Positions 1 to 64,000 of a DNA stretch of 64,000 nucleotides are shown one piece after another. This stretch comes from Methanococcoides sp. EBM-47 (GTDB lineage Archaea; Halobacteriota; Methanosarcinia; Methanosarcinales; Methanosarcinaceae). Below the pieces are notes generated by a model that saw only the letters and a program-made list of their open reading frames with translations, ran no database searches and was not told the origin of the DNA. The stretch is from assembly GCA_001896725.1 (NCBI GenBank), contig MPPA01000009.1:186001-250000 (forward strand), given 5' to 3'. Each line of letters begins with the position of its first letter. Within the stretch, counting starts at the first letter, position 1. The translations under genes were made by a program, and so were the position numbers.

Positions 1-48
1 AAAAAATGGAAGTAATCTTACGGTCATTGTCAAATGTTGAATTAGAGA

Positions 49-69
49 TACTGTCAAATATTGACAGTA
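49..69. promoter_or_regulatory. Perfect 21-bp inverted repeat, candidate operator
   Basis: The arms TACTGTCAA and TTGACAGTA flank a 3-base spacer (ATA) and match perfectly over 9 bp. A degenerate copy of the core (TGTCAAATGTTGA) lies just to the left at about 29-41. A TATA-like AT stretch on the minus strand at roughly 84-95 would place a leftward transcription start on the palindrome. The controlled gene would then lie off the left edge of the window. No regulator family was recognised from the motif. Confidence 0.5.
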
Positions 70-122
70 ATTGCATACTTTAATAATATGTGAGCACAAG
101 CCATTTTTTATAAAATTAAAAT

Positions 123-380
123 CTAGTGCTTTTCAATAAGCTTGAAACCTTTATCAGTAAGCACATATTGAACAGCACCAAGATCAATGTTACATGCATT
201 GCATGAAGAACATGAACCACATTTACGAGAAAGTTCTGTATCTGCCTTTCTGATATACCCCATTTGTTCCAGTGTCCTGATCCTGTCCTTTAGTTGTTGT
301 CCTGACATGCCCATTATGCCGGCAGTTTCATTCAGTGACATCCTCTCTATAAATATATGCTTTAGAATCTCAGAGATCAT
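123..380 (-). CDS. FeoC-like winged-helix protein with four-cysteine cluster
   Basis: This 85-residue protein has an N-terminal winged helix-turn-helix (about residues 1-48) followed by four cysteines spaced exactly three apart (C54, C57, C60, C63, in CGSCSSCNAC) and a short C-terminal wing. That layout is the one seen in FeoC-type proteins, which are small DNA-binding-like partners of FeoB that can carry an oxygen-sensitive Fe-S cluster. It is the last gene of the leftward feo cluster, 13 bp after the 159-residue membrane protein. The FeoC assignment rests on domain layout and context. A general cluster-binding transcription factor is the alternative. I infer, but cannot show, that it senses iron or oxygen for FeoB turnover. 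Confidence 0.75.
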   Translation of the reverse strand: MISEILKHIFIERMSLNETAGIMGMSGQQLKDRIRTLEQMGYIRKADTELSRKCGSCSSCNACNIDLGAVQYVLTDKGFKLIEKH

Positions 381-393
381 ACATCTAACCTGT

Positions 394-873
394 TTACTTA
401 TTCATATTCCCGAACTCTTTTTTCCATATAAGGTATCCACATAATGGTAATGCTCCTAGATATATAGCTGGTCTAAGATCATTTACAAAGTCCCAGCCCT
501 TGATTTCCGGATCATTTAGCAAGTATGAGTCCATCCAGTTGCCGGTCATCACAAGCACATAAACTGCTGCAAATAGTAGCGATATTAGTATACCCACATA
601 TATATAAGCAATGCCTTCGTTCGATCCGTTCCTTAGATCCAGCATACCGTAAATGAAGATACTGCCAATAAGCAGTAATATCAGGCTACCGATGAGATCG
701 GAAGGCGCAAAGAGTAGGTCAGCTATATCACTTTTAAAATAGCTCATATTACATAGGTCCATCATAGTACATAAACTAAAAAATAACTGTATGCTGCCTG
801 CAAGTACATACAGGAGTCCAGTAAAGGATGCAAATAGCATCTTTTCTTTCAATCTTCCTGAATAATGTTCCAT
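394..873 (-). CDS. Small integral membrane protein in the feo cluster, function unknown
   Basis: The protein has 159 residues and about four hydrophobic membrane segments (near residues 12-35, 55-78, 88-112 and 135-150), with short polar loops and a charged Lys-rich C-terminus. I recognise no family. It sits between feoB (9 bp upstream) and the FeoC-like gene (13 bp downstream) on the same strand, so it is almost certainly cotranscribed with them. A role as an accessory subunit of ferrous iron uptake is possible on context alone. No metal-binding motif is obvious beyond scattered Cys and Asp residues in the second loop (CTMMDLCNM). Confidence 0.75.
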   Translation of the reverse strand: MEHYSGRLKEKMLFASFTGLLYVLAGSIQLFFSLCTMMDLCNMSYFKSDIADLLFAPSDLIGSLILLLIGSIFIYGMLDLRNGSNEGIAYIYVGILISLLFAAVYVLVMTGNWMDSYLLNDPEIKGWDFVNDLRPAIYLGALPLCGYLIWKKEFGNMNK

Positions 874-882
874 AGATACACC

Positions 883-2877
883 TCAGATGAGCAGCATTCC
901 TCCTTGGAACACTACAAAGGCCAGCAGCCAGGCAACGATTAACCCATAGGCAATGGAAAAGGCTGTCCATTTCCACGATCCCGTCTCTTTTTTGATTATA
1001 CCCACAACTGCTATGCAGGGCATATACAGCAGACTGAAGACCATCAGGCTTAATGCTGTGATACTATGCATATTGGGGTCGGCAAGTAAGCTGTCCGTAA
1101 GTGCAAAATGGTCGTCACCAACCCCATATAACACACCCAGAGATGCCACAACTATCTCCTTGGCCACAAATCCGAATAACAGGGATACAGATATCTTCCA
1201 ATCAAAACCAAGAGGACCCAGCAGAGGCTGAATACTATGTCCTATAATGCCAATGAAACTGTTCTCGCTGCCATATTCAACTCCCCATGGCAAGGCAGCC
1301 AGCAGCCATATAACAACTGAACCCCCCATGATTATGGTTCCTGCTTTTTTAATGTACATGGAACCATTGTCCCACATATGACGTATCCCGTTCTTGATGG
1401 TTGGGATCCTGTATGGTGGGAGTTCCAGGATGAACGGAGCCGGATGACCTTTAAGGGTAGTAGTGCGCAATAGTTTTGCAGAGGTTACAGCTACAAGGAT
1501 CCCCAGCAGATATATGCAAAAGATAACGGTTCCTGCATTTTTGCTGAAAAAAGTACCTGCGAACAGTATATAGATAGGAAGTCTTGCCCCGCAGGAAATG
1601 AATGGTAACACCATGATAGTGGCCATACGGTCCATTCTATCCTCTATGCTACGAGTTGCCATAATAGCCGGTACATTGCATCCGAACCCAAGCAGCATGG
1701 GAATAAAGGACTTGCCCTGCAGCCCGATCTTGTACATGATCCTATCTACGATAAAAGCTGCCCTGGCCAGATAACCACTATCTTCGAGCAAAGAAAGCAG
1801 GAAGAAAAGGATGAAGATATTAGGTATGAACGAGAACACTGATCCCACACCTCCGATAATACCCTCTCCCAGCAAAGATGCAAGCCAATCCGGATGAATG
1901 TGAATTGCTGCCATTTCTCCCAACCACAGAAAAATTTTTTCAACGATGGTCATAAAAGGACTGGCAAAACTGAAAGTAAGCTCAAAGGCACCCCACATAA
2001 GGGCCAAGAAAATAGGAATACCCAGGTACTTATTTGTCATGACACGGTCGATCATATCCGAAGTTGTCATGCGCGTCATACAGCGTTCACACATCTGGGG
2101 GAACAGGGCATTTATGCACTCGTACCTCTTGTCTGCCATCAGAGCTTCGTACTCTTCAATGTCCAGGCTTGCAAGGATGTTTTTAATCTCTGAGGCTATA
2201 ATGCTTCCGGAGATCTTGTTAAGAATGTTCTCATCTCCATCCAACAGCCTTACTGCCAGCCACCTCAGAGGGTACTTCGAGGCAAGTTCACTGTCCTGAG
2301 AAAGCACCTTTTCTATCTCTAGTATCTTGGATTCGATCTCATCACCATACCCTATTCTCCAGGCATGATGATCGTCCTTTTGTTTTTCAGAGATCACGGT
2401 GTCCAGAAGTTCAGATATGCCTACATTATCACTTGCAATGGTGCAGACCACAGGCATGGCAAGGATCTCTTTCATTTTCTCTACATTCAGCTTGTCTCCC
2501 CTTTCCTCCGCCAGATCATACATATTGAGAGCAATGATCATTTTTGAACCAAGTTCCATGAGCTGTGTGGTCAGATACAGGTTTCTCTCGATGTTGGTTG
2601 CATCCACTATCTGTATCACCACATCTGGCTTTTCATCAACAATGAAGTCCCTGGCTACAACCTCATCAAGAGAATAAGCAGTGAGGCTGTAAGTTCCCGG
2701 AAGGTCAATGACCTCTATTTCATATCCTTTGTAGATCTTAAAGCCACTTTTCTTTTCAACTGTCACACCCGGCCAGTTCCCCACATGCTGCTTGGAACCG
2801 GTGATCACATTGAAAAGGGTGGTCTTGCCCACATTGGGATTACCTGTAAGCGCTACCCTTATCTTGTTATCTGCCAT
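883..2877 (-). CDS. feoB: Ferrous iron transport protein B
   Basis: FeoB is the GTPase-coupled membrane permease for Fe2+ uptake. This 664-residue copy has an N-terminal G domain with P-loop GNPNVGKTT (residues 12-20), the DLPGTYS G3 motif and an NMYD G4-type motif. A helical spacer follows, then two Gate regions in a polytopic membrane domain from about residue 280 to the end; the GCNVPAIMATR segment carries the conserved Cys of the first Gate. Length is typical for an archaeal FeoB. It lies 89 bp downstream of feoA and is followed at 9 bp by a membrane protein and then a FeoC-like gene. Expression is probably controlled from the feoA promoter, where a DtxR-like box is visible. Confidence 0.97.
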   Translation of the reverse strand: MADNKIRVALTGNPNVGKTTLFNVITGSKQHVGNWPGVTVEKKSGFKIYKGYEIEVIDLPGTYSLTAYSLDEVVARDFIVDEKPDVVIQIVDATNIERNLYLTTQLMELGSKMIIALNMYDLAEERGDKLNVEKMKEILAMPVVCTIASDNVGISELLDTVISEKQKDDHHAWRIGYGDEIESKILEIEKVLSQDSELASKYPLRWLAVRLLDGDENILNKISGSIIASEIKNILASLDIEEYEALMADKRYECINALFPQMCERCMTRMTTSDMIDRVMTNKYLGIPIFLALMWGAFELTFSFASPFMTIVEKIFLWLGEMAAIHIHPDWLASLLGEGIIGGVGSVFSFIPNIFILFFLLSLLEDSGYLARAAFIVDRIMYKIGLQGKSFIPMLLGFGCNVPAIMATRSIEDRMDRMATIMVLPFISCGARLPIYILFAGTFFSKNAGTVIFCIYLLGILVAVTSAKLLRTTTLKGHPAPFILELPPYRIPTIKNGIRHMWDNGSMYIKKAGTIIMGGSVVIWLLAALPWGVEYGSENSFIGIIGHSIQPLLGPLGFDWKISVSLLFGFVAKEIVVASLGVLYGVGDDHFALTDSLLADPNMHSITALSLMVFSLLYMPCIAVVGIIKKETGSWKWTAFSIAYGLIVAWLLAFVVFQGGMLLI

Positions 2878-2966
2878 TGTTTCCTCATCATGGGACGATA
2901 GAAATACACGAAAATGTGCTATTTTGCCTTGTCATAAATTATCATAAAATGTCATGTTCTACGATA

Positions 2967-3203
2967 TTATGCAATGGTCTCTACTACAATGTTCGCAGCT
3001 TCTTGCTTTCTCATGGACAGACTGTAACCTTTGATACGGAACTCGATGGGATCGCCCAGCGGTGCTGTTCTCACCACCTCAACTTCTGAACCCGGGACCA
3101 TTCCCATGTCCATAAGTTTTCTTCTTACCGTGCCTTTTGCAAGAACTTTGACTATTCTTGCCTTTTCTCCTGGTCGAAGATCATTAAGTGTACTTTCCAC
3201 CAT
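2967..3203 (-). CDS. feoA: Ferrous iron transport protein A (SH3-like)
   Basis: The 78-residue protein is a single FeoA/SH3-like beta-barrel domain with the usual pattern: Gly-rich turns, a K-x-MDMGMVPG centre and a terminal A-x-x-IVVE strand. FeoA is thought to bind FeoB and modulate its activity. It is the first gene of the leftward feo cluster. Upstream on the minus strand lie a TATA box (about 3257-3266, GCTATATATC), a DtxR-like palindrome overlapping the BRE position, and a second small inverted repeat (CTAAA, 5-base spacer, TTTAG; 3243-3257). The start codon is about 30 bases downstream of the expected transcription start. Confidence 0.95.
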   Translation of the reverse strand: MVESTLNDLRPGEKARIVKVLAKGTVRRKLMDMGMVPGSEVEVVRTAPLGDPIEFRIKGYSLSMRKQEAANIVVETIA

Positions 3204-3269
3204 TATATGTCCCTTTTTTTATAGAGCTGCTATTTTTGAGAACTAAACATGATTTAGATATATAGCAAT

Positions 3270-3288
3270 TTCGGATAGGCTAACTTAT
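3270..3288 (-). promoter_or_regulatory. DtxR/IdeR-like operator upstream of feoA
   Basis: The 19 bases TTCGGATAGGCTAACTTAT match the bacterial DtxR consensus (TWAGGTTAGSCTAACCTWA) at all but three positions. The box lies immediately upstream of the feoA TATA element and overlaps where the BRE should be, so a bound repressor would block TBP/TFB loading. A DtxR-family regulator is encoded about 70 bp further upstream (3363-3860). The match was made by eye. Confidence 0.7.
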
Positions 3289-3362
3289 TTAGGTCCACAA
3301 TGATCATCATGAACAAAGCGGATATGTAAATAAAACATGGGAGCTGAAAATATCTTAAAACT

Positions 3363-3860
3363 TCATTTTTTAGCTGCTTTGCGCTCTTTTCCATGAACCG
3401 GGCACTCGCCTCTGGAAGAAAGAGTGCAATCTATATTTTTACCGGTCTCATAGAAGTATTTAAAATGATCAAGGCATAAAGATAACTCCTGATTGAAATT
3501 CATATATTCCACGAACTTTGTGAGCCTATCAAAGGTTTGAGGAGTAAGTATGTGCTCTATCCTGCATGCGTCATGGTTTGCTATTGCTTCACCAAGGCCT
3601 ATGATCAACAGAAAATCCCTTATAGTACTATGTTTTTCCATTGTTTTCTTTGCTATCTTTTCCCCTTCAGCGGTGAGCGTGACACCACCATACTTTTCAT
3701 AATTGATATACCCCATTTTAGCAAGCTTCTTGAACATACCGGTGACACTAGGGGAACTAAGATCCAGTTCTCTGGATACATCTTTTACCTGAGCATAACC
3801 TTTCTTTTCGATTATTTTCTCAATTGCCTTCAAATAATCTTCAGTTCTTTCAGTGATCAT
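3363..3860 (-). CDS. DtxR/MntR-family metal-dependent transcriptional regulator
   Basis: The 165-residue protein has an N-terminal winged helix (1-62), a dimerisation region with metal ligands (63-135) and a short C-terminal tail with two cysteines. Aligned by eye to Bacillus MntR, numbering coincides: D8, H77, E102 and H103 are conserved, MntR E11 is Lys, and MntR E99 is Cys99. Cys at this position is typical of the iron-responsive DtxR/IdeR class, so the site combines MntR (D8) and DtxR (C99) features. It is encoded upstream of feoA on the same strand and is the natural candidate for binding the DtxR-like box there. No SH3-like third domain is present, so the length is MntR-type. Confidence 0.93.
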   Translation of the reverse strand: MITERTEDYLKAIEKIIEKKGYAQVKDVSRELDLSSPSVTGMFKKLAKMGYINYEKYGGVTLTAEGEKIAKKTMEKHSTIRDFLLIIGLGEAIANHDACRIEHILTPQTFDRLTKFVEYMNFNQELSLCLDHFKYFYETGKNIDCTLSSRGECPVHGKERKAAKK

Positions 3861-4045
3861 GTGGCATTACCTTGCCTAAATGAATTAATAACATTTAAAA
3901 TGAGAGTTACATTACTATTTAAGTGTAGTGATTTACATATATATTAGCAAAAAAGAGAACATAAGGACATATTAACTGGAAAAGGATGGATAATGTGCTC
4001 TTTCAAAAAGTATTTTTCAAAATTCGTTATGACAAAGCCAAAAGA

Positions 4046-5188
4046 TCATCCATTCAGATACTTTTCGAGCCTGTTCATACCTTCGGTTATGTTTTCGATA
4101 CTATTGGCATATGAAAACCTTAGATAACCTTCAGCCCCATCACCAAAATCAATTCCAGGAGCTACGGCAACCCCTGCTTCTTCCAGGATCCTCCAACTAA
4201 GTTCCAATGAACTTGCCCCATATCGTTTCGCATCTGCCAATATGTAGTAGGCACCCTTAGGTGATACCCTTACATTCATTCCTATTTTTTTGATCCTCTC
4301 AAGCATATAACCCCTGCGCTTATCATAGGCCCTCACCATATCAAGAACCCCATCCTGTGGACCGGTAAGTGCAGCCACACCAGCATGCTGTACAAAAGAG
4401 TTTGTAGATATGAAGAAATTCTGCTGTATCTTCTGTAAAGTACGCACATACTGTTTTGGAGATATCAAATAGCCTAATCGCCATCCAGTCATAGCATACA
4501 GTTTTGAGAAACCGTTGAGAACAAAAGCATTATCAGTATATTCAAGGATCGTATGGTCCTCTCCCTCATAGACCAATCCCTGGTAGATCTCATCAGATAT
4601 AATAGGCACATCTGCAGCGACAGCTGTCAGCTCCATAAACTGCTTTGCGGTCATCACCTGCCCCGTAGGATTGCAGGGAGAATTGATAAGAATAGCTTTT
4701 GTCCTGCTATTTATAGCCTTGCACACTTCAGATGGCTCCAGGATGAATCCAGTCTCTTCTTTTGTATAGATGAAATGGGGTCTAGCCTGCAGCGCTCTAA
4801 CAAAGTTAGGATAACATGCATAATGCGGGTTCGACATAATTACCTCGTCCTCTCGCTCTAACAAAGCTATGAAGAGCAATAACAGACCCGGACTGGTCCC
4901 TGAGGTCACAATGATCTGTTCGTGATCGACCTTCAGTCCGAATTTTCTGTTATAATGGTCAGCGATAGCCTTGCGCAGTTGAGGGATACCTTGGCTGTGA
5001 GTATATTTTGTTTCACCTGCACACATAGCTGCAGAAGCCGCCTCGCATATATGCGGTGCTGTACTGAGGTCAGGTTCTCCTATTTCCAGATGTACGATGT
5101 GTCTTCCTGCCCGTTCCAGTTCCTGTGCCCTCTCCAATATCTCCATTACATGAAAAGGAGGCATATCTATCACATTACGAGATAACAT
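4046..5188 (-). CDS. Class I/II pyridoxal-phosphate aminotransferase
   Basis: This is a fold-type I aminotransferase of the aspartate aminotransferase superfamily. It shows the ligand motif NSPCNPTGQV, the YQGLVYEG segment and the Schiff-base lysine in NGFSKLYAMTGWRLGY. I chose the ATG at 5188 (380 residues), because family members begin close to the RNVIDMPPFHVMEI segment. A second ATG at 5209 is possible and would suit a leaderless transcript from a TATA-like CTTTATAGC at about 5231-5240. Extending to 5347 would overlap the upstream gene and adds a hydrophobic low-complexity leader, so I rejected it. No Shine-Dalgarno is visible. Substrate specificity cannot be read from the sequence. Confidence 0.9.
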   Translation of the reverse strand: MLSRNVIDMPPFHVMEILERAQELERAGRHIVHLEIGEPDLSTAPHICEAASAAMCAGETKYTHSQGIPQLRKAIADHYNRKFGLKVDHEQIIVTSGTSPGLLLLFIALLEREDEVIMSNPHYACYPNFVRALQARPHFIYTKEETGFILEPSEVCKAINSRTKAILINSPCNPTGQVMTAKQFMELTAVAADVPIISDEIYQGLVYEGEDHTILEYTDNAFVLNGFSKLYAMTGWRLGYLISPKQYVRTLQKIQQNFFISTNSFVQHAGVAALTGPQDGVLDMVRAYDKRRGYMLERIKKIGMNVRVSPKGAYYILADAKRYGASSLELSWRILEEAGVAVAPGIDFGDGAEGYLRFSYANSIENITEGMNRLEKYLNG

Positions 5189-5223
5189 GCATTTAAAATA
5201 AGACTTCATGCACTTAAAATAAG
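5186..5223 (-). repeat. 17-bp tandem direct repeat spanning alternative starts
   Basis: CATGCATTTAAAATAAG at 5186-5202 and CATGCACTTAAAATAAG at 5207-5223 differ at one base and are offset by 21 bases, so the phase is preserved. Each copy ends, on the minus strand, in an in-frame ATG of the aminotransferase. If translated, the duplication yields a repeated YFKCM peptide. Confidence 0.7.
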
Positions 5224-5288
5224 TGGATTTAGCTATAAAGAAGTGAAAATAAATAAGTAAATAAATAAATAAAAAATATATGCCGGGG

Positions 5289-6218
5289 TTATTTCTTTTC
5301 CCTGGCATAGGCAACAATTGCGTCCTTGATACCCCATTTAAAGGCAACGACGACTGCTATACCCCATGCTAGAGGGCCAATGAGCAGGTAGAATATACCT
5401 GTATCTATGAGCATGGCGTCCAGAGCCAGGAGCAGGACCACAAGGGAGATAATTCCTCTGAATGCTGGGACCAGGATATCAGCATACTCTACTGTCATGC
5501 CTTTCATGATATTAGCTATATAGTCAGCTAAGAAGTCAATAGCAAGTAAACCAATTATCAATATCAGCAAACCAACGAACAGATGTGGCAGATAATTGAT
5601 CGCATCCTGCACAAGATTTGCTACTATGGTCAGATTAAGTATGTTCAGTGCAGCCAGTATGAATATCAGATAACCAAATATCCGAACAATGCCAGAAATT
5701 ATGCCGGATGTCTTCATTCCACTTGCTGTGATTGTTGCCCCCATGGGCGTACTTTCTATCTTTTCATCAATCCCTGTTGCGGCAAGAACATTACGAATCA
5801 GATCTGCCAGGAAATCCACTATAAGAAGACCTATAAGCAATGTGACGATCGCAGCCAGGATGATGGGAATGTATAGAACTAGCGAAGCGATGAAGTCTGC
5901 AACTACCTGAACATTAAGTAGATCAATGATAAGCAGTGCAAATATAAGATAAACGAAACCTCTTATTGTCACATCAAAAAAATTTACTACATTTCCTCCA
6001 GTTTTTTTGATCATGTCCCCGATGATAGTCTTATTGATCAGTTCGTCCAGACCGATCCTATCTAGGAACTTCGCTCCGACCTTACCTACAGCTTTTCCGA
6101 CCACGAGTCCCACTATATAAAGTATTATTATAGCTACTAATGTCGGAATAAAACTGATGAACTGATTCGCCATTCCATATAAGCTACTAAGTATTGGTGC
6201 TGATACCATGTATATCAC
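5289..6218 (-). CDS. Membrane protein with TM-helix repeats, mechanosensitive-channel-like
   Basis: The 309-residue protein is built from repeated membrane helices of the Pfam TM_helix type (the CmpX-like relatives of mechanosensitive channels). The pattern is a hydrophobic helix followed by D-x-L-A-D-x-I (VDFLADLI and IDFLADYI at about 135 and 228), repeated about three times with alternating FGYLIFILAAL-type helices. No MscS beta domain follows, so it may be a regulator or a simple channel and not a classic MscS. It ends in a lysine-rich tail. It lies 100 bp upstream of the aminotransferase start and is probably a separate unit. ATGs at residues 1 and 4 are both possible starts. Confidence 0.8.
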   Translation of the reverse strand: MIYMVSAPILSSLYGMANQFISFIPTLVAIIILYIVGLVVGKAVGKVGAKFLDRIGLDELINKTIIGDMIKKTGGNVVNFFDVTIRGFVYLIFALLIIDLLNVQVVADFIASLVLYIPIILAAIVTLLIGLLIVDFLADLIRNVLAATGIDEKIESTPMGATITASGMKTSGIISGIVRIFGYLIFILAALNILNLTIVANLVQDAINYLPHLFVGLLILIIGLLAIDFLADYIANIMKGMTVEYADILVPAFRGIISLVVLLLALDAMLIDTGIFYLLIGPLAWGIAVVVAFKWGIKDAIVAYAREKK

Positions 6219-6463
6219 TCTCTGGGTATTCTAAAAAAAAAGGGAAGAAGATAGAATGGGTAATTCTTCTGACCTTTCTGGTCTAAACCCTTTGAACGGA
6301 ATATATACATATACTTATATTTAAATAATTTGCTAATTTTTAAAAAATATTATTCAGCCAATTTATAAAAGTGGCAATCTGCAATCGTTCTCTCATGAAT
6401 GATAGTGACCTCACCACTATTTCTACAGGATATCATATATTTAAATATGAATACCTTAATCAT

Positions 6464-7978
6464 TTACTTCTCTGAAAATGGCACACCATCATAAGGTAAA
6501 ATAAAAGAAAATACAGAACCTTTGCCCGGTTCACTCTCCACCCATACATGTCCACCATGCAATTCCACAAATTTCTTTACTAGGAACAAACCCAACCCAG
6601 TGCCTTCATACCTGCGAGTGACTGAAGAATCGACTTGAGTAAAAGAATTGAATATTTTAGGCTGATCTTTTTTAGCTATGCCGATACCATCGTCTTTTAC
6701 TCTGAACTGAGCGAGATTTCCTGAAAGTTTTCCCTCTATGGACACATGGCCCCTGTGATTAGTAAACTTTATTGCATTACTTGTCAGATTATACATGATC
6801 TGTCTGAACTTCAGTCTATCTGCCCTTATATTATTCATCTGCGGATCGATACGGATATCCAGAGATATATCTTTTTTCAATGCCAATGGAACTGTAATGG
6901 TATTAATTTCATTTATGGCCTCAAAGACATTGAAATACTCGTAGGATATCTGCATTTTTCCAGCTTCAGCCTTTGAAATATCAAGAATGTTATTTATAAG
7001 GTCCAGAAGATGCTTACCGCTGGATGATACGTTTTGCAAGTACTTGTGCTGTTTTTCATTGATCGCACCAAACGTCTCTTCAAGAAGAAGGTCGGAAAAA
7101 CCTATAATAGATGTAAGCGGGGTGCGCAATTCATGACTTATATTGGCCAGGAACTCACTTTTTGAGCTATTCGCAGCCTCAGCACTTAGTTTAGCATTAA
7201 GAAGGGCTTCTTTTTCCTGCCTCAGTACTGTCAGGTCCTTAAAAACATAAACAAGACCAATAACATCATTTCCGTCGTTCATTATAGAAGTACCTGTGAC
7301 AGAGACCGGGACCTTAATGTGTCCTCTGGACAAAAACAGGTCTTCATTGTCATCTCCTTTGAAAATACCACTTTCAAGTACATTTGAGATCAAGTTAGTG
7401 ATCATTTCACCATTGGCAGTGGATAGCTGGAATACCTTCACTAATGGTTTTCCAATCGCTTCGGACCCTTTCCACCCAGTGAGTATCTCAGCTGTAGGGT
7501 TCAGGTGCCTAATTGTACCTGTCACATCTGTGGCTATTACCGCATCAGCCATATTTTTTAAGATGGCTGACACCCATGCCTCCTTATCTCTGAGCTCCTG
7601 CTCTGCCCGATGTTTATAGAGTGCTATCTCTATGTTAGTTTGAAGGTCTTTGTTTTCGAAAGGTTTTAAAATATATCCGAAAGGTTCTGCAATCTTTGCC
7701 TTCCTAACAGTATCTTTGTCAGCATAGGCAGTAAGGAATATCACAGGTATATGAAATCGATTGCGTATATGAAGAGCTGCCTGTGTTCCATCCATATCGC
7801 CTTCTATCATTATATCCATCAGCACCAGATCAGGTTTTGTCTCTTCTGCACTTTCAATTGCAGCCTTCCCGGATGATACTATCCCTGTCACTACATATCC
7901 CGAATCCTCTAATCGGTATTTGATATCCAGCGCTGTGATACGTTCATCTTCAACTATGAGGATACGTGAACCCTTCAT
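6464..7978 (-). CDS. Hybrid response regulator / PAS / sensor histidine kinase
   Basis: The 504-residue soluble signalling protein is ordered receiver, PAS, HisKA, HATPase. The receiver (1-120) has the acidic pair at E10/D11, phospho-acceptor D55 (LVLMDIMI) and K105 (LKPF). The PAS domain spans about 132-255. The phosphorylatable H282 lies in SHELRTP, and the ATP-binding domain shows DDGIGI and GTGLGL. There is no membrane segment, so the input must come through the receiver, the PAS pocket or a partner. An N-terminal receiver on a kinase is common in methanogens. The 298-bp region upstream is rich in CATGTG motifs that may control it. The ligand and the downstream partner are unknown. Confidence 0.93.
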   Translation of the reverse strand: MKGSRILIVEDERITALDIKYRLEDSGYVVTGIVSSGKAAIESAEETKPDLVLMDIMIEGDMDGTQAALHIRNRFHIPVIFLTAYADKDTVRKAKIAEPFGYILKPFENKDLQTNIEIALYKHRAEQELRDKEAWVSAILKNMADAVIATDVTGTIRHLNPTAEILTGWKGSEAIGKPLVKVFQLSTANGEMITNLISNVLESGIFKGDDNEDLFLSRGHIKVPVSVTGTSIMNDGNDVIGLVYVFKDLTVLRQEKEALLNAKLSAEAANSSKSEFLANISHELRTPLTSIIGFSDLLLEETFGAINEKQHKYLQNVSSSGKHLLDLINNILDISKAEAGKMQISYEYFNVFEAINEINTITVPLALKKDISLDIRIDPQMNNIRADRLKFRQIMYNLTSNAIKFTNHRGHVSIEGKLSGNLAQFRVKDDGIGIAKKDQPKIFNSFTQVDSSVTRRYEGTGLGLFLVKKFVELHGGHVWVESEPGKGSVFSFILPYDGVPFSEK

Positions 7979-8002
7979 AATCTAAAACCCCTTGAAGTAA
8001 TG

Positions 8003-8071
8003 CATGTGAAAAATATATGAAAAGTTTGTGACATGTGAAAAGATGTAACTATATGTGACGTTACACATGTG
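8003..8071. promoter_or_regulatory. Cluster of CATGTG motifs and an inverted repeat upstream of the hybrid kinase
   Basis: CATGTG occurs at 8003-8008, 8032-8037 and 8066-8071, with a near copy TATGTG at 8052-8057. TGTAAC (8044-8049) and GTTACA (8060-8065) form an inverted repeat inside the cluster. The intergenic stretch 7979-8276 otherwise holds only AT-rich sequence and no credible gene. The spacing of about 29-34 bases suggests repeated protein sites close to the start of the kinase gene at 7978. Confidence 0.35.
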
Positions 8072-8276
8072 CATGGTTTTCGGACGACTATAATGGAACT
8101 CAATAATCTACCTCAAAAATGTTCTTTCACTATGGATTATGAAAAAAATGCATATCAGTCTTGATAACTAGTCAAATATAAATATTTCGTCTCTCTAGAA
8201 ATCCTTTCATATAAACTTAACTAAATTATTATAATTTTTATAATTAGCCCATTTAAAAATTTCCCTCATTGTGTGT

Positions 8277-9893
8277 TCAAAGAAGCTTAATCTCAAAACC
8301 CACAACAGGTTGCCCAAGTCCGAAGTTGATCAGCACCTGTGGATAGATTTCGCCTATAACGCCAACTTTATTTCCATTGATAAGTATGTCAGCACACCTG
8401 CCTTTTATGAATGCCGGGTCCTCAGATCCTACAATTTCATAAGAGGTCTGTCTTTCCCGCATAATAGCATCAAGCAGTTCCCTTACTTCAGTGAAGTTCG
8501 CACTGGCATGTATAGATACTGCAGCAAGATGCAGGCTATTTTTTCCGCTGACAACGACCTCTCCTACTTCAAATATGCGTTGGGGTAGTTCCCTGTGCTG
8601 GTTAAAGGATAGTATTTCCATCAGGTTAGGCAAAAGTGTTGTCCGTACCATTGTCTGGTCTTCACTGATGGGATGTATGACACAAGTCACATCATCTGTC
8701 ACCGGACGGCACATCCATTCGAAATGGACTTTTTCACTGGTTAGTGTAAATGGCATCACTTCAGAATAGCCAAGACCAACCATAATGTCTCTTACATGAC
8801 CTCGCTCCGATGATAACGGATGCTGGGTCCCAACCGTCGCGCTCAAAGGCAGGATCGGTTTTATGTTCTTGTACCCATAAGCAATGGCTATATCTTCTAT
8901 GAGGTCAGAGTTATCCAGGATGTCTGCCCTGTAACCAGGGACCTGAACTTCTACGGTACCATCTTCAAGCACTTTTGCACCGAACCGCATGCGTTCAAGC
9001 AATTCAACAATATCTTTTGGAGAGAGCTCGATGCCTGACAGGTCCATAACTTCCTCAGAGGTTAGTTTCCAGATATCAGAAAACATATCTGGTGTCAGCT
9101 TATCAGTACCATCTGCATTAATGATACGTACAAACTCTACATGACCACCTCTCTCTGCAAGAGCACTTGTAACGATGACAAGAGCAGTGTATACAGCATC
9201 ACTAAGACCTGTAACGTCAATAAAGAGATCTGTAGTTCCTTCATGTACCCGTGTAAGAGTACCGTTTATGATAGGAGGGAAAGAGAGTACATTATCATTG
9301 GCATCTGTGATCAGCGGATATTTTGACAGACCATCTACTAGATGAGCGAACCTTACACCCTTTGGATGTTTTTCAAGTATTTCTTTCATGGACAGGGGCT
9401 CTGTAAAATCCAGAGGCACGAAACGGAAATCCGGATCAACTGCCTGATATTTGAATGGTGGTTTGATATAGGTCATATCATGTACACCAATGGAGACCTT
9501 CTTACGATCACGCCCAACAGCCCAGTGTAGATCTTCCTGCAGGTCCATAAGCGACTTGATTGAAGAAGAAGTGAACTGCATACCTCTTACAACAGCACAT
9601 CCCAAGACCGGCCTGATCTCATCTATAGCAGCGTCTTTGTATATCTCAACAGAGTAAGGTCTGACCTCGTATTCACAGAGCCCTTTTTCAACTCCAAGGA
9701 AACCACGCATGGCCCTTGCAGTACCTTCGACACTGTAAAGGTCAGGACGGCTTGGAAAAAACTCGATATCAACGTGGTCAGCTTCTATCCTTTCGATATC
9801 TGCACCGATCATTGGAATGTGCTCGATAATGGTTTTTTTATCAGCACCTGTAAGCTTTTCAAGGTCATTATAATCTAGGGTGATCACTGGCAT
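8277..9893 (-). CDS. pheT: Phenylalanine-tRNA ligase beta subunit
   Basis: This is the archaeal/eukaryal-type beta chain of the tetrameric PheRS that charges tRNA-Phe. It contains the opening [15 protein letters not shown], the [14 protein letters not shown] segment, the B3/4 region (about 90-270) and a C-terminal catalytic-core-like domain ending in [15 protein letters not shown] chose the ATG at 9893 (538 residues) because archaeal PheT starts at this MPVITL and an AGAGG lies nine bases upstream. The next ATG upstream (9914) has no such signal. pheS is not in the window, so the subunits are unlinked here. Confidence 0.95.
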
Positions 9894-9998
9894 GGAATGT
9901 AGCCTCTTGGTCATTGAAGAAATAATGCTACCTGAACATGAACCATCTGAGATTTAATGTTTTTGTTCAGGACATGCCGGATATACCCTGCAGCATGA

Positions 9999-10925
9999 TC
10001 ATACAAGGACCATGAGCTGGCTCAGGTTACTTCCAAAAAATACTGTGCCAAACCAGATGATAGGTTCTAATGCTGCCAGTAGATAGTATGCATAATTGTT
10101 CATTGAACCTCTTACTCTTTTAATGTAATTGGATGCGTAGAACATAATAGGCACAAAGCTAAGGGAGATGAAAGGCAATAGCCCAAAGTATACGGAAATG
10201 ACCAGAAGTACAATGGACGCAAAGTTAAGGCCTTTAAGTAATTCAAATCCTTTGTGATTCCCCAGTACAACTGGAATTGTTAGAAGGCCATTCTTTCTAT
10301 CACCTTCTATATCCCTCACATCAAATAATATCTGGATGGCTATCATTCTTGTAAATACGAATCCTGCTATGATCAGTGCTGCATTTGTAATAGGGATGGA
10401 GTAGTAATAGAAAAAGAACAGGACAAGCAGGGCCCATACAGAAGAAACAAAGAAATTCTTAAAGCCAATTATTTTTTTTGTGAGTTGTTTGAAATATGAA
10501 CTGTAAAGAAGCCCAAGAACCAGTATTATGAAACCCAGGAACATTGTCATGCTGTTGCTGAAGTGTGTGAAAAGCATTGTTAGAGCTGCAAAAGATCCTC
10601 CAACAACAATATAGGTCTTCTTGCTGCCTGAAAGATACCTGGCCCTTGCGGAATTGGTCAGCAGGTCATCAGTTACACCCTGGGTGTAGTCGTAAAGATA
10701 GATAGGATAAAATATGAGATAGACCACAACCAAAAGATCTAAACCGATCGGTAAGTCAAATAGCAGAGAGCACATCGCTACTACGCAGGCAGCACCTAGA
10801 GCAAAAAGATGACCCCCAAATATAAATTCCTTCCATAAAGGCATAAGTATTTTCTCTAGATCGATACTAACTTTATTATTGATGTTATTTTTGTTATCTG
10901 AAACATAGTTGAACATGAAAACCAC
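9999..10925 (-). CDS. UbiA-family prenyltransferase
   Basis: The 308-residue polytopic protein has about eight to nine membrane helices and the two aspartate-rich motifs of UbiA-type prenyltransferases: D79 with D86/D87 (YDYTQGVTDD), and a second motif DVRDIEGDRKNG near residue 205. Such enzymes bind a polyprenyl diphosphate through Mg2+ and attach the chain to an aromatic or glycerol-phosphate acceptor. In methanogens, homologues make methanophenazine-type quinones, digeranylgeranylglyceryl phosphate or heme intermediates. The first motif is looser than the canonical N-D-x-x-D-x-x-x-D, so I cannot name the acceptor. It is a single leftward gene with a 618-bp AT-rich upstream region. Confidence 0.85.
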   Translation of the reverse strand: MVFMFNYVSDNKNNINNKVSIDLEKILMPLWKEFIFGGHLFALGAACVVAMCSLLFDLPIGLDLLVVVYLIFYPIYLYDYTQGVTDDLLTNSARARYLSGSKKTYIVVGGSFAALTMLFTHFSNSMTMFLGFIILVLGLLYSSYFKQLTKKIIGFKNFFVSSVWALLVLFFFYYYSIPITNAALIIAGFVFTRMIAIQILFDVRDIEGDRKNGLLTIPVVLGNHKGFELLKGLNFASIVLLVISVYFGLLPFISLSFVPIMFYASNYIKRVRGSMNNYAYYLLAALEPIIWFGTVFFGSNLSQLMVLV

Positions 10926-11543
10926 AAACAGGACTGAGAGTGGACATGCTTGTAAATATTATGAACATAAAATTATAATTTAAATTAAAAATATGTACTG
11001 AATATAGATTTCTTGTCCAAAATAAATATTCTGTAATAATAACATATTATTCATAAATTTAATTATAGAAATTGAATATATAAAAAATCACAGCCAGTAG
11101 CCTGATTAAAATATTAAAAATCTAATTATAAAATGTATGCGTTATTCTATGAAAAGTATAATTAATTATAAATGTACATAATAAATTCTTTATTATTATT
11201 GATGATCATGCCTTTATATACATTTTTAACCTCAAATCAAAATTATTTAATATATAGATCTTGTAGAAAACAACATCTATTGGCATGTATTATAGTAGGT
11301 ATGTAAGCAAAAAATATATATTTTTTATTATATTATATTTATTATATTATTTATTTGACAAACGTGTCCATAAAATACGATGTATTCACAATTAAACTGA
11401 TGTAAGTAAAATAGAAACAAGTATAATATGTATATGTATATATATATATATATTAAACCGAAATGAAATTTTTACATTTATTTTATAAGTTAAATGATGA
11501 TAAAATAATTTCTATATCAATAGAAATTAAAAAGCTTGATTTA
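10926..11543. other. 618-bp AT-rich intergenic region without a recognisable gene
   Basis: This stretch lies upstream of the UbiA-type gene and downstream of the PAS kinase. It is strikingly poor in G and C and contains runs such as alternating TA at about 11437-11453 and TTATTATATT repeats at about 11318-11352. I see no reading frame with a ribosome-binding site, no tRNA and no clean inverted repeat. The promoter of the prenyltransferase gene presumably lies at its left end (10926-11000). Confidence 0.6.
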
Positions 11544-13526
11544 TTAATAAACGGGAAATGTGATATGGACAGTTGTTCCCACATGTTCCTTACTTTCGAT
11601 CCATATCGTGCCACCATGTGCATCAATAATGGTCTTACAGATGTAAAGACCTAAACCTGTGCCACTATATCTTCTACTCATCGAACCGTCTATCTGATAG
11701 AACTTTTTGAAAATTTCACCAAGCTGTGCCTGAGATATACCAATACCGGTATCTTTTACCTGCAGGTGAAGACAATCTGCTTCTCTTTTGGCATCTATGA
11801 ATATGCTTCCACCTGCTGCTGTGAACTTAATGGAGTTCTCGATTATATGCAACAATACCTGTGGCATATAATCCTGGTCGGCCTTTATTATAGGTTCATA
11901 TGAAGAAACATTGCACTCAACATTAATACGGGACTGTTTTATCTGTGAATCCAATGAATACAGCGCTTGGTCAATAAGTTCTTTCAGGCTGATGGGATCG
12001 AACTTATATTTTACTTTACCTGCATTCACAATGTTCAAGAAAAGAAGGGAGTCTATAAGCCTTTTAAGACGTGTCGAATTACGTACGATCGCATCAATGG
12101 CCTTTTTTTGTCTATCATTGAGGTAACCTAATGCCCCTTCATCAAGAAGCTCACTATAGCCTTTGATGCTGATAAGGGGGGTCTTGAGCTCATGACTGAG
12201 GTTTGAAAGGAACTCATCCTTCACCTTATCAAGGGATCTCAGTTCCTCATAAGCTTTTGCAAGTTCTACCTCTTTCTTCTTACGTTCTGTGATGTCCTCA
12301 CCAGAGCTGATGGTGCCAACGATATGGCCTGAACCATCCTTGAGCACAACGTCATGCCAGAGAATGAGCCTTTCTTCTCCGCTACGGGTCTGCACATAGT
12401 TCTCTATGAATGGAGGTGGTACCATTTCACCTGCAATGATCTTCTGATAGTTCTCTTTTGTTATATTGCGTACTCTTTCCGGGAGGAAAGTATCAAACCA
12501 GTTCCTGCCAATGACCTCGTTCTCAGTATAGCCAAGTATCTCACATGCCTTCTTATTGACCAGCACGATCTTCATGTCGGTATTGACCACACCAATAAGG
12601 GACCCTGCAGCATCGATATATTGGTGGGCTTTGTTCCTTTCCTTTATTACAAGCTCTTCAGCCTGCTTAAGATTAGAGATATCATAAACAATTGCTTGTA
12701 TGGTAACATTGTTGTTATCGTTGCACAAAGTGTTCTGGAAATGGATGTTCACCCATTTTACAAGACCATCTGAGCGCACAATGCGGCAGCTATGCTCCCC
12801 AGAAGAGTCATGAATGTGAATTGTTTTTTCAGCATGCTGTTTGAAAGAAGAAAGATCATCAGGATGCACCAGATTTACCCAATTTACTCTTCCGGAAAGA
12901 AAATCCTCATCTTTGTAACCTGTTATGCTTTGTACGGCGCCTGCAATGAAATCTATATTGTAAAAGGGGTCAGCTTGGAAGAAAATACCTTCAAAATTTT
13001 TTATAAAACATGCATATTTTTCTTCCGTTTTTCTGGATCGATTGTCCAGACATCTTGGGCCAAAATTATCCTCAAGGACCAATAACAATGCATCTATACC
13101 TTCTTCTGCTATTTTCAGAGGGTAGATCTTCCAGCAATAGGAACGTTCGCCCTGAAGTGTGATGAGAGGACACTCAATTTCCATGGGAGAAGAAGAGGTA
13201 TCAAAGAAGTCCTGAAAGCAGGAATAACATTTCTTTCTTATACGTTCGCGCATCTTTTCGGGAACAAATGACTCAAACCAATCCCTCCCTTTTATCTCTG
13301 TTTCTTTACACAACATGGCAGATGCTCGGGTACTTGCGTGACGGATGTGCATCTTCCTATCAAGTATGACCACCATTGCACCTATAGTTTCAAAACAGAA
13401 TGATGCTATTGAAGATGTACCTTTATCTTCAATATCTTGAAACAATCTGTGCAATAAATCCATATCTAATACAGATTGTGTAAATTTTGCACATTGCTGG
13501 TCAAAACACTTTTTTTCCGCATCCAT
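11544..13526 (-). CDS. Cytosolic sensor histidine kinase with three PAS domains
   Basis: The 660-residue protein has three PAS-type domains (about 40-155, 170-292 and 300-418). A HisKA dimerisation domain with phospho-acceptor H445 in SHELKTP and an HATPase domain (DTGIGIS, GTGLGLYI) follow. PAS2 is of the PAS_3 class with the NLVHPDDL ending. The first PAS region contains several cysteines (C73, C99, C102, C119, C131), which could carry a redox or metal signal, but that is inference. No membrane segment is present. No response regulator is adjacent. The gene is flanked by AT-rich regions on both sides and diverges from the pilus operon across 267 bp (13527-13793), which must hold both promoters. 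Confidence 0.93.
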   Translation of the reverse strand: MDAEKKCFDQQCAKFTQSVLDMDLLHRLFQDIEDKGTSSIASFCFETIGAMVVILDRKMHIRHASTRASAMLCKETEIKGRDWFESFVPEKMRERIRKKCYSCFQDFFDTSSSPMEIECPLITLQGERSYCWKIYPLKIAEEGIDALLLVLEDNFGPRCLDNRSRKTEEKYACFIKNFEGIFFQADPFYNIDFIAGAVQSITGYKDEDFLSGRVNWVNLVHPDDLSSFKQHAEKTIHIHDSSGEHSCRIVRSDGLVKWVNIHFQNTLCNDNNNVTIQAIVYDISNLKQAEELVIKERNKAHQYIDAAGSLIGVVNTDMKIVLVNKKACEILGYTENEVIGRNWFDTFLPERVRNITKENYQKIIAGEMVPPPFIENYVQTRSGEERLILWHDVVLKDGSGHIVGTISSGEDITERKKKEVELAKAYEELRSLDKVKDEFLSNLSHELKTPLISIKGYSELLDEGALGYLNDRQKKAIDAIVRNSTRLKRLIDSLLFLNIVNAGKVKYKFDPISLKELIDQALYSLDSQIKQSRINVECNVSSYEPIIKADQDYMPQVLLHIIENSIKFTAAGGSIFIDAKREADCLHLQVKDTGIGISQAQLGEIFKKFYQIDGSMSRRYSGTGLGLYICKTIIDAHGGTIWIESKEHVGTTVHITFPVY

Positions 13527-13793
13527 ACTAACAACACATAGATTTTGTACCCGTTACTTATTTTCTATCGCTTTATACACTTAGCTTATAAAGGATAGAA
13601 TAAGCTCATCATACACAATGTTAAATATATTGTAATGATGACTCAAATGAAACTTAAAACTATAATTTGTAATTGTTTATGCAACAATAACTATATAAAG
13701 ATAAATTGTCTATAAAATTAATAAAATATTAATTTATATATTCTATTATGTCATATCATATCTTATTTATGTGCCGGAGATTAGTGGGAAATA

Positions 13794-15992
13794 ATGACCG
13801 AGAATTCCAGCGTGAGCAAAAATGAAAAAAAAGAACTAGATGTTACTGAGGTTCCTATTTATCGTCCTAGGATCAAAAAGCAGATCACTGGCTCACAAAT
13901 AGATCAAACCCAGCCAGCAATTAAAGAAAGCACATATGAATATACTGAAGAGCTCACGCTAGAAAACAAAGCTGAACGAAATGATGTAATTTCAAAGATA
14001 TTTAAAGCGGATGAAAGTGTTGGATATTCACTGGAAGATATTGAAATACTGGTGCCCCGTTCCCCTAAATTTGGAATACCACAAAATATTGAAGAACATA
14101 TACCAAATGAAATCGATTTATGCAAAGAATACCTCTCTGACATTTCGACCGTTGAAGATAAAATACCATCCACTGAACAGGCTATAAATATATCTATTGA
14201 TAAGCCTGCATCTGCACATGAAGTTGCAAGCAAAACCGATACATCCACAGCAGAGGAAAACATTGAAAAGGCATCATCAGAAAAAACCATCATACCATCA
14301 ACAATAACCAATGAAATAATAAAAGAAGAAAATTCCATACACACAATTGCCGTTGAAAAAGAGATCTCTGAAAAAACAGATGCAATTGAATGTACTACAT
14401 CTGAAGGGGGCCTGAAAGGAAAATTTTCGATCATAGAAAAGGTTCGCAACTTGTTCCAACAGGAAAAAAAAGAGATCGAAAGATATGATCCTCTTATACA
14501 TGGCCAAATATCTCATTTCTACGGCCTCGAAGGATATCAGGAAGTAGAACGCTATTGGATAAATGAACCTTATACCTTCGTAGTTATCCTTTATAATGCT
14601 GAGCGGAACAATCATTTGTACTATGTGGTCGAACCTGAAATGACAGATTTTGAAAAGATATTTCTCACAGAGATCAAGGATAGGCTCAGAGATATATTAC
14701 TTTTCGAAAAAATAAATGAGGAAGAAGACAAGGAAAAAATACTGGATACGAAAATAGCCTCTATCGTAAAGGATTACTTAGTTGAGGTTACACCTGCGAT
14801 GTTGGCAAAGGTCTCATACTATATTAAAAGGGACTTTATATGGTACAATAAGATCGATCCTCTTATGCATGATGATTCTATCGAAGATGTTTCAGGCAAT
14901 GGGCATGATCTGCCTGTGTTTCTGTACCATAGAAAGCACACGAACATTGCAACAAATATTATTTTTCAGGAAGAAGAGCTTAACTCCTTTATCATCCAGA
15001 TCGCACAAAGAAGTGGAAAACACATATCAGTGGCAGAACCTATGATAGATGCTGCAATGCCTGACGGGTCCAGGATCCAGATGACCCTAGGTACATGTGT
15101 CACTGCGCATGGCAGCACTTTTACCATACGCAAGTTCAGCGATGTTCCTATCACCCCTGTAGACCTTATAAAATGGGGTACGTTCTCGGCTGAATCCATG
15201 GCTTATCTCTGGCTTTGCATCGAAAATAATAAGAGCCTGATATATGCAGGAGGCACGGCATCAGGTAAAACCTCATCTCTTAATGCGGTCTCCCTGTTCA
15301 TTCCAGAGAAGGCAAAGGTCATTACCTTGGAAGATACACGGGAACTTAAACTACCTCATCCTAACTGGATACCCAGTGTTACCAGGGATTCTTTCACCGC
15401 AGATGAGCGTGGAGCTGTGGACATGTATGATTTGCTTAAGGCGGCTTTAAGGCAGAGACCTGAATACTTGCTTGTAGGTGAAGTGAGAGGAAAGGAAGCC
15501 TTAACACTTTTCCAGGCCATGTCGACTGGGCACACTACGTTCTCTACCATGCATGCAGATTCTGTAGCCTCTGCTATACACAGGCTCGAGAACCCGCCTA
15601 TCAGTGTACCCCGCACTATGATACAGGCATTGGACATCATGAGCATCCAATCCCAGACATATACCAAGGGTAAACGCGTAAGGAGAAATATCAAACTGGT
15701 TGAGATCACTAATATTGATCCTAATACCAGGAACATCCGCACTAATGATATTTTTGTATGGGATTCAGAAAGGGATGTGTTCATAAGAACAGGTGAATCC
15801 AAAGCTCTTATGGACATAAGACTGCGCAGAGGCTGGACAAGTTCAAAGATAGATCAAGAACTGAGGAATAGAAAAAAAATATTAGAATACATGGTAAAAA
15901 ATAATTATACAAATTTCAGGGAGATCTCTGATACTATCAATTCATACCAGTCTGCACCTGAAAAGCTCCTGAAGAAACTGAACCTTGAATGA
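13794..15992 (+). CDS. Archaeal type IV pilus / type II secretion ATPase (FlaI/GspE family)
   Basis: This hexameric secretion ATPase powers assembly of an archaeal type IV pilus-like structure. The first 215 or so of 732 residues are acidic, Glu/Ser/Thr-rich and probably disordered, which is longer than the usual leader. The conserved part starts near 225, with Walker A GGTASGKTSS at about 485, an Asp box LEDTREL, Walker B LLVGEVRGKE at about 562 and the His box STMHADS. It overlaps the next gene by four bases (ATGA), so the two are translationally coupled. No prepilin or prepilin peptidase gene is in the window. Whether it drives an adhesive pilus, a secretion pseudopilus or another filament cannot be decided here. 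Confidence 0.93.
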   Translation: MTENSSVSKNEKKELDVTEVPIYRPRIKKQITGSQIDQTQPAIKESTYEYTEELTLENKAERNDVISKIFKADESVGYSLEDIEILVPRSPKFGIPQNIEEHIPNEIDLCKEYLSDISTVEDKIPSTEQAINISIDKPASAHEVASKTDTSTAEENIEKASSEKTIIPSTITNEIIKEENSIHTIAVEKEISEKTDAIECTTSEGGLKGKFSIIEKVRNLFQQEKKEIERYDPLIHGQISHFYGLEGYQEVERYWINEPYTFVVILYNAERNNHLYYVVEPEMTDFEKIFLTEIKDRLRDILLFEKINEEEDKEKILDTKIASIVKDYLVEVTPAMLAKVSYYIKRDFIWYNKIDPLMHDDSIEDVSGNGHDLPVFLYHRKHTNIATNIIFQEEELNSFIIQIAQRSGKHISVAEPMIDAAMPDGSRIQMTLGTCVTAHGSTFTIRKFSDVPITPVDLIKWGTFSAESMAYLWLCIENNKSLIYAGGTASGKTSSLNAVSLFIPEKAKVITLEDTRELKLPHPNWIPSVTRDSFTADERGAVDMYDLLKAALRQRPEYLLVGEVRGKEALTLFQAMSTGHTTFSTMHADSVASAIHRLENPPISVPRTMIQALDIMSIQSQTYTKGKRVRRNIKLVEITNIDPNTRNIRTNDIFVWDSERDVFIRTGESKALMDIRLRRGWTSSKIDQELRNRKKILEYMVKNNYTNFREISDTINSYQSAPEKLLKKLNLE

Positions 15993-18265
15993 ACATCACA
16001 GATCGGCTTATGAATAATGAGAAAGGTAAGATCGATACTTCCAATATGAATGGAAAACAGGTTCCTGAAATTATAGATGAGCACAGCATGCAGCAGGAAA
16101 GTCAGGTTTTAGAGCGCTTTGCTTCCAAGAATGGGCCAATGGTTAATAAAAAAAGCTTTATGGACCTAAAAGGCCTGAACGAAGACCTTCTTACTTCTTT
16201 TTCACTAAAAGGTAAAAAAAATACAAAAAGCTCCTCAGGATCGGTGATCGAGGCCAAGTTTATCCTGTACTTGAACATCCTTAAGAAGATACCTTTTGTG
16301 GTCCTTGGAGATAAGATACAGAAAAAGAAAGATAGCTATGCTAATCTGCAGATGCAGCTTAAACAGGCTCGCATACCGATGTCATATGAGATGTATATCT
16401 CCAATGCTATATTCTACTCTCTTTTATGTGGTATTGCTGGTGCTATTCTGGGATCGTTTGCTGCCTATACTGTTATATCGCTGGTCGGGCTTCCCGAACA
16501 TATTACACAACTTACCTTCAGTTCATCCACGGTCTGGTTGTTACAATTCAAGGAATTGTTCATTGCTCTTTTGATAATAGTATCTTCCACGATCTTTCTG
16601 GGTGGTGCGACCTATACTTTGTTCATGATATATCCCGGTTTTCAAGCAGGTGAGAGAAAAGGCAGGATCAACAGGCAATTACCATATGCTGTGACCTTCA
16701 TGTACGCTATGAGCAAGGGAGGTATGAACATCATTGATGTGTTCAGAGCCCTAGCAAGGTCCGTGAACACCTATGGAGAGGTCTCACTGGAAGTTGACAC
16801 AATTGTGAGAGATATGGATTATTTCGGGCATGATCTGAGAACGGCCCTTTCCAATGCATGCACTATCACACCATCAGACCGTTTCCAGGATCTCATGTAT
16901 AATCTGCTTACAGTTATTGACAGTGGCGGAAACATTTCAAAATACTTCCAAGATAAATCTGAAAGTTACCTGCTAAAGTCGCAGACAGACCAGAAAGGGT
17001 TCCTGGAAACACTGGGATTACTGGCAGAGTCGTACGTAACTGCATTTGTAGCTGGTCCCCTGTTCATTATCATAATGGGTGTTATGATGGCAGTCATGGG
17101 GTCTGGTACTACCACTATGATATATGCCGTGATCTATGGAGTACTGCCCGTGGGTTCCGTTATGTTCGTGGTAATGATAAGTATTATCACTCCGAGTGAG
17201 ATGGGAGAGCCGGAACTTCTGCCCACACGTGCCAAACTGAAGCACGATATACCCCAGATCCCCCAGCATCTGCAACAACAGTTCGATGAAAACGGGACAC
17301 TCATGGAAGAGAACGAAGAGAAAGTAAAACAAAGACAGTATTACGAAGGTTTTGTCAGATCTAAAAAACAGCTCAATCTAAAGAACGCATTAAAGAACCC
17401 ACTGGCTCCCATGCTCGCTAACCCTCTCTTTTCTGCAATATTCACTCTTCCTCTTGCATTGCTTGTACTATTGGTACCTTTTGCTTTAAACATGCATAGT
17501 ATTGCCACTCCTGCACAACTTGTAGATTTCTTTGATGACAAGCTCGTTCTTTCAACTTTCATTGTTCTGGTCCCACTTGCATTATTCCATGAGATCAAGA
17601 ACATGAAGAAAAAAAAGATAGAGAACAATTTCCCTGACATGTTGAAAAAACTGGCAAGCACTAACGAAACGGGAATGACCCTAAGGGATTCCATACACCT
17701 GATGGCAAAATCAGATACAAATACCCTGAGCAAAGAGATCAAGATGATATGGAACGATATTACATGGGGACTTGATATCAATGATTCTTTGATACGTTTT
17801 GCCAACCGATTAAGAACACAGGTCATAACGCGTTCCCTTTCCCTTGTCACCAAGGCAAATGAATCAAGTGGTGACATCGGTGAAGTGCTGATAGTTGCTG
17901 CAAGGGACGCTGCCTCTGAACAGGCCATGCGCCGGGAAAGGAATATGAGCATGATGATCTATATCGTCATAATCTACATTTCTTTCCTTGTGTTCGTAGG
18001 TGTGATATTCGTTATATCCACTACCTTCTTATCGGAAATGGCTGCAGCTGGTGAAAAAATGGCTGCCTCAGGGTCATCCGGAGGCTTTTTGGGAAGCTTT
18101 GACCTGAATGCCTATACCCAGTTGTTCAAACATGCGGCCCTGATTCAGGGGCTTAGCTCCGGTCTGATGGCAGGGGCCATGGGAGAGGGAAGTGTGATGT
18201 CCGGGCTCAAACATTCAATAATCATGATGACCATTGGTTTTTTGATCTTCACAATGTTCATCTGA
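15989..18265 (+). CDS. Type IV pilus / type II secretion platform protein with two T2SSF domains
   Basis: The protein is the inner-membrane partner of the upstream ATPase (TadC/FlaJ/GspF superfamily). At 758 residues it is about twice the size of a single-domain member and contains two T2SSF modules: one at about 210-400 ending in a pair of membrane helices, and one at about 545-680, with helices near 490-560 and 665-755. The two halves could act as a fused heterodimer, replacing a separate TadB/TadC pair. An N-terminal cytosolic region of about 110 residues precedes the first helices. The start ATG overlaps the stop of the ATPase gene. No pilins follow; rnhB is next. Confidence 0.9.
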   Translation: MNITDRLMNNEKGKIDTSNMNGKQVPEIIDEHSMQQESQVLERFASKNGPMVNKKSFMDLKGLNEDLLTSFSLKGKKNTKSSSGSVIEAKFILYLNILKKIPFVVLGDKIQKKKDSYANLQMQLKQARIPMSYEMYISNAIFYSLLCGIAGAILGSFAAYTVISLVGLPEHITQLTFSSSTVWLLQFKELFIALLIIVSSTIFLGGATYTLFMIYPGFQAGERKGRINRQLPYAVTFMYAMSKGGMNIIDVFRALARSVNTYGEVSLEVDTIVRDMDYFGHDLRTALSNACTITPSDRFQDLMYNLLTVIDSGGNISKYFQDKSESYLLKSQTDQKGFLETLGLLAESYVTAFVAGPLFIIIMGVMMAVMGSGTTTMIYAVIYGVLPVGSVMFVVMISIITPSEMGEPELLPTRAKLKHDIPQIPQHLQQQFDENGTLMEENEEKVKQRQYYEGFVRSKKQLNLKNALKNPLAPMLANPLFSAIFTLPLALLVLLVPFALNMHSIATPAQLVDFFDDKLVLSTFIVLVPLALFHEIKNMKKKKIENNFPDMLKKLASTNETGMTLRDSIHLMAKSDTNTLSKEIKMIWNDITWGLDINDSLIRFANRLRTQVITRSLSLVTKANESSGDIGEVLIVAARDAASEQAMRRERNMSMMIYIVIIYISFLVFVGVIFVISTTFLSEMAAAGEKMAASGSSGGFLGSFDLNAYTQLFKHAALIQGLSSGLMAGAMGEGSVMSGLKHSIIMMTIGFLIFTMFI

Positions 18266-18305
18266 GCATATGATTTTTTATGTATTGCACTGATTGTGTT
18301 ATGAG

Positions 18306-18956
18306 ATGAGAATAGCAGGAATAGATGAGGCCGGAAAAGGGCCTGTTATAGGCCCGATGTGCATAGGTGGAGTACTTGTTGAAAAGGAAAGGCTGTTTTC
18401 TCTGAAGAATCTGGGAGTTGCCGATTCTAAGAAGCTCACACCAAAGAAAAGGAGGCTTCTTGCACACCAGATAAGGAAATATGCGCAAAAGGTTTACATT
18501 TTTGAGGTATCGCCTTTTCAGATCGATGAGTTGCGTAAGGTTATGAGCATGAACCAGATAATGGTCCAGGGATTTTCCGTAGTGCTTGAGGAATTGCATC
18601 CTGATACGATCTATGTCGATGCTGCAGATGTGAATGCAGCAAGGTTCGGGACGAACCTGAAGGCGCAATATGCACAGAGATTCCCTGAAAAGGCAAAAGA
18701 GCTGTCTGTGGTTTCTGAACATCAGGCTGATGCCATATACCCGATAGTATCTGCGGCTTCCATTGTCGCAAAGGTTAGGAGAGATGAGCTAATAAAGGAA
18801 CTGGAAAAGGAAATTGGAGTCGATCTTGGAAGCGGCTACCCGTCAGATCCGAAAACACGTCAGTTCCTGGAGAGCTGGAGCAGAGAGTATGGTACTCTGC
18901 CGGATTTTGTCAGACGTTCGTGGAAGACCGCTCTGAACGTTCTAAAAGAAACATAG
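18306..18956 (+). CDS. rnhB: Ribonuclease HII
   Basis: This 216-residue RNase HII removes ribonucleotides and RNA primers from RNA-DNA hybrids. The active-site acidic residues are visible as the GIDEAGKGP motif at the N-terminus, D in YVDAAD near residue 105, and the SEHQADAIYPIVSAASI block. I selected the ATG at 18306, giving MRIAGIDEAG; the TTG at 18294 has no family support. It begins 40 bp after the pilus platform gene. Its stop lies two bases from the convergent purQ stop, so there is essentially no room for a terminator between them. Confidence 0.96.
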   Translation: MRIAGIDEAGKGPVIGPMCIGGVLVEKERLFSLKNLGVADSKKLTPKKRRLLAHQIRKYAQKVYIFEVSPFQIDELRKVMSMNQIMVQGFSVVLEELHPDTIYVDAADVNAARFGTNLKAQYAQRFPEKAKELSVVSEHQADAIYPIVSAASIVAKVRRDELIKELEKEIGVDLGSGYPSDPKTRQFLESWSREYGTLPDFVRRSWKTALNVLKET

Positions 18957-18958
18957 CT

Positions 18959-19657
18959 TCACGCTGACCCAGTTATGTGATCAGCCATGGAGAGGAACAC
19001 CTTAAGTCCATCCTTTGAGCCAAGAATATCCTCTGAAGCTCTTTCTGGATGTGGCATCATCCCCAGTACATTACGGGTGGTGCTGACAATACCTGCAATG
19101 TTCTCCTGTGAACCATTGGGATTTGCCTCATCGGTAACGCGGCCTTTCGCATCCACATATCTGAAAACTACAAGATCATCATGTTCCATCTGAGCCAGGG
19201 TAGCCTCATTGGCATAGAAGTTGCCTTCCCTATGAGCTATGGGGATACGCACCACTTCGCCTTTCCTGAAACTGGAGGTGAACGGAGTTTCAGTGCTTTC
19301 CACACGTAGGTGGGTAGACTGACATTTGAACTTGGGGTACATGTTGGTTGTAAGGGCACCTGCAAGCAGGCCAGATTCTGTAAGTATCTGGAACCCATTA
19401 CATATACCAAGGACCGGCTTACCCTCAGCGGCCAGTCTTTTCACTGACTCCATAATGGGAGTGCGGGCTGCTATTGCACCTGCCCTGAGGTAATCACCAT
19501 ACGAAAAACCACCTGGGATCACCACACCTTCAAAACCAGAGAGATCATCTTCCTTATACCAGACAAGTCTTGCATCCAGACCCACAACATCCTGCAGGAC
19601 ATGGAGCACATCCTGATCACAATTACTCCCGCCAAACTGGATTATGGCAACGGTCAT
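18959..19657 (-). CDS. purQ: Phosphoribosylformylglycinamidine synthase, glutaminase subunit
   Basis: PurQ supplies ammonia from glutamine to PurL for the fourth step of purine synthesis. The 232-residue chain is a class I glutamine amidotransferase with nucleophile Cys in GKPVLGICNGFQ (about residue 87), the PGGFSYGDYLRAGA oxyanion-loop segment and the C-terminal His/Glu pair in MMPHPER. It follows purS with a one-base overlap of stop and start (TGATG), the normal purSQ arrangement. The synthetase subunit purL is not in the window. It converges with rnhB across two bases. Confidence 0.97.
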   Translation of the reverse strand: MTVAIIQFGGSNCDQDVLHVLQDVVGLDARLVWYKEDDLSGFEGVVIPGGFSYGDYLRAGAIAARTPIMESVKRLAAEGKPVLGICNGFQILTESGLLAGALTTNMYPKFKCQSTHLRVESTETPFTSSFRKGEVVRIPIAHREGNFYANEATLAQMEHDDLVVFRYVDAKGRVTDEANPNGSQENIAGIVSTTRNVLGMMPHPERASEDILGSKDGLKVFLSMADHITGSA

Positions 19658-19905
19658 CAGATCTCCCTCAAGGTGATGGTGTAATTGTGTATTATTGGAT
19701 TCGCAATGAGCTTCTCACACATCTGTTCCACATTTTCCCTTGCCTCATGCATGCTATTTGACTCAAGAGCAATAGTATATTTCTTTGAGGTCTTCACACT
19801 TTCCGGGAAATATCCCAGGTGTTCCAATGCTCTTTTAATTGTAGTACCCTCCGGGTCAAGCATACCGGATTTTAGCTCAATGATAACATCAGCTTCATAT
19901 TTCAT
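19657..19905 (-). CDS. purS: Phosphoribosylformylglycinamidine synthase subunit PurS
   Basis: The 82-residue protein matches PurS, the small dimeric bridging subunit of the PurLQS complex, with the pattern ADVIIELKSGMLDPEG, then SVKTSKKYTIAL and a C-terminal PIIHNYTITL. GAGGAT lies eight bases before the ATG and marks the start. It is the first gene of a two-gene leftward operon with purQ. Confidence 0.96.
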   Translation of the reverse strand: MKYEADVIIELKSGMLDPEGTTIKRALEHLGYFPESVKTSKKYTIALESNSMHEARENVEQMCEKLIANPIIHNYTITLREI

Positions 19906-19967
19906 TCTATATCCTCGGTTGGTTTAGTTGCTATAGTATGACAGATCACACAATTAAAAATAACGCT

Positions 19968-20600
19968 TTATGGTCCTGTCCTCAGGGAACGCTCTGCCTG
20001 TATCAGCCTCTGCAAAGAAGTGATATGTGTAAGGATAACGATCAGGAAGATCGCCGGTACTAGATATCCGGTGAACGCACCTAGGACAAGAAGTATCATC
20101 CTCTCCGGCCTTTCAGCAATACCAACATCCATAGATCTAGCTCCAGCGGCTTCTGAACGAGCCCTTGTATAACTGACAAGATAAGAGCCAATAAGCCCAA
20201 GGGAACACCAAAGCCAATCTGGAACAAGGAACAAAGGATATGGAACTATATTCCCGTTGATAAGGCCAGAAATGATGCCTACAAAGATAATGGCATCTGC
20301 ATAGCGATCACATACTGAGTCCAGCACAGCTCCAAAAGATGTCATTCTGTTGGAAGCCCGGGCCACTGCTCCATCAAGTATATCAAAGATGCCGCTGATA
20401 AGAATGAACACTCCTCCTAGTACCACATAACCTCTGGCGAAGATCATAGCTGTCACAATACTTACAGCGAGACCTATAATAGTAAGTAGGTTAGGAGAAA
20501 TGGGTATTCTTTTGGCTAGAGGCAATAAAGAATTTCTAATATTATCTTTTAACTTGCTGAAAATGATGCATTCCTCATTTATCCTTAAGCGTTTTGACAA
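19968..20600 (-). CDS. CDP-alcohol phosphatidyltransferase, archaetidylinositol-phosphate-synthase-like
   Basis: The 210-residue membrane enzyme has the CDP-alcohol phosphotransferase signature D-G-x2-A-R-x8-G-x3-D-x3-D (DGAVARASNRMTSFGAVLD..DRYAD, about residues 75-99) and about six membrane helices. Enzymes with this subtype (compare the PISPNLLTIIGL start) join CDP-archaeol to inositol 1-phosphate or another head group in archaeal polar-lipid synthesis. I favour archaetidylinositol phosphate synthase over archaetidylserine or archaetidylglycerol enzymes, but the head group is inferred from resemblance. It is a single leftward gene 62 bp upstream of purS. Confidence 0.85.
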   Translation of the reverse strand: MSKRLRINEECIIFSKLKDNIRNSLLPLAKRIPISPNLLTIIGLAVSIVTAMIFARGYVVLGGVFILISGIFDILDGAVARASNRMTSFGAVLDSVCDRYADAIIFVGIISGLINGNIVPYPLFLVPDWLWCSLGLIGSYLVSYTRARSEAAGARSMDVGIAERPERMILLVLGAFTGYLVPAIFLIVILTHITSLQRLIQAERSLRTGP

Positions 20601-20801
20601 TATATTATTTTAGTCATCTGCTATGAATGAAAGTAAAATACTGTATAAACTTGTTCTATGATGAGTATGAGTATTATTATATTGTAGAGTATAGAAAACA
20701 TTAAATATGTGCTCAGGAAACTTTTATCTGATGCTGGAAGAAAAATGATGGTACATCCATCCGGGGTCTGATATGATCAAACACCAGCAAGAGGTAAAAA
20801 T

Positions 20802-21203
20802 ATGAGACCTGAGCGTAAGATGGTGCTTTGCGAGAACGGCAATATAGTAATGAGGCAGATCGTCCTATCTTATAGAAAAGATAATGGGGAAGAGATCTTT
20901 TTACTGGACGCAGAAGCTGTGGTAGAGGAAAGGCCAAATTACCGGATCGCTGATGAGCTTTATAGGCGCATGGAAGAGAATTTCATAAATATTGGTTTGC
21001 TCAAAAGGGTGGATATGACCTTTATGAGCGATGATATGGTAAGGGAGCTCATACTGAAGAAGCATGAAAAGGAAGAAAGGTTCCTAAACGCTGGTGCAGA
21101 AAGAGGGTTCAAACTTGCAGATGACATAGATCCGGATGATATATTAAGGTTCTATGCTTCATTGACCCCTGAGGAGAGGACCCGGCTTAGCTGTAACCCT
21201 TGA
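20802..21203 (+). CDS. Conserved-looking hypothetical protein, charged
   Basis: The 133-residue soluble protein is rich in Glu, Arg and Lys and carries no membrane segment or signal peptide. GAGGT lies about seven bases before the ATG, which supports this start. I recognise no domain. The central region (about residues 45-95) is predicted helical with a Met/Glu-rich pattern, and the C-terminus (DDIDPDDILRFYASLTPEERTRL) looks like a short helical hairpin. It precedes the asparagine synthase-Dph6 fusion gene by about 108 bp on the same strand, so an operon is possible but not required. Confidence 0.75.
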   Translation: MRPERKMVLCENGNIVMRQIVLSYRKDNGEEIFLLDAEAVVEERPNYRIADELYRRMEENFINIGLLKRVDMTFMSDDMVRELILKKHEKEERFLNAGAERGFKLADDIDPDDILRFYASLTPEERTRLSCNP

Positions 21204-21311
21204 TCTTGGAAACTTTTCCACAGCTGCATTTGCTGTGCTAAAACAAGACATATTATTAGCAAGGACCGCATTTATCCTGCTGATCCGAAAGATACTGGCA
21301 GGAGCAAGAAA

Positions 21312-23495
21312 ATGTGCGGTATTACTGGTTTTTTTAACAGGGAGAATGCTGTTGAACTCACTATCAGAGCGTTGGGTATTTTGTCCTACCGTGGAAAGGA
21401 CGGTACAGGCGCTGCAGGGTCAGGCTGGGTGGAATATACGGATGTGCCTGAGAAACTATGCCTTCCATATGTGAACAATATCATTGGTCACGTCCGGCAT
21501 ACTAGGGCAAGTCCTACCAGACAGAGACAGCCTCTTGTTTACAAAGGCATCTTTGCATCTAATTGTGAGATATACAACTGGAAAGAGCTGGCAGCAACTT
21601 ATCGGATCGATGCTTCCAATGGTCCGGACCTGTTTGTAAAGCTCGTGGAGCAAAGGCTCCATGATGAAAATACAAATGCCTCTGATCCCATAGCAATAAT
21701 GCAAAATATCTGTGATGCTCTGGATCTGCTGCAGGGTGTGTATGCTTTCGCCTACTGGCTGGAGGATGTGGTTTATATTGCACGGGATATCATCGGTCTG
21801 AAGTCTCTATGGTATAGTTCTTCAAAGGGCTTTGCCTTTGCCTCAGAGAGAAAGGCACTGAAATCAGTAGGTTATACAGAAATAAAAGAGCTGGACCCAA
21901 GGGAGGTACTGGCGTATGATATCAGGAGTGGAACAGTGCATCGTTGCACCCGTGATTTCTTTTCCATTATACCGCAACATGAAGGTACTTTTGAGCAAAT
22001 TGCAGAACAGGTGCAACTGTTGCTGGAAAATGCTGTAAAGGTCCGTTTTCCTGATGAGCCTTTCGGGATACTGTTCTCGGGCGGCCTTGATTCTACTATC
22101 CTGGTCTATATGTGCAAGAAACTTGGAAAGATCCCAGGAAAGGACTTCAAATGTTACAGTGTCGGTCTCATGGGCATGCAGGAACCACCGGATATAGAAT
22201 ATGCTCGTTGGGTGGCACAGACATTGGGATTTACACTTGTGGTGCATCAGATAGATCTGGAACAGGTGGAAAAATATCTGAAAACTGTAGTACCCCTCGT
22301 GGAGGATACTAATGTTCCCAAAGTCGGGGTAGCGCTTACCATGTACGCCGCCTGCAAGGCTGCAATGGAGGATGGGATGCGTGTGATGTTCTCAGGCTCA
22401 GGTGCAGACGAACTGTTCGCAGGATACGACAGACATAAGCGTTCCACAGATATCAGCAGGGACAGTTATACCGATATTTTGAACATCTATAAGAAGAACA
22501 CATACAGAGACGATGTTGTGTCCATGTACCACAACATCGAGCTGTGTGTGCCCTATCTTGATAAAAGGCTCGTGGAATATGGTCTGAGGATACCTCCACA
22601 GTTCAAGATAAATGCTGCCGGGAATAAGCTCATCCTGCGCAGGGTCGCAGAGAAACTTGGTATACCTGCACAGTTCACATGGAGAAAGAAACAGGCTGCT
22701 CAGTATGGTAGCAGGTTCGATAAGGCCATAGATAAGCTTACTAGAAGAGCGGGATACAAGACCAAGACCGCTTACTTGGAACAGTACTATCATCCTGATC
22801 TGAAACTAGGGGTGTTGTTCAGTTCAGGCAAGGACTGTAATTATGCCATATACCTCATGCAGCAGCAGAGCTATGCCATTGAATGCCTGATCACCATAAA
22901 AAGCATCAATCCTGATTCCTATATGTTCCACACGCCCAATATCGACCTGGCACAATTACAGGCTGAGGCCATGGGTGTTCCTCTGATAGAGCAGATCTCC
23001 CAGGGTGAGAAGGAAACCGAACTGGAGGACCTGAAAAAGGCCATATACCGTGCCAAGCAGGAATTTGGTATCGAAGGAGTCATCACAGGCGCTTTGTACT
23101 CTAATTATCAACGGGAAAGGATCGAGCGGATATGCGACGAGCTGGGACTCAAAGTATTTTCGCCCTTGTGGCATATTGACCAGGAAAAAGAGATGAGGCA
23201 ACTGCTTGCCCTGGGCTTCAGGTTCATTTTCAGCAGTGTGGCAGCCTATGGCTTGAGCAGTAAATGGGTCGGGCGCATCATTACTGAAAACGATATCGAG
23301 CACCTGGTGAAACTCAATGAGAAGATCGGGCTCAATGTTGCCGGCGAGGGGGGAGAGTTCGAAAGCTTCGTAGTGGACGCACCTATGTATAAAAAGAGAA
23401 TAGAGGTCCGTGAATTCGAGGTGATCGAACTAGACGAATACACAGCTAAGGCCGTGATCACAGATGCAGTACTAGTGGATAAGGCAGATGAATGA
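21312..23495 (+). CDS. Glutamine-hydrolysing asparagine synthase fused to diphthine-ammonia ligase (Dph6)
   Basis: This 727-residue protein has three parts. Residues 1-210 form a class II glutaminase domain with nucleophile Cys2 (MCGITGF). Residues 220-470 form an asparagine-synthase-type ATP pyrophosphatase with SGGLDST (256-262) and SGSGADELFAGY (361-372). Residues 498-727 match Dph6, with SSGKDCN (504-510), GALYSNYQRERIE and the GEGGEFESFV signature. Dph6 amidates diphthine on elongation factor 2, the last step of diphthamide synthesis, and normally uses free ammonium. The fusion suggests glutamine as its nitrogen source. The glutaminase has NCEIYN where NGEIYN is usual. GGAG lies about eight bases before the ATG. 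It could instead be a two-function enzyme making asparagine too. Confidence 0.9.
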   Translation: MCGITGFFNRENAVELTIRALGILSYRGKDGTGAAGSGWVEYTDVPEKLCLPYVNNIIGHVRHTRASPTRQRQPLVYKGIFASNCEIYNWKELAATYRIDASNGPDLFVKLVEQRLHDENTNASDPIAIMQNICDALDLLQGVYAFAYWLEDVVYIARDIIGLKSLWYSSSKGFAFASERKALKSVGYTEIKELDPREVLAYDIRSGTVHRCTRDFFSIIPQHEGTFEQIAEQVQLLLENAVKVRFPDEPFGILFSGGLDSTILVYMCKKLGKIPGKDFKCYSVGLMGMQEPPDIEYARWVAQTLGFTLVVHQIDLEQVEKYLKTVVPLVEDTNVPKVGVALTMYAACKAAMEDGMRVMFSGSGADELFAGYDRHKRSTDISRDSYTDILNIYKKNTYRDDVVSMYHNIELCVPYLDKRLVEYGLRIPPQFKINAAGNKLILRRVAEKLGIPAQFTWRKKQAAQYGSRFDKAIDKLTRRAGYKTKTAYLEQYYHPDLKLGVLFSSGKDCNYAIYLMQQQSYAIECLITIKSINPDSYMFHTPNIDLAQLQAEAMGVPLIEQISQGEKETELEDLKKAIYRAKQEFGIEGVITGALYSNYQRERIERICDELGLKVFSPLWHIDQEKEMRQLLALGFRFIFSSVAAYGLSSKWVGRIITENDIEHLVKLNEKIGLNVAGEGGEFESFVVDAPMYKKRIEVREFEVIELDEYTAKAVITDAVLVDKADE

Positions 23496-23686
23496 TATTT
23501 TTCAGTCTGTACATGTTTTCAATGGCCCGACCTCATCATCATAAGTATCAACATATTCAATATATTCATAATGTTTATATATTCGAAAGGCCAACTTCTG
23601 AGTAAAGATCCCTGTAGCCTGCAATCAAGGCCAAAAGGACATACATCCTTGATGAGGGAGATGATCTAAAAACGGAGGGAAATAAA

Positions 23687-24130
23687 GTGAAATATTCCAA
23701 ATTGCCAAGGATCATGCTACTGACAATAGCCGTGATCGGCTTAATGTCCGTGGCAAGTGCCTGCGAGATATGCGGTTCTAAGTATGAACAGGTTGGAGAT
23801 AAGCAAGTTCCTGTTGCGGGTTGGACGATCCATCTACAAAAAATGGTGGACAATGAATTTGTCCCTGTAGCTACAACAACCACAAATGAATTTGGACAAT
23901 ACTGTTTTAGCGAAGCCGATGGTAACCTGCTTCCAGACAGTAAGACCAAGAGTGTATTTGGGACCTATCGTGTTTACGAAGAGGTCAGAGATGGATGGGC
24001 ACAGCTTTTCCCAGCAGCTGGCTACTATGAGATAACATTAAGTGCAGGAAGTGAAGGAGTAAAAGTGGTCCAGAACCTGGATTTCGTGAACAAGCGTAAT
24101 GTATACTGCCCTGATAAACCCTCTGGGTAG
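23687..24130 (+). CDS. Secreted protein with Cna-B/SdrD-B-like domain
   Basis: This 147-residue protein has an N-terminal signal peptide (about residues 1-25, with hydrophobic IMLLTIAVIGLMSV and cleavage near ASA-C) followed by one beta-sandwich domain of the Cna-B/SdrD-B type (VPVAGWTIHLQK, TTTNEFGQYCFSEADG, GTYRVYEEV). Such domains are structural modules of surface proteins. Three Cys follow the cleavage site. GGAGG at 23674-23678 lies eight bases upstream of a GTG start. A TATA box (TTTATATATTC, about 23574-23584) implies an untranslated leader of about 80 bases carrying an ATCAAGG/CCTTGAT stem (23624-23653). A small basic ORF follows 27 bp later. Confidence 0.85.
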   Translation: MKYSKLPRIMLLTIAVIGLMSVASACEICGSKYEQVGDKQVPVAGWTIHLQKMVDNEFVPVATTTTNEFGQYCFSEADGNLLPDSKTKSVFGTYRVYEEVRDGWAQLFPAAGYYEITLSAGSEGVKVVQNLDFVNKRNVYCPDKPSG

Positions 24131-24157
24131 CACAAAGCACACAAGGAGAACACTGCT

Positions 24158-24274
24158 GTGTTGAAAAAGGCAACTGTGCAACCTAAAAAACATGTGATGG
24201 CAGCAAAGGCACAAGTGCCGCAGTTAAAATGCTCCCACTCTAAGCATGACAAAAAACACGGCAAAAAGATCTAA
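24158..24274 (+). CDS. Putative 38-residue basic His/Lys-rich small protein
   Basis: A GTG (24158) or TTG (24161) codon opens a frame of 38 codons ending at TAA 24272-24274. AAGGAG at 24143-24148 lies nine bases before the GTG. The peptide is very basic and ends CSHSKHDKKHGKKI, with one Cys and four His that could bind a metal ion or nucleic acid. It follows the secreted Cna-B-like gene by 27 bp, and a terminator-like hairpin follows at 24332. It was below the size usually called. The frame could be fortuitous, and I know of no family. Confidence 0.45.
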   Translation: MLKKATVQPKKHVMAAKAQVPQLKCSHSKHDKKHGKKI

Positions 24275-24331
24275 CTGTTTACTCATCTACTGGTAGTAGA
24301 TGAATTCGATGACCTTCAAATCCATGATAAG

Positions 24332-24359
24332 CCCGGGATCCAATCCCGGGATCTTTTTT
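24332..24359 (+). terminator. Rho-independent-type terminator hairpin
   Basis: CCCGGGAT (24332-24339), a three-base loop (CCA) and ATCCCGGG (24343-24350) make a perfect 8-bp GC-rich stem. ATC and six T residues follow (24354-24359). It would end rightward transcripts of the Cna-B-like gene and the small ORF. Confidence 0.8.
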
Positions 24360-24529
24360 ACAAATGTTCCATGGGAAACATCAGCACATATACAACTATT
24401 TAATAATGTGAACAGTAGAGAGATCGAAAGCCTTCCAGAGGACATTTGCAGCATTTACAATGCTGCGTTAACCCGGTACAGCTGTGAGCACCCTTGCAAA
24501 AGTGATAGCAAGAACTAATGTATCTTTGG

Positions 24530-24775
24530 TCAATAGCTGCTATTGCTATCAGAGTTGCCTTCGTCCTTCAAATACTCCTCAGCATCAGTATTATTCCAGA
24601 CATCATTATATGGTTCACTAGAACGATCAGCCAGGTTCCCTTTTTTTATCAGGATCAATTTGTTGTCTTCAACTTCTATAATGATCTCATCGTTTACTGA
24701 CAGGTCCATTTTTTTGATCACATTTTCCGGAAGTTCTATTTTATGGCCACTGGTGAGCCTGACACTTACTCTCAT
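24530..24775 (-). CDS. SpoVT/AbrB-type DNA-binding protein
   Basis: This 81-residue protein has a SpoVT-AbrB swapped-hairpin domain at residues 1-45 (MRVSVRLTSGHKIELPENVI...VNDEIIIEVEDNKLILIKKG) and an acidic 35-residue tail. I placed the start at MRV (24775), where the domain begins. The upstream ATG at 24829 adds an AT-rich segment of low credibility. AbrB-type proteins act as transition regulators or antitoxins. No toxin-like gene is adjacent, so an orphan regulator or chaperone-like adaptor is more likely. A further short frame (24408-24518, plus strand, GTG start) lies just downstream but has no ribosome-binding site and I do not call it. Confidence 0.8.
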   Translation of the reverse strand: MRVSVRLTSGHKIELPENVIKKMDLSVNDEIIIEVEDNKLILIKKGNLADRSSEPYNDVWNNTDAEEYLKDEGNSDSNSSY

Positions 24776-24880
24776 CTTTTTATCTTTTTGAATAAGGATA
24801 TAACCCCTTAAATATTTTATTGATAACATCTTTCATATCGATCAATGATCTCTCACAGATCAGAGCTTACTTAGCGATGA

Positions 24881-25852
24881 TCATTTGGTCATAGCATTAT
24901 GCATAGCTTGAAAAAGTGATCTGGCAGCCACTCTTACATTCTCTTCACTGTCCATACCGGACCTCCATCCCAACGCTTTTAGTTTTTCTATGGAGAGCAT
25001 CATTTTCGGAACGTCTCCTTTCCAGCCCTGAGAGCCTCCCGTGTATTTGAATTCGGGTTCCAGTCCCATTTCTTCAGCTAATATTTCACCAATACGGGAG
25101 GCTGAAATGGTATCCTCGGAGCCGATATTGAAGATATTGACCTGCTCGTTGCTCTTGAGGACAACGAGCATCATGGCATCCACGCATTCTCTTACATGCA
25201 GATAAGATTTGGATTGTTTCCCATCGCCCAGGATCTCCAAGTGAGCTGGGTCATTTTTGAGCTTATGGATAAAGTCCACTATGATACCATGTGTCCCGCG
25301 ATCACCTATTATATTGGCAAATCTGAAGATCCATGATCTCATATCAAAAGTATGGCAATAGGCTGTGATCATCGCCTCACAGGCCAGCTTGGATGCCCCG
25401 TACATGGAGATCGGTATCAGAGGACCATAGTTCTCAGGGGTAGGAATGATATTGGCTTGTCCATATATAGTGGACGAGGAAGTAAAAGCGATTTCTTTCA
25501 CATGATGCTTATGCATGGCGTCCAGAAGATTATATGTGGCCAGGATGTTCTGGTCAAAAAGCACCTGGGTATTAGAAGCCCCTATCCTTACATCCGGATT
25601 AGCTGCCAGGTGAAAGACCTGATCCACATCACTGCATACCCTGCGGATCTGATCGGGCTGGAGCAGGTCTCCATTGATGAAACTGAAATGTGGATCATGT
25701 AGATGATGCATAATGAAGTCCTTTTTACCTGAGCTCATGTTATCAAATACCACCACTTCATGGCCATCGGTCAGAAGCCTGTCCACGACATGACTACCAA
25801 TAAATCCGGCACCACCCGTAACAAGCACTTTTTTAGATGAACCTGATCTCAT
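24881..25852 (-). CDS. NAD-dependent sugar nucleotide epimerase/dehydratase
   Basis: This is a short-chain extended-type epimerase (UDP-glucose 4-epimerase/GalE-like). It has the N-terminal NAD-binding GGAGFIG motif, a catalytic Ser/Thr in AFTSSSTIYG and the Y-x3-K pair in YGASKLACE. It probably interconverts a UDP-sugar for surface glycans or N-glycosylation. I chose the ATG at 25852 (323 residues), preceded by GGTGGT. The ATG at 25867 has no such signal. Its neighbours are unrelated, so the exact sugar is unknown. The 172-bp region on its 5' side (25853-26024) is AT-rich and contains its promoter. Confidence 0.9.
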   Translation of the reverse strand: MRSGSSKKVLVTGGAGFIGSHVVDRLLTDGHEVVVFDNMSSGKKDFIMHHLHDPHFSFINGDLLQPDQIRRVCSDVDQVFHLAANPDVRIGASNTQVLFDQNILATYNLLDAMHKHHVKEIAFTSSSTIYGQANIIPTPENYGPLIPISMYGASKLACEAMITAYCHTFDMRSWIFRFANIIGDRGTHGIIVDFIHKLKNDPAHLEILGDGKQSKSYLHVRECVDAMMLVVLKSNEQVNIFNIGSEDTISASRIGEILAEEMGLEPEFKYTGGSQGWKGDVPKMMLSIEKLKALGWRSGMDSEENVRVAARSLFQAMHNAMTK

Positions 25853-26024
25853 CCTACCACCATCCAAAAAAACATAATCTTACTCCAAATATAATACAAT
25901 ATAATATAATAATATAACATAATAATATATATGTATAAATGTTCTGAACAACGCTCGCAGAAGTAAGCGATCTTAAGATCACAGGAAGGAAAAGTAGAAT
26001 ATGATCGGAAGAGACTGGAGCTGC

Positions 26025-26723
26025 TCAGATCATTCCCTTCAATCTTTCAACAAGCTCCTGCTGGATACAGGCAGTACGGTCCCCTCCGCATACCATGCCA
26101 CGGATACCTATGATATCCGGCTGGATGCGTTCGAGCACAGGGAGGTCTTCGAACTTGAGACTACCCGCAAGGGCTGATTCCAAGCCCAATTCACGGGCAG
26201 AGGTAGTGAATCGGATAAGCTCGTCCTCGGACATGAACTCAAAGGTGGAACGGCCATCCTTGATCCCCGTATCAACCATGACCACGTCCACACCGGCCTT
26301 TGCACCAACGGCAGGAAGCAGGAAAGGAGAAATGGAGTTTATGCGCTCGTGATCAGAATATCCTGATGCAACAACCTTTTTTGAGGGATCAAGGTCCTTG
26401 ACAGCTCTGTTGATATTAGTAAGCATATCCAGAGCTTGATCCTCGGTCTGTATATCAAAAAGACCGACCTTTACATACTGAGCACCTGCAACCGCAGCTC
26501 CCAAGGCTGCCAGGGATGCTGTTCCGGGCTTATAATTAAAATCACCGATCGTTGCACTTATAGGCTTCTTGGAACCTATGGCCTCTTTCACTGATCTGAT
26601 GACCCAGGGGAAGTTGGCACCCAGTGAACCCTCTTTTGGGTTCTTCACATCAATGATGTCAGCACCACCCTTATATGCAGCGATAGCCTCTTCTTTGTTA
26701 ATTGGGCTGACTAGTAGTTTCAT
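26025..26723 (-). CDS. mfnB: (5-formylfuran-3-yl)methyl phosphate synthase
   Basis: MfnB makes 4-(hydroxymethyl)-2-furancarboxaldehyde phosphate from two molecules of glyceraldehyde 3-phosphate, the first dedicated step of methanofuran synthesis. The 232-residue TIM-barrel protein shows the family start KLLVSPINKEEAIAAYKGGADIIDVKNP, the Schiff-base-type lysine in that DVKNPKEGSLG segment, VKVGLFD and the terminal DIIGIRGMVCGGDR phosphate-binding loop. A likely ribosome-binding GAGGTC precedes the ATG. It is transcribed divergently from a HisA-like gene with only 47 bp between start codons. Confidence 0.95.
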   Translation of the reverse strand: MKLLVSPINKEEAIAAYKGGADIIDVKNPKEGSLGANFPWVIRSVKEAIGSKKPISATIGDFNYKPGTASLAALGAAVAGAQYVKVGLFDIQTEDQALDMLTNINRAVKDLDPSKKVVASGYSDHERINSISPFLLPAVGAKAGVDVVMVDTGIKDGRSTFEFMSEDELIRFTTSARELGLESALAGSLKFEDLPVLERIQPDIIGIRGMVCGGDRTACIQQELVERLKGMI

Positions 26724-26770
26724 GTTAATGACCTCTATTTTATAGCATGAGAATGTCTATCAGTTAATAT
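26724..26770. promoter_or_regulatory. 47-bp divergent promoter region between mfnB and the HisA-like gene
   Basis: On the minus strand, CATATATTAA (about 26760-26770, overlapping the other gene's start) fits a TATA box about 35-45 bases before mfnB. On the plus strand, CTATTTTATAG (about 26734-26744) sits roughly 30 bases before the HisA-like ATG, which would make that mRNA nearly leaderless. The two promoters overlap, so the genes cannot easily be expressed independently. Confidence 0.5.
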
Positions 26771-27481
26771 ATGTTTCGTATCGTTTTTGTACTGGACTTA
26801 TATAATATGCATGTGGTTCACGCTCAGGGCGGAAACCGGAAGAAATACCGGCCTGTACATCTGACAAGCCGCATCTGTAGCACCTCAGAACCTTTAAGGC
26901 TCTTAGAAGAAACAAAGCCAAAAGAAGTCTACATTGCAGACCTCAATATATTGCAGGGAGAAGGGTGTCACAATACCAATTTCGCAACGATCGAACAAAT
27001 ATCCTCCAGGGTCGATACGATGCTTGACCCAGGCATATCCTCGCTTGAAGAGGCGATGGAGGCAACCCTTCTTGCAGATACCGTCATCATTGGAACCGAG
27101 ACCGCATCTCTTAAGACCATAAAAGAAATTGCTGCTGCTTTGCCAGGTAAAGTGAACGTTAGCATTGATAAAAAGCACGGGAAAGTACTTACGTCCGATC
27201 CTCTCATGCCTCAAGAACCCGCCGACGTCGTGCAAGCGCTTAATGGTCTCAATATTCGGAATATTATCATTCTTGACATGGACAGAGTTGGCACATCCAG
27301 AGGAGTGGATTCACAATTCTTAAGTAACATCGTTTCCATCTCTCATCACCATGTGCTTCTAGGTGGCGGTGTGAAAGATATCCACGATGTCGAGGTCCTT
27401 GAAAGCATAGGTATAAAAGGTGCTCTTGTGGCAACTGCACTGCACAATGGTTCAATACCGTTGCACATGGCACAGCAATAA
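26771..27481 (+). CDS. HisA/HisF-family (phosphoribosylformimino-type) TIM-barrel protein
   Basis: This 236-residue protein resembles the HisA/HisF-like family found in methanogens. It has the N-terminal FRIVFVLDLYNMHVVHAQGG strand-loop, in which an Asp follows strand 1, the C-terminal phosphate loops HHVLLGGGVKDIHDVEVL and GALVATALHNG, and DMDRVGTSRG in the position of the second catalytic Asp. True HisA would normally sit with histidine genes. Here the neighbour is mfnB, so a role in methanofuran or pterin-type coenzyme synthesis is plausible, but this is inference. A histidine pathway role cannot be excluded. The next gene starts 20 bp downstream on the same strand. Confidence 0.85.
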   Translation: MFRIVFVLDLYNMHVVHAQGGNRKKYRPVHLTSRICSTSEPLRLLEETKPKEVYIADLNILQGEGCHNTNFATIEQISSRVDTMLDPGISSLEEAMEATLLADTVIIGTETASLKTIKEIAAALPGKVNVSIDKKHGKVLTSDPLMPQEPADVVQALNGLNIRNIIILDMDRVGTSRGVDSQFLSNIVSISHHHVLLGGGVKDIHDVEVLESIGIKGALVATALHNGSIPLHMAQQ

Positions 27482-27501
27482 CGAGGATAAAGGTGATATA
27501 A

Positions 27502-27753
27502 TTGGAAGAGATCGATACCACATCTGATACAAGGTCTGAGATAACAATAGAAGAAGGCTTTGCAGAGATTAAAATGGGAGGTGGATGGTTCTTAACCATT
27601 AGCCTTGCTACAAGTGAGAAATATGACAATGATTACGTAGAGATAGCAAAAGAGCGGGCAGGCCAGAAAAGGGGTCGTTTCAACCTCAATCCCAAATATA
27701 TAAGGGACCTGGGCGAAACCCTCATCAAGTTCGCTGATGCTAACGACCTGTGA
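27502..27753 (+). CDS. Small acidic hypothetical protein
   Basis: The 83-residue protein starts at TTG 27502, preceded by AGGTGAT (27491-27497) at five bases, a good archaeal ribosome-binding site. I know no family. It has an N-terminal acidic stretch, a glycine-rich WFLTISL beta strand and a basic middle (KERAGQKRGRFNLNPKYIRDL) that could be a nucleic-acid or ligand surface. It is 20 bp after the HisA-like gene, with no terminator seen, so the two probably share a transcript. It converges with tmk. Confidence 0.8.
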   Translation: MEEIDTTSDTRSEITIEEGFAEIKMGGGWFLTISLATSEKYDNDYVEIAKERAGQKRGRFNLNPKYIRDLGETLIKFADANDL

Positions 27754-27818
27754 TCCTTAGGGCTGGGAACAGGAAAAGGTCGATTTCGAACAACCGTCTA
27801 TGAGGCCTTGCCCATGCT

Positions 27819-28430
27819 TTATTCCTGGCCTTCTATTGCATGAGCAATGGTCCTGAACACATCTTCTTTTACTTCATCCAAGGGCCTGTCAGCATTGATC
27901 ACAACGAATCTTGAAGGCTCATCCGCTGCAAGGCGCAGGTAATTGCTGCGTACCTTTTTCAGGAACTCTATCTTCTCGAACTTAGAGCGTTCACCACGTT
28001 CACCACAGCGTTTTACAGCGACCAGGGGGTCAATGTCAAAGAGAACGATCAGATCTGGTTCTATGGTCCATCCTTTATGAAGGGAACGTATCCAATCCAA
28101 TGGTTCGTCAAACAGACCTGCAAGGGTAGCGCCCTGGTAGGCGCATCTGCTCGCAGAATAACGATCTGATATAACATTTGACCCGCTTTCAAGAGAAGGA
28201 CGAATGAGCCTGGAAATATGGTCAGCATGATCTGCCAAAAAGAGCATGAGTTCCGCTATGAGGTCCGTATCGCTGCGAAGGGCACGGTTCACAGCATCAC
28301 CGATCCAGCTTGTAGTAGGCTCCCGGGTAAAGACATACCCTGAAAACCTTTTTTCATTCTTTATTAACTGGCATACAGTAGACTTGCCGGAGCCATCAAT
28401 ACCTTCTAAAGTGATCAGTTTGCCTCTCAT
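27819..28430 (-). CDS. tmk: Thymidylate kinase
   Basis: Tmk phosphorylates dTMP to dTDP. The 203-residue chain has P-loop GIDGSGKST (residues 10-18), the DRYSASRCAYQGA dTMP-binding motif (about 91-103), and LIVLFDIDPLVAVKR with the following basic lid (RCGERGERSKFEK). The start ATG is at 28430. It converges with the 83-residue gene and is followed upstream by a zinc-ribbon gene on the same strand (46 bp between coding ends). A DUF166 family gene, sometimes linked with thymidylate metabolism, lies 3 kb away. Confidence 0.96.
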   Translation of the reverse strand: MRGKLITLEGIDGSGKSTVCQLIKNEKRFSGYVFTREPTTSWIGDAVNRALRSDTDLIAELMLFLADHADHISRLIRPSLESGSNVISDRYSASRCAYQGATLAGLFDEPLDWIRSLHKGWTIEPDLIVLFDIDPLVAVKRCGERGERSKFEKIEFLKKVRSNYLRLAADEPSRFVVINADRPLDEVKEDVFRTIAHAIEGQE

Positions 28431-28476
28431 TCAATGAGTGTCAATAAAGGCAGGACCTGTTATTATACATGACCGT

Positions 28477-28605
28477 TCAGATGCGATCGGTATTCCCGCT
28501 TCCACACTGCGGGCAATTCACCTCGAAGAGGTCAGGGTCCGACTCAAATACATGCTCACATGAGGCACATTTGAAATATACCATAGACTGGTCGATCTCG
28601 ATCAT
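28477..28605 (-). CDS. 42-residue zinc-ribbon protein
   Basis: A 43-codon frame runs from ATG (28603-28605) to TGA (28477-28479). The peptide MIEIDQSMVYFKCASCEHVF, followed by an acidic linker and NCPQCGSGNTDRI, has two C-x2-C knuckles (C13, C16, C31, C34), which is a classic single zinc ribbon. A TATA box (TTTATATATTTT, about 28633-28644, minus strand) lies roughly 30-40 bases upstream, implying a very short leader. The fold is convincing. The function could be nucleic-acid binding, a transcription-factor-like accessory or a ribosome-associated subunit. It is smaller than the usual calling limit and lies between tmk and the P-type ATPase gene. Confidence 0.85.
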   Translation of the reverse strand: MIEIDQSMVYFKCASCEHVFESDPDLFEVNCPQCGSGNTDRI

Positions 28606-28657
28606 AATTTCACTAAATTAAAATACACAAAAAATATATAAATACATCGGGTGCGCT

Positions 28658-31303
28658 TTATGAGAACCCGTGTTTCTTGTACAGATATTTTTCAAGCTCT
28701 ATAAGGAAGAACACTGTGCTGGAAACCACTACTATCATCAGCCAGTCCACAGCAAGAAGAGGAGCTGTGGAAAAAACAGAGTTCAGAGAGCTATTATACG
28801 TTATCATCAGCTGGAGCGATAAAACTATACCGATACCCAGCAGCATGTACTTGTTGGATAGCAGATCTTTATGGACATACTCATACATTGACTTGGAATT
28901 GAACAAATAGAATATCTGGAAGAACACGATGGTGTTCAGAGCAACCGTGCGTGCTGCAGCAAGGTCCCCTTCTCTTCCCATTTTCAAAAAGAACGTAAGA
29001 TAAGCCCCTGCAACGATCAACAAAGATACGAATACGATCCTCCTCTTGATCAGAGGAACGAGGATCGATTCATCAGGTGGTCTTGGCGGCTTTTTCAGTA
29101 TACCTCTTTCCTTTGGCTCCATAGTGATGGGAACACCAAGCCCGATAGCTGTTACTGTATTGAGCCAGAGGATCTGCAGAGGCACCAGAGGCAATGTGAT
29201 CCCCAGTAATACTGCAATAACTATAGATAGTCCCTGTCCGCCGTTCGTAGGCAGTGTCCATAGTATGACCTTCTGTATCTTGCTGTAGACATCCCTGCCT
29301 TCTTCGATGGCTGCCACAATGGATGAGAAGTGATCGTCTGCCAGCACCATGTCCGAAGCTTCTTTTGCCACCTCTGTGCCTGTTAGTCCCATGGCTACGC
29401 CGATATCTGCTGTTTTAAGGGCAGGTGCATCATTGATCCCATCTCCTGTCACGGCCACGATCTCACCTTTTTTCTGAAGTAGTTTTACTATTCTCAGTTT
29501 ATCTTCAGGAGAGGTGCGTGCGAACACAGAAACAGATTCCAGTTTCTCACTCAGGTGCTCATCTGACATTTTCTCCATATCGCTTCCTGATATCGCACCT
29601 GCAGATCCTATGCCAATTTTCTTTGCGATGGCATGAGCGGTCTTCAGATGATCCCCAGTGATCATTATTACTCGGATACCTGCAGTTTTGCACTTTGCTA
29701 TGGCCTCCGTCACATCATTCCTTGGGGGGTCCATCATACCCTGCAGCCCCACAAATACAAGACCATCTATATCCTCTGCCTCAATGCCTGTTACATCCTT
29801 AGGGACGTTCCTGTATGCCATTGCAAGGACCCTCAAAGCGCCTGAGGCCATCTGCTCAGCAGCCTGCATAATACCTTCCGTATCTACAGGAACAAGGTCT
29901 TTTCCGTCAAACTGTGAGATACACAAGCCAAGGATCGTTTCAGGGGAGCCCTTTACATAGATTATCCGTGAACCGTCTTCTTTTTCATGCAGTGTTGCCA
30001 TGAACCTTTGTTCCGGTTCAAAGGGGACCACATCCTTGCGTGGAAGATAGAACTCACCGGCCTTAAGGCCAGATACAAGGAGGGCACCTTCTGTAGGGTC
30101 ACCATCGATGCTATCTGTCCCATTGAAAGAAGCATCATTGCAGAGAACACCCGCCTTGAGGGTTTCCACCAGAGCTTTATCCTGAAGCGGGTCAACCTCA
30201 GACCCGTCAAGAAAGAAGTTACCTTTAGGCGAATACCCTTCACCTGTTAGAATATAGGTCTTGCCCGCTGCGTACACCTGTGTTACTGTCATCTGGTTCC
30301 TTGTGAGGGTACCGGTCTTGTCGGTACAGATCACAGTGGCACTTCCCAGGGTTTCCACTGCAGGTACCGTACGGATGATCGTATTCCTTGCAGCCATCCT
30401 GTTGACACCTATGGCCATGGAGATGGTAATGACTGCAGGCAGCCCTTCCGGGATAGCAGCAACTGCAAGGCTTACAGAAGCCATGAACACTTCCACAGAA
30501 TCATATCCTTGCACAAGGCCCACAGCAAAGGTAAGTGCCGCAATGGCTACGATAACAACAGAGAGGTTGACACTGAGCCGTGCCATCTTACGCAACAGTG
30601 GGGTCGATATATCTTTGCTTTCCCTGATAAATTCGGAGATCCTGCCTATCTGTGTATCATTACCTGTTGCTACAACGATACCCTTTGCCTGACCCTGGGA
30701 AATGATAGTTCCTGCAAAAGATATGTTCTTCTGGTCCCCAAAAGAGACACATCCAGTGGTAATGGTAGCGGTGTTCTTTTCCAAGGGTACGGATTCTCCA
30801 GTGAGGAGCGATTCATCTGCCCTCAGGTTCTTTGTATAGAACAGGCGCAGATCTGCAGGCACTCTGTCCCCGGCCTCAAGCAGTACCACATCGCCCACCA
30901 CAAGTTCCCTGCTTGGTAGCACCATACTGACCCCATCTCTTAATATCCGTGCCTCAGGTACCAGTAGCTTAGACAGTGATTCCAGAGCATTCTGTGCCTT
31001 ACCTTCCTGTATGGAACCGATGATGGCATTTGCCAGCACCACCAATGCAATGACCGCTGCATCTGCATACTTTCCAAGGAACAAAGTAATGACCGCAGCT
31101 ATCAGCAGCAGGTAGATAAGAGGACTGGCAAACTGTTTAAGAAAACGATAAACTGGCCCATGTTCTTTCTTGGCAGCTACCTCATTATAGCCATCCCTTG
31201 CAAGCCTTATACTGGCTTCTTCATTGCTCAGGCCATCCGGGCTGCTCCCAAACAATGAAAAGACATCTTCAGCTGAAATGGCGCACCATTTTTCTTCTCC
31301 CAT
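28658..31303 (-). CDS. P2-type cation-transporting ATPase
   Basis: The 881-residue pump has an N-terminal cation ATPase domain (about 5-75), the TGES actuator motif (LLTGESVPLE), PEGLP in M4, the phosphorylation site CTDKTGTLTRNQM, TGDHLKTA and [16 protein letters not shown]. It resembles the SERCA/PMA-like P2 group. The Ca2+ sites are altered: the M5 motif reads NGGQ where SERCA has NVGE, and M6 reads NTVTAIGLG where SERCA has NLVTDGLPA, so a Glu and the key Asp are lost. It may therefore move Na+, K+ or another ion and not Ca2+. About ten membrane helices are present. It faces a DUF166 gene across a short divergent gap. Confidence 0.93.
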   Translation of the reverse strand: MGEEKWCAISAEDVFSLFGSSPDGLSNEEASIRLARDGYNEVAAKKEHGPVYRFLKQFASPLIYLLLIAAVITLFLGKYADAAVIALVVLANAIIGSIQEGKAQNALESLSKLLVPEARILRDGVSMVLPSRELVVGDVVLLEAGDRVPADLRLFYTKNLRADESLLTGESVPLEKNTATITTGCVSFGDQKNISFAGTIISQGQAKGIVVATGNDTQIGRISEFIRESKDISTPLLRKMARLSVNLSVVIVAIAALTFAVGLVQGYDSVEVFMASVSLAVAAIPEGLPAVITISMAIGVNRMAARNTIIRTVPAVETLGSATVICTDKTGTLTRNQMTVTQVYAAGKTYILTGEGYSPKGNFFLDGSEVDPLQDKALVETLKAGVLCNDASFNGTDSIDGDPTEGALLVSGLKAGEFYLPRKDVVPFEPEQRFMATLHEKEDGSRIIYVKGSPETILGLCISQFDGKDLVPVDTEGIMQAAEQMASGALRVLAMAYRNVPKDVTGIEAEDIDGLVFVGLQGMMDPPRNDVTEAIAKCKTAGIRVIMITGDHLKTAHAIAKKIGIGSAGAISGSDMEKMSDEHLSEKLESVSVFARTSPEDKLRIVKLLQKKGEIVAVTGDGINDAPALKTADIGVAMGLTGTEVAKEASDMVLADDHFSSIVAAIEEGRDVYSKIQKVILWTLPTNGGQGLSIVIAVLLGITLPLVPLQILWLNTVTAIGLGVPITMEPKERGILKKPPRPPDESILVPLIKRRIVFVSLLIVAGAYLTFFLKMGREGDLAAARTVALNTIVFFQIFYLFNSKSMYEYVHKDLLSNKYMLLGIGIVLSLQLMITYNSSLNSVFSTAPLLAVDWLMIVVVSSTVFFLIELEKYLYKKHGFS

Positions 31304-31383
31304 AAAAATAAAGAACCGTCCAAAAGATAAATAATTTACTTGATATGTATATACAATACCTTTCCTGTTAAGGGGAAATGTAC

Positions 31384-32055
31384 ATGACGAACATTGGTGT
31401 GATCATAAGAGGCAAGTATGGTAAAAGGCTGATAGATACCATACTTAGTAAAACCGATCTGGGAGTGACCTTTGCTGAGGTTCCTGAGCATCTTCCGGAG
31501 TTCATTGACGAGCCGGATGAATTCCTTGAGAAGTTGCATCTGGATGAAAAAGTGTTCAACACAGAGATCCTGATAACATATTCCCTGCATCCAGACCTCA
31601 CATATGCCATAGCCAAACTTGCCGGCAGGCATGGGGTCCGAAGCCTTATCGTGCCCGGAGGTGCATCAAAAGCTCCTGTCCGGGAACTAGAACAAATATC
31701 GCAGGAATATGGCATGTACATAGAAGTGGAGGATATCTGCTGCACCCTCAGTGAGGATCCTGCTATATGTGAACTCACAAACAAATTGTCACGTCCATTG
31801 CTTGAGATCACTGCTCATGAAGGAACGGTCGATGAGGTTAAAGTAATTCGTGGAGCACCCTGCGGCAGTACCTGGCACATGGCAGAAGGGCTGAGAGGTC
31901 TGTCGTTAAAGGAAGCACCTGCAAAGGCAGGACTTCTTATTCAGCAGTATCCATGTCGCGCTGTAAGAGGTAACAAAGGAGGCATCCATGAATCTGCACA
32001 ACTGCACAAAGATGCTGTTCTGAAGGCCATTGAAAGGGCAGCCCTTAAAAAATAA
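31384..32055 (+). CDS. DUF166 family protein
   Basis: The 223-residue protein matches the archaeal DUF166 family (Pfam PF02593), with NIGVIIRGKYG at the N-terminus, DICCTLSEDPAIC, APCGSTW and QQYPCRAVRGNKG. The conserved cysteines in the last two motifs could be catalytic or metal-binding. I recall a Pfam note linking this family to thymidylate synthesis, but I hold that loosely. The nearby tmk is consistent with it but not evidence. I chose the ATG at 31384 because AGGGG at 31371-31375 is eight bases away, whereas the ATG at 31378 is only two bases from it. It probably starts the transcript that continues into polX. Confidence 0.85.
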   Translation: MTNIGVIIRGKYGKRLIDTILSKTDLGVTFAEVPEHLPEFIDEPDEFLEKLHLDEKVFNTEILITYSLHPDLTYAIAKLAGRHGVRSLIVPGGASKAPVRELEQISQEYGMYIEVEDICCTLSEDPAICELTNKLSRPLLEITAHEGTVDEVKVIRGAPCGSTWHMAEGLRGLSLKEAPAKAGLLIQQYPCRAVRGNKGGIHESAQLHKDAVLKAIERAALKK

Positions 32056-32108
32056 TGTTGGAAAAGGAACATTAGTTTTTTGTGCAACTCCCTCTTTATA
32101 GATTAAGG

Positions 32109-33833
32109 ATGAAGAACGCCGAAGTTGTAAAGCGCCTGTATGAAATGGCAGAGATGCTGGAGTTCAAAGGGGAGAATGTTTTCAAGATAAAGGCATACCA
32201 GAAAGCTGCACGACATATAGAGGAGCTGGAAGAGGACTTAAATGTCTTGCTAAAAAAAGATGAACTTGGTAGCATTCCCGGTGTGGGGGAAGCGATCGAA
32301 TCAAAGATCAGGGAGATGCTTGGAACAGGCACATTCAAAGCCTATGAGGAGATCAGAAAAACAATACCTGAAGAAATAGAAGAGATCACTGCCGTAAAGG
32401 GGATAGGTCCCAGGACCGCGTATCTTTTGTACACGAAACTAGGTGTGAAAGATCTAAAAGGGCTGATCAAAGCTGCAGAAGAACACCAGATACGCAGGAT
32501 CCCGGGGATGGGTGTAAAAAGGGAAGAGAATATCCTTATTGCAGCTAAAAGGCAGCTTACAGAAGGTAATATCAGAAGGTTCCCCCTGGGTGTGGCATTG
32601 CCTATAGCCGAAGAAATATCCAGGAAGCTCGCTGATGGGAGAACGATCAGGGAGGTCCGGATAGCCGGCAGCATAAGGCGATGGAAGGATGTTGTAGGGG
32701 ATATTGATCTGATAGCCCGTTCAGATGAGCCGGAAAAGGCCATGGAAGCTTTTACCTGTATGGACAATGTGCAGGAGGTGCTGGAGAAGGGAAATAACAA
32801 GGGTTCAGTGATATATAAGGGAAACATCCAGGTAGACCTGAGGATAGTTAAAGATGATGCATTCGGTTCCATGCTCCAGCATTTCACAGGCTCGAAGGAA
32901 CACAATATAAAATTGCGCAAGATAGCCCTTGCAAAAGGTCTGCATCTCAGTGAATACGGACCACAGGACGCTGAAACAGGAACACAGTTCCCTTTTTCTG
33001 CAGAAGAGCAACAGTATGAGATGCTAGGACTTCAGTTCATTCCACCTGAACTGCGTGAGGATAGGGGAGAAATAGAAGCAGCAATGGAAAAAAAGATTCC
33101 CCGGCTTATAGAGATCAGTGATATCAGGGGTGACCTCCATGTCCATTCCAACTGGAGCGATGGTAAGAACAAAATGGAAGAAATGGCTCTTGCAGCAAAG
33201 GCACTTGGGTATGAATATATAGCTATCACTGACCACTCCAGGTCGTCCAGGATTGCAAACGGCCTTTCAGAAAAGAGGTTACTGGACCATATCAGGGCAA
33301 TAGAGGAACTTAACGAAAACATTGAAGGCATACACGTACTTTCAGGTACGGAATGTGATATACTTCCCGATGGAACGCTTGACTACAGAGATGAATTGCT
33401 GGAACAGCTTGACATTGTTGTGGCTGCTGTGCATGGTGCTGTAGAACAGGATAGTAGGACCATGACAAAAAGAATAATAGCTGCACTGGAGAATGAACAT
33501 GTGCATATCCTTGCACATCCCACAGGCCGGAAATTTGGAAAGAGGCTGCCCTTTGAAATGGATATGGAGGCTGTCATGGACACAGCTCTTGAGTTTGGGA
33601 AAATCCTGGAAATAAATTCTTCTCCTCAAAGACTTGACCTGAATGACAAATATGCAATGATGGCCATGAAAATGGGAATAAGGCTTGCCATCAACACAGA
33701 TGCCCATTCCCCGGGCCAGTTCGCCAATATAAGATATGGGGTTGGTACTGCAAGAAGAGCCTGGATCAAGCCCGCAGATGTGGTGAACACCTTTGATCTA
33801 AAGAAGCTTTGCAAGCTCTTAGACATTCTCTGA
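32109..33833 (+). CDS. polX: DNA polymerase X family protein with PHP domain
   Basis: This is a 574-residue PolX of the bacterial/archaeal type. It has two helix-hairpin-helix motifs (GSIPGVGEAI and AVKGIGPRTAYLL), then the nucleotidyltransferase palm with GSIRRWKDVVGDIDLI (catalytic Asp pair) and VDLRIV (third Asp). A C-terminal PHP domain (about 335-574) follows with metal ligands in DLHVHSNWSDG, ITDHS, ILAHPTGR and INTDAHSP. Such enzymes fill short DNA gaps in base-excision repair and carry 3'-5' exonuclease activity in the PHP domain. I chose ATG 32109, which matches the usual N-terminus; the upstream GTG at 32082 adds nine residues. It follows DUF166 by 53 bp. Confidence 0.94.
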   Translation: MKNAEVVKRLYEMAEMLEFKGENVFKIKAYQKAARHIEELEEDLNVLLKKDELGSIPGVGEAIESKIREMLGTGTFKAYEEIRKTIPEEIEEITAVKGIGPRTAYLLYTKLGVKDLKGLIKAAEEHQIRRIPGMGVKREENILIAAKRQLTEGNIRRFPLGVALPIAEEISRKLADGRTIREVRIAGSIRRWKDVVGDIDLIARSDEPEKAMEAFTCMDNVQEVLEKGNNKGSVIYKGNIQVDLRIVKDDAFGSMLQHFTGSKEHNIKLRKIALAKGLHLSEYGPQDAETGTQFPFSAEEQQYEMLGLQFIPPELREDRGEIEAAMEKKIPRLIEISDIRGDLHVHSNWSDGKNKMEEMALAAKALGYEYIAITDHSRSSRIANGLSEKRLLDHIRAIEELNENIEGIHVLSGTECDILPDGTLDYRDELLEQLDIVVAAVHGAVEQDSRTMTKRIIAALENEHVHILAHPTGRKFGKRLPFEMDMEAVMDTALEFGKILEINSSPQRLDLNDKYAMMAMKMGIRLAINTDAHSPGQFANIRYGVGTARRAWIKPADVVNTFDLKKLCKLLDIL

Positions 33834-33861
33834 CAGGACGAAGGAATAATAACAGCTTTCT

Positions 33862-34020
33862 TATATACATGTACATAAATATAAAAATTAAAAGATAGTC
33901 GTTAGTTGGAATATATCAACTATTCCACGGAACGTGTCCAAATGACCCATTGTTCCGACCCTGTCCAGTTATCACAGGAAATGGCTATCCATATGCAATA
34001 TATGACTATTCACAGGTGGT
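33862..34020 (+). other. Structured leader with three successive stem-loops
   Basis: Between polX and a small ORF, a TATA-like TTATATACAT (about 33862-33871) precedes three inverted repeats in order: GGAATA/TATTCC (33908-33926), GGAAC/GTTCC (33929-33956) and CCTGT/ACAGG (33960-33978). AGGTGGT (34014-34020) then precedes the ATG at 34024. An mRNA from this TATA would carry about 130 untranslated bases. It may be a cis-acting leader or a small RNA. The inverted repeats are short, so this is a suggestion. Confidence 0.35.
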
Positions 34021-34023
34021 CGT

Positions 34024-34131
34024 ATGAATAACAGAAAGCTGAACAGACATGAAAGGGCAATAATAAAGCATCAGATAGAGTTCAAAAAAGAGAAAATGAA
34101 ACAGGAAAAGAGGAACAGTGGTCATTACTGA
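34024..34131 (+). CDS. 35-residue basic small protein
   Basis: ATG at 34024 opens a 36-codon frame ending with TGA at 34129-34131. AGGTGGT (34014-34020) precedes it by three bases, a usable ribosome-binding site. The peptide (MNNRKLNRHERAIIKHQIEF followed by KKEKMKQEKRNSGHY) is very rich in Lys, Arg and Gln and should form one long amphipathic, probably nucleic-acid-binding helix. I recognise no family. It lies downstream of a structured leader and converges with the marker-14 gene. Confidence 0.55.
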   Translation: MNNRKLNRHERAIIKHQIEFKKEKMKQEKRNSGHY

Positions 34132-34223
34132 CCAAAAGCGGAAAAAACAACCCTGTAGTCATCATCTGGTATTCCTGACCATTAATACAATGTCCATAGG
34201 AAGAGTAGACCCTTCCTACATAC

Positions 34224-35663
34224 TTATTTTCCTGACTGGAGTTTTATACGCTGGGCAAGGATACATTTTCCTCCTCTTCTGCCTCCAAGAGGATTGAAGG
34301 TCGTTCCCAGGGAATTCATGCATCTGGCCATGACGGCAGCACCTCTTGCCAGACCATCGTCCACAAACACAACATTTTCATCTATTTTTCCATCGATGCC
34401 CAGCTCTTCAAGATATTTAAGGATAAGCTTTGGCTTATCACCAGTGATCCCAGCACGTCCGGTGATACCTATCGCAGTGTTCTCAAAAACAAGTCCTTGT
34501 TCTTGTGCTACTTTTACAAGCCTTTGCACAACACGGGCCATTACATCATCTATTACAGAGAACAGGAAGTTAAGGCCGTGCTTCTCATTGATCTCGGCAC
34601 CTATTGCCATAAGCTTGTCCATATCTGAGCCATTAACACCTACATCACAGCCTATGAGCACAACACCTATCTCCTCTGCAGCCAGAGGGTTCACCGGCAC
34701 GCTCCCGTATCTTTTAAAGTCCGGAGGCACTTTCTCAATACGTATATACTGCTGGACCTTTTCTGAGTATTCCTTTATTTGTTTACCTTTCAGCATGAGC
34801 GTAATTTTTCCAAGGGTTTTGTTCTGAGCGATCTCAAGAGCGGTACCATTCTTGTCATCGACCTTGCCTGTACCTTTGATAAGTGCGTCCGGTATAGCAC
34901 CAGCATAACCACAGAAGTTGCCAATGGTCTTTGCATAGGGTAGTTCCTGTCCTATGATCCTTCCATCCAGTGTGGTACCGAAGTCGATGGAGATACATGG
35001 GTTACGGAAATCCACATCTACCCATTTTGCACCCTCCTTGATGCCTGCTGCTGCAAGTTCACCTTCCATTTCGTTAGCCACGATCTCCACACCTGTAGCT
35101 CCTTTTGGAGGTGTGACACTGGCGACGGCCCCATCAAAGGAAACCTTTTCCAGTTTAGTGTATTTGCGGAATTTTTCAGGCATATTGAATATTGACATAG
35201 GAGGTGTCATACGATTAGGAGGTACACCTGCCAGGAGACAGCCATCAGCCAGTGCCTTGATGAACTCACCCACTTCCTCGGGTGCAGCAAAACCTGCCAC
35301 TACGCCTGTGGAGCGTACCACAAAGTGAATGTCCGTCTTTATGTCAAGATTTGCCATATCCACTGCTTTGAGAAGCGTATCCCTTACAAGTTCGGCAATG
35401 GATTGCCGTGTAAGCTCCACACCACTGAGGGTCCGGCCAAATATCTCCTCACCAGGTTTAGGTGCCCTCACATCACGGGTCATGGTGACGACCTTGTTGA
35501 TCAGGCGTGTTTTTCCATCTTCAAGGTTCGTGGCCGTGAGAATACATTTGGTAGTGGTGTTGCCTACCTCCACCGAAGCGACAATGAAATAGGCAGTGGA
35601 TCCTGACTTCAGCTCAATCAGACGTACTGAAGGACTTTCGACGATTCTTGGTCTATAACCCAT
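34224..35663 (-). CDS. Methanogenesis marker protein 14
   Basis: The 479-residue protein is a methanogen-specific marker protein (Mmp14, actin-like ATPase/hydantoinase superfamily fold). It has a phosphate-1-like SVEVGNTTTKCILTA near the N-terminus, ISIDFGTTLDGRIIG (a second phosphate loop) and repeated Gly-rich segments ITGRAGITGDKPKL and DDGLARGAAVMARCMNSLG. The family is conserved in methanogens, but its role is not known to me. I chose ATG 35663, giving MGYRPRIVESPSVR, because AGGAGC lies about nine bases upstream; an ATG at 35696 lacks this. It follows the thioredoxin gene by 29 bp on the same strand and probably shares its transcript. Confidence 0.92.
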   Translation of the reverse strand: MGYRPRIVESPSVRLIELKSGSTAYFIVASVEVGNTTTKCILTATNLEDGKTRLINKVVTMTRDVRAPKPGEEIFGRTLSGVELTRQSIAELVRDTLLKAVDMANLDIKTDIHFVVRSTGVVAGFAAPEEVGEFIKALADGCLLAGVPPNRMTPPMSIFNMPEKFRKYTKLEKVSFDGAVASVTPPKGATGVEIVANEMEGELAAAGIKEGAKWVDVDFRNPCISIDFGTTLDGRIIGQELPYAKTIGNFCGYAGAIPDALIKGTGKVDDKNGTALEIAQNKTLGKITLMLKGKQIKEYSEKVQQYIRIEKVPPDFKRYGSVPVNPLAAEEIGVVLIGCDVGVNGSDMDKLMAIGAEINEKHGLNFLFSVIDDVMARVVQRLVKVAQEQGLVFENTAIGITGRAGITGDKPKLILKYLEELGIDGKIDENVVFVDDGLARGAAVMARCMNSLGTTFNPLGGRRGGKCILAQRIKLQSGK

Positions 35664-35692
35664 ATTACAAGCTCCTGTCCATGATCGATAGA

Positions 35693-36097
35693 TCAACTAA
35701 TGAATAGCTTTAATCTTTGTAAAAGCAAATGTTTCGGTAATGCTCCCGAAATGCGATCAACTAAATTACCCTGCCTGAAGACGATCAGTGTGGGAATGCT
35801 TGATATTCCCAAACTCTGTGCGGTCATGGGATTCTGGTCCGTATCCAGCTTACCAAACACGATCCTGCCCTGCAGTTCTGAGGCAAGCTGATCGATGATG
35901 GGAGATAACATACGGCAGGGACCGCACCACTGTGCCCAGAAATCCACCACAGTCAGAGGATACTGTGATATGAACCGATCAAAACTGATATCTGTCACGA
36001 TCACTGGTTCAGCCGGATATTGACGTGCTTCAAGGGAGCGCTGCAGTTCCTGAAGCCTTTTTTTCCTGATAGCTTCCAGTTCATCCATCTTACTCAT
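35693..36097 (-). CDS. Thioredoxin with N-terminal helical extension
   Basis: The 134-residue protein has a charged helix (1-25, KKRLQELQRSLEARQ) followed by a thioredoxin domain with the active site WAQWCGPC (W57, C58, C61) and the cis-Pro loop SIPTLIVF. Thioredoxins of methanogens reduce many methanogenesis enzymes that are oxidised by trace O2. The pairing with marker protein 14 downstream (29 bp) suggests it maintains that protein or a complex, which is inference. ATGs at residues 1 and 4 are both possible. The gene starts 248 bp from the divergent nuclease gene. Confidence 0.93.
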   Translation of the reverse strand: MSKMDELEAIRKKRLQELQRSLEARQYPAEPVIVTDISFDRFISQYPLTVVDFWAQWCGPCRMLSPIIDQLASELQGRIVFGKLDTDQNPMTAQSLGISSIPTLIVFRQGNLVDRISGALPKHLLLQRLKLFIS

Positions 36098-36345
36098 CTT
36101 TGAATGATTTGTTCCATTATGTTAAAAGCATGATCTTGTAGTGTTATTTTTGATCAACACCGACAATATGTCGCTTTAGGAAATAAAGTTTTGCATGGTT
36201 GTGCTAATATCGCACACAACGATCCATATCATGCCCACTCCGTAACATGCATCTGAAAGGAATTGAGAATATAGATAAAAGGGTCTGATCACATGCACAT
36301 ATCCCTCTCCCTATATATTTTAGAAGATACAAAATAGTCAGTGAT

Positions 36346-37365
36346 ATGTACACCTGGACAATAGAAAGACTGCTGGGTTTGGAACCCTATGAGTTCGAGG
36401 AGTTGCTTGGCCATTTATTCGTAAGGATGGGATACAAAGCAGAAGTCACCCAGCGGTCAAGGGATTCAGGAGTGGATATCATTGTTTCCATTGAGAACTT
36501 TGGCCTGTCCCACACGTGGGCCGTACAGGTCAAACGCTATGCTGAACCGGTGGGTGTAAAAGAAGTGAGGGAATATAGCAGCCTGCGCTACAGAGATAAC
36601 ATTGACGGGGTCATTATAGCCACTACATCGGGTTTTACGAAAGATGCACAAAAAGAGGCCTCAGAGCACAACGTGAAACTGCTTGATGGTTCACTGCTTG
36701 TGAAGATGCTGGAGCATTATATGCCTGAGGACCCGAACAGAAGGCTACAGCAGCGTGCTCTGTCTGAAGACCGGGGGACCGGGGTCCTTGAAGGCACCGT
36801 TCTCAAAAAAGGAGAAAGGCCACTAGGGGAGACTGAAGTGTTCTTCAGGGGTGAGAGGGTAATAATGACTTGTACCAACAAACGCATCTTTCTGATAAAA
36901 AATATAAGTTCTCTCCTCTCTAAAAGAAGGGAGGTGCTTTACTCGATTGAGGTAAAGGACCTGCTGGGATGGGCACGTGGGACATCGTTCCTGTACCTGG
37001 TCATGGCAGGCAGACAGATAACGGTACTGAGCGTACGGACCAGGAAACCAGAACATGCAACAAAGATGCTGGAATGCCTTAGGCAGGAATACATACGGGG
37101 AGAACATTTGGAGAAGTTCGAAAGAACAAAGGATGAGTTCATAGTGCTTACAAACAAGAGAATAGCAAAGATCCATCTTTCAGGCAGTGCAGAGGAAATG
37201 AGCCTGAAAAACATACTGGGTACTGAGATAAAGGGCAGTGGTCTTTTGAGCCGGAGTAAACTCTTCCTCATTGGAAATATGAAGGAAAATACCCTTTCTG
37301 AAATCGACTGCGCAGATCCCGCATCGTGGAAGGATGCCATAGAAGCGGCTATCAGGGTGAGTTGA
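36346..37365 (+). CDS. Mrr-like restriction endonuclease with tandem PH-like domains
   Basis: The first 120 residues form an Mrr_cat-type nuclease: E18/E19 (YEFEEL), D44 (SGVDII) and Q61-x-K63 (VQVKRY) give the PD-(D/E)xK-like active site, with TTSGFTKDAQKEA close behind. Residues 145-240 and 245-335 are two similar units with TCTNKRIFLIK and VLTNKRIAKIH, which resemble the bacterial PH-like fold of YokE-type proteins. Mrr nucleases cut modified or foreign DNA, and a PH-like tail could bind a ligand or tether the protein. No methylase or antitoxin gene is adjacent. A TATA-like CTATATATTTT (about 36311-36321) would make the mRNA nearly leaderless. A 64-residue gene follows five bases later. 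Confidence 0.85.
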   Translation: MYTWTIERLLGLEPYEFEELLGHLFVRMGYKAEVTQRSRDSGVDIIVSIENFGLSHTWAVQVKRYAEPVGVKEVREYSSLRYRDNIDGVIIATTSGFTKDAQKEASEHNVKLLDGSLLVKMLEHYMPEDPNRRLQQRALSEDRGTGVLEGTVLKKGERPLGETEVFFRGERVIMTCTNKRIFLIKNISSLLSKRREVLYSIEVKDLLGWARGTSFLYLVMAGRQITVLSVRTRKPEHATKMLECLRQEYIRGEHLEKFERTKDEFIVLTNKRIAKIHLSGSAEEMSLKNILGTEIKGSGLLSRSKLFLIGNMKENTLSEIDCADPASWKDAIEAAIRVS

Positions 37366-37369
37366 ATTC

Positions 37370-37564
37370 ATGAAAGAGATAAATCAGGGATCAGAGAAGG
37401 TAACTTTCTTATCTGATAAGAAAGAAGGTCTGATGATATTGCTGTTTGCCGTGCACGCGTTCAATGCTCTGCGGATCGTATATCAGTGGATGAACGGTCT
37501 TTCTGGTATGGGACAAATATCCGTGGATGCTATTTCAGCCTCCCGGAAGCTCTCAGATCCATAA
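37370..37564 (+). CDS. Small single-span membrane protein
   Basis: This 64-residue frame opens with ATG five bases after the stop of the nuclease gene. GGTGAG, inside the upstream gene end, lies about nine bases before it. One hydrophobic segment (MILLFAVHAFNALRIVYQWM, about residues 21-40) is the only feature. The pairing with the nuclease-PH gene suggests that the two are cotranscribed. I know no homologue, and the gene could be spurious. Confidence 0.5.
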   Translation: MKEINQGSEKVTFLSDKKEGLMILLFAVHAFNALRIVYQWMNGLSGMGQISVDAISASRKLSDP

Positions 37565-37641
37565 GATCACTGAGGTCATAGATATGATCAAATAATGTCA
37601 AATGATGCATTTGCATAAAGGTATTATAGTGTGTCAGCTAA

Positions 37642-37662
37642 ATACTTGATAATATCGAGTAT
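37642..37662. promoter_or_regulatory. 21-bp palindrome in the copper operon promoter
   Basis: ATACTTGATAATATCGAGTAT reads almost identically on both strands; only the central base and one symmetrical pair differ. A TATA-like TATTATAGT (about 37622-37630) precedes it, so the palindrome covers the expected transcription start of copZ (start at 37681). It is a good candidate operator for a copper-responsive repressor. The regulator gene is not in the window. Confidence 0.55.
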
Positions 37663-37680
37663 GCCAAGAGCGGTGATATC

Positions 37681-37890
37681 GTGGAGCAGGAAGTTATCAA
37701 TATAAAGGGAATGATGTGCGGACACTGTCAGGCAGCCGTGGAGAAGGCTGTAAAGGCAGTAGAGGGAGTAAAGAACGTAAAGGTTGATCTGGAAAAGGAA
37801 CAGGCGGACGTTGAATATGACTCTGCTGCAACAGACATGGGCAAGATCAAAAAAGCAGTTACAGATGCCGGTTATGAGGTTGTGGGTTAA
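37681..37890 (+). CDS. copZ: Copper chaperone with heavy-metal-associated domain
   Basis: The 69-residue protein is a single HMA domain with metal ligands C13 and C16 in GMMCGHCQAAVEKAV and the usual ferredoxin-like pattern ending in VTDAGYEVVG. Such proteins bind Cu+ and pass it to the CopA ATPase, whose gene begins 21 bp downstream. The start is GTG 37681, with GGTGAT at 37672-37677. CGHC in place of the common TCAHC/TCxxC shares the His with the first CopA module (CMHC), which suggests recognition between the two. Confidence 0.95.
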   Translation: MEQEVINIKGMMCGHCQAAVEKAVKAVEGVKNVKVDLEKEQADVEYDSAATDMGKIKKAVTDAGYEVVG

Positions 37891-37911
37891 TATTTCCTAT
37901 ATAAGTGTTAC

Positions 37912-40683
37912 ATGAAGATCAAGTTCAAGGTTTACGGCATGACCTGTATGCACTGTCACAAACGAGTGACAGAGGCAATTTCCAAGGTAGACGGGGTCAT
38001 CTCGGTGGAAGTGCAACTGGAGGACGAAAGTGCTACCGTGGAGTTCGATCCGGCAAAAACGGACATTGCGACCATAAAACAGGCCGTGGTTACAGCAGGC
38101 TATGAGACAGGGGAAGAGTGTGCTGACACTGTTGAGCAGCAGACGTGCCCTTTGCCCCTCCCGGAGGAAGATGAAAAAGAAGACAAGGATAGAAAGAATA
38201 TCGAACCTGGCAAACTTCAGGAGATCAACCTGAAAATATCAGGGATGCAATGTTCTGCCTGTGCTCTTAACATCGAACGCACCCTCGGTAAACTGGAAGG
38301 AGTGGCATCTGTTGCTGTGAATCTGCCCATGGCAAGGGCTTATATTTCCTATGATCCCTCACTTCTGGATCTTAAAGAGATAGAAGATGCCATTGAAGGC
38401 ATTGGATATAAAGTTGTAAAGGACAGCCTGAACCTTAAGATAGAAGGCATGACATGCGCTGCATGCGCCATGAACGTGGAAAAGGTGCTTAAAAAGCTTC
38501 CTGGTATTGGGTCCGTGAACGTGAACGTTTCTCTGGGAAAAGCCCACGTGGAATACAATGCTTCCCTGGTCTCCCCCGAGCAGATGAGAACAGCTGTGGA
38601 TGGTATCGGATACAAAGCATCCCTGGAAGTGAACAGGAAAGCTCTGGAAGACAGTGAGCGCAAGGAAAGAGAAGAGGAGATCAGGCAGCAGAAAAGGAAC
38701 CTTCTCATATCCGGGGGTATGGTCATCCCGGTGATGCTGGGCAGTATGAAAATGGGATTTCCGCAGCTCTTATCCTTTGTCCCGGATATCCTGACAAATA
38801 ACATCGTGCTTTTCCTGCTCACCACGATCGTGATGGTATTTCCGGGCAGGCAGTTCTTCGAAGGCACATACAAAGGTTTGAAGCACGGTGTCACGGATAT
38901 GAACCTGCTCATTGCCACAGGTACCGGAGCAGCCTATGTCATTAGTGCAGCATCCTCTTTCCTGGACCTGGGACCAGGATACCACCATCTGTACTATGAT
39001 ACTGCTGTCATGCTCATCGCGTTCATCACCCTGGGAAGGTATCTGGAGGCCAGGGCAAAGGGCAGGACATCAGAATCCATCAAGAAGCTCATCGGCCTGC
39101 AGGCCAAGACCGCACGTGTGCTTGTGGGAGGAGAGGAAAAGGAGGTCCCGGTGGAGGATGTGCAGGTGGGGGACATCGTAGTGGTCCGACCTGGAGAGAA
39201 ATTACCTGTGGATGGGGTGGTGGTACAGGGAAGTTCTGCTGTGGATGAATCCATGATCACAGGGGAAAGCATCCCCGTGGAGAAAGCATCCGGGGATACG
39301 GTCATTGGTGCCACCATGAACAAGAGCGGATATCTGCAGTTCAGGGCTACGAAGGTTGGCGCTGACACAGCCCTTGCGCAGATAATAGAGCTCGTGGAGA
39401 ACGCTCAGACATCCAAGGCCCCTATCCAGCGTATCGCTGATGTGGTGGCAGGGAACTTCATCCTGACAGTACATGTCATTTCTCTTGCAGCGTTCTTCTT
39501 CTGGTTCTTCATCGGATACGAAAGATATGATGTGACCACGGCTTCAGGTATAACAAGCCCTTTCCTGTTCTCATTGCTTATTTCCATCACAGTGCTGGTC
39601 ATATCCTGTCCCTGTGCTGTGGGACTTGCCACACCTGCAGCGATCATGGTGGGCACTGGCAAAGGTGCCGAGAACGGCATCCTTATCAAGGGCGGAGAGG
39701 CTCTGGAACTTACGCAGAAGGTCAATACCATTGTTTTTGACAAGACAGGCACTCTTACCAAAGGTAAGCCCGAGCTTACTGATATTGTGCTTACTGCAGG
39801 CTATGAAGAGAAGGAAGTGCTTGCACTTGCAGCAACTGCTGAGAAGGGTTCAGAGCATCCCCTGGGAGAGGCAATTGTAAGGAAAGCTCAGGAGGAGCAG
39901 GTGAGCATTGGGGATGCAAAGGATTTCAGATCGATAGCAGGGCATGGTATCGAAGCTACAGTAAATGACAGCAGAATACTGCTTGGGACCCGCAGGCTCA
40001 TGGAAGACAATGCTGTAGATATCTCGGCTATCCATAAGGATATGGAAAAGCTTGAAGCCGGAGGCAAGACCGCTATGATCGTTGCTAAGGATGGACAGGT
40101 CATAGGGATCGTTGCTGTCGCAGATACTCTCAAAGAGAACTCCACAGAAGCTGTGCAAGAACTTAGGAAAATGGGTATAGAGGTCGTGATGATCACCGGT
40201 GACAATCGCAGGACAGCAGAAGCGATTGCAAAAGAAGCAGATATCGACAGAGTGCTTGCTGAAGTGCTGCCCGAGGATAAGGCATCCGAGATAAAGAAGC
40301 TTCAAGAGGAAGGGCGCATAGTTGCCATGGTGGGGGACGGTATCAACGATGCCCCGGCACTCACCCAGGCTGACATTGGCATTGCCATGGGTGCAGGTAC
40401 GGACATTGCCATGGAATCAGCAGGTATCGTGCTCATCAAGAACGATCTGCGGGATGTGGTAGCTTCTATCACTCTTAGCAAGCTTACCATGAGCAAGATC
40501 AAACAGAACCTGTTCTGGGCCTTTGGATACAACAGCATCGGCATACCCATAGCTGCAGGTATCTTGTTCCCGCTGTTCCATAGGATCCTGATAACCCCAG
40601 AGCTTGCTGCGGCTTTCATGGCCATGAGTTCTGTATCTGTTACTACGAACTCACTGCTCATGAAAAGGAGCCAGATAAAATAA
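37912..40683 (+). CDS. copA: Copper-exporting P-type ATPase with three metal-binding modules
   Basis: The 923-residue P1B ATPase pumps Cu+ out of the cell. It carries three N-terminal HMA modules: MTCMHCHK (C12, C15), MQCSACAL (about 115) and MTCAACAM (about 182). A TGES-type motif, the [14 protein letters not shown] transmembrane Cys-Pro-Cys, [18 protein letters not shown] and [16 protein letters not shown] follow. The C-terminal YNSIGIP and [13 protein letters not shown] motifs match Cu+-specific pumps. Three modules is more than the one or two usual in archaea, and the first looks recently recruited from CopZ (compare the CxHC core). It is followed by a small membrane protein whose ribosome-binding site overlaps its stop. 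Confidence 0.97.
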
Positions 40684-40695
40684 GGTGATGTCGGT

Positions 40696-40929
40696 ATGGA
40701 TAAAGCTTCGAACAATAAAGGTAAGTACGCATTTATTGCCAGCATCCTTTCCTCATTCTTACTCGTGCTCGTTTTTGCCGGTCTTGCTGCAACTGTCAAC
40801 AGCCACAGAGTTGTGCCACTGTATAGTCAGGTGGATATCATTGCAGGCATGATGTTCGTTTTTGTCCTGAGCATGATCGTATCAGCTTCTATCTGGCCTG
40901 AGATCATTGAAAAAAGGATAAAAGGATAA
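40696..40929 (+). CDS. Small two-span membrane protein of the copper operon
   Basis: The 77-residue protein has two membrane segments (about 12-33 and 49-67). AAGGTGAT (40682-40689) overlaps the copA stop codon and precedes its ATG by six bases, so it is coupled to copA translation. No metal-binding motif (Cys, Met cluster or His pair) is obvious. A role in copper export, such as a small accessory subunit, is only suggested by position. Confidence 0.8.
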   Translation: MDKASNNKGKYAFIASILSSFLLVLVFAGLAATVNSHRVVPLYSQVDIIAGMMFVFVLSMIVSASIWPEIIEKRIKG

Positions 40930-41015
40930 AACAATACTAAAAATAAATAATGATTCTGACGCTCTTTTCAATGAATCTCTTTTTGACCGGTATCACATAT
41001 CATGAAAACCAAGTG

Positions 41016-41032
41016 GAGCGATCATTTCGCTC
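41016..41032. terminator. Hairpin between convergent copper and surface-protein genes
   Basis: GAGCGA (41016-41021), a five-base loop and TCGCTC (41027-41032) form a perfect 6-bp stem between the copper operon and the convergent surface-protein gene. There is no run of T on either strand immediately after it, so its role as a terminator is uncertain. Confidence 0.35.
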
Positions 41033-41067
41033 ACACTCAAGATACCTTCTTTATCAGGCTGCTGTAT

Positions 41068-43956
41068 TCATCTCCTGGATATCACGGTCATCTTAGGCCT
41101 CTGGTCGGCATTCTTCCAATCCGAACTGTAAAAAGCAATATAATTATTGTCCTCGGTCCTGGCCTTAAGGAAGAACCCGGTACTTTCATACTGACCACTT
41201 ACGTATTCCTGTACGAGCTGTGTGACATCGAACTCATGGTACTGATCATCAGGCACCATGCCAGCCGGGAACGTTACTGAAGCGTATGGTGTGGTACCTT
41301 GGGCCACACCGTTCTTATCGAACCAATCTCCTCCCGGTGTGTTCCAGGATGTTGCAGACATCCTACTGTTCCATGTGGCATACCTTGGGTCCCATTTCTC
41401 TGGTCTGTATACCTCTACCACTGTATCAGAAGCACGTGTGACACCTGCAGGGTAATACCAATAAAGTGACAGGGTTGCCTGGGATATTGTATCTGCTGGG
41501 TCGTATCCGCTCAGATCGAACCACATTACATTTCTGTAGCTGGCCGTACCCAGCCTGCCAACGTCAATGAAATTGGAACTGGGATAAACAGTGTTAGGAG
41601 ATAACTGACGCAGTCTGTTGTCGTAGTCCGGTGTATGGGTGATAATAGTTGTCGGACCGCTGACAACTACCTGCAATGTGTCTGCATCGGTCTGTCCGAT
41701 GGTATCTGTGACCGTAAGGGTCACAGTGTAAGTTCCTGCAGTTGCATATGTATGGTTTGCTTGGGGCACAGCAGTTTCAGCTGTTGTACCATCACCAAAG
41801 CTCCATGAGTATGAGATTATGCCTTTGTCATCTGTGGAGCCGCTGCCATCAAAAGTTACATCTGTATCCGTAGCAGTGGTTTGATCAGCACCGGCATATG
41901 CAACTGGAGGTGTATCTGTAACAGGTGGTACGCTAGGAGATGAAGTGTCATTTATGACCACTGTCAACTTTGGTCCTTGGTCAGTATTTGGCCAATCCGA
42001 ACTGTAGAAAGCAATATAATTAGCATTTTCTTCTTTTGCTTTGAGGAAGAACCCGGTATTTTCATACTGACCACTTACATATTCCTGTACAAGCTGTGTG
42101 ACATCGAACTCATGGTACTGATCATCAGGCACCATGTCAGCCGGAAACGTTACTGAAGCGTATGGTGTGGTACCCTGCAACACACCATTCTTATCGAACC
42201 AATCTCCTCCCGGTGTGTTCCAGGATGCATCGGATGCACTGGACCTCCAGGTCACATGGTCGGGGTCCCATTTTGCAGGTCTGTATATCTCTATTACCGT
42301 GTCAGAAGCACGTGTCTTGCCTGAGGGATAGTACCAATTAAGTGACAAGGTTGCCTTAACGATCGTATCTGTTGTCTTGTGATCACTTAGATCGAACAGC
42401 ATAACGCCTCTGTTGCGTGTTGTGCTTTTACCAATATCAACATAAGCGGTAGTGGAAAGCACAGTACGTGGGTTTGATTCACGCAGTCTGTTGTCATGAG
42501 TTGCTGAGTAAGAGATGATCGTGTTTTGATCAACACCTGATACGTTCTCAAATGGATATACCGGAAAACCATGAGCAGCCACATAATCGTGATCATAGCT
42601 GGCTACAAGTTTTGGTTCAGCAGGATCACTGACATCCACAACTTCCAGATAATCCTCAAGCCCCTGGACATATGCATAATTACCTTCTACAGCAAAAACA
42701 AGAGGTGAAATACCGCCATAATATCCGGTAAGTGTTGGAGCTCGGGGATCACTGACATCAACGATCTTAAGAAAACTATAGTGAGTACCGCCATCTATGG
42801 ACCAGGTCAAATAGGCATAATTGCCTGAAACAGTAACATTGCTCACATAACCATGATCATTATATCTACCTATAAGTTTCCTTGATGGGTCAAAGATTTC
42901 AACCCCGTTTATCCCGTCGGCTATGTATGCATACTCATCTGTTACTGCAATGTTATGCACTACACATGGAAATCCATAGTTGCCAATAATTTGTGGTACT
43001 TCTGGATCACTTATATGTGCAATATAAAAACCACTTTCACCAGCCGCCATGTAGGCATGATCGCCTGCTACAGAGATACTCTTAACATATCCCTCTGTTT
43101 CACATCTGCCTAACAGCTTTGGTGAATATGGGTCTGTTACGTCCAGGATATCAATATATGTACCACCAGATACGTACGCATGATCACCGTACAAAGTAAC
43201 GCTGTATGTACAATAGGTTTCATCATATTTGTTTATAAGTGTTGGCTTTCCAGGATCACTAATGTCCACTATGAGAAGGCCATCAAAAGCATTGGCTAAG
43301 TATGCATAATTGCCTGATACTGCAATATCCTGCACGAAAGAACCGTTCGTATCAAAATCACCTGCAAGGGTAGGTGCTGCTGGATCGATAATATTTACAA
43401 TTGAGATGCCATTCCAGGCATCAGAAACGTATGCATAGTTCCCGGATACTGCAACAACAAAGGCAGGATCATCAAAATAAGTCCCTGTGACCGTTGGTGC
43501 AGAGCTATTGGTGATATCTATGATCACAAGTCCACTGTTCCCGTCAGCCACATATGCATAATTGCCTGATATGGCAACAGAGTTTGCATAACCGGAGGTG
43601 TCACAGCTACCCACGAGCCCTGGTGATAAAGGATCGGTGATATCAATGATCATCAGACCATTTTCAGAATTTGCTAAATAAGCATGATTGTTCGTTATGG
43701 CAATATCGAATATCTCGCAAATTGTACTGGCTCTGCCAATTTCTAATGGATCAGAGATATTGGTAACGTCATAGATGACAAGATCAGACTCCTGTGCAAC
43801 ATATGCATAGTTACCGGATACTACAACATCATTAACAATTCCGCCAAAATGACTGAACAGTTCTATATCCAAAGGATCGGCAGAACTTATCCCCATTGTC
43901 ATAATCGTAAACAATATAATTCCAAAACAAATTGATTTGTTTGATTTAATTGGCAT
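41068..43956 (-). CDS. Secreted LVIVD-propeller / disaggregatase-repeat / PKD surface protein
   Basis: This large extracellular protein has 962 residues from the chosen ATG at 43956. It starts with a signal peptide (KSICFGIILFTIMTMG, cleaved near SSADP), preceded by GGTGGAG about ten bases upstream. Ten LVIVD-type repeats follow (SGNYAYV...GLVIIDITD pattern), about 42 residues each, probably beta-propeller blades. Then come a disaggregatase-related repeat (HDNRLRESN... to the Y-I-A-F-Y-S-S-D-W core), a PKD domain with SYSWSFGDGTT, and a second disaggregatase-related repeat. Such repeats occur in Methanosarcina-type surface layer and aggregation proteins. The two disaggregatase units are near-identical in DNA. 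No C-terminal anchor is visible. The promoter lies in the AT-rich 215-bp region toward 44171. Confidence 0.9.
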   Translation of the reverse strand: MPIKSNKSICFGIILFTIMTMGISSADPLDIELFSHFGGIVNDVVVSGNYAYVAQESDLVIYDVTNISDPLEIGRASTICEIFDIAITNNHAYLANSENGLMIIDITDPLSPGLVGSCDTSGYANSVAISGNYAYVADGNSGLVIIDITNSSAPTVTGTYFDDPAFVVAVSGNYAYVSDAWNGISIVNIIDPAAPTLAGDFDTNGSFVQDIAVSGNYAYLANAFDGLLIVDISDPGKPTLINKYDETYCTYSVTLYGDHAYVSGGTYIDILDVTDPYSPKLLGRCETEGYVKSISVAGDHAYMAAGESGFYIAHISDPEVPQIIGNYGFPCVVHNIAVTDEYAYIADGINGVEIFDPSRKLIGRYNDHGYVSNVTVSGNYAYLTWSIDGGTHYSFLKIVDVSDPRAPTLTGYYGGISPLVFAVEGNYAYVQGLEDYLEVVDVSDPAEPKLVASYDHDYVAAHGFPVYPFENVSGVDQNTIISYSATHDNRLRESNPRTVLSTTAYVDIGKSTTRNRGVMLFDLSDHKTTDTIVKATLSLNWYYPSGKTRASDTVIEIYRPAKWDPDHVTWRSSASDASWNTPGGDWFDKNGVLQGTTPYASVTFPADMVPDDQYHEFDVTQLVQEYVSGQYENTGFFLKAKEENANYIAFYSSDWPNTDQGPKLTVVINDTSSPSVPPVTDTPPVAYAGADQTTATDTDVTFDGSGSTDDKGIISYSWSFGDGTTAETAVPQANHTYATAGTYTVTLTVTDTIGQTDADTLQVVVSGPTTIITHTPDYDNRLRQLSPNTVYPSSNFIDVGRLGTASYRNVMWFDLSGYDPADTISQATLSLYWYYPAGVTRASDTVVEVYRPEKWDPRYATWNSRMSATSWNTPGGDWFDKNGVAQGTTPYASVTFPAGMVPDDQYHEFDVTQLVQEYVSGQYESTGFFLKARTEDNNYIAFYSSDWKNADQRPKMTVISRR
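41170..41351. repeat. Long direct repeat, copy A (within surface-protein gene)
   Basis: This 182-bp segment recurs at 42046-42227 with a constant offset of 876 bases and no gaps. I count about ten mismatches, so the copies are about 94-95% identical. It encodes the conserved half of the second disaggregatase-type repeat. Confidence 0.85.
42046..42227. repeat. Long direct repeat, copy B (within surface-protein gene)
   Basis: Partner of 41170-41351. It encodes the same half of the first disaggregatase-type repeat. The near-identity at DNA level points to recent duplication or gene conversion within one gene. Confidence 0.85.
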
Positions 43957-44171
43957 ATAATATTCACTCCACCAGTTTTTAGCGAACGTCAAGTTAACTT
44001 AATTGATGTCCATAGAAATATATAGCATGAGACACTATTTAAGCATACTCTATATAAAATATATATAAAAAATATTCACCATTGTGTAAATATTTTAAAT
44101 CAGCTATGGCCCTATTTATCAGCATGAAGAGTTTTAGTCTCTCAATTTTACCTGCTAACTTTTTTGATCAA

Positions 44172-45152
44172 TTATTCCATATCTGAATGCGGGTTCAGAT
44201 CACAGCCAGCACATGGAAGGCACATGGTCTGGAATGCGTCGGCCTGAAGACCATATTCGTCCAGTTTCTCACGCAGGAAACGGGTTAGACGTATGAGCCT
44301 GTCAGCAGACGGTCTTTCTATGAATACCTCTCCAATCCTTAAAGGATGCGGACTGGCAGCCCTGAGAATAGGCACCACACCCATGGCCACAAGCTCCTCA
44401 ATACCTTTCATGGCAGACCTATCGGTTTCACCGAGACCTATTATAAAATTCGAGCACACTTTATTATGTCCGAAGATCTCCACACCTTCATGCAGGCTGG
44501 CAAGCACATCTGCCAGGTCACCCCCGGGACATACTTTGCTGAAGATCTCCCGGTCCATGGTCTCTACATTGTATTTGAGCTCATCGGCACCGGCATCTTT
44601 GAGCCTGCGTGTGGAGTCTTTAGTGGGGTACACTGAAACGCCTATTGGCACAGTATATCTTTCCCTGAGCCTGCAGATGAGCTCTTCAGCTCTGTTAACT
44701 TCTTTTTCAGGTGATATCTCCACACCTGATGTGATGGAGATCGCATGCATCTTGCCGGTGGCATGGGCCTGAGCTATCATTGAAAGCATCTCGTCAATGG
44801 TCTTGACCTTCCCTTGTAGTTTGGGCACTGGGCAGAACTTGCAGTCAAAGATGCATGTCTCACACATGGTAATGAAAGCCTGATCAGGGCAGTGGATGAG
44901 CTCTTCTTCAAGGATACCACGGGCTATTTCCTGTCCATCCTTCATGATCACAAGCTTCCTCCCCTCTTTTTTACCCTTTAGGGAAGAAGAAGGATCTATT
45001 CCCAGACGGACCCTATGTCCACCGGAACTAAAGAAGAATGCTGTTCTTCCTGCACCCGGACCTGCTGTAGGTATAGTGGTGTGTCCCAGCAGAATAGGGT
45101 CCATATCCACAGCACCTGCAGCAATAAGCTCGGCTTTTACTTTTGTTCTCAT
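44172..45152 (-). CDS. Radical SAM enzyme, unassigned
   Basis: The 326-residue protein has the radical SAM cluster motif C100-x3-C104-x2-C107 (CIFDCKFC), with an extra Cys at 97. A SAM-binding Gly-rich region (SITSGVEISPEKE), the GxIxGxGE-type IIGLGETDRS and a Cys-rich C-terminus (MCLPCAGCDLNPH) follow; the latter could hold an auxiliary Fe-S cluster. The closest general resemblance is to biotin-synthase-like/cofactor radical SAM proteins, but I cannot name the reaction. A methanogen-specific cofactor or post-translational modification is plausible from the genome type. It stands alone, divergent from the 142-residue membrane protein gene. Confidence 0.85.
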   Translation of the reverse strand: MRTKVKAELIAAGAVDMDPILLGHTTIPTAGPGAGRTAFFFSSGGHRVRLGIDPSSSLKGKKEGRKLVIMKDGQEIARGILEEELIHCPDQAFITMCETCIFDCKFCPVPKLQGKVKTIDEMLSMIAQAHATGKMHAISITSGVEISPEKEVNRAEELICRLRERYTVPIGVSVYPTKDSTRRLKDAGADELKYNVETMDREIFSKVCPGGDLADVLASLHEGVEIFGHNKVCSNFIIGLGETDRSAMKGIEELVAMGVVPILRAASPHPLRIGEVFIERPSADRLIRLTRFLREKLDEYGLQADAFQTMCLPCAGCDLNPHSDME

Positions 45153-45385
45153 GGTATTCCAACAAGGCTGATGCTTTATAACTATTCTGTGAAATACTTT
45201 ATTCTTTCTGCCATAGAGGTTATTTTAGACATGATCATTAGATACATATTTTCTTATATTGTCTTAATTTAAATACAATAATTCGCAAGAAAAAAAACAA
45301 AAAACTCATATAGCATCAGATGTACCATGTTCTGCTACTATAGTAATATAGAGTCTATTTGCTTGGGGAACCTGTAAGGGGAAAA

Positions 45386-45814
45386 ATGTCAAATGAAACA
45401 GTTGTGGGTTCAGTGTGCAATGCACTTTCAAAGGAACTGAAGAGGCCAACCGGGTTCAGCATCATACTTGTGATACTGATGTTAGGAGCATTTGGGCATC
45501 TGCTCCAGACCATACCTCAAATACCGGTCTTCGTATTCGGGAAAATGATATATGGGCTTGTGGGCACTGTCGTAGCTTTTATCTCTGGGACCATCGGACT
45601 GTTCATCACATATGGTTTCTATAGACTCAAAAAGATAGCATGGACGATCGGTTTTCCATGGCTTCTGTTCGAAATTGTCAATGGCTTTATTTCATTGTTC
45701 ATATTTCGTCCAATAACGTTAAGCTCTTTGAACATAATAGCAACCAGCTCATTGATAACATCTATACCAGTGCTATTGTATATCCTCTCCAAGAAAGAGT
45801 ACTTCATTTGCTGA
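45386..45814 (+). CDS. Four-span membrane protein, unknown function
   Basis: This 142-residue protein has four hydrophobic helices (about 28-50, 55-80, 88-108 and 116-136 from the chosen ATG). I chose ATG 45386, preceded by AAGGGG, over a TTG 27 bases upstream. No family was recognised. Downstream a 19-codon frame (45823-45882, MSELKEQYEILITQLRERK) lacks a ribosome-binding site and is not called. The nitrilase-type gene begins 104 bp later on the same strand. Confidence 0.75.
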   Translation: MSNETVVGSVCNALSKELKRPTGFSIILVILMLGAFGHLLQTIPQIPVFVFGKMIYGLVGTVVAFISGTIGLFITYGFYRLKKIAWTIGFPWLLFEIVNGFISLFIFRPITLSSLNIIATSSLITSIPVLLYILSKKEYFIC

Positions 45815-45918
45815 AATCTCTGATGTCAGAACTTAAAGAACAATACGAGATATTGATCACACAACTTAGAGAAAGAAAGTAAAGGCCTTACCTTTGACCT
45901 AATAAGGGACACATTGAA

Positions 45919-46731
45919 ATGACAATTATCAAGATCTCCTGTGTTCAGATGGACATTAAACAATGTTCAAAAGAAGAGAACATTGAAAAAGCCCTGCTTA
46001 TGGCAAAGGACGCCATAGCTGCAGGTACCAGGATAATAGTGTTTCCTGAAGTGTTCTCAACGGGTTTCTGTTATAAAGACCTTGGATTTGTCGCTGAAAC
46101 ATCTCCATCTCAGAGAGTTGAGGAATATCCTGCCATAAAAAGGCTATTACAATTCTCGAGGGTGCATGGCTGTATACTTATAGGCTCTGTCATTGAAAAA
46201 AAGGTGGAATGTACTGATCAGATCAGATATCATAATCTGGGTTTTTGTATCGAATCCGGAGATCTGGCCGGCATTTACAGGAAAACCCATCTGTATGGGC
46301 TAGAAAAGAGACATTTTTCAAGGGGGGAGGGAATATCTCCGATCAGACTTGAAAGGACTGGTATAACCGTCGGGCTCCAGATATGCTTTGATCTGCGGTT
46401 CCCTGAGGTATCAAGAAAACTGGCATTTGAAGGTGCTGATGTCCTGGTCACAGTTGGTGGGTTTGCAGATCCTAAATCATCCCAGTGGAAAGCACTTGCA
46501 ACTGCTAGGGCAATAGAGAACCAGATACCTCATATCGCCTGTAACCGAGTAGGTACTGCTCCCCTTGCATCATACTTTGGTAGGTCCATGATAATCAATG
46601 CTTGGGGGAACATGAAAGCAGAAGCTGAAGGGTTTGAGTGTCTCATCACGGGAGAGATAGATATAGATGAAACAAAAAGGATAAGGGGAAAGGTTTCACT
46701 TTTGGACGACAGGCAGCTAGATCTGTACTAA
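45919..46731 (+). CDS. Carbon-nitrogen hydrolase (nitrilase superfamily)
   Basis: The 270-residue enzyme has the Glu-Lys-Cys triad of the nitrilase superfamily: Glu in VFPEVFSTGF, Lys in YRKTHLYG and Cys in GLQICFDLRFPE. Family members hydrolyse omega-amidodicarboxylates, N-carbamoyl compounds or amides. The substrate is not clear, although the ICFDLRFPE variant is common in omega-amidase/NIT-type proteins. A ribosome-binding AAGGGA precedes the ATG. It follows a small membrane protein gene and precedes ppdK by about 225 bp, which contains the ppdK promoter. Confidence 0.9.
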   Translation: MTIIKISCVQMDIKQCSKEENIEKALLMAKDAIAAGTRIIVFPEVFSTGFCYKDLGFVAETSPSQRVEEYPAIKRLLQFSRVHGCILIGSVIEKKVECTDQIRYHNLGFCIESGDLAGIYRKTHLYGLEKRHFSRGEGISPIRLERTGITVGLQICFDLRFPEVSRKLAFEGADVLVTVGGFADPKSSQWKALATARAIENQIPHIACNRVGTAPLASYFGRSMIINAWGNMKAEAEGFECLITGEIDIDETKRIRGKVSLLDDRQLDLY

Positions 46732-46955
46732 GTGAAAGTTCAGATCTAGAGGAATGGTACTGGTCCGTTCAGAATAAAAATTGGCTTTGCCGATTGAACA
46801 TGGCCGGTCCATTGTTTCTGCTTTTTGTTGCCTATGCAGATGTGCATCCCATCCTGTTCAATGGTTTTTTTACTGTTGACCACAACCTTAAATATTAATA
46901 CAACAATTGTGCAGCATTCCATATTTGATGCATCAGGTTCCAGGGAGGAAAGTTG

Positions 46956-49622
46956 GTGGCAGACAGCAAATTCGTTTACTTTTTCGGCGGTAATAGGACA
47001 GAAGGAAAAAACAGTATGAAAGACCTGCTGGGTGGTAAAGGTGCGAACCTGGCGGAAATGGCTAACCTTGGAATTCCGGTACCACCCGGTTTTACTATCA
47101 CGACCGAAGTCTGTGTTCAGTACCTGAAAGGTAAGGAATATCCAAAAGGGCTTATAGAACAGGTGGATAGTGCTATCGAAAAGCTTGAAGGGATAGTCGG
47201 GAAGAAGTTCGGTGATGACAATAACCCATTGCTGGTGTCAGTGCGTTCCGGTGCAAGAGCCTCAATGCCTGGAATGATGGACACTGTCCTTAATCTTGGA
47301 CTGAACGATAGGTCTGTGCTGGGCCTTGCTAAGAACACTGGTAATCCCAGATTTGCCTTTGATAGTTACAGGCGTTTTCTGGCAATGTTCGGAGATGTAG
47401 TGCTTGGAATAGGACATGACAAGTTCGAGCATGTATTGAGCGAGAAAAAACAATCATTAAATATAATACAGGATACCGATCTTGATGTAAATGCCTTAAA
47501 GGAACTTGTAGAACAATTTAAAACTATCATTGAAATGGAAACGGGAGAAAAGTTCCCTCAGGATGCACGTAAACAGCTCATGATGGCCATAGAGGCAGTA
47601 TTCCAGTCATGGAACAATCAGCGTGCTATAACGTACCGCAAACTTAACAACATTCCAGCAGGCTGGGGTACAGCGGTCAATGTGCAGGCCATGGTTTATG
47701 GGAACATGGGAGAAACATCTGGTACGGGTGTTGCTTTCACAAGGGATCCCGGAACCGGCGAGAAACGCTTCTTCGGGGAATATCTCATCAATGCTCAGGG
47801 AGAGGATGTCGTAGCAGGTATCAGGACCCCTAATCCCATTTCCACTCTAAAGGAGGCAATGCCTGCCGCCTTCAGACAGCTTGAAGAGATCTATGTAAAA
47901 CTGGAAAACCATTTTCGTGATATGCAGGATATTGAGTTCACCATTGAGCAGGGTAAACTGTACATGCTGCAGACCAGAAACGGAAAGCGTACTGCAGCTG
48001 CAGCCATAAAGATTGCGGCAGATATGGTCGCAGAAGGTCTTATTGATAAGAAGACCGCTCTTTTACGGATAGAACCGAACCAGATAGATAAGCTGCTGCA
48101 CCCGATGATCGATCCAAATGCAACATTGCAGGTAGTGGCATCAGGGTTGCCTGCATCACCAGGAGCCGCAGTGGGTCAGGTCGTCTTTACTGCTGAGCAT
48201 GCTGAAAAGATGGCAGAGTCCGGTGCAAAGGTGATCCTTGTACGTACAGAAACATCTCCAGAGGATATAGGTGGAATGAACGCTGCAGAAGGTATACTTA
48301 CAGTGCGCGGCGGGATGACATCACATGCTGCGGTAGTGGCCAGAGGTATGGGAAAACCCTGTGTCGCAGGATGTGATGCGATATCCATCGACATCAAAAA
48401 AGGAGTGTTCTCTACAGGCTCCTGCACAATCAATGAAGGAGATCACATTTCCATAGACGGTTCAACCGGCCACGTTATTGTAGGTAAGGTCCCTCTGATC
48501 ACTCCTGAAGTTAGCGAGGAGCTTCGAACAGTGCTGCAATGGGCAGATGAGGTGAGAACCCTTGGTGTGAGAACGAATGCTGACACCCCATATGATGCCA
48601 CTGTTGCCAGGGACTTTGGTGCTGAAGGTATCGGGTTATGCCGCACAGAGCACATGTTCTTCGGTGATGACCGTATCCCTGTTGTAAGGGAAATGATCAT
48701 GGCCGAAAGTGGAACTGCAAGAAGGAGTGCTCTTGCAAAGCTCCTTCCTATGCAGAAAGAGGATTTCGTAGGCATATTCCGTGCTATGGAAGGATATCCG
48801 GTAACCATCCGTTTACTGGATCCTCCACTTCATGAGTTCCTTCCTGATCACGAAGAAGCTCTGAAAAAATTAATGGAGCTTGAGAGTAAAGGTGCTCCGG
48901 AGCATGAGATCAACAGGGTAAAGAAAATAATGGATAGGATAGAGTTTCTTCAAGAAATCAATCCGATGCTTGGTTTCAGAGGATGCAGGCTTGGAGTAGT
49001 TTATCCTGAAATATATGAGATGCAGGTGCAGGCCATTATTGAAGCGGCCTGTGAGCTTACCAAGGAAGGCATGAACATAGTACCAGAGATAATGATCCCT
49101 CTCATATCCCATGTTAAAGAACTGCAGCTGGTTAAGAAGCAGGTTGTAAAAATAGCCAGCGATGTCATGGCAGAAAAAGATGTAAAAATAAATTACAGGA
49201 TCGGTACCATGATAGAACTTCCAAGGGCAGTTCTCACTGCTGATAAGATAGCTCGTGAGGCAGAGTTCTTCTCCTTTGGTACTAATGACCTGACACAGAC
49301 AACCTTCGGGTTCAGCAGAGATGATGCAGGTAAGTTCCTGCCTTTCTATATAGAGCAATCAATACTGGAACATGATCCGTTCGCTGTCCTTGATCAGAGC
49401 GGTGTTGGTGAACTTATAAAAATAGGAATTGATAAAGGCCGATCTACCCGACATGATCTGAAGATAGGTCTATGTGGTGAACATGGAGGAGAACCTAGTT
49501 CGGTCATCTTCGGACACAAAGTGGGTCTCAATTATGTTAGCTGTTCACCTTTCCGAGTGCCTGTGGCCAGAATGGCAGCAGCCCATGCAGCACTCCAGGA
49601 AGAAGAAATGAACAAGAAGTGA
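46956..49622 (+). CDS. ppdK: Pyruvate, phosphate dikinase
   Basis: PpdK interconverts pyruvate, ATP and Pi with phosphoenolpyruvate, AMP and PPi, a key gluconeogenic step in methanogens. The 888-residue protein has the ATP-grasp domain (GGKGANLAEMANLGIPVPPGF at the start), the phospho-histidine motif GGMTSHAAVVARGMGKPCV (His at about 459) and the C-terminal PEP-binding barrel with TNDLTQTTFGFSRDD and the catalytic Cys in KIGLCGEHGGEPS. I chose GTG 46956, seven bases from GGAGG (46944-46948); the TTG at 46953 is an alternative. TATA-like CTTAAATATTAA (about 46887-46898) gives a leader of about 35 bases. Two overlapping hairpins follow the stop. Confidence 0.96.
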   Translation: MADSKFVYFFGGNRTEGKNSMKDLLGGKGANLAEMANLGIPVPPGFTITTEVCVQYLKGKEYPKGLIEQVDSAIEKLEGIVGKKFGDDNNPLLVSVRSGARASMPGMMDTVLNLGLNDRSVLGLAKNTGNPRFAFDSYRRFLAMFGDVVLGIGHDKFEHVLSEKKQSLNIIQDTDLDVNALKELVEQFKTIIEMETGEKFPQDARKQLMMAIEAVFQSWNNQRAITYRKLNNIPAGWGTAVNVQAMVYGNMGETSGTGVAFTRDPGTGEKRFFGEYLINAQGEDVVAGIRTPNPISTLKEAMPAAFRQLEEIYVKLENHFRDMQDIEFTIEQGKLYMLQTRNGKRTAAAAIKIAADMVAEGLIDKKTALLRIEPNQIDKLLHPMIDPNATLQVVASGLPASPGAAVGQVVFTAEHAEKMAESGAKVILVRTETSPEDIGGMNAAEGILTVRGGMTSHAAVVARGMGKPCVAGCDAISIDIKKGVFSTGSCTINEGDHISIDGSTGHVIVGKVPLITPEVSEELRTVLQWADEVRTLGVRTNADTPYDATVARDFGAEGIGLCRTEHMFFGDDRIPVVREMIMAESGTARRSALAKLLPMQKEDFVGIFRAMEGYPVTIRLLDPPLHEFLPDHEEALKKLMELESKGAPEHEINRVKKIMDRIEFLQEINPMLGFRGCRLGVVYPEIYEMQVQAIIEAACELTKEGMNIVPEIMIPLISHVKELQLVKKQVVKIASDVMAEKDVKINYRIGTMIELPRAVLTADKIAREAEFFSFGTNDLTQTTFGFSRDDAGKFLPFYIEQSILEHDPFAVLDQSGVGELIKIGIDKGRSTRHDLKIGLCGEHGGEPSSVIFGHKVGLNYVSCSPFRVPVARMAAAHAALQEEEMNKK

Positions 49623-49623
49623 G

Positions 49624-49675
49624 ATAAGAAAGGGCCTTTTCCACCCCTTCTTATAAACTTTCTTTAGTTTATAAG
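49624..49675. terminator. Two mutually exclusive hairpins between convergent ppdK and prenyltransferase genes
   Basis: ATAAGAA-GGG (49624-49634, one bulged A) pairs with CCCTTCTTAT (49645-49654). CTTATAAAC (49650-49658) also pairs perfectly with GTTTATAAG (49667-49675). The two stems share CTTAT and cannot form together. They sit directly after the ppdK stop and before the convergent prenyl synthase gene, so either could serve as a terminator on either strand. Confidence 0.5.
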
Positions 49676-49745
49676 TTCAGTTGAGACCTTATTTTTTAAA
49701 AAAAATATATTGAGAACAGGATTTTGGGTCAGTGACATGACCCGT

Positions 49746-50711
49746 TCAGTACGATCGTTCGATCATGTAATCTGCTATTGCAAGCAGTATCTCTTTTGCC
49801 TGTGAGCTTTCGAGCATGTCCAGTTCCTTTTTACCATCAAGGATATATGAAAGAGCTACATTGCGTGCATATTCAATGGAACCCACTTCTTCAAGCTGTC
49901 TGATGGCATCGTCCAGCTGTTCCTTTGAAGCTTTACCCTTACCAAATATATCCAATTTCAGGCCAGAGTTAATGGCATGAATGGCTATAAGGGTTTTTTT
50001 TCCTTCCATTATATCGCTTCCCCTTACTTTGCCCAGTACTTCTTCAGGGGTCATCATATCCAGCACATCATCATAGATCTGGAAACCGATACCTATCATG
50101 CGGCCAAACTCGTACATCTGATCTGCCATCTTTAGGGAGGAACCACCAAGCAATGCACCTATCTTACACGCAGCCCCATAGAGCACAGCGGTCTTTTTCT
50201 CCACCATGCTAAGATATTCATCTTCAGTGACCATGTCCTTATGTTCGAATTCTACATCCAGCCACTGCCCTTCGCATATCTCTGTACATGTCTTTGCCAG
50301 GACATCGATACTTTTTACGATACGTGCGGGATCGTTGTCCATACGGCTTATTATCTCAAAGGCTCTGGAATATAATGTATCACCAGCAAGTATAGCTGCA
50401 GATTCTCCCCATTTCACATGTACTGCAGGCATTCCTCTGCGTACATCGTCCCTGTCCATGATATCATCGTGCATCAGAGTGAAATTATGTACCAGTTCTA
50501 CTGCAACAGCAGCAGGCAGAACGGTATTGATATCGGACCCAACAGCTTCCGCAGCCAGTATAACAATGGCAGGCCTAAGTCTTTTTCCCCCAGCATCAGG
50601 CAGGTATCGTGCTGCTTTATATAGTTCTTCAGGTTCCTTAATGGGGAGCATTTCCCGTATGCCCTCATCCACATGCATGCTCCGTTTCTTTATCTCTTCT
50701 ATCAGATTCAT
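49746..50711 (-). CDS. idsA: Polyprenyl (geranylgeranyl) diphosphate synthase
   Basis: The 321-residue trans-prenyltransferase elongates allylic diphosphates with isopentenyl diphosphate. Both Asp-rich motifs are visible: DDIMDRDD (FARM) near 87 and the second Asp-rich motif in YDDVLD (GFQIYDDVLDM, about 216), plus GGKRLRP and KKTAVLYGAACK. Its product supplies archaeal lipids, so geranylgeranyl diphosphate is the likely length. It ends the leftward mevalonate/RNase J gene run (24 bp after the RNase J gene), so it makes isoprenoids from the upstream IPP-forming enzymes. Confidence 0.92.
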   Translation of the reverse strand: MNLIEEIKKRSMHVDEGIREMLPIKEPEELYKAARYLPDAGGKRLRPAIVILAAEAVGSDINTVLPAAVAVELVHNFTLMHDDIMDRDDVRRGMPAVHVKWGESAAILAGDTLYSRAFEIISRMDNDPARIVKSIDVLAKTCTEICEGQWLDVEFEHKDMVTEDEYLSMVEKKTAVLYGAACKIGALLGGSSLKMADQMYEFGRMIGIGFQIYDDVLDMMTPEEVLGKVRGSDIMEGKKTLIAIHAINSGLKLDIFGKGKASKEQLDDAIRQLEEVGSIEYARNVALSYILDGKKELDMLESSQAKEILLAIADYMIERSY

Positions 50712-50735
50712 GATACCTCTTTGCTTAATGCGGAT

Positions 50736-52079
50736 TTAGTCCTCTATGTATAGTTCTTCTCCGTTCCTTAACAAATGAAGCGTATCTCCCAGCACGTAAC
50801 CTGCATCTTCTGCCATCTCTATATATGCGGAATGCATTTCAATGGTCCCATGAGCAGGGATAACATGTTCAGGTTTGACCATCCTCAGCAGCTCCCAATG
50901 ATCTTCTCTGTAGGCATGTCCAGACACATGCACATTATCATAGATCCTTGCGCCTTTCATTCGCAGCTTTGTTTCCAGAGCATAGCGGTTAGCCTGAGTA
51001 AGCGGGTTTGGTATTACGTTCGCTGAAAAAATGATCTTATCTCCCGGCTCTATCGTATAAGGCAGATCACCGTTTGCTATACGTATCAATATGGAACCGG
51101 GCTCTCCCTGATGCCCGGTAACAATAGGCAGGTATTTGTCCTTACCTTCTCTCATTACCTTTTCCAAAGCCTTTTCGACCTCACGGCGCTGGCCATATAT
51201 TTCCACGTTCCTGGGAAGTTCAACAAACCCAAGCTCCTTAGCTGTGGTCATGTACCTGTCCATAGACCTGCCAAGTAGCATAGGTATGCGCCCCATTTCT
51301 TCAGCAAAGGAGATAATAGAGTTCAAACGGGATATATGAGAAGCAAAGGTGGTTATGATCACACCCACATCTGATTCTTCGGTGCCCAGCAGGACATCCT
51401 TTACCAGATCATGTGCTATCTGTTCTGAAGGCGCTTTACCCGAGCGACCGGCATTCGTACTTTCGGTGATCAGTGCAATGACCCCCTCTTCCCCCAGGGA
51501 CTTGATCCTGTCAAAATCCGGAGCCTCTCCTAAAGTAGGTGTTCTGTCCAGTTTGAAATCACAGGCATACATAATAGCACCTTTTGGAGTGTGGATGACC
51601 ACAAAGACCGTATCTATGATACTATGCTGGGTATTGATGAACTCGACAGAAACATCTTTTGTTATTTCATAGGTCTCCCCTGCCCCCATAGAGATGAGAT
51701 TGTTCTTTACACCGAATTTACGCTCTGAATCTATCTGATGTTTTATTAGCGCTGTTGTGTATGGTGTACTTATGATAGGTGCTGTGTAACGATGTGCAAG
51801 TTTTGATATGGCACCAATGTGGTCAAGATGACCATGTGTACATACGATAGCACGTACGTTCCCATTGACATCGTTCATTATTGTATCATCGGGTATGGCT
51901 CCCATGTTTATAAGCTCAAGGGAGTGCATCTTATCTATTTCCACATCTTCATGTATCTGCACCCTGTCCAGCCGCAGACCCATATCCAGGATGATTATAT
52001 CCTCATCAACCCTTATAGCAGTCATATTGCGTCCCATTTCATTATAACCGCCAACTGCTATTATTCCGATTTCTGTCAT
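50736..52079 (-). CDS. rnj: Ribonuclease J
   Basis: The 447-residue protein is a metallo-beta-lactamase/beta-CASP ribonuclease with the CTHGHLDHIGAISKL zinc motif, AIMYACDFKLDRTP, TESTNAGRSG and the C-terminal PVTGHQGEPGS and SGHAYREDH regions. Archaeal RNase J is a 5'-3' exoribonuclease. It sits between the type 2 isomerase gene and the prenyl synthase gene (45 and 24 bp away), an arrangement that is functionally odd but known in euryarchaea with mevalonate clusters. The coupling may be only transcriptional. Confidence 0.93.
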   Translation of the reverse strand: MTEIGIIAVGGYNEMGRNMTAIRVDEDIIILDMGLRLDRVQIHEDVEIDKMHSLELINMGAIPDDTIMNDVNGNVRAIVCTHGHLDHIGAISKLAHRYTAPIISTPYTTALIKHQIDSERKFGVKNNLISMGAGETYEITKDVSVEFINTQHSIIDTVFVVIHTPKGAIMYACDFKLDRTPTLGEAPDFDRIKSLGEEGVIALITESTNAGRSGKAPSEQIAHDLVKDVLLGTEESDVGVIITTFASHISRLNSIISFAEEMGRIPMLLGRSMDRYMTTAKELGFVELPRNVEIYGQRREVEKALEKVMREGKDKYLPIVTGHQGEPGSILIRIANGDLPYTIEPGDKIIFSANVIPNPLTQANRYALETKLRMKGARIYDNVHVSGHAYREDHWELLRMVKPEHVIPAHGTIEMHSAYIEMAEDAGYVLGDTLHLLRNGEELYIED

Positions 52080-52124
52080 ATTGATTCCTCATTTCTGAAT
52101 TATATCGTTCCTTACAAATGACTG

Positions 52125-53246
52125 TTATATGACCTGTAATTCACTACGGTCAGAGCGTAGAGCGAACTCTTTCACATTGAATCCGCGTAATTCAAGGTAT
52201 TCCCTTGTCCATCCGGTGATCACAGTGGGTGTTATGCGTAATCTGCGCAGGTCCTGACATCCGCAGAGGAACATCGCTACCCTAAGCTCATTCATCATGA
52301 GCTTCAATCTTTTAAGGACCATCTCTTTACTTTCCAGCGCCGGAGCAACAAAAGGAAGTGCAGCACTGGCCACACTGGCACCAATAGCTATCGACCTGGC
52401 GATATCCATACCTGTCCTTATCCCGCCAGTGGCTATCACTGGTAAAGATACATTGCATTCCACTACACTTGCAGCTGTAGGGATACCAAAATCCCAGAAC
52501 AGCTCACCAAGCATTTCTGACGTGGTGTCTTTTCTGTCCCTTGCACGGTATACTTCTACCCCGGACCAGCTTGTACCCCCGGCTCCACCAACATCAATGG
52601 CAGAAACACCTGCTTTCTTCAGTAACCATGCATCCTCATGGGAAATCCCAGCACCTGTTTCCTTTACAATGATAGGTATATCTAAGGTACAGATCTCTCT
52701 GATAGCATCAAGAGCACCACTTGCATCGGTATCTCCTTCCGGCTGTATTGCCTCCTGTAAAAAGTTCAGGTGTATTGCCATTGCATCTGCATCAAGCATT
52801 TCCACCAGTTCTTCTATTTTTTCTATGCCATATTCTTTTATCTGAGCAGCTCCGATATTTCCATAAATAAAAGCATCAGGTGCCACATCTCTCATGATGG
52901 TAAAAGAGTCTTCCTGGGCCGGGTCCTCGATAGCAGCTCTCTGGCTGCCTACACCTATGCCAATACCCATTTCTTCAGCAGCTTGTGCAAGGGCAGCATT
53001 GATAGGTTTTGTATCAGGATGCCCTCCTGTGATGGATGCTATGAGAAAAGGTGCTTTCATGTCCCTTCCCAGAAAATCCGTATGGAGATCTATATCCTCT
53101 ATATCAAATTCCGGAAGAGCCCGGTGCACTAACATTACGTCTTCCAGACCAGTTCCTTTTACCCGTGATTCTACAGGACTTGAAGAACATAACTTGAGGT
53201 GTTCTATCTTTCTCTGGGATGTACTCATATTAAGACCTGCATTCAT
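52125..53246 (-). CDS. fni: Isopentenyl-diphosphate delta-isomerase, type 2 (FMN-dependent)
   Basis: This 373-residue flavoenzyme converts isopentenyl to dimethylallyl diphosphate. It shows SQRKIEHLKLC at the N-terminus, SITGGHPDTKPINAALAQAAEEMGIGIGVGSQRAA, HLNFLQEAIQPEGD, SAIDVGGAGGTSW and a C-terminal ATGGIRTGMDIARSIAIGAS phosphate-binding region. The first ATG (53246) overlaps the stop of the isopentenyl phosphate kinase gene by four bases, so I take it as translationally coupled. The ATG at 53228 is a possible alternative. It is part of the alternative archaeal mevalonate pathway cluster. Confidence 0.94.
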   Translation of the reverse strand: MNAGLNMSTSQRKIEHLKLCSSSPVESRVKGTGLEDVMLVHRALPEFDIEDIDLHTDFLGRDMKAPFLIASITGGHPDTKPINAALAQAAEEMGIGIGVGSQRAAIEDPAQEDSFTIMRDVAPDAFIYGNIGAAQIKEYGIEKIEELVEMLDADAMAIHLNFLQEAIQPEGDTDASGALDAIREICTLDIPIIVKETGAGISHEDAWLLKKAGVSAIDVGGAGGTSWSGVEVYRARDRKDTTSEMLGELFWDFGIPTAASVVECNVSLPVIATGGIRTGMDIARSIAIGASVASAALPFVAPALESKEMVLKRLKLMMNELRVAMFLCGCQDLRRLRITPTVITGWTREYLELRGFNVKEFALRSDRSELQVI

Positions 53247-54022
53247 ATTTGTTCATGTGTTATAGCTGTGCCTATTTTTTCGCCTTTAAGAAAACGTTCG
53301 ATATTACCAGGCTTTGAGGCATTGAAGATGCGTGAGGTTATATAGCCATTGTCACTGAGCTCAAGCATCTCTTGAACTTTACCCAACATACCTCCCGTAA
53401 CATCTGTGTTTTCTGAGCCTCCAATATGCTGTTTTACATTTCTGAAGTTCTTGGGTGTTATTACAGGAATGGTCGAACCTTTATTGTCAAGAACCCCTTC
53501 AGTTGCACTTCCTATACCTAAAATACCTGCTTTCATCTGTTTTGCAAGATAAGGAACTATTTGGTCCCCGGAGATCACGGATGTTCCGAGACTGTTATCC
53601 ATCACCACATCTCCATGCAATACCGGAATGATATCTCTTTCCAGCATACAATATATATGGTCAAGGAACATGGTCTTTATTCTCCCATTATCTGCAAGCA
53701 TGCAGCACATTGGGTGAACTCCCACAGCAGATATGTTATGCTCATTGAGTATACCGACAACTATATTGCAGAGATCCTTCACTGAAAGGTGGGTTATTAT
53801 AGAACCGGCGACATTGAATTGTTCACTAAGAGAGAACTTTTTTGCCTGAGGATGACCAAAAGAACCTGCTCCATGCACTATTATGAGCTTTTTCTGGAAT
53901 CCGGATATTTCTTGAGCTATTCTATGTATCTCATTTACTCTGACCACACCATCTTCAGCTCTCTTGTCTGTGATGACACTCCCGCCGATCTTAAGTATGG
54001 TTAGGCTTTCCGATGAAACCAT
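53243..54022 (-). CDS. ipk: Isopentenyl phosphate kinase
   Basis: This 259-residue amino-acid-kinase-fold enzyme makes isopentenyl diphosphate from isopentenyl phosphate, the last step of the archaeal mevalonate route. Visible motifs are ILKIGGSVITDK, IVHGAGSFGHPQAKKF (with the substrate-binding His) and the ATP-binding TDVTGGMLGKVQEML. It begins one base after the mevalonate kinase stop and overlaps the isomerase gene by four bases. Its presence beside mevalonate kinase supports the phosphate-first pathway, in which phosphomevalonate is decarboxylated before the final phosphorylation. The decarboxylating steps are not encoded in the window. Confidence 0.95.
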   Translation of the reverse strand: MVSSESLTILKIGGSVITDKRAEDGVVRVNEIHRIAQEISGFQKKLIIVHGAGSFGHPQAKKFSLSEQFNVAGSIITHLSVKDLCNIVVGILNEHNISAVGVHPMCCMLADNGRIKTMFLDHIYCMLERDIIPVLHGDVVMDNSLGTSVISGDQIVPYLAKQMKAGILGIGSATEGVLDNKGSTIPVITPKNFRNVKQHIGGSENTDVTGGMLGKVQEMLELSDNGYITSRIFNASKPGNIERFLKGEKIGTAITHEQI

Positions 54023-54023
54023 G

Positions 54024-54938
54024 TCAATGCTCCACCCTTACTCCATGTTCAGTTATTCTGGTTACAATGGCCTCTCCTCCAGCCCTTGTTATAGCAGAAG
54101 CCACCTTTTCCATATCAGGAAGTTGAGATAATGCTATCATACACCCACCCCCTCCTGCACCTGTTATTTTTGCACCGTATGCACCGGCACTGCGAGCTGC
54201 ATATATAAGGTCTGCAAGCTCCGGACCACTGACACTGATAGCATCAAGAAGTCCTTGGTTGATGTTCATGAGTTCCCCTATAGGTCTATATTCCTGTTTT
54301 ATGACCAGTTCCTCTCCAGTCATCGATATCCTGCCAATAGTAGAAAGAATAGGATCGATCATCTCGGGATATCTTTTCTTGAGCAGCGCAACATCAGATA
54401 CCATTTGCCTTGTTGAAGAAAATTTTCCAGTGTTGCCTATCACAATACCACAATCAATGATATTAAGCTTCTTTTTCACAGGCACTATCACAACTCCGCC
54501 CATGGTGCTGACGTATGTATCAGTTGGGCTGGCAGCACCCTGTATCTTTCTTTCGATACTGTGTCCCAGAGTTGCAATATCTTCAGGTCCCAGGTTACAT
54601 CCGAACAACAGGTTCAATGCCTGGATAGTGGCAATGGTCACGGCTGCAGATGAACCTAGGCCTGAACCGACTGGTATATCAGAATCAATGCGCAGTTTTA
54701 CACCTTTGATATCTGTCATTTTGGACATTTCCTCTATCACAGATGATATATAGGGGTACCTGTCATGGTCCAGGCCCGTATCACCCTGATCCGAACTGAT
54801 CAGTATGGTATCATTTGAACTAGCTTGTACCCGAGTGCGAAGGTCCACAGCGCAGCATATTGCACTTTCCCCATAGACTACTGCATGTTCACCGAACAGG
54901 TATATTTTTCCGGGAGCAGAACATGTTATTGCTTGCAT
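54024..54938 (-). CDS. mvk: Mevalonate kinase
   Basis: The 304-residue GHMP kinase has the SAPGKIYLFGEHAVVYG start, the ATP-binding PVGSGLGSSAAVTIA motif (about residues 90-105) and the terminal KITGAGGGGCMIAL motif. It phosphorylates mevalonate to 5-phosphomevalonate. It follows the Memo gene by ten bases and precedes ipk by one, so all are cotranscribed. HMG-CoA reductase is not in the window. Confidence 0.95.
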   Translation of the reverse strand: MQAITCSAPGKIYLFGEHAVVYGESAICCAVDLRTRVQASSNDTILISSDQGDTGLDHDRYPYISSVIEEMSKMTDIKGVKLRIDSDIPVGSGLGSSAAVTIATIQALNLLFGCNLGPEDIATLGHSIERKIQGAASPTDTYVSTMGGVVIVPVKKKLNIIDCGIVIGNTGKFSSTRQMVSDVALLKKRYPEMIDPILSTIGRISMTGEELVIKQEYRPIGELMNINQGLLDAISVSGPELADLIYAARSAGAYGAKITGAGGGGCMIALSQLPDMEKVASAITRAGGEAIVTRITEHGVRVEH

Positions 54939-54948
54939 CGTATTCGAC

Positions 54949-55749
54949 TCATTCTAATATCAAAGAGGCGTATCCCACTACACCGGAACCATCACCTGTT
55001 ACTTCTCCGCTGGTTGCATATTTAATAAGCTCTGCTTTACTTGCTCCAAGTTCCTTGGCAGCTGTAATGGTCGCTGCAATAGGTCCATAGCCACATGCCG
55101 ATATATTCTTTGAGTACAGCCTGTTGTAGAGATCGTTCACGTTCATGTCCAAGATAGCCTTGATCAGGTACCTATCATTGCTCTCTGCCACATGCGCAGG
55201 CTGGTAATGAGTGAAGTCGCTTGATGCGATCATAACAGCCTTCCTACCAATATCTGTGATAGCCCTGGCAATTTCCATGCCGACCTCAATGGCTGTTTCT
55301 TCATCCTGCATTCCCATGCATACAGGCAATATCTTGAAATCATGCTTAAAACGATATTGAAGGAAAGGTATCTGCACCTCGATCGAATGTTCGAACCGAT
55401 GTGCAAGCTCATCTTGGTCGATCATACTGCCGGCAAGCCTTTTAGCTAGTTCACGGTCCGTTCCTACTTGTCCAAGAGGGGTGGACCATGTTTCTGTTGA
55501 AAGAGCTATTGGTGACCCATAACCTGTATGGTTTGGGCCGAACACTATGTAGGTATCGGCCACAGGCATTACAGCATAAGAGTGAGCTGCGACCCTTCCG
55601 GAATAGATATAGCCTGCATGGGGTACTACGGCACCTTTTATGCCAGGTCTTGGATCAATCGCGATGCCTTTGAAGCAATTATCTAACTCTTTCCATAAAT
55701 CCTCTGGATTTGCCGGATAGAATTTTCCTGCAACTATAGCCTGTCTCAT
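54949..55749 (-). CDS. MEMO1-family (AmmeMemoRadiSam system B) protein
   Basis: The 266-residue protein has the Memo fold. It opens with RQAIVAGKFYPANP, then carries GAVVPHAGYIYSGRVAAHSY with the conserved His, a central HRFEHSIEVQIPFLQY and the ASSDFTHYQP motif. These are the residues of the Fe/Zn-like site seen in this family, relatives of the nonheme dioxygenases. The three-gene Memo system occurs as AMMECR1, Memo and a radical SAM; only Memo is here. It is linked on the same strand to S2 (67 bp) and mevalonate kinase, a common archaeal gene order, but its molecular role is unsettled. Confidence 0.9.
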   Translation of the reverse strand: MRQAIVAGKFYPANPEDLWKELDNCFKGIAIDPRPGIKGAVVPHAGYIYSGRVAAHSYAVMPVADTYIVFGPNHTGYGSPIALSTETWSTPLGQVGTDRELAKRLAGSMIDQDELAHRFEHSIEVQIPFLQYRFKHDFKILPVCMGMQDEETAIEVGMEIARAITDIGRKAVMIASSDFTHYQPAHVAESNDRYLIKAILDMNVNDLYNRLYSKNISACGYGPIAATITAAKELGASKAELIKYATSGEVTGDGSGVVGYASLILE

Positions 55750-55816
55750 ACTACGTCACCCCACGTACATATAGGGGATACATTGTATATGTAGTATGCT
55801 TCCAAAGCAATGCATT

Positions 55817-56488
55817 TTAAATACCAGCTTCGAAATCCTCGAACTGATAATTGAAGTAAGTACCATTGATCTTTGCGATATCTCTTGCAAGCAACCAGTA
55901 GATGAGTGAGAGGGCCTTTCTTCCTTTGTTGTTGGTCGGTATGACCAGGTCCACATTGGAAGTCATGTTGTTCGTGTCACAAAGTGCCACCACCGGAGTC
56001 CCTGTGTTGACAGCTTCCTTAATTACCTGTGCATCTCCTGCCGGGTCTGTGACTATGATCACATCAGGCTCAAAGAACGACTCAACGGCTGGATTTGTAA
56101 GTGTTCCTGGAATGAAGCGACCTACCATTGCCCTGGCACCAATAGCTTTTGCGAACTTTATTGCCGGGTATTGGCCGTATTGCCTTGCAGAAACCACAAG
56201 GATCCTAGATGGTTCATACTTGGACAGGAAGTTTGCCACCAGTTTTATCCTTTCGTCCGTTGACTGGATATCCAGTACATAGAGCCCATCAGTTCTTATC
56301 CTGTACACGAACTTCATCATGTTCTCTGTCTTCTGCTGGGTACCAATATGTACACCAGCTGCCAGGTATTCATCTATAGGAACAAGTGAAGTGGATTTCT
56401 CTGCATCTGTACTGACATCCAATAATTTATCATCACTATCTGTTTGTATATCTGTATTATCAGTAATGCTTATTTCTTCTGTGGTCAT
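55817..56488 (-). CDS. rps2: 30S ribosomal protein S2
   Basis: The 223-residue protein is archaeal uS2, with [35 protein letters not shown] and a [27 protein letters not shown] core. It has an extra acidic N-terminal leader of about 33 residues. It helps form the mRNA exit side of the small subunit. Its start overlaps the rpoK stop by four bases. This gene order (rpoN, rpoK, S2) is typical of euryarchaea. Confidence 0.96.
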
Positions 56489-56679
56489 TGGATCACCTTG
56501 AATTTATAGTCCCTTTTAACAGTAATTGGTATAACCCCAAGCTCTAGTTCTTTCTTTGCTATATACAAAGACTGAGTACCCGGATCATCGATAAGAACGG
56601 GTGCGCCCATGGAGATCTGCAGGGACCTGGCACCGATAATCCTTGCTCGCTCATATCTAGTATAATGTTCTGTGCTCAA
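56485..56679 (-). CDS. rpoK: DNA-directed RNA polymerase subunit K
   Basis: This 64-residue RNA polymerase subunit (Rpb6 homologue) reads [25 protein letters not shown] with the terminal ITVKRDYKF. It helps assemble the largest subunits. Its start is TTG (56677-56679), preceded by AAGGTGATT at a usable distance. It is cotranslated with S2 through a four-base overlap. No promoter is clear in the 208-bp stretch that separates it from the tRNA gene. Confidence 0.95.
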
Positions 56680-56743
56680 AGAATCACCTTAAGGAATGAT
56701 ACATGATCATTAGGAAATAATATCAGGTTAACATCAGGTATCG

Positions 56744-56836
56744 TCAACTAAAAGCTGCATAAGTAACACTGGTATCCTTATGTGTTCTTTTCATACCTGA
56801 GATAAATTTATCCGGAATCCCTCCGAATGTGGTCAT
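56744..56836 (-). CDS. Possible 30-residue small ORF between tRNA-Pro and rpoK
   Basis: A frame from ATG 56836 to TGA 56744 encodes MTTFGGIPDKFISGMKRTHK plus ten more residues. Only AGGT, three bases before the ATG, resembles a ribosome-binding site. A 12-bp AT-rich palindrome (GATAAATTTATC) lies inside it and could instead be a TATA element for rpoK. I list it only as a candidate. Confidence 0.2.
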   Translation of the reverse strand: MTTFGGIPDKFISGMKRTHKDTSVTYAAFS

Positions 56837-56887
56837 ATACCTGTTCTTAGAGGCCAGTCTGTACTGATTTTAGTAAGAGTAAGGGAA

Positions 56888-56985
56888 TGGGACCGCTGAG
56901 ATTTGAACTCAGGTTCCGGCGTGATCCGCGTACTATAAAATACGTCCCGAACGCCGAAGGATGGTCCAGGCTACCCTACGGTCCC
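56888..56985 (-). tRNA. tRNA-Pro (CGG) with 23-base bulge-helix-bulge intron
   Basis: Acceptor GGGACCG pairs with CGGTCCC, and the T arm is CTGAG-TTCAAAT-CTCAG. The anticodon stem is CGGCG/CGCCG and the anticodon CGG is at 56947-56949. An intron sits between positions 37 and 38 at 56923-56945. The exon-intron junction forms a canonical bulge-helix-bulge: central helix TTCG/CGGA, three-base bulges GGA and TCA, and a distal helix CGTATT/AGTACG. Removing it gives a 75-base mature tRNA plus CCA (not encoded). The first base follows the rpoN stop codon with no gap, so 5' processing must occur in or very near that stop. Confidence 0.93.
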
Positions 56986-57174
56986 TTACTGATATGGTGC
57001 CAGTGTATCTATGAGCTCCACGTGGGACAGGAGCATCCGACGGCAGCAGTAACGTGTGATACCCAGATCGTCCATGACCTGGGCAGGCTCCTCGCCATCT
57101 TTTGTCCTCCTTTTGTATTCATCCCAGCTGCTTGCGATAACTTTACCACAACTGAAACAACGGACTGGTATCAT
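56986..57174 (-). CDS. rpoN: DNA-directed RNA polymerase subunit N
   Basis: This 62-residue zinc-binding subunit (Rpb10 homologue) reads [13 protein letters not shown]...[16 protein letters not shown], with the C-x2-C and CC ligands. It is 11 bp downstream of S9 in the leftward ribosomal cluster. Its TAA stop (56986-56988) abuts the tRNA-Pro 5' end exactly, so cutting that end would leave the mRNA ending at the stop codon. Confidence 0.97.
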
Positions 57175-57185
57175 CTGTGTATGCC

Positions 57186-57590
57186 TTACCTGTATGATTT
57201 CTGATACTTAGCACGTGCACCGGGCCCACCAAATTTCTTGGTTTCTTTCTGTCTGGAATCGTTAACAAGAAGGTTACGGTCGTATTCCATATATGCATCA
57301 CGCAGGCTGGTATCATTGGTCCATTCCACTATGCCTCTTGCGATAGCTGTCCTTATGGCATTGGCCTGTCCGACAATACCTCCGCCGCTTACCTTAACAT
57401 CGATATCTATTCCCTCGGCAACATCTCCTGCGAGCATCAGAGATTCATATATCTTCATTTTTACGAATTCAGGCTCATATATCTCAACGGGCTTTTTGTT
57501 AATACGAGTTCTGCCTGCCCCTTTTTTAATAGTGGCACGGGCAATTGCGGTCTTGTTCTTACCTGATGAATTTACTACTTTATTTGACAT
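57186..57590 (-). CDS. rps9: 30S ribosomal protein S9
   Basis: The 134-residue protein is uS9 with [28 protein letters not shown] at the start, the [21 protein letters not shown] core and the basic [14 protein letters not shown] tail that contacts the P-site tRNA. It lies 11 bp downstream of L13 and 11 bp upstream of rpoN, in the conserved L18e-L13-S9-rpoN order. Confidence 0.97.
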
Positions 57591-57601
57591 GATGCTCCTC
57601 C

Positions 57602-58021
57602 TTAGAACCTGCCACCCATCTTCGTGCTCACGTCCCCAAGTCGCATATACCTGTTAGAACTAAGCCTCTTCATGCTTGCTTCGGAAATCTGTATCATTTC
57701 CTTATCCTTGAGTTCAAGCGGAACTCCCACATGCACTTTAAGACGGGCCATTGCATCTCGCCCTCTTGCTCTTCTGTAAGGCACCATTCCTCTTACTGTC
57801 CTTTTTAGAATACGGTCTGGCCTTTTCGGAAAATGAGGACCGAACTCGGTCGAACCTATAGCTATTTTATTCCTGTATTCTGCTATAGTATCGAACCTGG
57901 AACCGGAGATCACTGCCTTTTCAGCATTAACGATATCTATTTTTTCTCCAGCAAGCAGCCTTTTTGCCACATCACTTGCAAGTCTTCCCAGAATAAGTCC
58001 ATTGGCATCGATTATTGTCAT
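57602..58021 (-). CDS. rpl13: 50S ribosomal protein L13
   Basis: The 139-residue protein is uL13, with [22 protein letters not shown] and [18 protein letters not shown] selected ATG 58021 (MTIIDANG) because GAGGTG lies six bases upstream. A GTG at 58030 is in frame but falls inside that ribosome-binding site. It is the second gene of the leftward ribosomal cluster. Confidence 0.97.
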
Positions 58022-58033
58022 CTTCAACACCTC

Positions 58034-58414
58034 TTACTGCAGTATCCTTATATTTGATCCACTGGGATTCTCTTCAAGGACCTGCTCGATCGTCAGGTAT
58101 TTGCCACCGATCTCATTTATCTTGTCAATGGCGGTGCCACTGAAATCAAGTGCAGCAATTGTGACTGAGGTCTTTAGCTCACCAGCACCCAGTACCTTAC
58201 CGGGGATCAGGACAAGCTCTCCTTCCTTGGCATATCTGTTGATCTTACTGAGATTGACCTGAGCATACCTTCTACTGGGTCTCTCAAGTCTTTTAGCAAT
58301 ATCTTTCCAGATCAGAACATCATTATTCCGTGACTCTTCCTTAAGAGTGGAAATAAGTCCAGGTATTCTGGGGTTTGTCTTCCTTGTAATTTTTCTTTGT
58401 GTCTTTTTTCCCAT
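58034..58414 (-). CDS. rpl18e: 50S ribosomal protein L18e
   Basis: The 126-residue protein is archaeal/eukaryotic eL18, with [27 protein letters not shown] at the start and the [13 protein letters not shown] end. I chose the ATG at 58414, preceded by a strong GGAGG six bases away. The longer frame from 58450 is not supported. It is the first recognised gene of the leftward ribosomal run. A 20-residue frame (58443-58505) precedes it. Confidence 0.96.
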
Positions 58415-58442
58415 AATGTCCCTCCGCAAGATCGTACGGACC

Positions 58443-58505
58443 TTACTCACGCGCTAAACCACGTTCGAACATCCATGAGCGTTCTTCAGGGTATTCCATG
58501 TCCAT
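58443..58505 (-). CDS. Possible 20-residue leader peptide before L18e
   Basis: From ATG 58505 (or 58499) to TAA 58443 the frame encodes [20 protein letters not shown], ending 28 bp before the L18e start. A TATA-like AATCTTTATG (about 58540-58549) would give a transcript starting near 58518, so this would be the first frame on the mRNA. There is no ribosome-binding site, so it would be near-leaderless. A leader ORF could regulate L18e, or the frame may be chance. Confidence 0.3.
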
Positions 58506-58556
58506 AAGGACATCTGACTCTTGAATACTATTACTAGTACATAAAGATTATGTGGC

Positions 58557-59024
58557 TCACTCCATATTTGGGAACATCTCAGCCAGCACCTTAGGGTAGA
58601 TCCTGCTTATGTCGCACCCGATCTCCTTAGCTATTAAAAGTGCGGCAACCTCTATATCGACCAGATCTCCCAATTTTTCCTGTTTTCTGCTTATCAGAGC
58701 TGCCACATTCCTGTTATCCATTCCGGAACATGCAGCTATCATTGCCATGATCTGCTCTATCAGAGGCCTTTCATGGAATATTTTTTCAGAAGGCCGAAAA
58801 CCACGTGGTATTTCCACTTTTTCTATATCGAACGTCGGAAACAGTCCATTTTCATTTATCTCTAATAAATGCAGGCTAAGAGCCCTATCTCTCATCTTTG
58901 AGGCATTTTCAGGTGACATCCATTTCAGACCGAAAGAAAGGGCAAACTCAAAATCCTTTATAGAAATAGATTTAGCAGCATGTTGTTTGAAGGGTGCTGC
59001 TACAACGTACAGGAAGTCATTCAT
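58557..59024 (-). CDS. DUF2240 family protein
   Basis: The 155-residue soluble protein matches the archaeal DUF2240 family, with a helical N-terminus (VAAPFKQHAAKSISIKDFEFALSF), a middle IPRGFRPS linker and a helical C-terminus (AALISRKQEKLGDLVDIEVAALLIAKE). No catalytic motif is visible. Its start touches the stop of the upstream 160-residue gene (one shared base), so the two are translated together. The function is unknown; the helical pattern fits a nucleic-acid-binding or regulatory protein. Confidence 0.85.
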   Translation of the reverse strand: MNDFLYVVAAPFKQHAAKSISIKDFEFALSFGLKWMSPENASKMRDRALSLHLLEINENGLFPTFDIEKVEIPRGFRPSEKIFHERPLIEQIMAMIAACSGMDNRNVAALISRKQEKLGDLVDIEVAALLIAKEIGCDISRIYPKVLAEMFPNME

Positions 59025-59503
59025 CAGGATCCGCGCCTGATCTCCCCTACGATGGTGTCTGCAACCCTGCCGGCTTCAGTCCTGCCGGGCCCTTCTATTC
59101 TATGTACCTGCAGTACAAGCACTTCATTCTCAAGAAGGGCACGCACAAGATAAGTATCTCCCCTGAAAGGTACACGATTATATTTTCCATCCAGGTAACT
59201 GTAATGAAGTACCACTTTGAAATCTATCATTCCTTCCTTTTCGATGGTGTCGATCATCTGATCCACACTCTTGTAGTTAAGGGGCTCAAAATCCACTCCA
59301 TTACGCACTATCTCCACACTGATCTCTCTTTTTGCCTGGATACGGTGCCCTCTCTGTACTACAGATTCAGTGACGAACATCCCGAACTTCCCATCCATGC
59401 TCGCCATCACTTTTACAAGATAAGGAAGATCTGAGTGGTAACGGTACTTCTGTTCGAACTCGATCTCCCTATGCGGGAACTTATGATATATACGCTTTCT
59501 CAT
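59024..59503 (-). CDS. Conserved-looking hypothetical protein
   Basis: This protein has 159 residues from the chosen ATG 59503 (MRKRIYHKFPHREIEF). The longer frame from 59602 overlaps serA and adds unlikely sequence. No family was recognised. It alternates basic and beta-strand segments (YRYHSDLPYLVKVMASMDG, FKVVLHYSYLDGKYNRVPF) and ends in RTEAGRVADTIVGEIRRGS, which suggests an alpha/beta fold. It lies 58 bp downstream of serA and shares a base with DUF2240, so a serA-linked operon is likely. Confidence 0.75.
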   Translation of the reverse strand: MRKRIYHKFPHREIEFEQKYRYHSDLPYLVKVMASMDGKFGMFVTESVVQRGHRIQAKREISVEIVRNGVDFEPLNYKSVDQMIDTIEKEGMIDFKVVLHYSYLDGKYNRVPFRGDTYLVRALLENEVLVLQVHRIEGPGRTEAGRVADTIVGEIRRGS

Positions 59504-59561
59504 GGTTCGGACCTGGATAGGCCATATTACCAATTTTGTTTCTTTGGGATATGTATGGTGT

Positions 59562-61133
59562 TCAGAGCTTAACAAGCTTTGCTGTAAGTATCCCATCCAC
59601 ACTACGCATTTCTTCCAGTATCTCAGGAGAGACTTCGGAATCTACGTTAAGGGTCATGATAGTGACCCCTCCGATCGCCGCTCTGCCAACCTGCATGCCA
59701 GATATGTTGATATTGTTCTTCCCAAGCACCATACAACACGGGCCTATCACATTGGGTCTGTTGATATGTTTTGCAACGATCATATAACCGGATGGGACTA
59801 TATCTACACGCTCTCCGTCAATTCCAATGATACGAGGTTCATCCCCGATCATGGTCCCGACAACAGACACCGATTCCCCATTATTGCTTAGCTTGATCTG
59901 TATCTCGGAAGCCCTTTCCCCGGAAGTTTTGGATTTGCTCTCTATCACTTCGATCTTCCTTGACCTTGCAAGTGCAGGGGCATTCACATAGTTCACTCTG
60001 GAACCCAAGGCGTTCTGGAGCATTCCTTTTAACGCAGCGACTGTAATCGGTCTGGTGTCTTTCTCAGCAATCTCCCCATTATATGAGATCTCCACTTTCT
60101 CATAGCTAGCATCAAGCAACTGTGCGCATACATCCGCCATGGTCTCAGCAAGATCAATATAAGGTGCAAGGACCCTCATGACCTCTGGCTTGACAGAAGG
60201 TATATTGATAGCGTTCTTTGCAGTTCCTCCGGTCAGTACTGAGATCACTTCTTCAGCGATAGTGATGGCCACATTTACCTGTGCTTCCTCAGTGGATGCT
60301 CCCAGGTGTGGGGTCATGATAAGGTTATCACATTCGAGCAGAGGGCTGCCCTTAGGAGGTTCATTGACGAAAACATCAAGTGCCGCTCCTGTGATCCTTC
60401 CACTTTTGAGCGCCTCAGCAAGAGCATCTTCATTGATGATACCCCCGCGGGCACAATTGATGACCCTGGCAGTTCTCTTCATGACATTGAACTCCTCAGT
60501 ATCGAGAATGTTCCTAGTCTCTTTTGTAAGTGGTGTATGTACTGTAATGAAGTCAGCATTTTCTGCAATTTCTTTTACTGTGGCCAGTTTTATTCCATGT
60601 TCCTGTGCCTTTTCTTTTGAAATATAGGGGTCGTATCCCATTATGGTCATGTTAAGGCCTTGTGCTCTTTTAGCAACTTCTGCTCCGATGCGTCCAAGAC
60701 CAATGATCCCCAGTATCTTACCGTTGACCTCCACACCCATGAAATTCTTGCGTTCCCATTTGCCTGCTTTCATTGAAGCATTTGCCTGCGGTATGTTCCT
60801 TGCTATGGACATCATCATAGCAATAGTATGCTCTGCAGCAGAAAGCATATTTCCTTCAGGTGCATTGGTAACGATTATACCTTTTTCAGTAGCTGCTTCT
60901 ACATCCACGTTGTCAACGCCCACTCCCGCCCGGCCTATGATCTTGAGATTCCTGGTAGCTTCGATAACTTTTCTTGTCACCTGTGTTCCGCTGCGGATGA
61001 CAAGAGCGTCATAATTGACTATCTTGACTGACAGCTCGCTTTCGGACAAGCCCGTGATAACATCTACATCAAAATGTTTCTGTAGCATTGCCAAGCCTTC
61101 TTCGGATAATGGATCACTGACTAATACCTTCAT
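59562..61133 (-). CDS. serA: D-3-phosphoglycerate dehydrogenase
   Basis: SerA makes 3-phosphohydroxypyruvate, the first step of serine synthesis. The 523-residue chain has an NAD-binding domain with ILGIIGLGRIGAEVAKRAQ, the NCARGGIINEDAL catalytic Arg region and a conserved His in MTPHLGAST. It also has an intervening regulatory (ASB) domain and a C-terminal ACT domain (GPCCMVLGKNNINISGMQVGR) that binds serine in homologues. This is the long, serine-feedback type. An inverted repeat (61215-61229) lies upstream. Confidence 0.96.
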   Translation of the reverse strand: MKVLVSDPLSEEGLAMLQKHFDVDVITGLSESELSVKIVNYDALVIRSGTQVTRKVIEATRNLKIIGRAGVGVDNVDVEAATEKGIIVTNAPEGNMLSAAEHTIAMMMSIARNIPQANASMKAGKWERKNFMGVEVNGKILGIIGLGRIGAEVAKRAQGLNMTIMGYDPYISKEKAQEHGIKLATVKEIAENADFITVHTPLTKETRNILDTEEFNVMKRTARVINCARGGIINEDALAEALKSGRITGAALDVFVNEPPKGSPLLECDNLIMTPHLGASTEEAQVNVAITIAEEVISVLTGGTAKNAINIPSVKPEVMRVLAPYIDLAETMADVCAQLLDASYEKVEISYNGEIAEKDTRPITVAALKGMLQNALGSRVNYVNAPALARSRKIEVIESKSKTSGERASEIQIKLSNNGESVSVVGTMIGDEPRIIGIDGERVDIVPSGYMIVAKHINRPNVIGPCCMVLGKNNINISGMQVGRAAIGGVTIMTLNVDSEVSPEILEEMRSVDGILTAKLVKL

Positions 61134-61214
61134 CTGTGTGTCTCCTGTGATTGGGTGATATGGTCATGGCGATTTAAGCCAATTTCCGTCTGTTTTCCTG
61201 TTTTCAACATGTTA

Positions 61215-61229
61215 AGTTAGACCCTAACT
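61215..61229. promoter_or_regulatory. AGTTAG-ACC-CTAACT inverted repeat upstream of serA
   Basis: A perfect 6-bp inverted repeat with a 3-base spacer lies about 82 bp before the serA start. A TATA-like GGCTTAAATC (about 61172-61182, minus strand) follows it in the serA direction, so the repeat is in a typical activator or repressor position upstream of TATA. The 61134-61315 gap contains no other feature that I can support. Confidence 0.35.
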
Positions 61230-61315
61230 ACCATGCAAGTATATTTAGCAGTTGTCATTGCAGCAATACTAGCAGAAAACCAATTGTTCATATATGGACC
61301 TTCCTTTCAGAAGGC

Positions 61316-61615
61316 TCACATCTGGTGTATATCTATATATATGCCCGGACATGGCCATTTTATGGAATGGAAGATCTTATATAAAGGAGTTCTAGGGAAA
61401 AGTACCGTTGAATTTACTATCAAAGATGTCCAGAATGCTTCTTCGGACCCATTGTTTTGATCATGGTGGGAATATTCCTGTCGAGCTCCTTCAAGGAGAA
61501 ATCCATATATGTCTTGTTCTCTGAAATATATTTCTTCCATCCCGGACCATGATGAATACCCTAAACGTGTTGCATATGGACCATCTGCAAAATATCTAAT
61601 ATCACGACATTCCAT
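61316..61615 (-). CDS. Possible 99-residue protein upstream of serA
   Basis: The frame from ATG 61615 uses codons like the surrounding genes: Glu is always GAA and Ile is almost always ATA. It reads as a plausible soluble protein, with GLY-rich and aromatic segments (GYSSWSGMEEIYFRE, DIYGFLLEGARQEY, VLFPRTPLYKIFHSIKWPC). I recognise no family and there is no ribosome-binding site. It starts ten bases from the MFS gene on the opposite strand, with no room for a separate promoter except inside that gene. Confidence 0.45.
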   Translation of the reverse strand: MECRDIRYFADGPYATRLGYSSWSGMEEIYFREQDIYGFLLEGARQEYSHHDQNNGSEEAFWTSLIVNSTVLFPRTPLYKIFHSIKWPCPGIYIDIHQM

Positions 61616-61625
61616 ATATGCAACG

Positions 61626-62921
61626 ATGTCGAAATCAAGGACCTCGATCTATCCCATGCTTGCTGTGAACTTCATAGGCACCCTGGATATGAGCCTTGTT
61701 CTTCCCTTTCTTATATTCCTTGTGGAACGGTTCGGGGGCAATGCCATCATCTATGGTCTTGTAGCTTCAACATACCCTTTTTTTCAGCTAATAGGCGGAC
61801 CATTGCTTGGAAGATGGTCAGATATTTATGGCCGTAAAAAGGTACTGTTCCTAAGCCAGGTAGGCACTTTTATTTCTTGGGTCATTTTTCTGATAGCAAT
61901 GCTCATTCCAGTTACCAGGATAATCGATGTGAGATCAGGGATACTGGGAAACTTTGTTCTCACCCTGCCTCTGATTCTTATTTTTATAGCCAGGGCATTT
62001 GATGGCCTGACAGGCGGGAATGTATCCGTTGCCAATGCATATCTTGCTGATATCACTGAGGATAAGGATAGGAGTGGCGTATATGGCAAACTTTCGGTTT
62101 CAACCAACTTGGGATTCATATTCGGACCGGCGCTTGCAGGCTTGCTGAGCGTTACAGTATACGGCGAGGTACTACCTGTGATCTCTGCAATCCTGATATC
62201 GTTTGCAGGAATATTGATGATAGTTTTTCTTGTGCCCGAGCCAAAGACACATGACTTGCATGGTCCTCAGACACTGGTGGATGGATCACAGTACACGGAC
62301 ATACAGATCGGAGCTTCAAGCAATCTAGATAAACCTGGCTTTCTGGAAGTGATAAGGATGCAAGGTATTTTCAATCTTTTACTTATATATTTCCTTATAT
62401 TCCTGGGTTATAGTATTTTTTATGCAGCCTTTCCTGTACATGCTGCAAACAACCTAATGTGGAATGCAGCTACCCTTGGTCTATATTTTTCTCTGCTCAG
62501 CCTGCTCCTTGTCATTGTCGAGGGACCGGTTCTAACATGGGCCAGTAAAAGATGTTCTGACACTTCATTGTTAACTTTTGGCAGCTTTGTCCTATGCATC
62601 AATTTCGTACTGCTTTTTTCCAGTACTGATCTTTTCACATACTGTGCATTGTTTTTCTTTGCAGTGGGGAATGGGTTCATGTGGCCTTCACTGATATCTA
62701 TACTTTCAAAAACAGCTAAAAGGGAACATCAGGGGGCTGTGCAGGGTGCATCTATCAGTTTTGTCAGCCTTGCCAGCATCATCGGTCTTATAGCAGGAGG
62801 ATTCATGTTCTCTTCCCTTGGTGCAGGTGCCTTCCTCATAGCAGGCGCAATGATGCTTAGTGCTTTTCTGTTATCCATCAAAATGGGACCTTTTAGACAG
62901 AGGGCACAGGAAGACCGATGA
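61626..62921 (+). CDS. MFS family transporter
   Basis: This 431-residue protein has twelve hydrophobic helices and the major-facilitator loop 2-3 motif GRWSDIYGRKKVL. It resembles tetracycline/multidrug exporters of the DHA1 type (PLLGRWSD, FDGLTGGNVSVANAYLADI). I chose ATG 61626; the longer frame from 61509 overlaps the antisense ORF and adds a non-membrane leader, so I rejected it. Its substrate is unknown. It converges with the DUF2892 gene across 14 bp. Confidence 0.9.
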   Translation: MSKSRTSIYPMLAVNFIGTLDMSLVLPFLIFLVERFGGNAIIYGLVASTYPFFQLIGGPLLGRWSDIYGRKKVLFLSQVGTFISWVIFLIAMLIPVTRIIDVRSGILGNFVLTLPLILIFIARAFDGLTGGNVSVANAYLADITEDKDRSGVYGKLSVSTNLGFIFGPALAGLLSVTVYGEVLPVISAILISFAGILMIVFLVPEPKTHDLHGPQTLVDGSQYTDIQIGASSNLDKPGFLEVIRMQGIFNLLLIYFLIFLGYSIFYAAFPVHAANNLMWNAATLGLYFSLLSLLLVIVEGPVLTWASKRCSDTSLLTFGSFVLCINFVLLFSSTDLFTYCALFFFAVGNGFMWPSLISILSKTAKREHQGAVQGASISFVSLASIIGLIAGGFMFSSLGAGAFLIAGAMMLSAFLLSIKMGPFRQRAQEDR

Positions 62922-62935
62922 TAAAAACATCCTGT

Positions 62936-63166
62936 CTAGTCCTTTTTCTCAGCAGTGCTGAACCCTATAAGCACATAAGGTGTGCAGTGCCGCGTAATAC
63001 TAGTGAACAGACCTGAGAATGCTATGAGAGCTGTGACCCATTTCCATAGTCCAGGTTCTATCAGGTCCATGGCAAGTATCACAATTGCCACAGAGCCTAG
63101 CAATGCTCTAAATAACAGATCATAGCCGCCCACATTCTCCAGGGTAAACGTATCTTTGAGTTTCAC
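62936..63166 (-). CDS. DUF2892 (YgaP-like) small membrane protein
   Basis: The 76-residue protein has two membrane helices. GGYDLLFRALLGSVAIVILA and the terminal SITRHCTPYVLIGFSTAEKK match the YgaP inner-membrane DUF2892 family. I chose GTG 63166, with GGAGGG six bases upstream; the longer frame from 63259 is not supported. The conserved RHCTPY carries the family Cys. An 8-bp perfect inverted repeat lies 15 bp upstream, between this gene and the divergent small ORF. Confidence 0.85.
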   Translation of the reverse strand: MKLKDTFTLENVGGYDLLFRALLGSVAIVILAMDLIEPGLWKWVTALIAFSGLFTSITRHCTPYVLIGFSTAEKKD

Positions 63167-63181
63167 ATGATCCCTCCATTC

Positions 63182-63207
63182 TAATATTGTACAGTGGTCC
63201 AATATTA
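63182..63207. promoter_or_regulatory. TAATATTG...CAATATTA inverted repeat in a divergent promoter
   Basis: TAATATTG (63182-63189) and CAATATTA (63200-63207) are perfect complements across a 10-base spacer. The arms are AT-rich enough to be TATA elements for both directions, each about 20-40 bases from one of the divergent start codons (GTG 63166 and ATG 63227). A single bound protein would control both genes. Confidence 0.5.
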
Positions 63208-63226
63208 AAATATGTAATGCACCACA

Positions 63227-63412
63227 ATGACAGTGGAGGAAGAACGTACGCATGAACATGAAAAAGGTATCGTGGGCCAGATCCGTCTTATAGTGACAGC
63301 AGAACTTCCCGTCGTACTTGATACAAAACCTCTATATGTATCATTGAACCGATCATATGGGTTTTGCAGAGGCCGAACATTTGTAAATCTTCATTCAGAA
63401 GATGCAGATTAG
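63227..63412 (+). CDS. Small hypothetical protein
   Basis: The 61-residue frame starts at ATG 63227, about 20 bases after a TATA-like AATATTAAAATA, which would make it leaderless. It is acidic at the N-terminus and has no recognised domain. It is divergent from the DUF2892 gene through a shared inverted repeat. The lack of a ribosome-binding site and of a family keep confidence low. Confidence 0.4.
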   Translation: MTVEEERTHEHEKGIVGQIRLIVTAELPVVLDTKPLYVSLNRSYGFCRGRTFVNLHSEDAD

Positions 63413-63503
63413 TATATGGACCAGTGACCAATAATGCCTTTTAAGGCCAGGTACATATTAGCAATCAATAATTATATTTATCATCATATGTTCTATTAAC
63501 GTA

Positions 63504-64000
63504 ATGATGCTACCCGTCTATGTCCTGTGTCTTGTATTTCTTTTAACGATCATTCGACAGATAGGCAATATCAGGCTTGACCTATGGCAGATAATGGGTC
63601 TTGGGGCATTTGTTGTATTGCTCACTGGCCAGATATCCATTCAGGAGGCCATTGAAGCTATCGATCTGGATGTAATGCTATTCCTCTTTGGTGTGTTCGC
63701 CATTGGACAGGCTCTGGAGACCAGTGGTTATCTTTCCTTTATTTCTTATAATCTATTTAAGACTGCAAAGAACATGGATGCCATTATCCTATACTTACTT
63801 TTTGGGATGGGCTTTGCATCGGCTTTTCTTATGAACGATACTTTGGCAATAATAGGTACCCCTGTAGTGCTCTTGCTTGCAAGACAACATCAGATCGAAC
63901 CAAAGGTGCTTTTACTTGCATTGGCCTTTGCTGTGACTACGGGTAGTGTTGCAAGCCCGATAGGCAATCCTCAGAACCTTCTGATAGCATTGAACAGTGG
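63504..64000 (+). CDS. ArsB/NhaD/SLC13-type permease, truncated by the window end
   Basis: From ATG 63504 (or 63507) the open frame runs off the right edge. The 165 visible residues contain about five hydrophobic helices, with the ion-transporter superfamily segments LDVMLFLFGVFAIGQALE, SAFLMNDTLAIIGTPVVLLL and SPIGNPQNLLIAL. This pattern (an N-D pair, then GNPQN) is typical of arsenite, Na+/H+ or dicarboxylate permeases; which of these cannot be told. It is a 5'-partial gene here, complete in the genome, with a TATA-like ATTATATTTATC (about 63469-63480) upstream. Confidence 0.88.
   Translation, partial: MMLPVYVLCLVFLLTIIRQIGNIRLDLWQIMGLGAFVVLLTGQISIQEAIEAIDLDVMLFLFGVFAIGQALETSGYLSFISYNLFKTAKNMDAIILYLLFGMGFASAFLMNDTLAIIGTPVVLLLARQHQIEPKVLLLALAFAVTTGSVASPIGNPQNLLIALNS

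Follow-up and report, generated by a model that had tools for sequence, protein, structure and literature searches.

For the enzymes studied, the nitrogen of diphthamide amidation is taken to come from ammonium. The window analysed here, a stretch of 64,000 nucleotides from Methanococcoides sp. EBM-47, contains a gene in which the diphthine-ammonia ligase Dph6 follows a glutaminase-like (GAT) and an AsnB-like domain in the same chain, which raises the question of whether diphthine amidation is here fed from glutamine, and what an AsnB-like domain does beside Dph6.

The gene (window 21312-23495, + strand) is a single frame of 727 aa with an ATG start and without internal stop, and was delimited by ORF, Pfam, NCBIfam and an AlphaFold model. 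It consists of a class II glutaminase-like domain with Cys2 present (residues 1-205, 21312-21926, +), an AsnB-like, i.e. synthetase-like, PP-loop domain (residues 225-492, 21984-22787, +) and a Dph6 domain (residues 497-724, 22800-23483, +). Pfam places GATase_7 at residues 62-184, a match to Asn_synthase (PF00733) that begins at residue 234 (173 bits), and Diphthami_syn_2 at 498-710 (233 bits against a cut-off of 23). The AlphaFold model of the whole chain, built from 42 relatives, is confident and possesses three domains (mean pLDDT 92.3, pTM 0.87). In Foldseek searches its first half matches E. coli AsnB (1ct9) and human ASNS (target TM 0.77), its AsnB-like domain also returns beta-lactam synthetase and carbapenam synthetase, and its C-terminal half matches Pyrococcus Dph6 (3rk1, target TM 0.94). 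One PP-loop occupies residues 256-261 (SGGLDS, 22077-22094, +) and a second one, inside Dph6, residues 504-510 (SSGKDCN, 22821-22841, +); in the latter, Cys509 is found in 2 of 42 fusions and Ser in 37. The original prediction of a GAT, an asparagine-synthase-type and a complete Dph6 domain in a single frame, with two PP-loop sites per chain, therefore holds. A frame of 133 aa without Pfam match (20802-21203, +) lies directly upstream of the fusion, and small frames of BLAST cluster c17 occur upstream of it in g1 and g5 relatives. The gene neighbourhood contains no diphthamide gene adjoining the fusion; dph5 is found on this contig at a distance of about 48 kb.

The Dph6 half passes the equivalog cut-off of TIGR03679 (Dph6_archaeal, NCBIfam) with 287.9 bits against 197.3, has the lowest dN/dS of the three domains, and carries E679, G680, G681, E682 and E684 (EGGEFE region), which are invariant in 42 fusions. 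It is 45% identical to the stand-alone archaeal Dph6 proteins PF0828 (3rk1) and PH1257 (2d13), both of which are single proteins without an AsnB-like half, and the EF-2-facing residues named in the 2012 paper described below are, by inspection, also present. The fusion is the sole PF01902 match in its own genome, which further encodes one Dph2, one Dph5 and one full aEF-2 with the diphthamide (HRG) histidine. It is likewise the only PF01902 match in 26 of 26 DPANN fusion genomes checked, and Dph2 is found in 32 of 32 fusion genomes. Because of this co-occurrence and the family membership (some genomes are incomplete), it is very likely that the Dph6 step is carried out by the fusion in the window genome and in DPANN.

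Two further observations concern the pathway in other genomes. The ANME-1 genomes G126-G129 (L171, L176, L185, L187) possess a fusion with degraded pocket together with at least one further, stand-alone PF01902 protein each (218-252 aa). In most of the DPANN fusion genomes G100-G123 (those of L148, L150-L153, L155-L158, L160, L163-L170, L172, L174, L179, L180, L189 and L195), Dph2 (PF01866) is present as two frames of about 90 aa (profile 1-60) and about 235 aa (profile approximately 62-285), and in a few of them a single piece was detected; a split Dph1/2 in DPANN has been reported earlier (Narrowe 2018, as cited in PMC6349945).

An architecture search across archaea returns a large family. 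The public genome collection contains at least 80 loci, of which at least 65 are complete fused frames in named genomes, and they span Methanosarcinaceae, many Woesearchaeota and other DPANN (Nanoarchaeota), Methanophagales (ANME-1) and one Altiarchaeote. Congeners carry full-length fusions at 75-83% identity. The relatives comprise genera with a fused gene (g1, g4, g5, g7, g9, g13 and g14), genera in which it is split into two adjacent genes (g3, with the same arrangement in the Methanococcoides records L154, L162 and L194, and g6) and genera with a different stand-alone Dph6 (g2, g8, g10, g11 and g12). In quick trees with SH-aLRT support only and without bootstrap, the fused AsnB-like domains group in a single clade (98) that excludes the AsnB references as well as the unfused Methanosarcinales relatives. 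The Dph6 domains of the fusions likewise group in a single clade (98), with L055 as its one unfused member. DPANN and Methanosarcinaceae are mixed in these trees, which suggests transfer between both groups. The unfused member (L055:4627-5505, genome G063, family f4) is a fused-type Dph6 with 56% identity to that of the window; no AsnB-like half was detected beside it at this locus, and it possibly represents a lost fusion.

The architecture is not new, as it has been known since 2012. An AsnB domain N-terminal to DUF71 (Dph6) was described for Methanohalophilus mahii, Methanosalsum zhilinae and Ca. Nanosalinarum (de Crecy-Lagard et al. 2012, PMC3541065), and its authors assigned GAT-II plus Asn_Synthase_B_C to the AsnB part and proposed that glutamine hydrolysis provides NH3 for both PP-loop domains. 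A reviewer raised the question of which PP-loop would consume this ammonia, and of the reaction that the AsnB-like domain carries out (PMC3541065). The part of that paper considered here makes no mention of the missing Arg49 and Glu348 residues. The described fusions and ours have the same order of three domains and homologous sequences, and two of the three organisms belong to the family of the window; the window protein keeps Cys2, unlike the Methanohalophilus relatives compared here, and adds a diverged loop and the loss of Asp98. Methanohalophilus, Methanosalsum and the window fall into one AsnB-like clade, and their groups are also together on the Dph6 half (quick trees, SH-aLRT), a pattern that indicates common ancestry with the 2012 fusions, as compared at genus level. 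Delivery of glutamine-derived ammonia to Dph6, the core of the original prediction, was thus already proposed in 2012 (PMC3541065); the fusion and the pathway behind it are real, but the delivery itself is weakened by the residue losses described below. In the literature searched we found no experiment on the fusion after 2012, no biochemistry for it and no test of the glutamine-supply proposal.

The account that we favour, tentatively and at somewhat less than even confidence, regards the AsnB-derived module as a dedicated ATP-binding accessory of diphthamide amidation in cis, which is no longer an asparagine synthetase. Dph6 would adenylate the diphthine carboxylate on EF-2, and ammonia would displace AMP. 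An intact glutaminase-like domain (Cys2, Asn74, Glu76 and Asp98, with GHxLHS for the Arg49 loop) would free this ammonia from glutamine or a related amide, and the AsnB-like PP-loop domain, in its ATP-bound state, would gate it or hand it on to Dph6, with no asparagine being formed. In proteins with a decayed glutaminase, the nitrogen for Dph6 would come from free ammonium, and the ATP-binding module would persist in a structural or gating role. We infer the amide donor, the ammonia transfer and the gating; what the sequences themselves provide towards this account is the single-copy Dph6, the pathway, the loss of asparagine-synthetase residues, the invariant ATP loop and the partial, coordinated erosion of the glutaminase site. 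Points against it include the missing Arg49 and the lineages that have lost Cys2 (see below), and the invariant ATP loop, which suggests a chemistry of its own that gating alone does not explain. Unfused AsnB-like relatives beside unrelated genes also show that the link of the module with Dph6 is not universal.

The ATP site of the middle domain is the constant part, which any mechanism has to account for. In the first PP-loop, S, the second G, D and S are conserved throughout the 98 fused or split relatives, including every one with a decayed glutaminase. The equivalent of AsnB Lys449 is kept in 97 of the 98, and the family signature around it, RKKQAAQYGS (residues 458-467, 22683-22712, +), was derived from 42 fusions, in which A462, A463, Q464, Y465 and S467 are invariant. 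In the main rival of the accessory account, unlikely in our estimate, the AsnB-like half would be a second ligase, one that adenylates or amidates a carboxylate of EF-2 or another protein, and Dph6 would be fused to it since both share the same target. An invariant ATP site combined with a changed aspartate pocket (see below) agrees with this idea. Beta-lactam and carbapenam synthetases are AsnB-derived enzymes that adenylate a substrate other than aspartate and have an inactive glutaminase; those of known structure (1jgt and 1q15) share only 15-20% identity with the window protein, and both are without Dph6. The AsnB-like TsrC, ScdTA and PesC amidate or nitrilate peptide carboxylates or C-termini (PMC13060819), and the position of GAT-less relatives beside gatA-gatB in four genomes suggests an ammonia-related job near translation. 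A second ligase, however, has no known target, stand-alone Dph6 proteins work without such a partner, and g8 and g12 genomes have the unfused AsnB-like protein away from Dph6.

Glutamine contacts of AsnB are Arg49, Asn74, Gly75, Glu76 and Asp98, together with Cys1 (PMC6748925, PMC11296641). Residues were counted across 98 fused or split relatives, which do not represent phylogenetically independent cases. Of these, 97 lack Arg49 (72 have Leu, within a GHxLHS motif), 74 have Cys for Gly75, and Cys2, Asn74 and Asp98 are kept in 79, 69 and 70, respectively, so that the glutaminase site (Cys2, Asn74) is retained in about 70% and eroded in the others. The set of Cys2, His(50) (after Leu) and Asn74 is complete in 68 relatives and entirely missing from 18, and Cys2 alone is present in ten; this pattern would fit a pocket that has changed, is in use wherever it is kept, and otherwise erodes as a whole. 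Methanococcoides, Methanohalophilus and some ANME-1 relatives have lost Cys2 with the rest of the protein retained, and the glutaminase is thus not essential to the common function.

In the window copy, the positions of Cys1, Arg49, Asn74, Gly75, Glu76 and Asp98 are occupied by C, R (in a diverged loop), N, C, E and G. The loop, GHVRHTRASPTRQRQP (residues 59-74, 21486-21533, +), differs from GHTLHSMVNFTRQP of the congeners in the DNA alignment by a 6-nt insertion, L62R and many replacements, and departs from the family consensus GHxLHS. Arg62 as a retained ancestral Arg49 was rejected as simplest reading, since Leu is present in every congener and the loop carries the insertion and many changes; it may be a chance reversion. 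NCEIYN (residues 84-89, 21561-21578, +), the equivalent of NGEIYN in AsnB, is present as predicted, but is the family consensus rather than a local oddity, with Cys in 74 of the 98 relatives. What makes the window copy unusual within its own family is the diverged Arg49 loop and Gly104 (21621-21623, +) at the place of Asp98, a glutamine contact that is Asp in 70 of 98 relatives. To judge from these comparisons, the family-wide loss of the Arg49 loop, the loss of Asp98 in the window and the loss of Cys2 in several fused lineages are stronger warning signs than NCEIYN. The glutaminase activity of the window copy appears doubtful. In the family at large, where the Arg for the alpha-carboxylate of Gln is missing, glutamine may not be bound.

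Selection differs in strength between the domains, as estimated by pairwise NG86 ratios, which are approximate with some dS >1: dN/dS is about 0.01-0.06 for Dph6 and 0.02-0.12 for the AsnB-like domain in most pairs, and about 0.1-0.3 for the glutaminase domain, which is thus under the weakest purifying selection of the three. Values are well below 1 everywhere, Methanohalophilus included, and purifying selection acts on all three domains. Decay of the AsnB-like half into a passenger, i.e. a scaffold without catalysis that persists mainly through its fusion to Dph6, is rather unlikely. The fast evolution of the glutaminase domain, the diverged pocket residues of the window (L62R, D104G), the first approximately 90 residues of a Methanohalophilus relative, where the model is without confident structure at residues 16-89, and the unfused Dph6 of many genomes would agree with such decay; the complete conservation of the PP-loop, the low dN/dS of the AsnB-like domain and the survival of its gene as a separate neighbour of Dph6 in split genomes (Methanococcoides, g6) speak against it. 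We attach still less likelihood to a class II amidotransferase with changed donor, in which GHxLHS in place of Arg49 would serve to take nitrogen for diphthamide synthesis from an amide other than free glutamine, and an ATP-bound, non-synthetic AsnB-like domain would control its transfer to Dph6.

Improbable to a like degree is a bifunctional protein, the N-terminal half of which is the ordinary glutamine-dependent asparagine synthetase of the cell, with ammonia or expression as the only thing shared through the fusion. The fusion is the sole full Asn_synthase-family protein of its genome, AsnA is absent from the same genome, the equivalents of Asp351 and Glu352 are kept besides the ATP loop and Lys449, and NH3 for both PP-loops was suggested by the authors of the 2012 paper (PMC3541065). 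With E. coli AsnB (1ct9) and human ASNS (6gq3) the window protein has in common Cys2, the PP-loop, and how its first two domains are folded and arranged; in contrast to both, its equivalents of Glu348 and Asp98 are replaced, as is the Arg49 loop throughout the family, and Dph6 takes the place of the C-terminal tail. Glu348 of E. coli AsnB (human Glu364) corresponds to Ser363 in the motif SGSGADE (residues 361-367, 22392-22412, +), and the residue census finds Glu at this place in 0 of 98 fused or split relatives (Ser in 44, Leu in 43, Ala in 7, other residues in 4), while all 22 unfused relatives carry Gln. Both human variants, E364A and E364Q, lack activity, and this position is described as conserved across known asparagine synthetases (PMC6748925); our own AsnB reference set is weak at this position, with Ala in 2 of 5 rows, and it is E. 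coli, the literature and the family contrast that carry the argument. Because of Ser363 and of a TIGR01536 (asn_synth_AEB, NCBIfam) score of 242.1 bits, under the cut-off of 267.1, the AsnB-like half appears not to be a canonical synthetase, as which the middle domain had originally been read; the first half is probably not an asparagine synthetase, and naming the fusion proteins so is probably wrong. Thr322/Arg325 were dropped as markers of the aspartate site, as other AsnB sequences also lack them, and so was Asp384 (of a Tyr-Asp pair), where the alignment between AsnB types is unreliable. Organisms with tRNA-dependent synthesis of Asn need no free asparagine synthetase. None of 60 relatives has an AsnRS protein above cut-off, and GatB is present in the genome of the window; Asn can therefore be formed on tRNA, without need of a free synthetase. 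The loss of Cys2 in several fused lineages also argues against bifunctionality. The last alternative, a frame or assembly error that joins two genes, could appeal to the two adjacent genes of some relatives and had been named as a possible refutation, but has next to no probability, given that the fused frame recurs in dozens of independent assemblies, some of them from isolates (Methanolobus, Methanosalsum, Methanohalophilus), and that both halves are under purifying selection.

Unfused AsnB-like proteins occur in two forms. GAT-less proteins of about 290-335 aa are located beside gatA-gatB in four genomes of family f2 (L116:4343-5278, L124:1752-2639, L125:4550-5557 and L126:2378-3343), with gatC between them in three; the nearby gatCAB genes were recognised by Pfam in L116 and by BLAST clustering in L124, L125 and L126. 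With Gln for Glu348 these proteins may not make free asparagine, and a link with Asp-tRNA(Asn) amidation is conceivable. Genera g8 and g12 possess an unfused GAT plus AsnB-like protein with TGQGADE (L109:4694-6226, L112:4642-6117 and L113:2565-4025). A neighbour of about 232 aa (cluster c2, PurQ-like by sequence) lies near it and also near the fusion in other genera, a hint at a locus shared by unfused and fused genes.

Glutamine-fed diphthine amidation by the fusion is possible. The fusion family is widespread and often provides the sole Dph6, which bears on whether archaea feed this amidation from glutamine. It also offers natural variants for comparison, in which the glutaminase is kept, decayed or split off. 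The question is thereby sharpened to the role that an AsnB-like domain with intact ATP loop, but without the Glu of the aspartate site, plays for Dph6.
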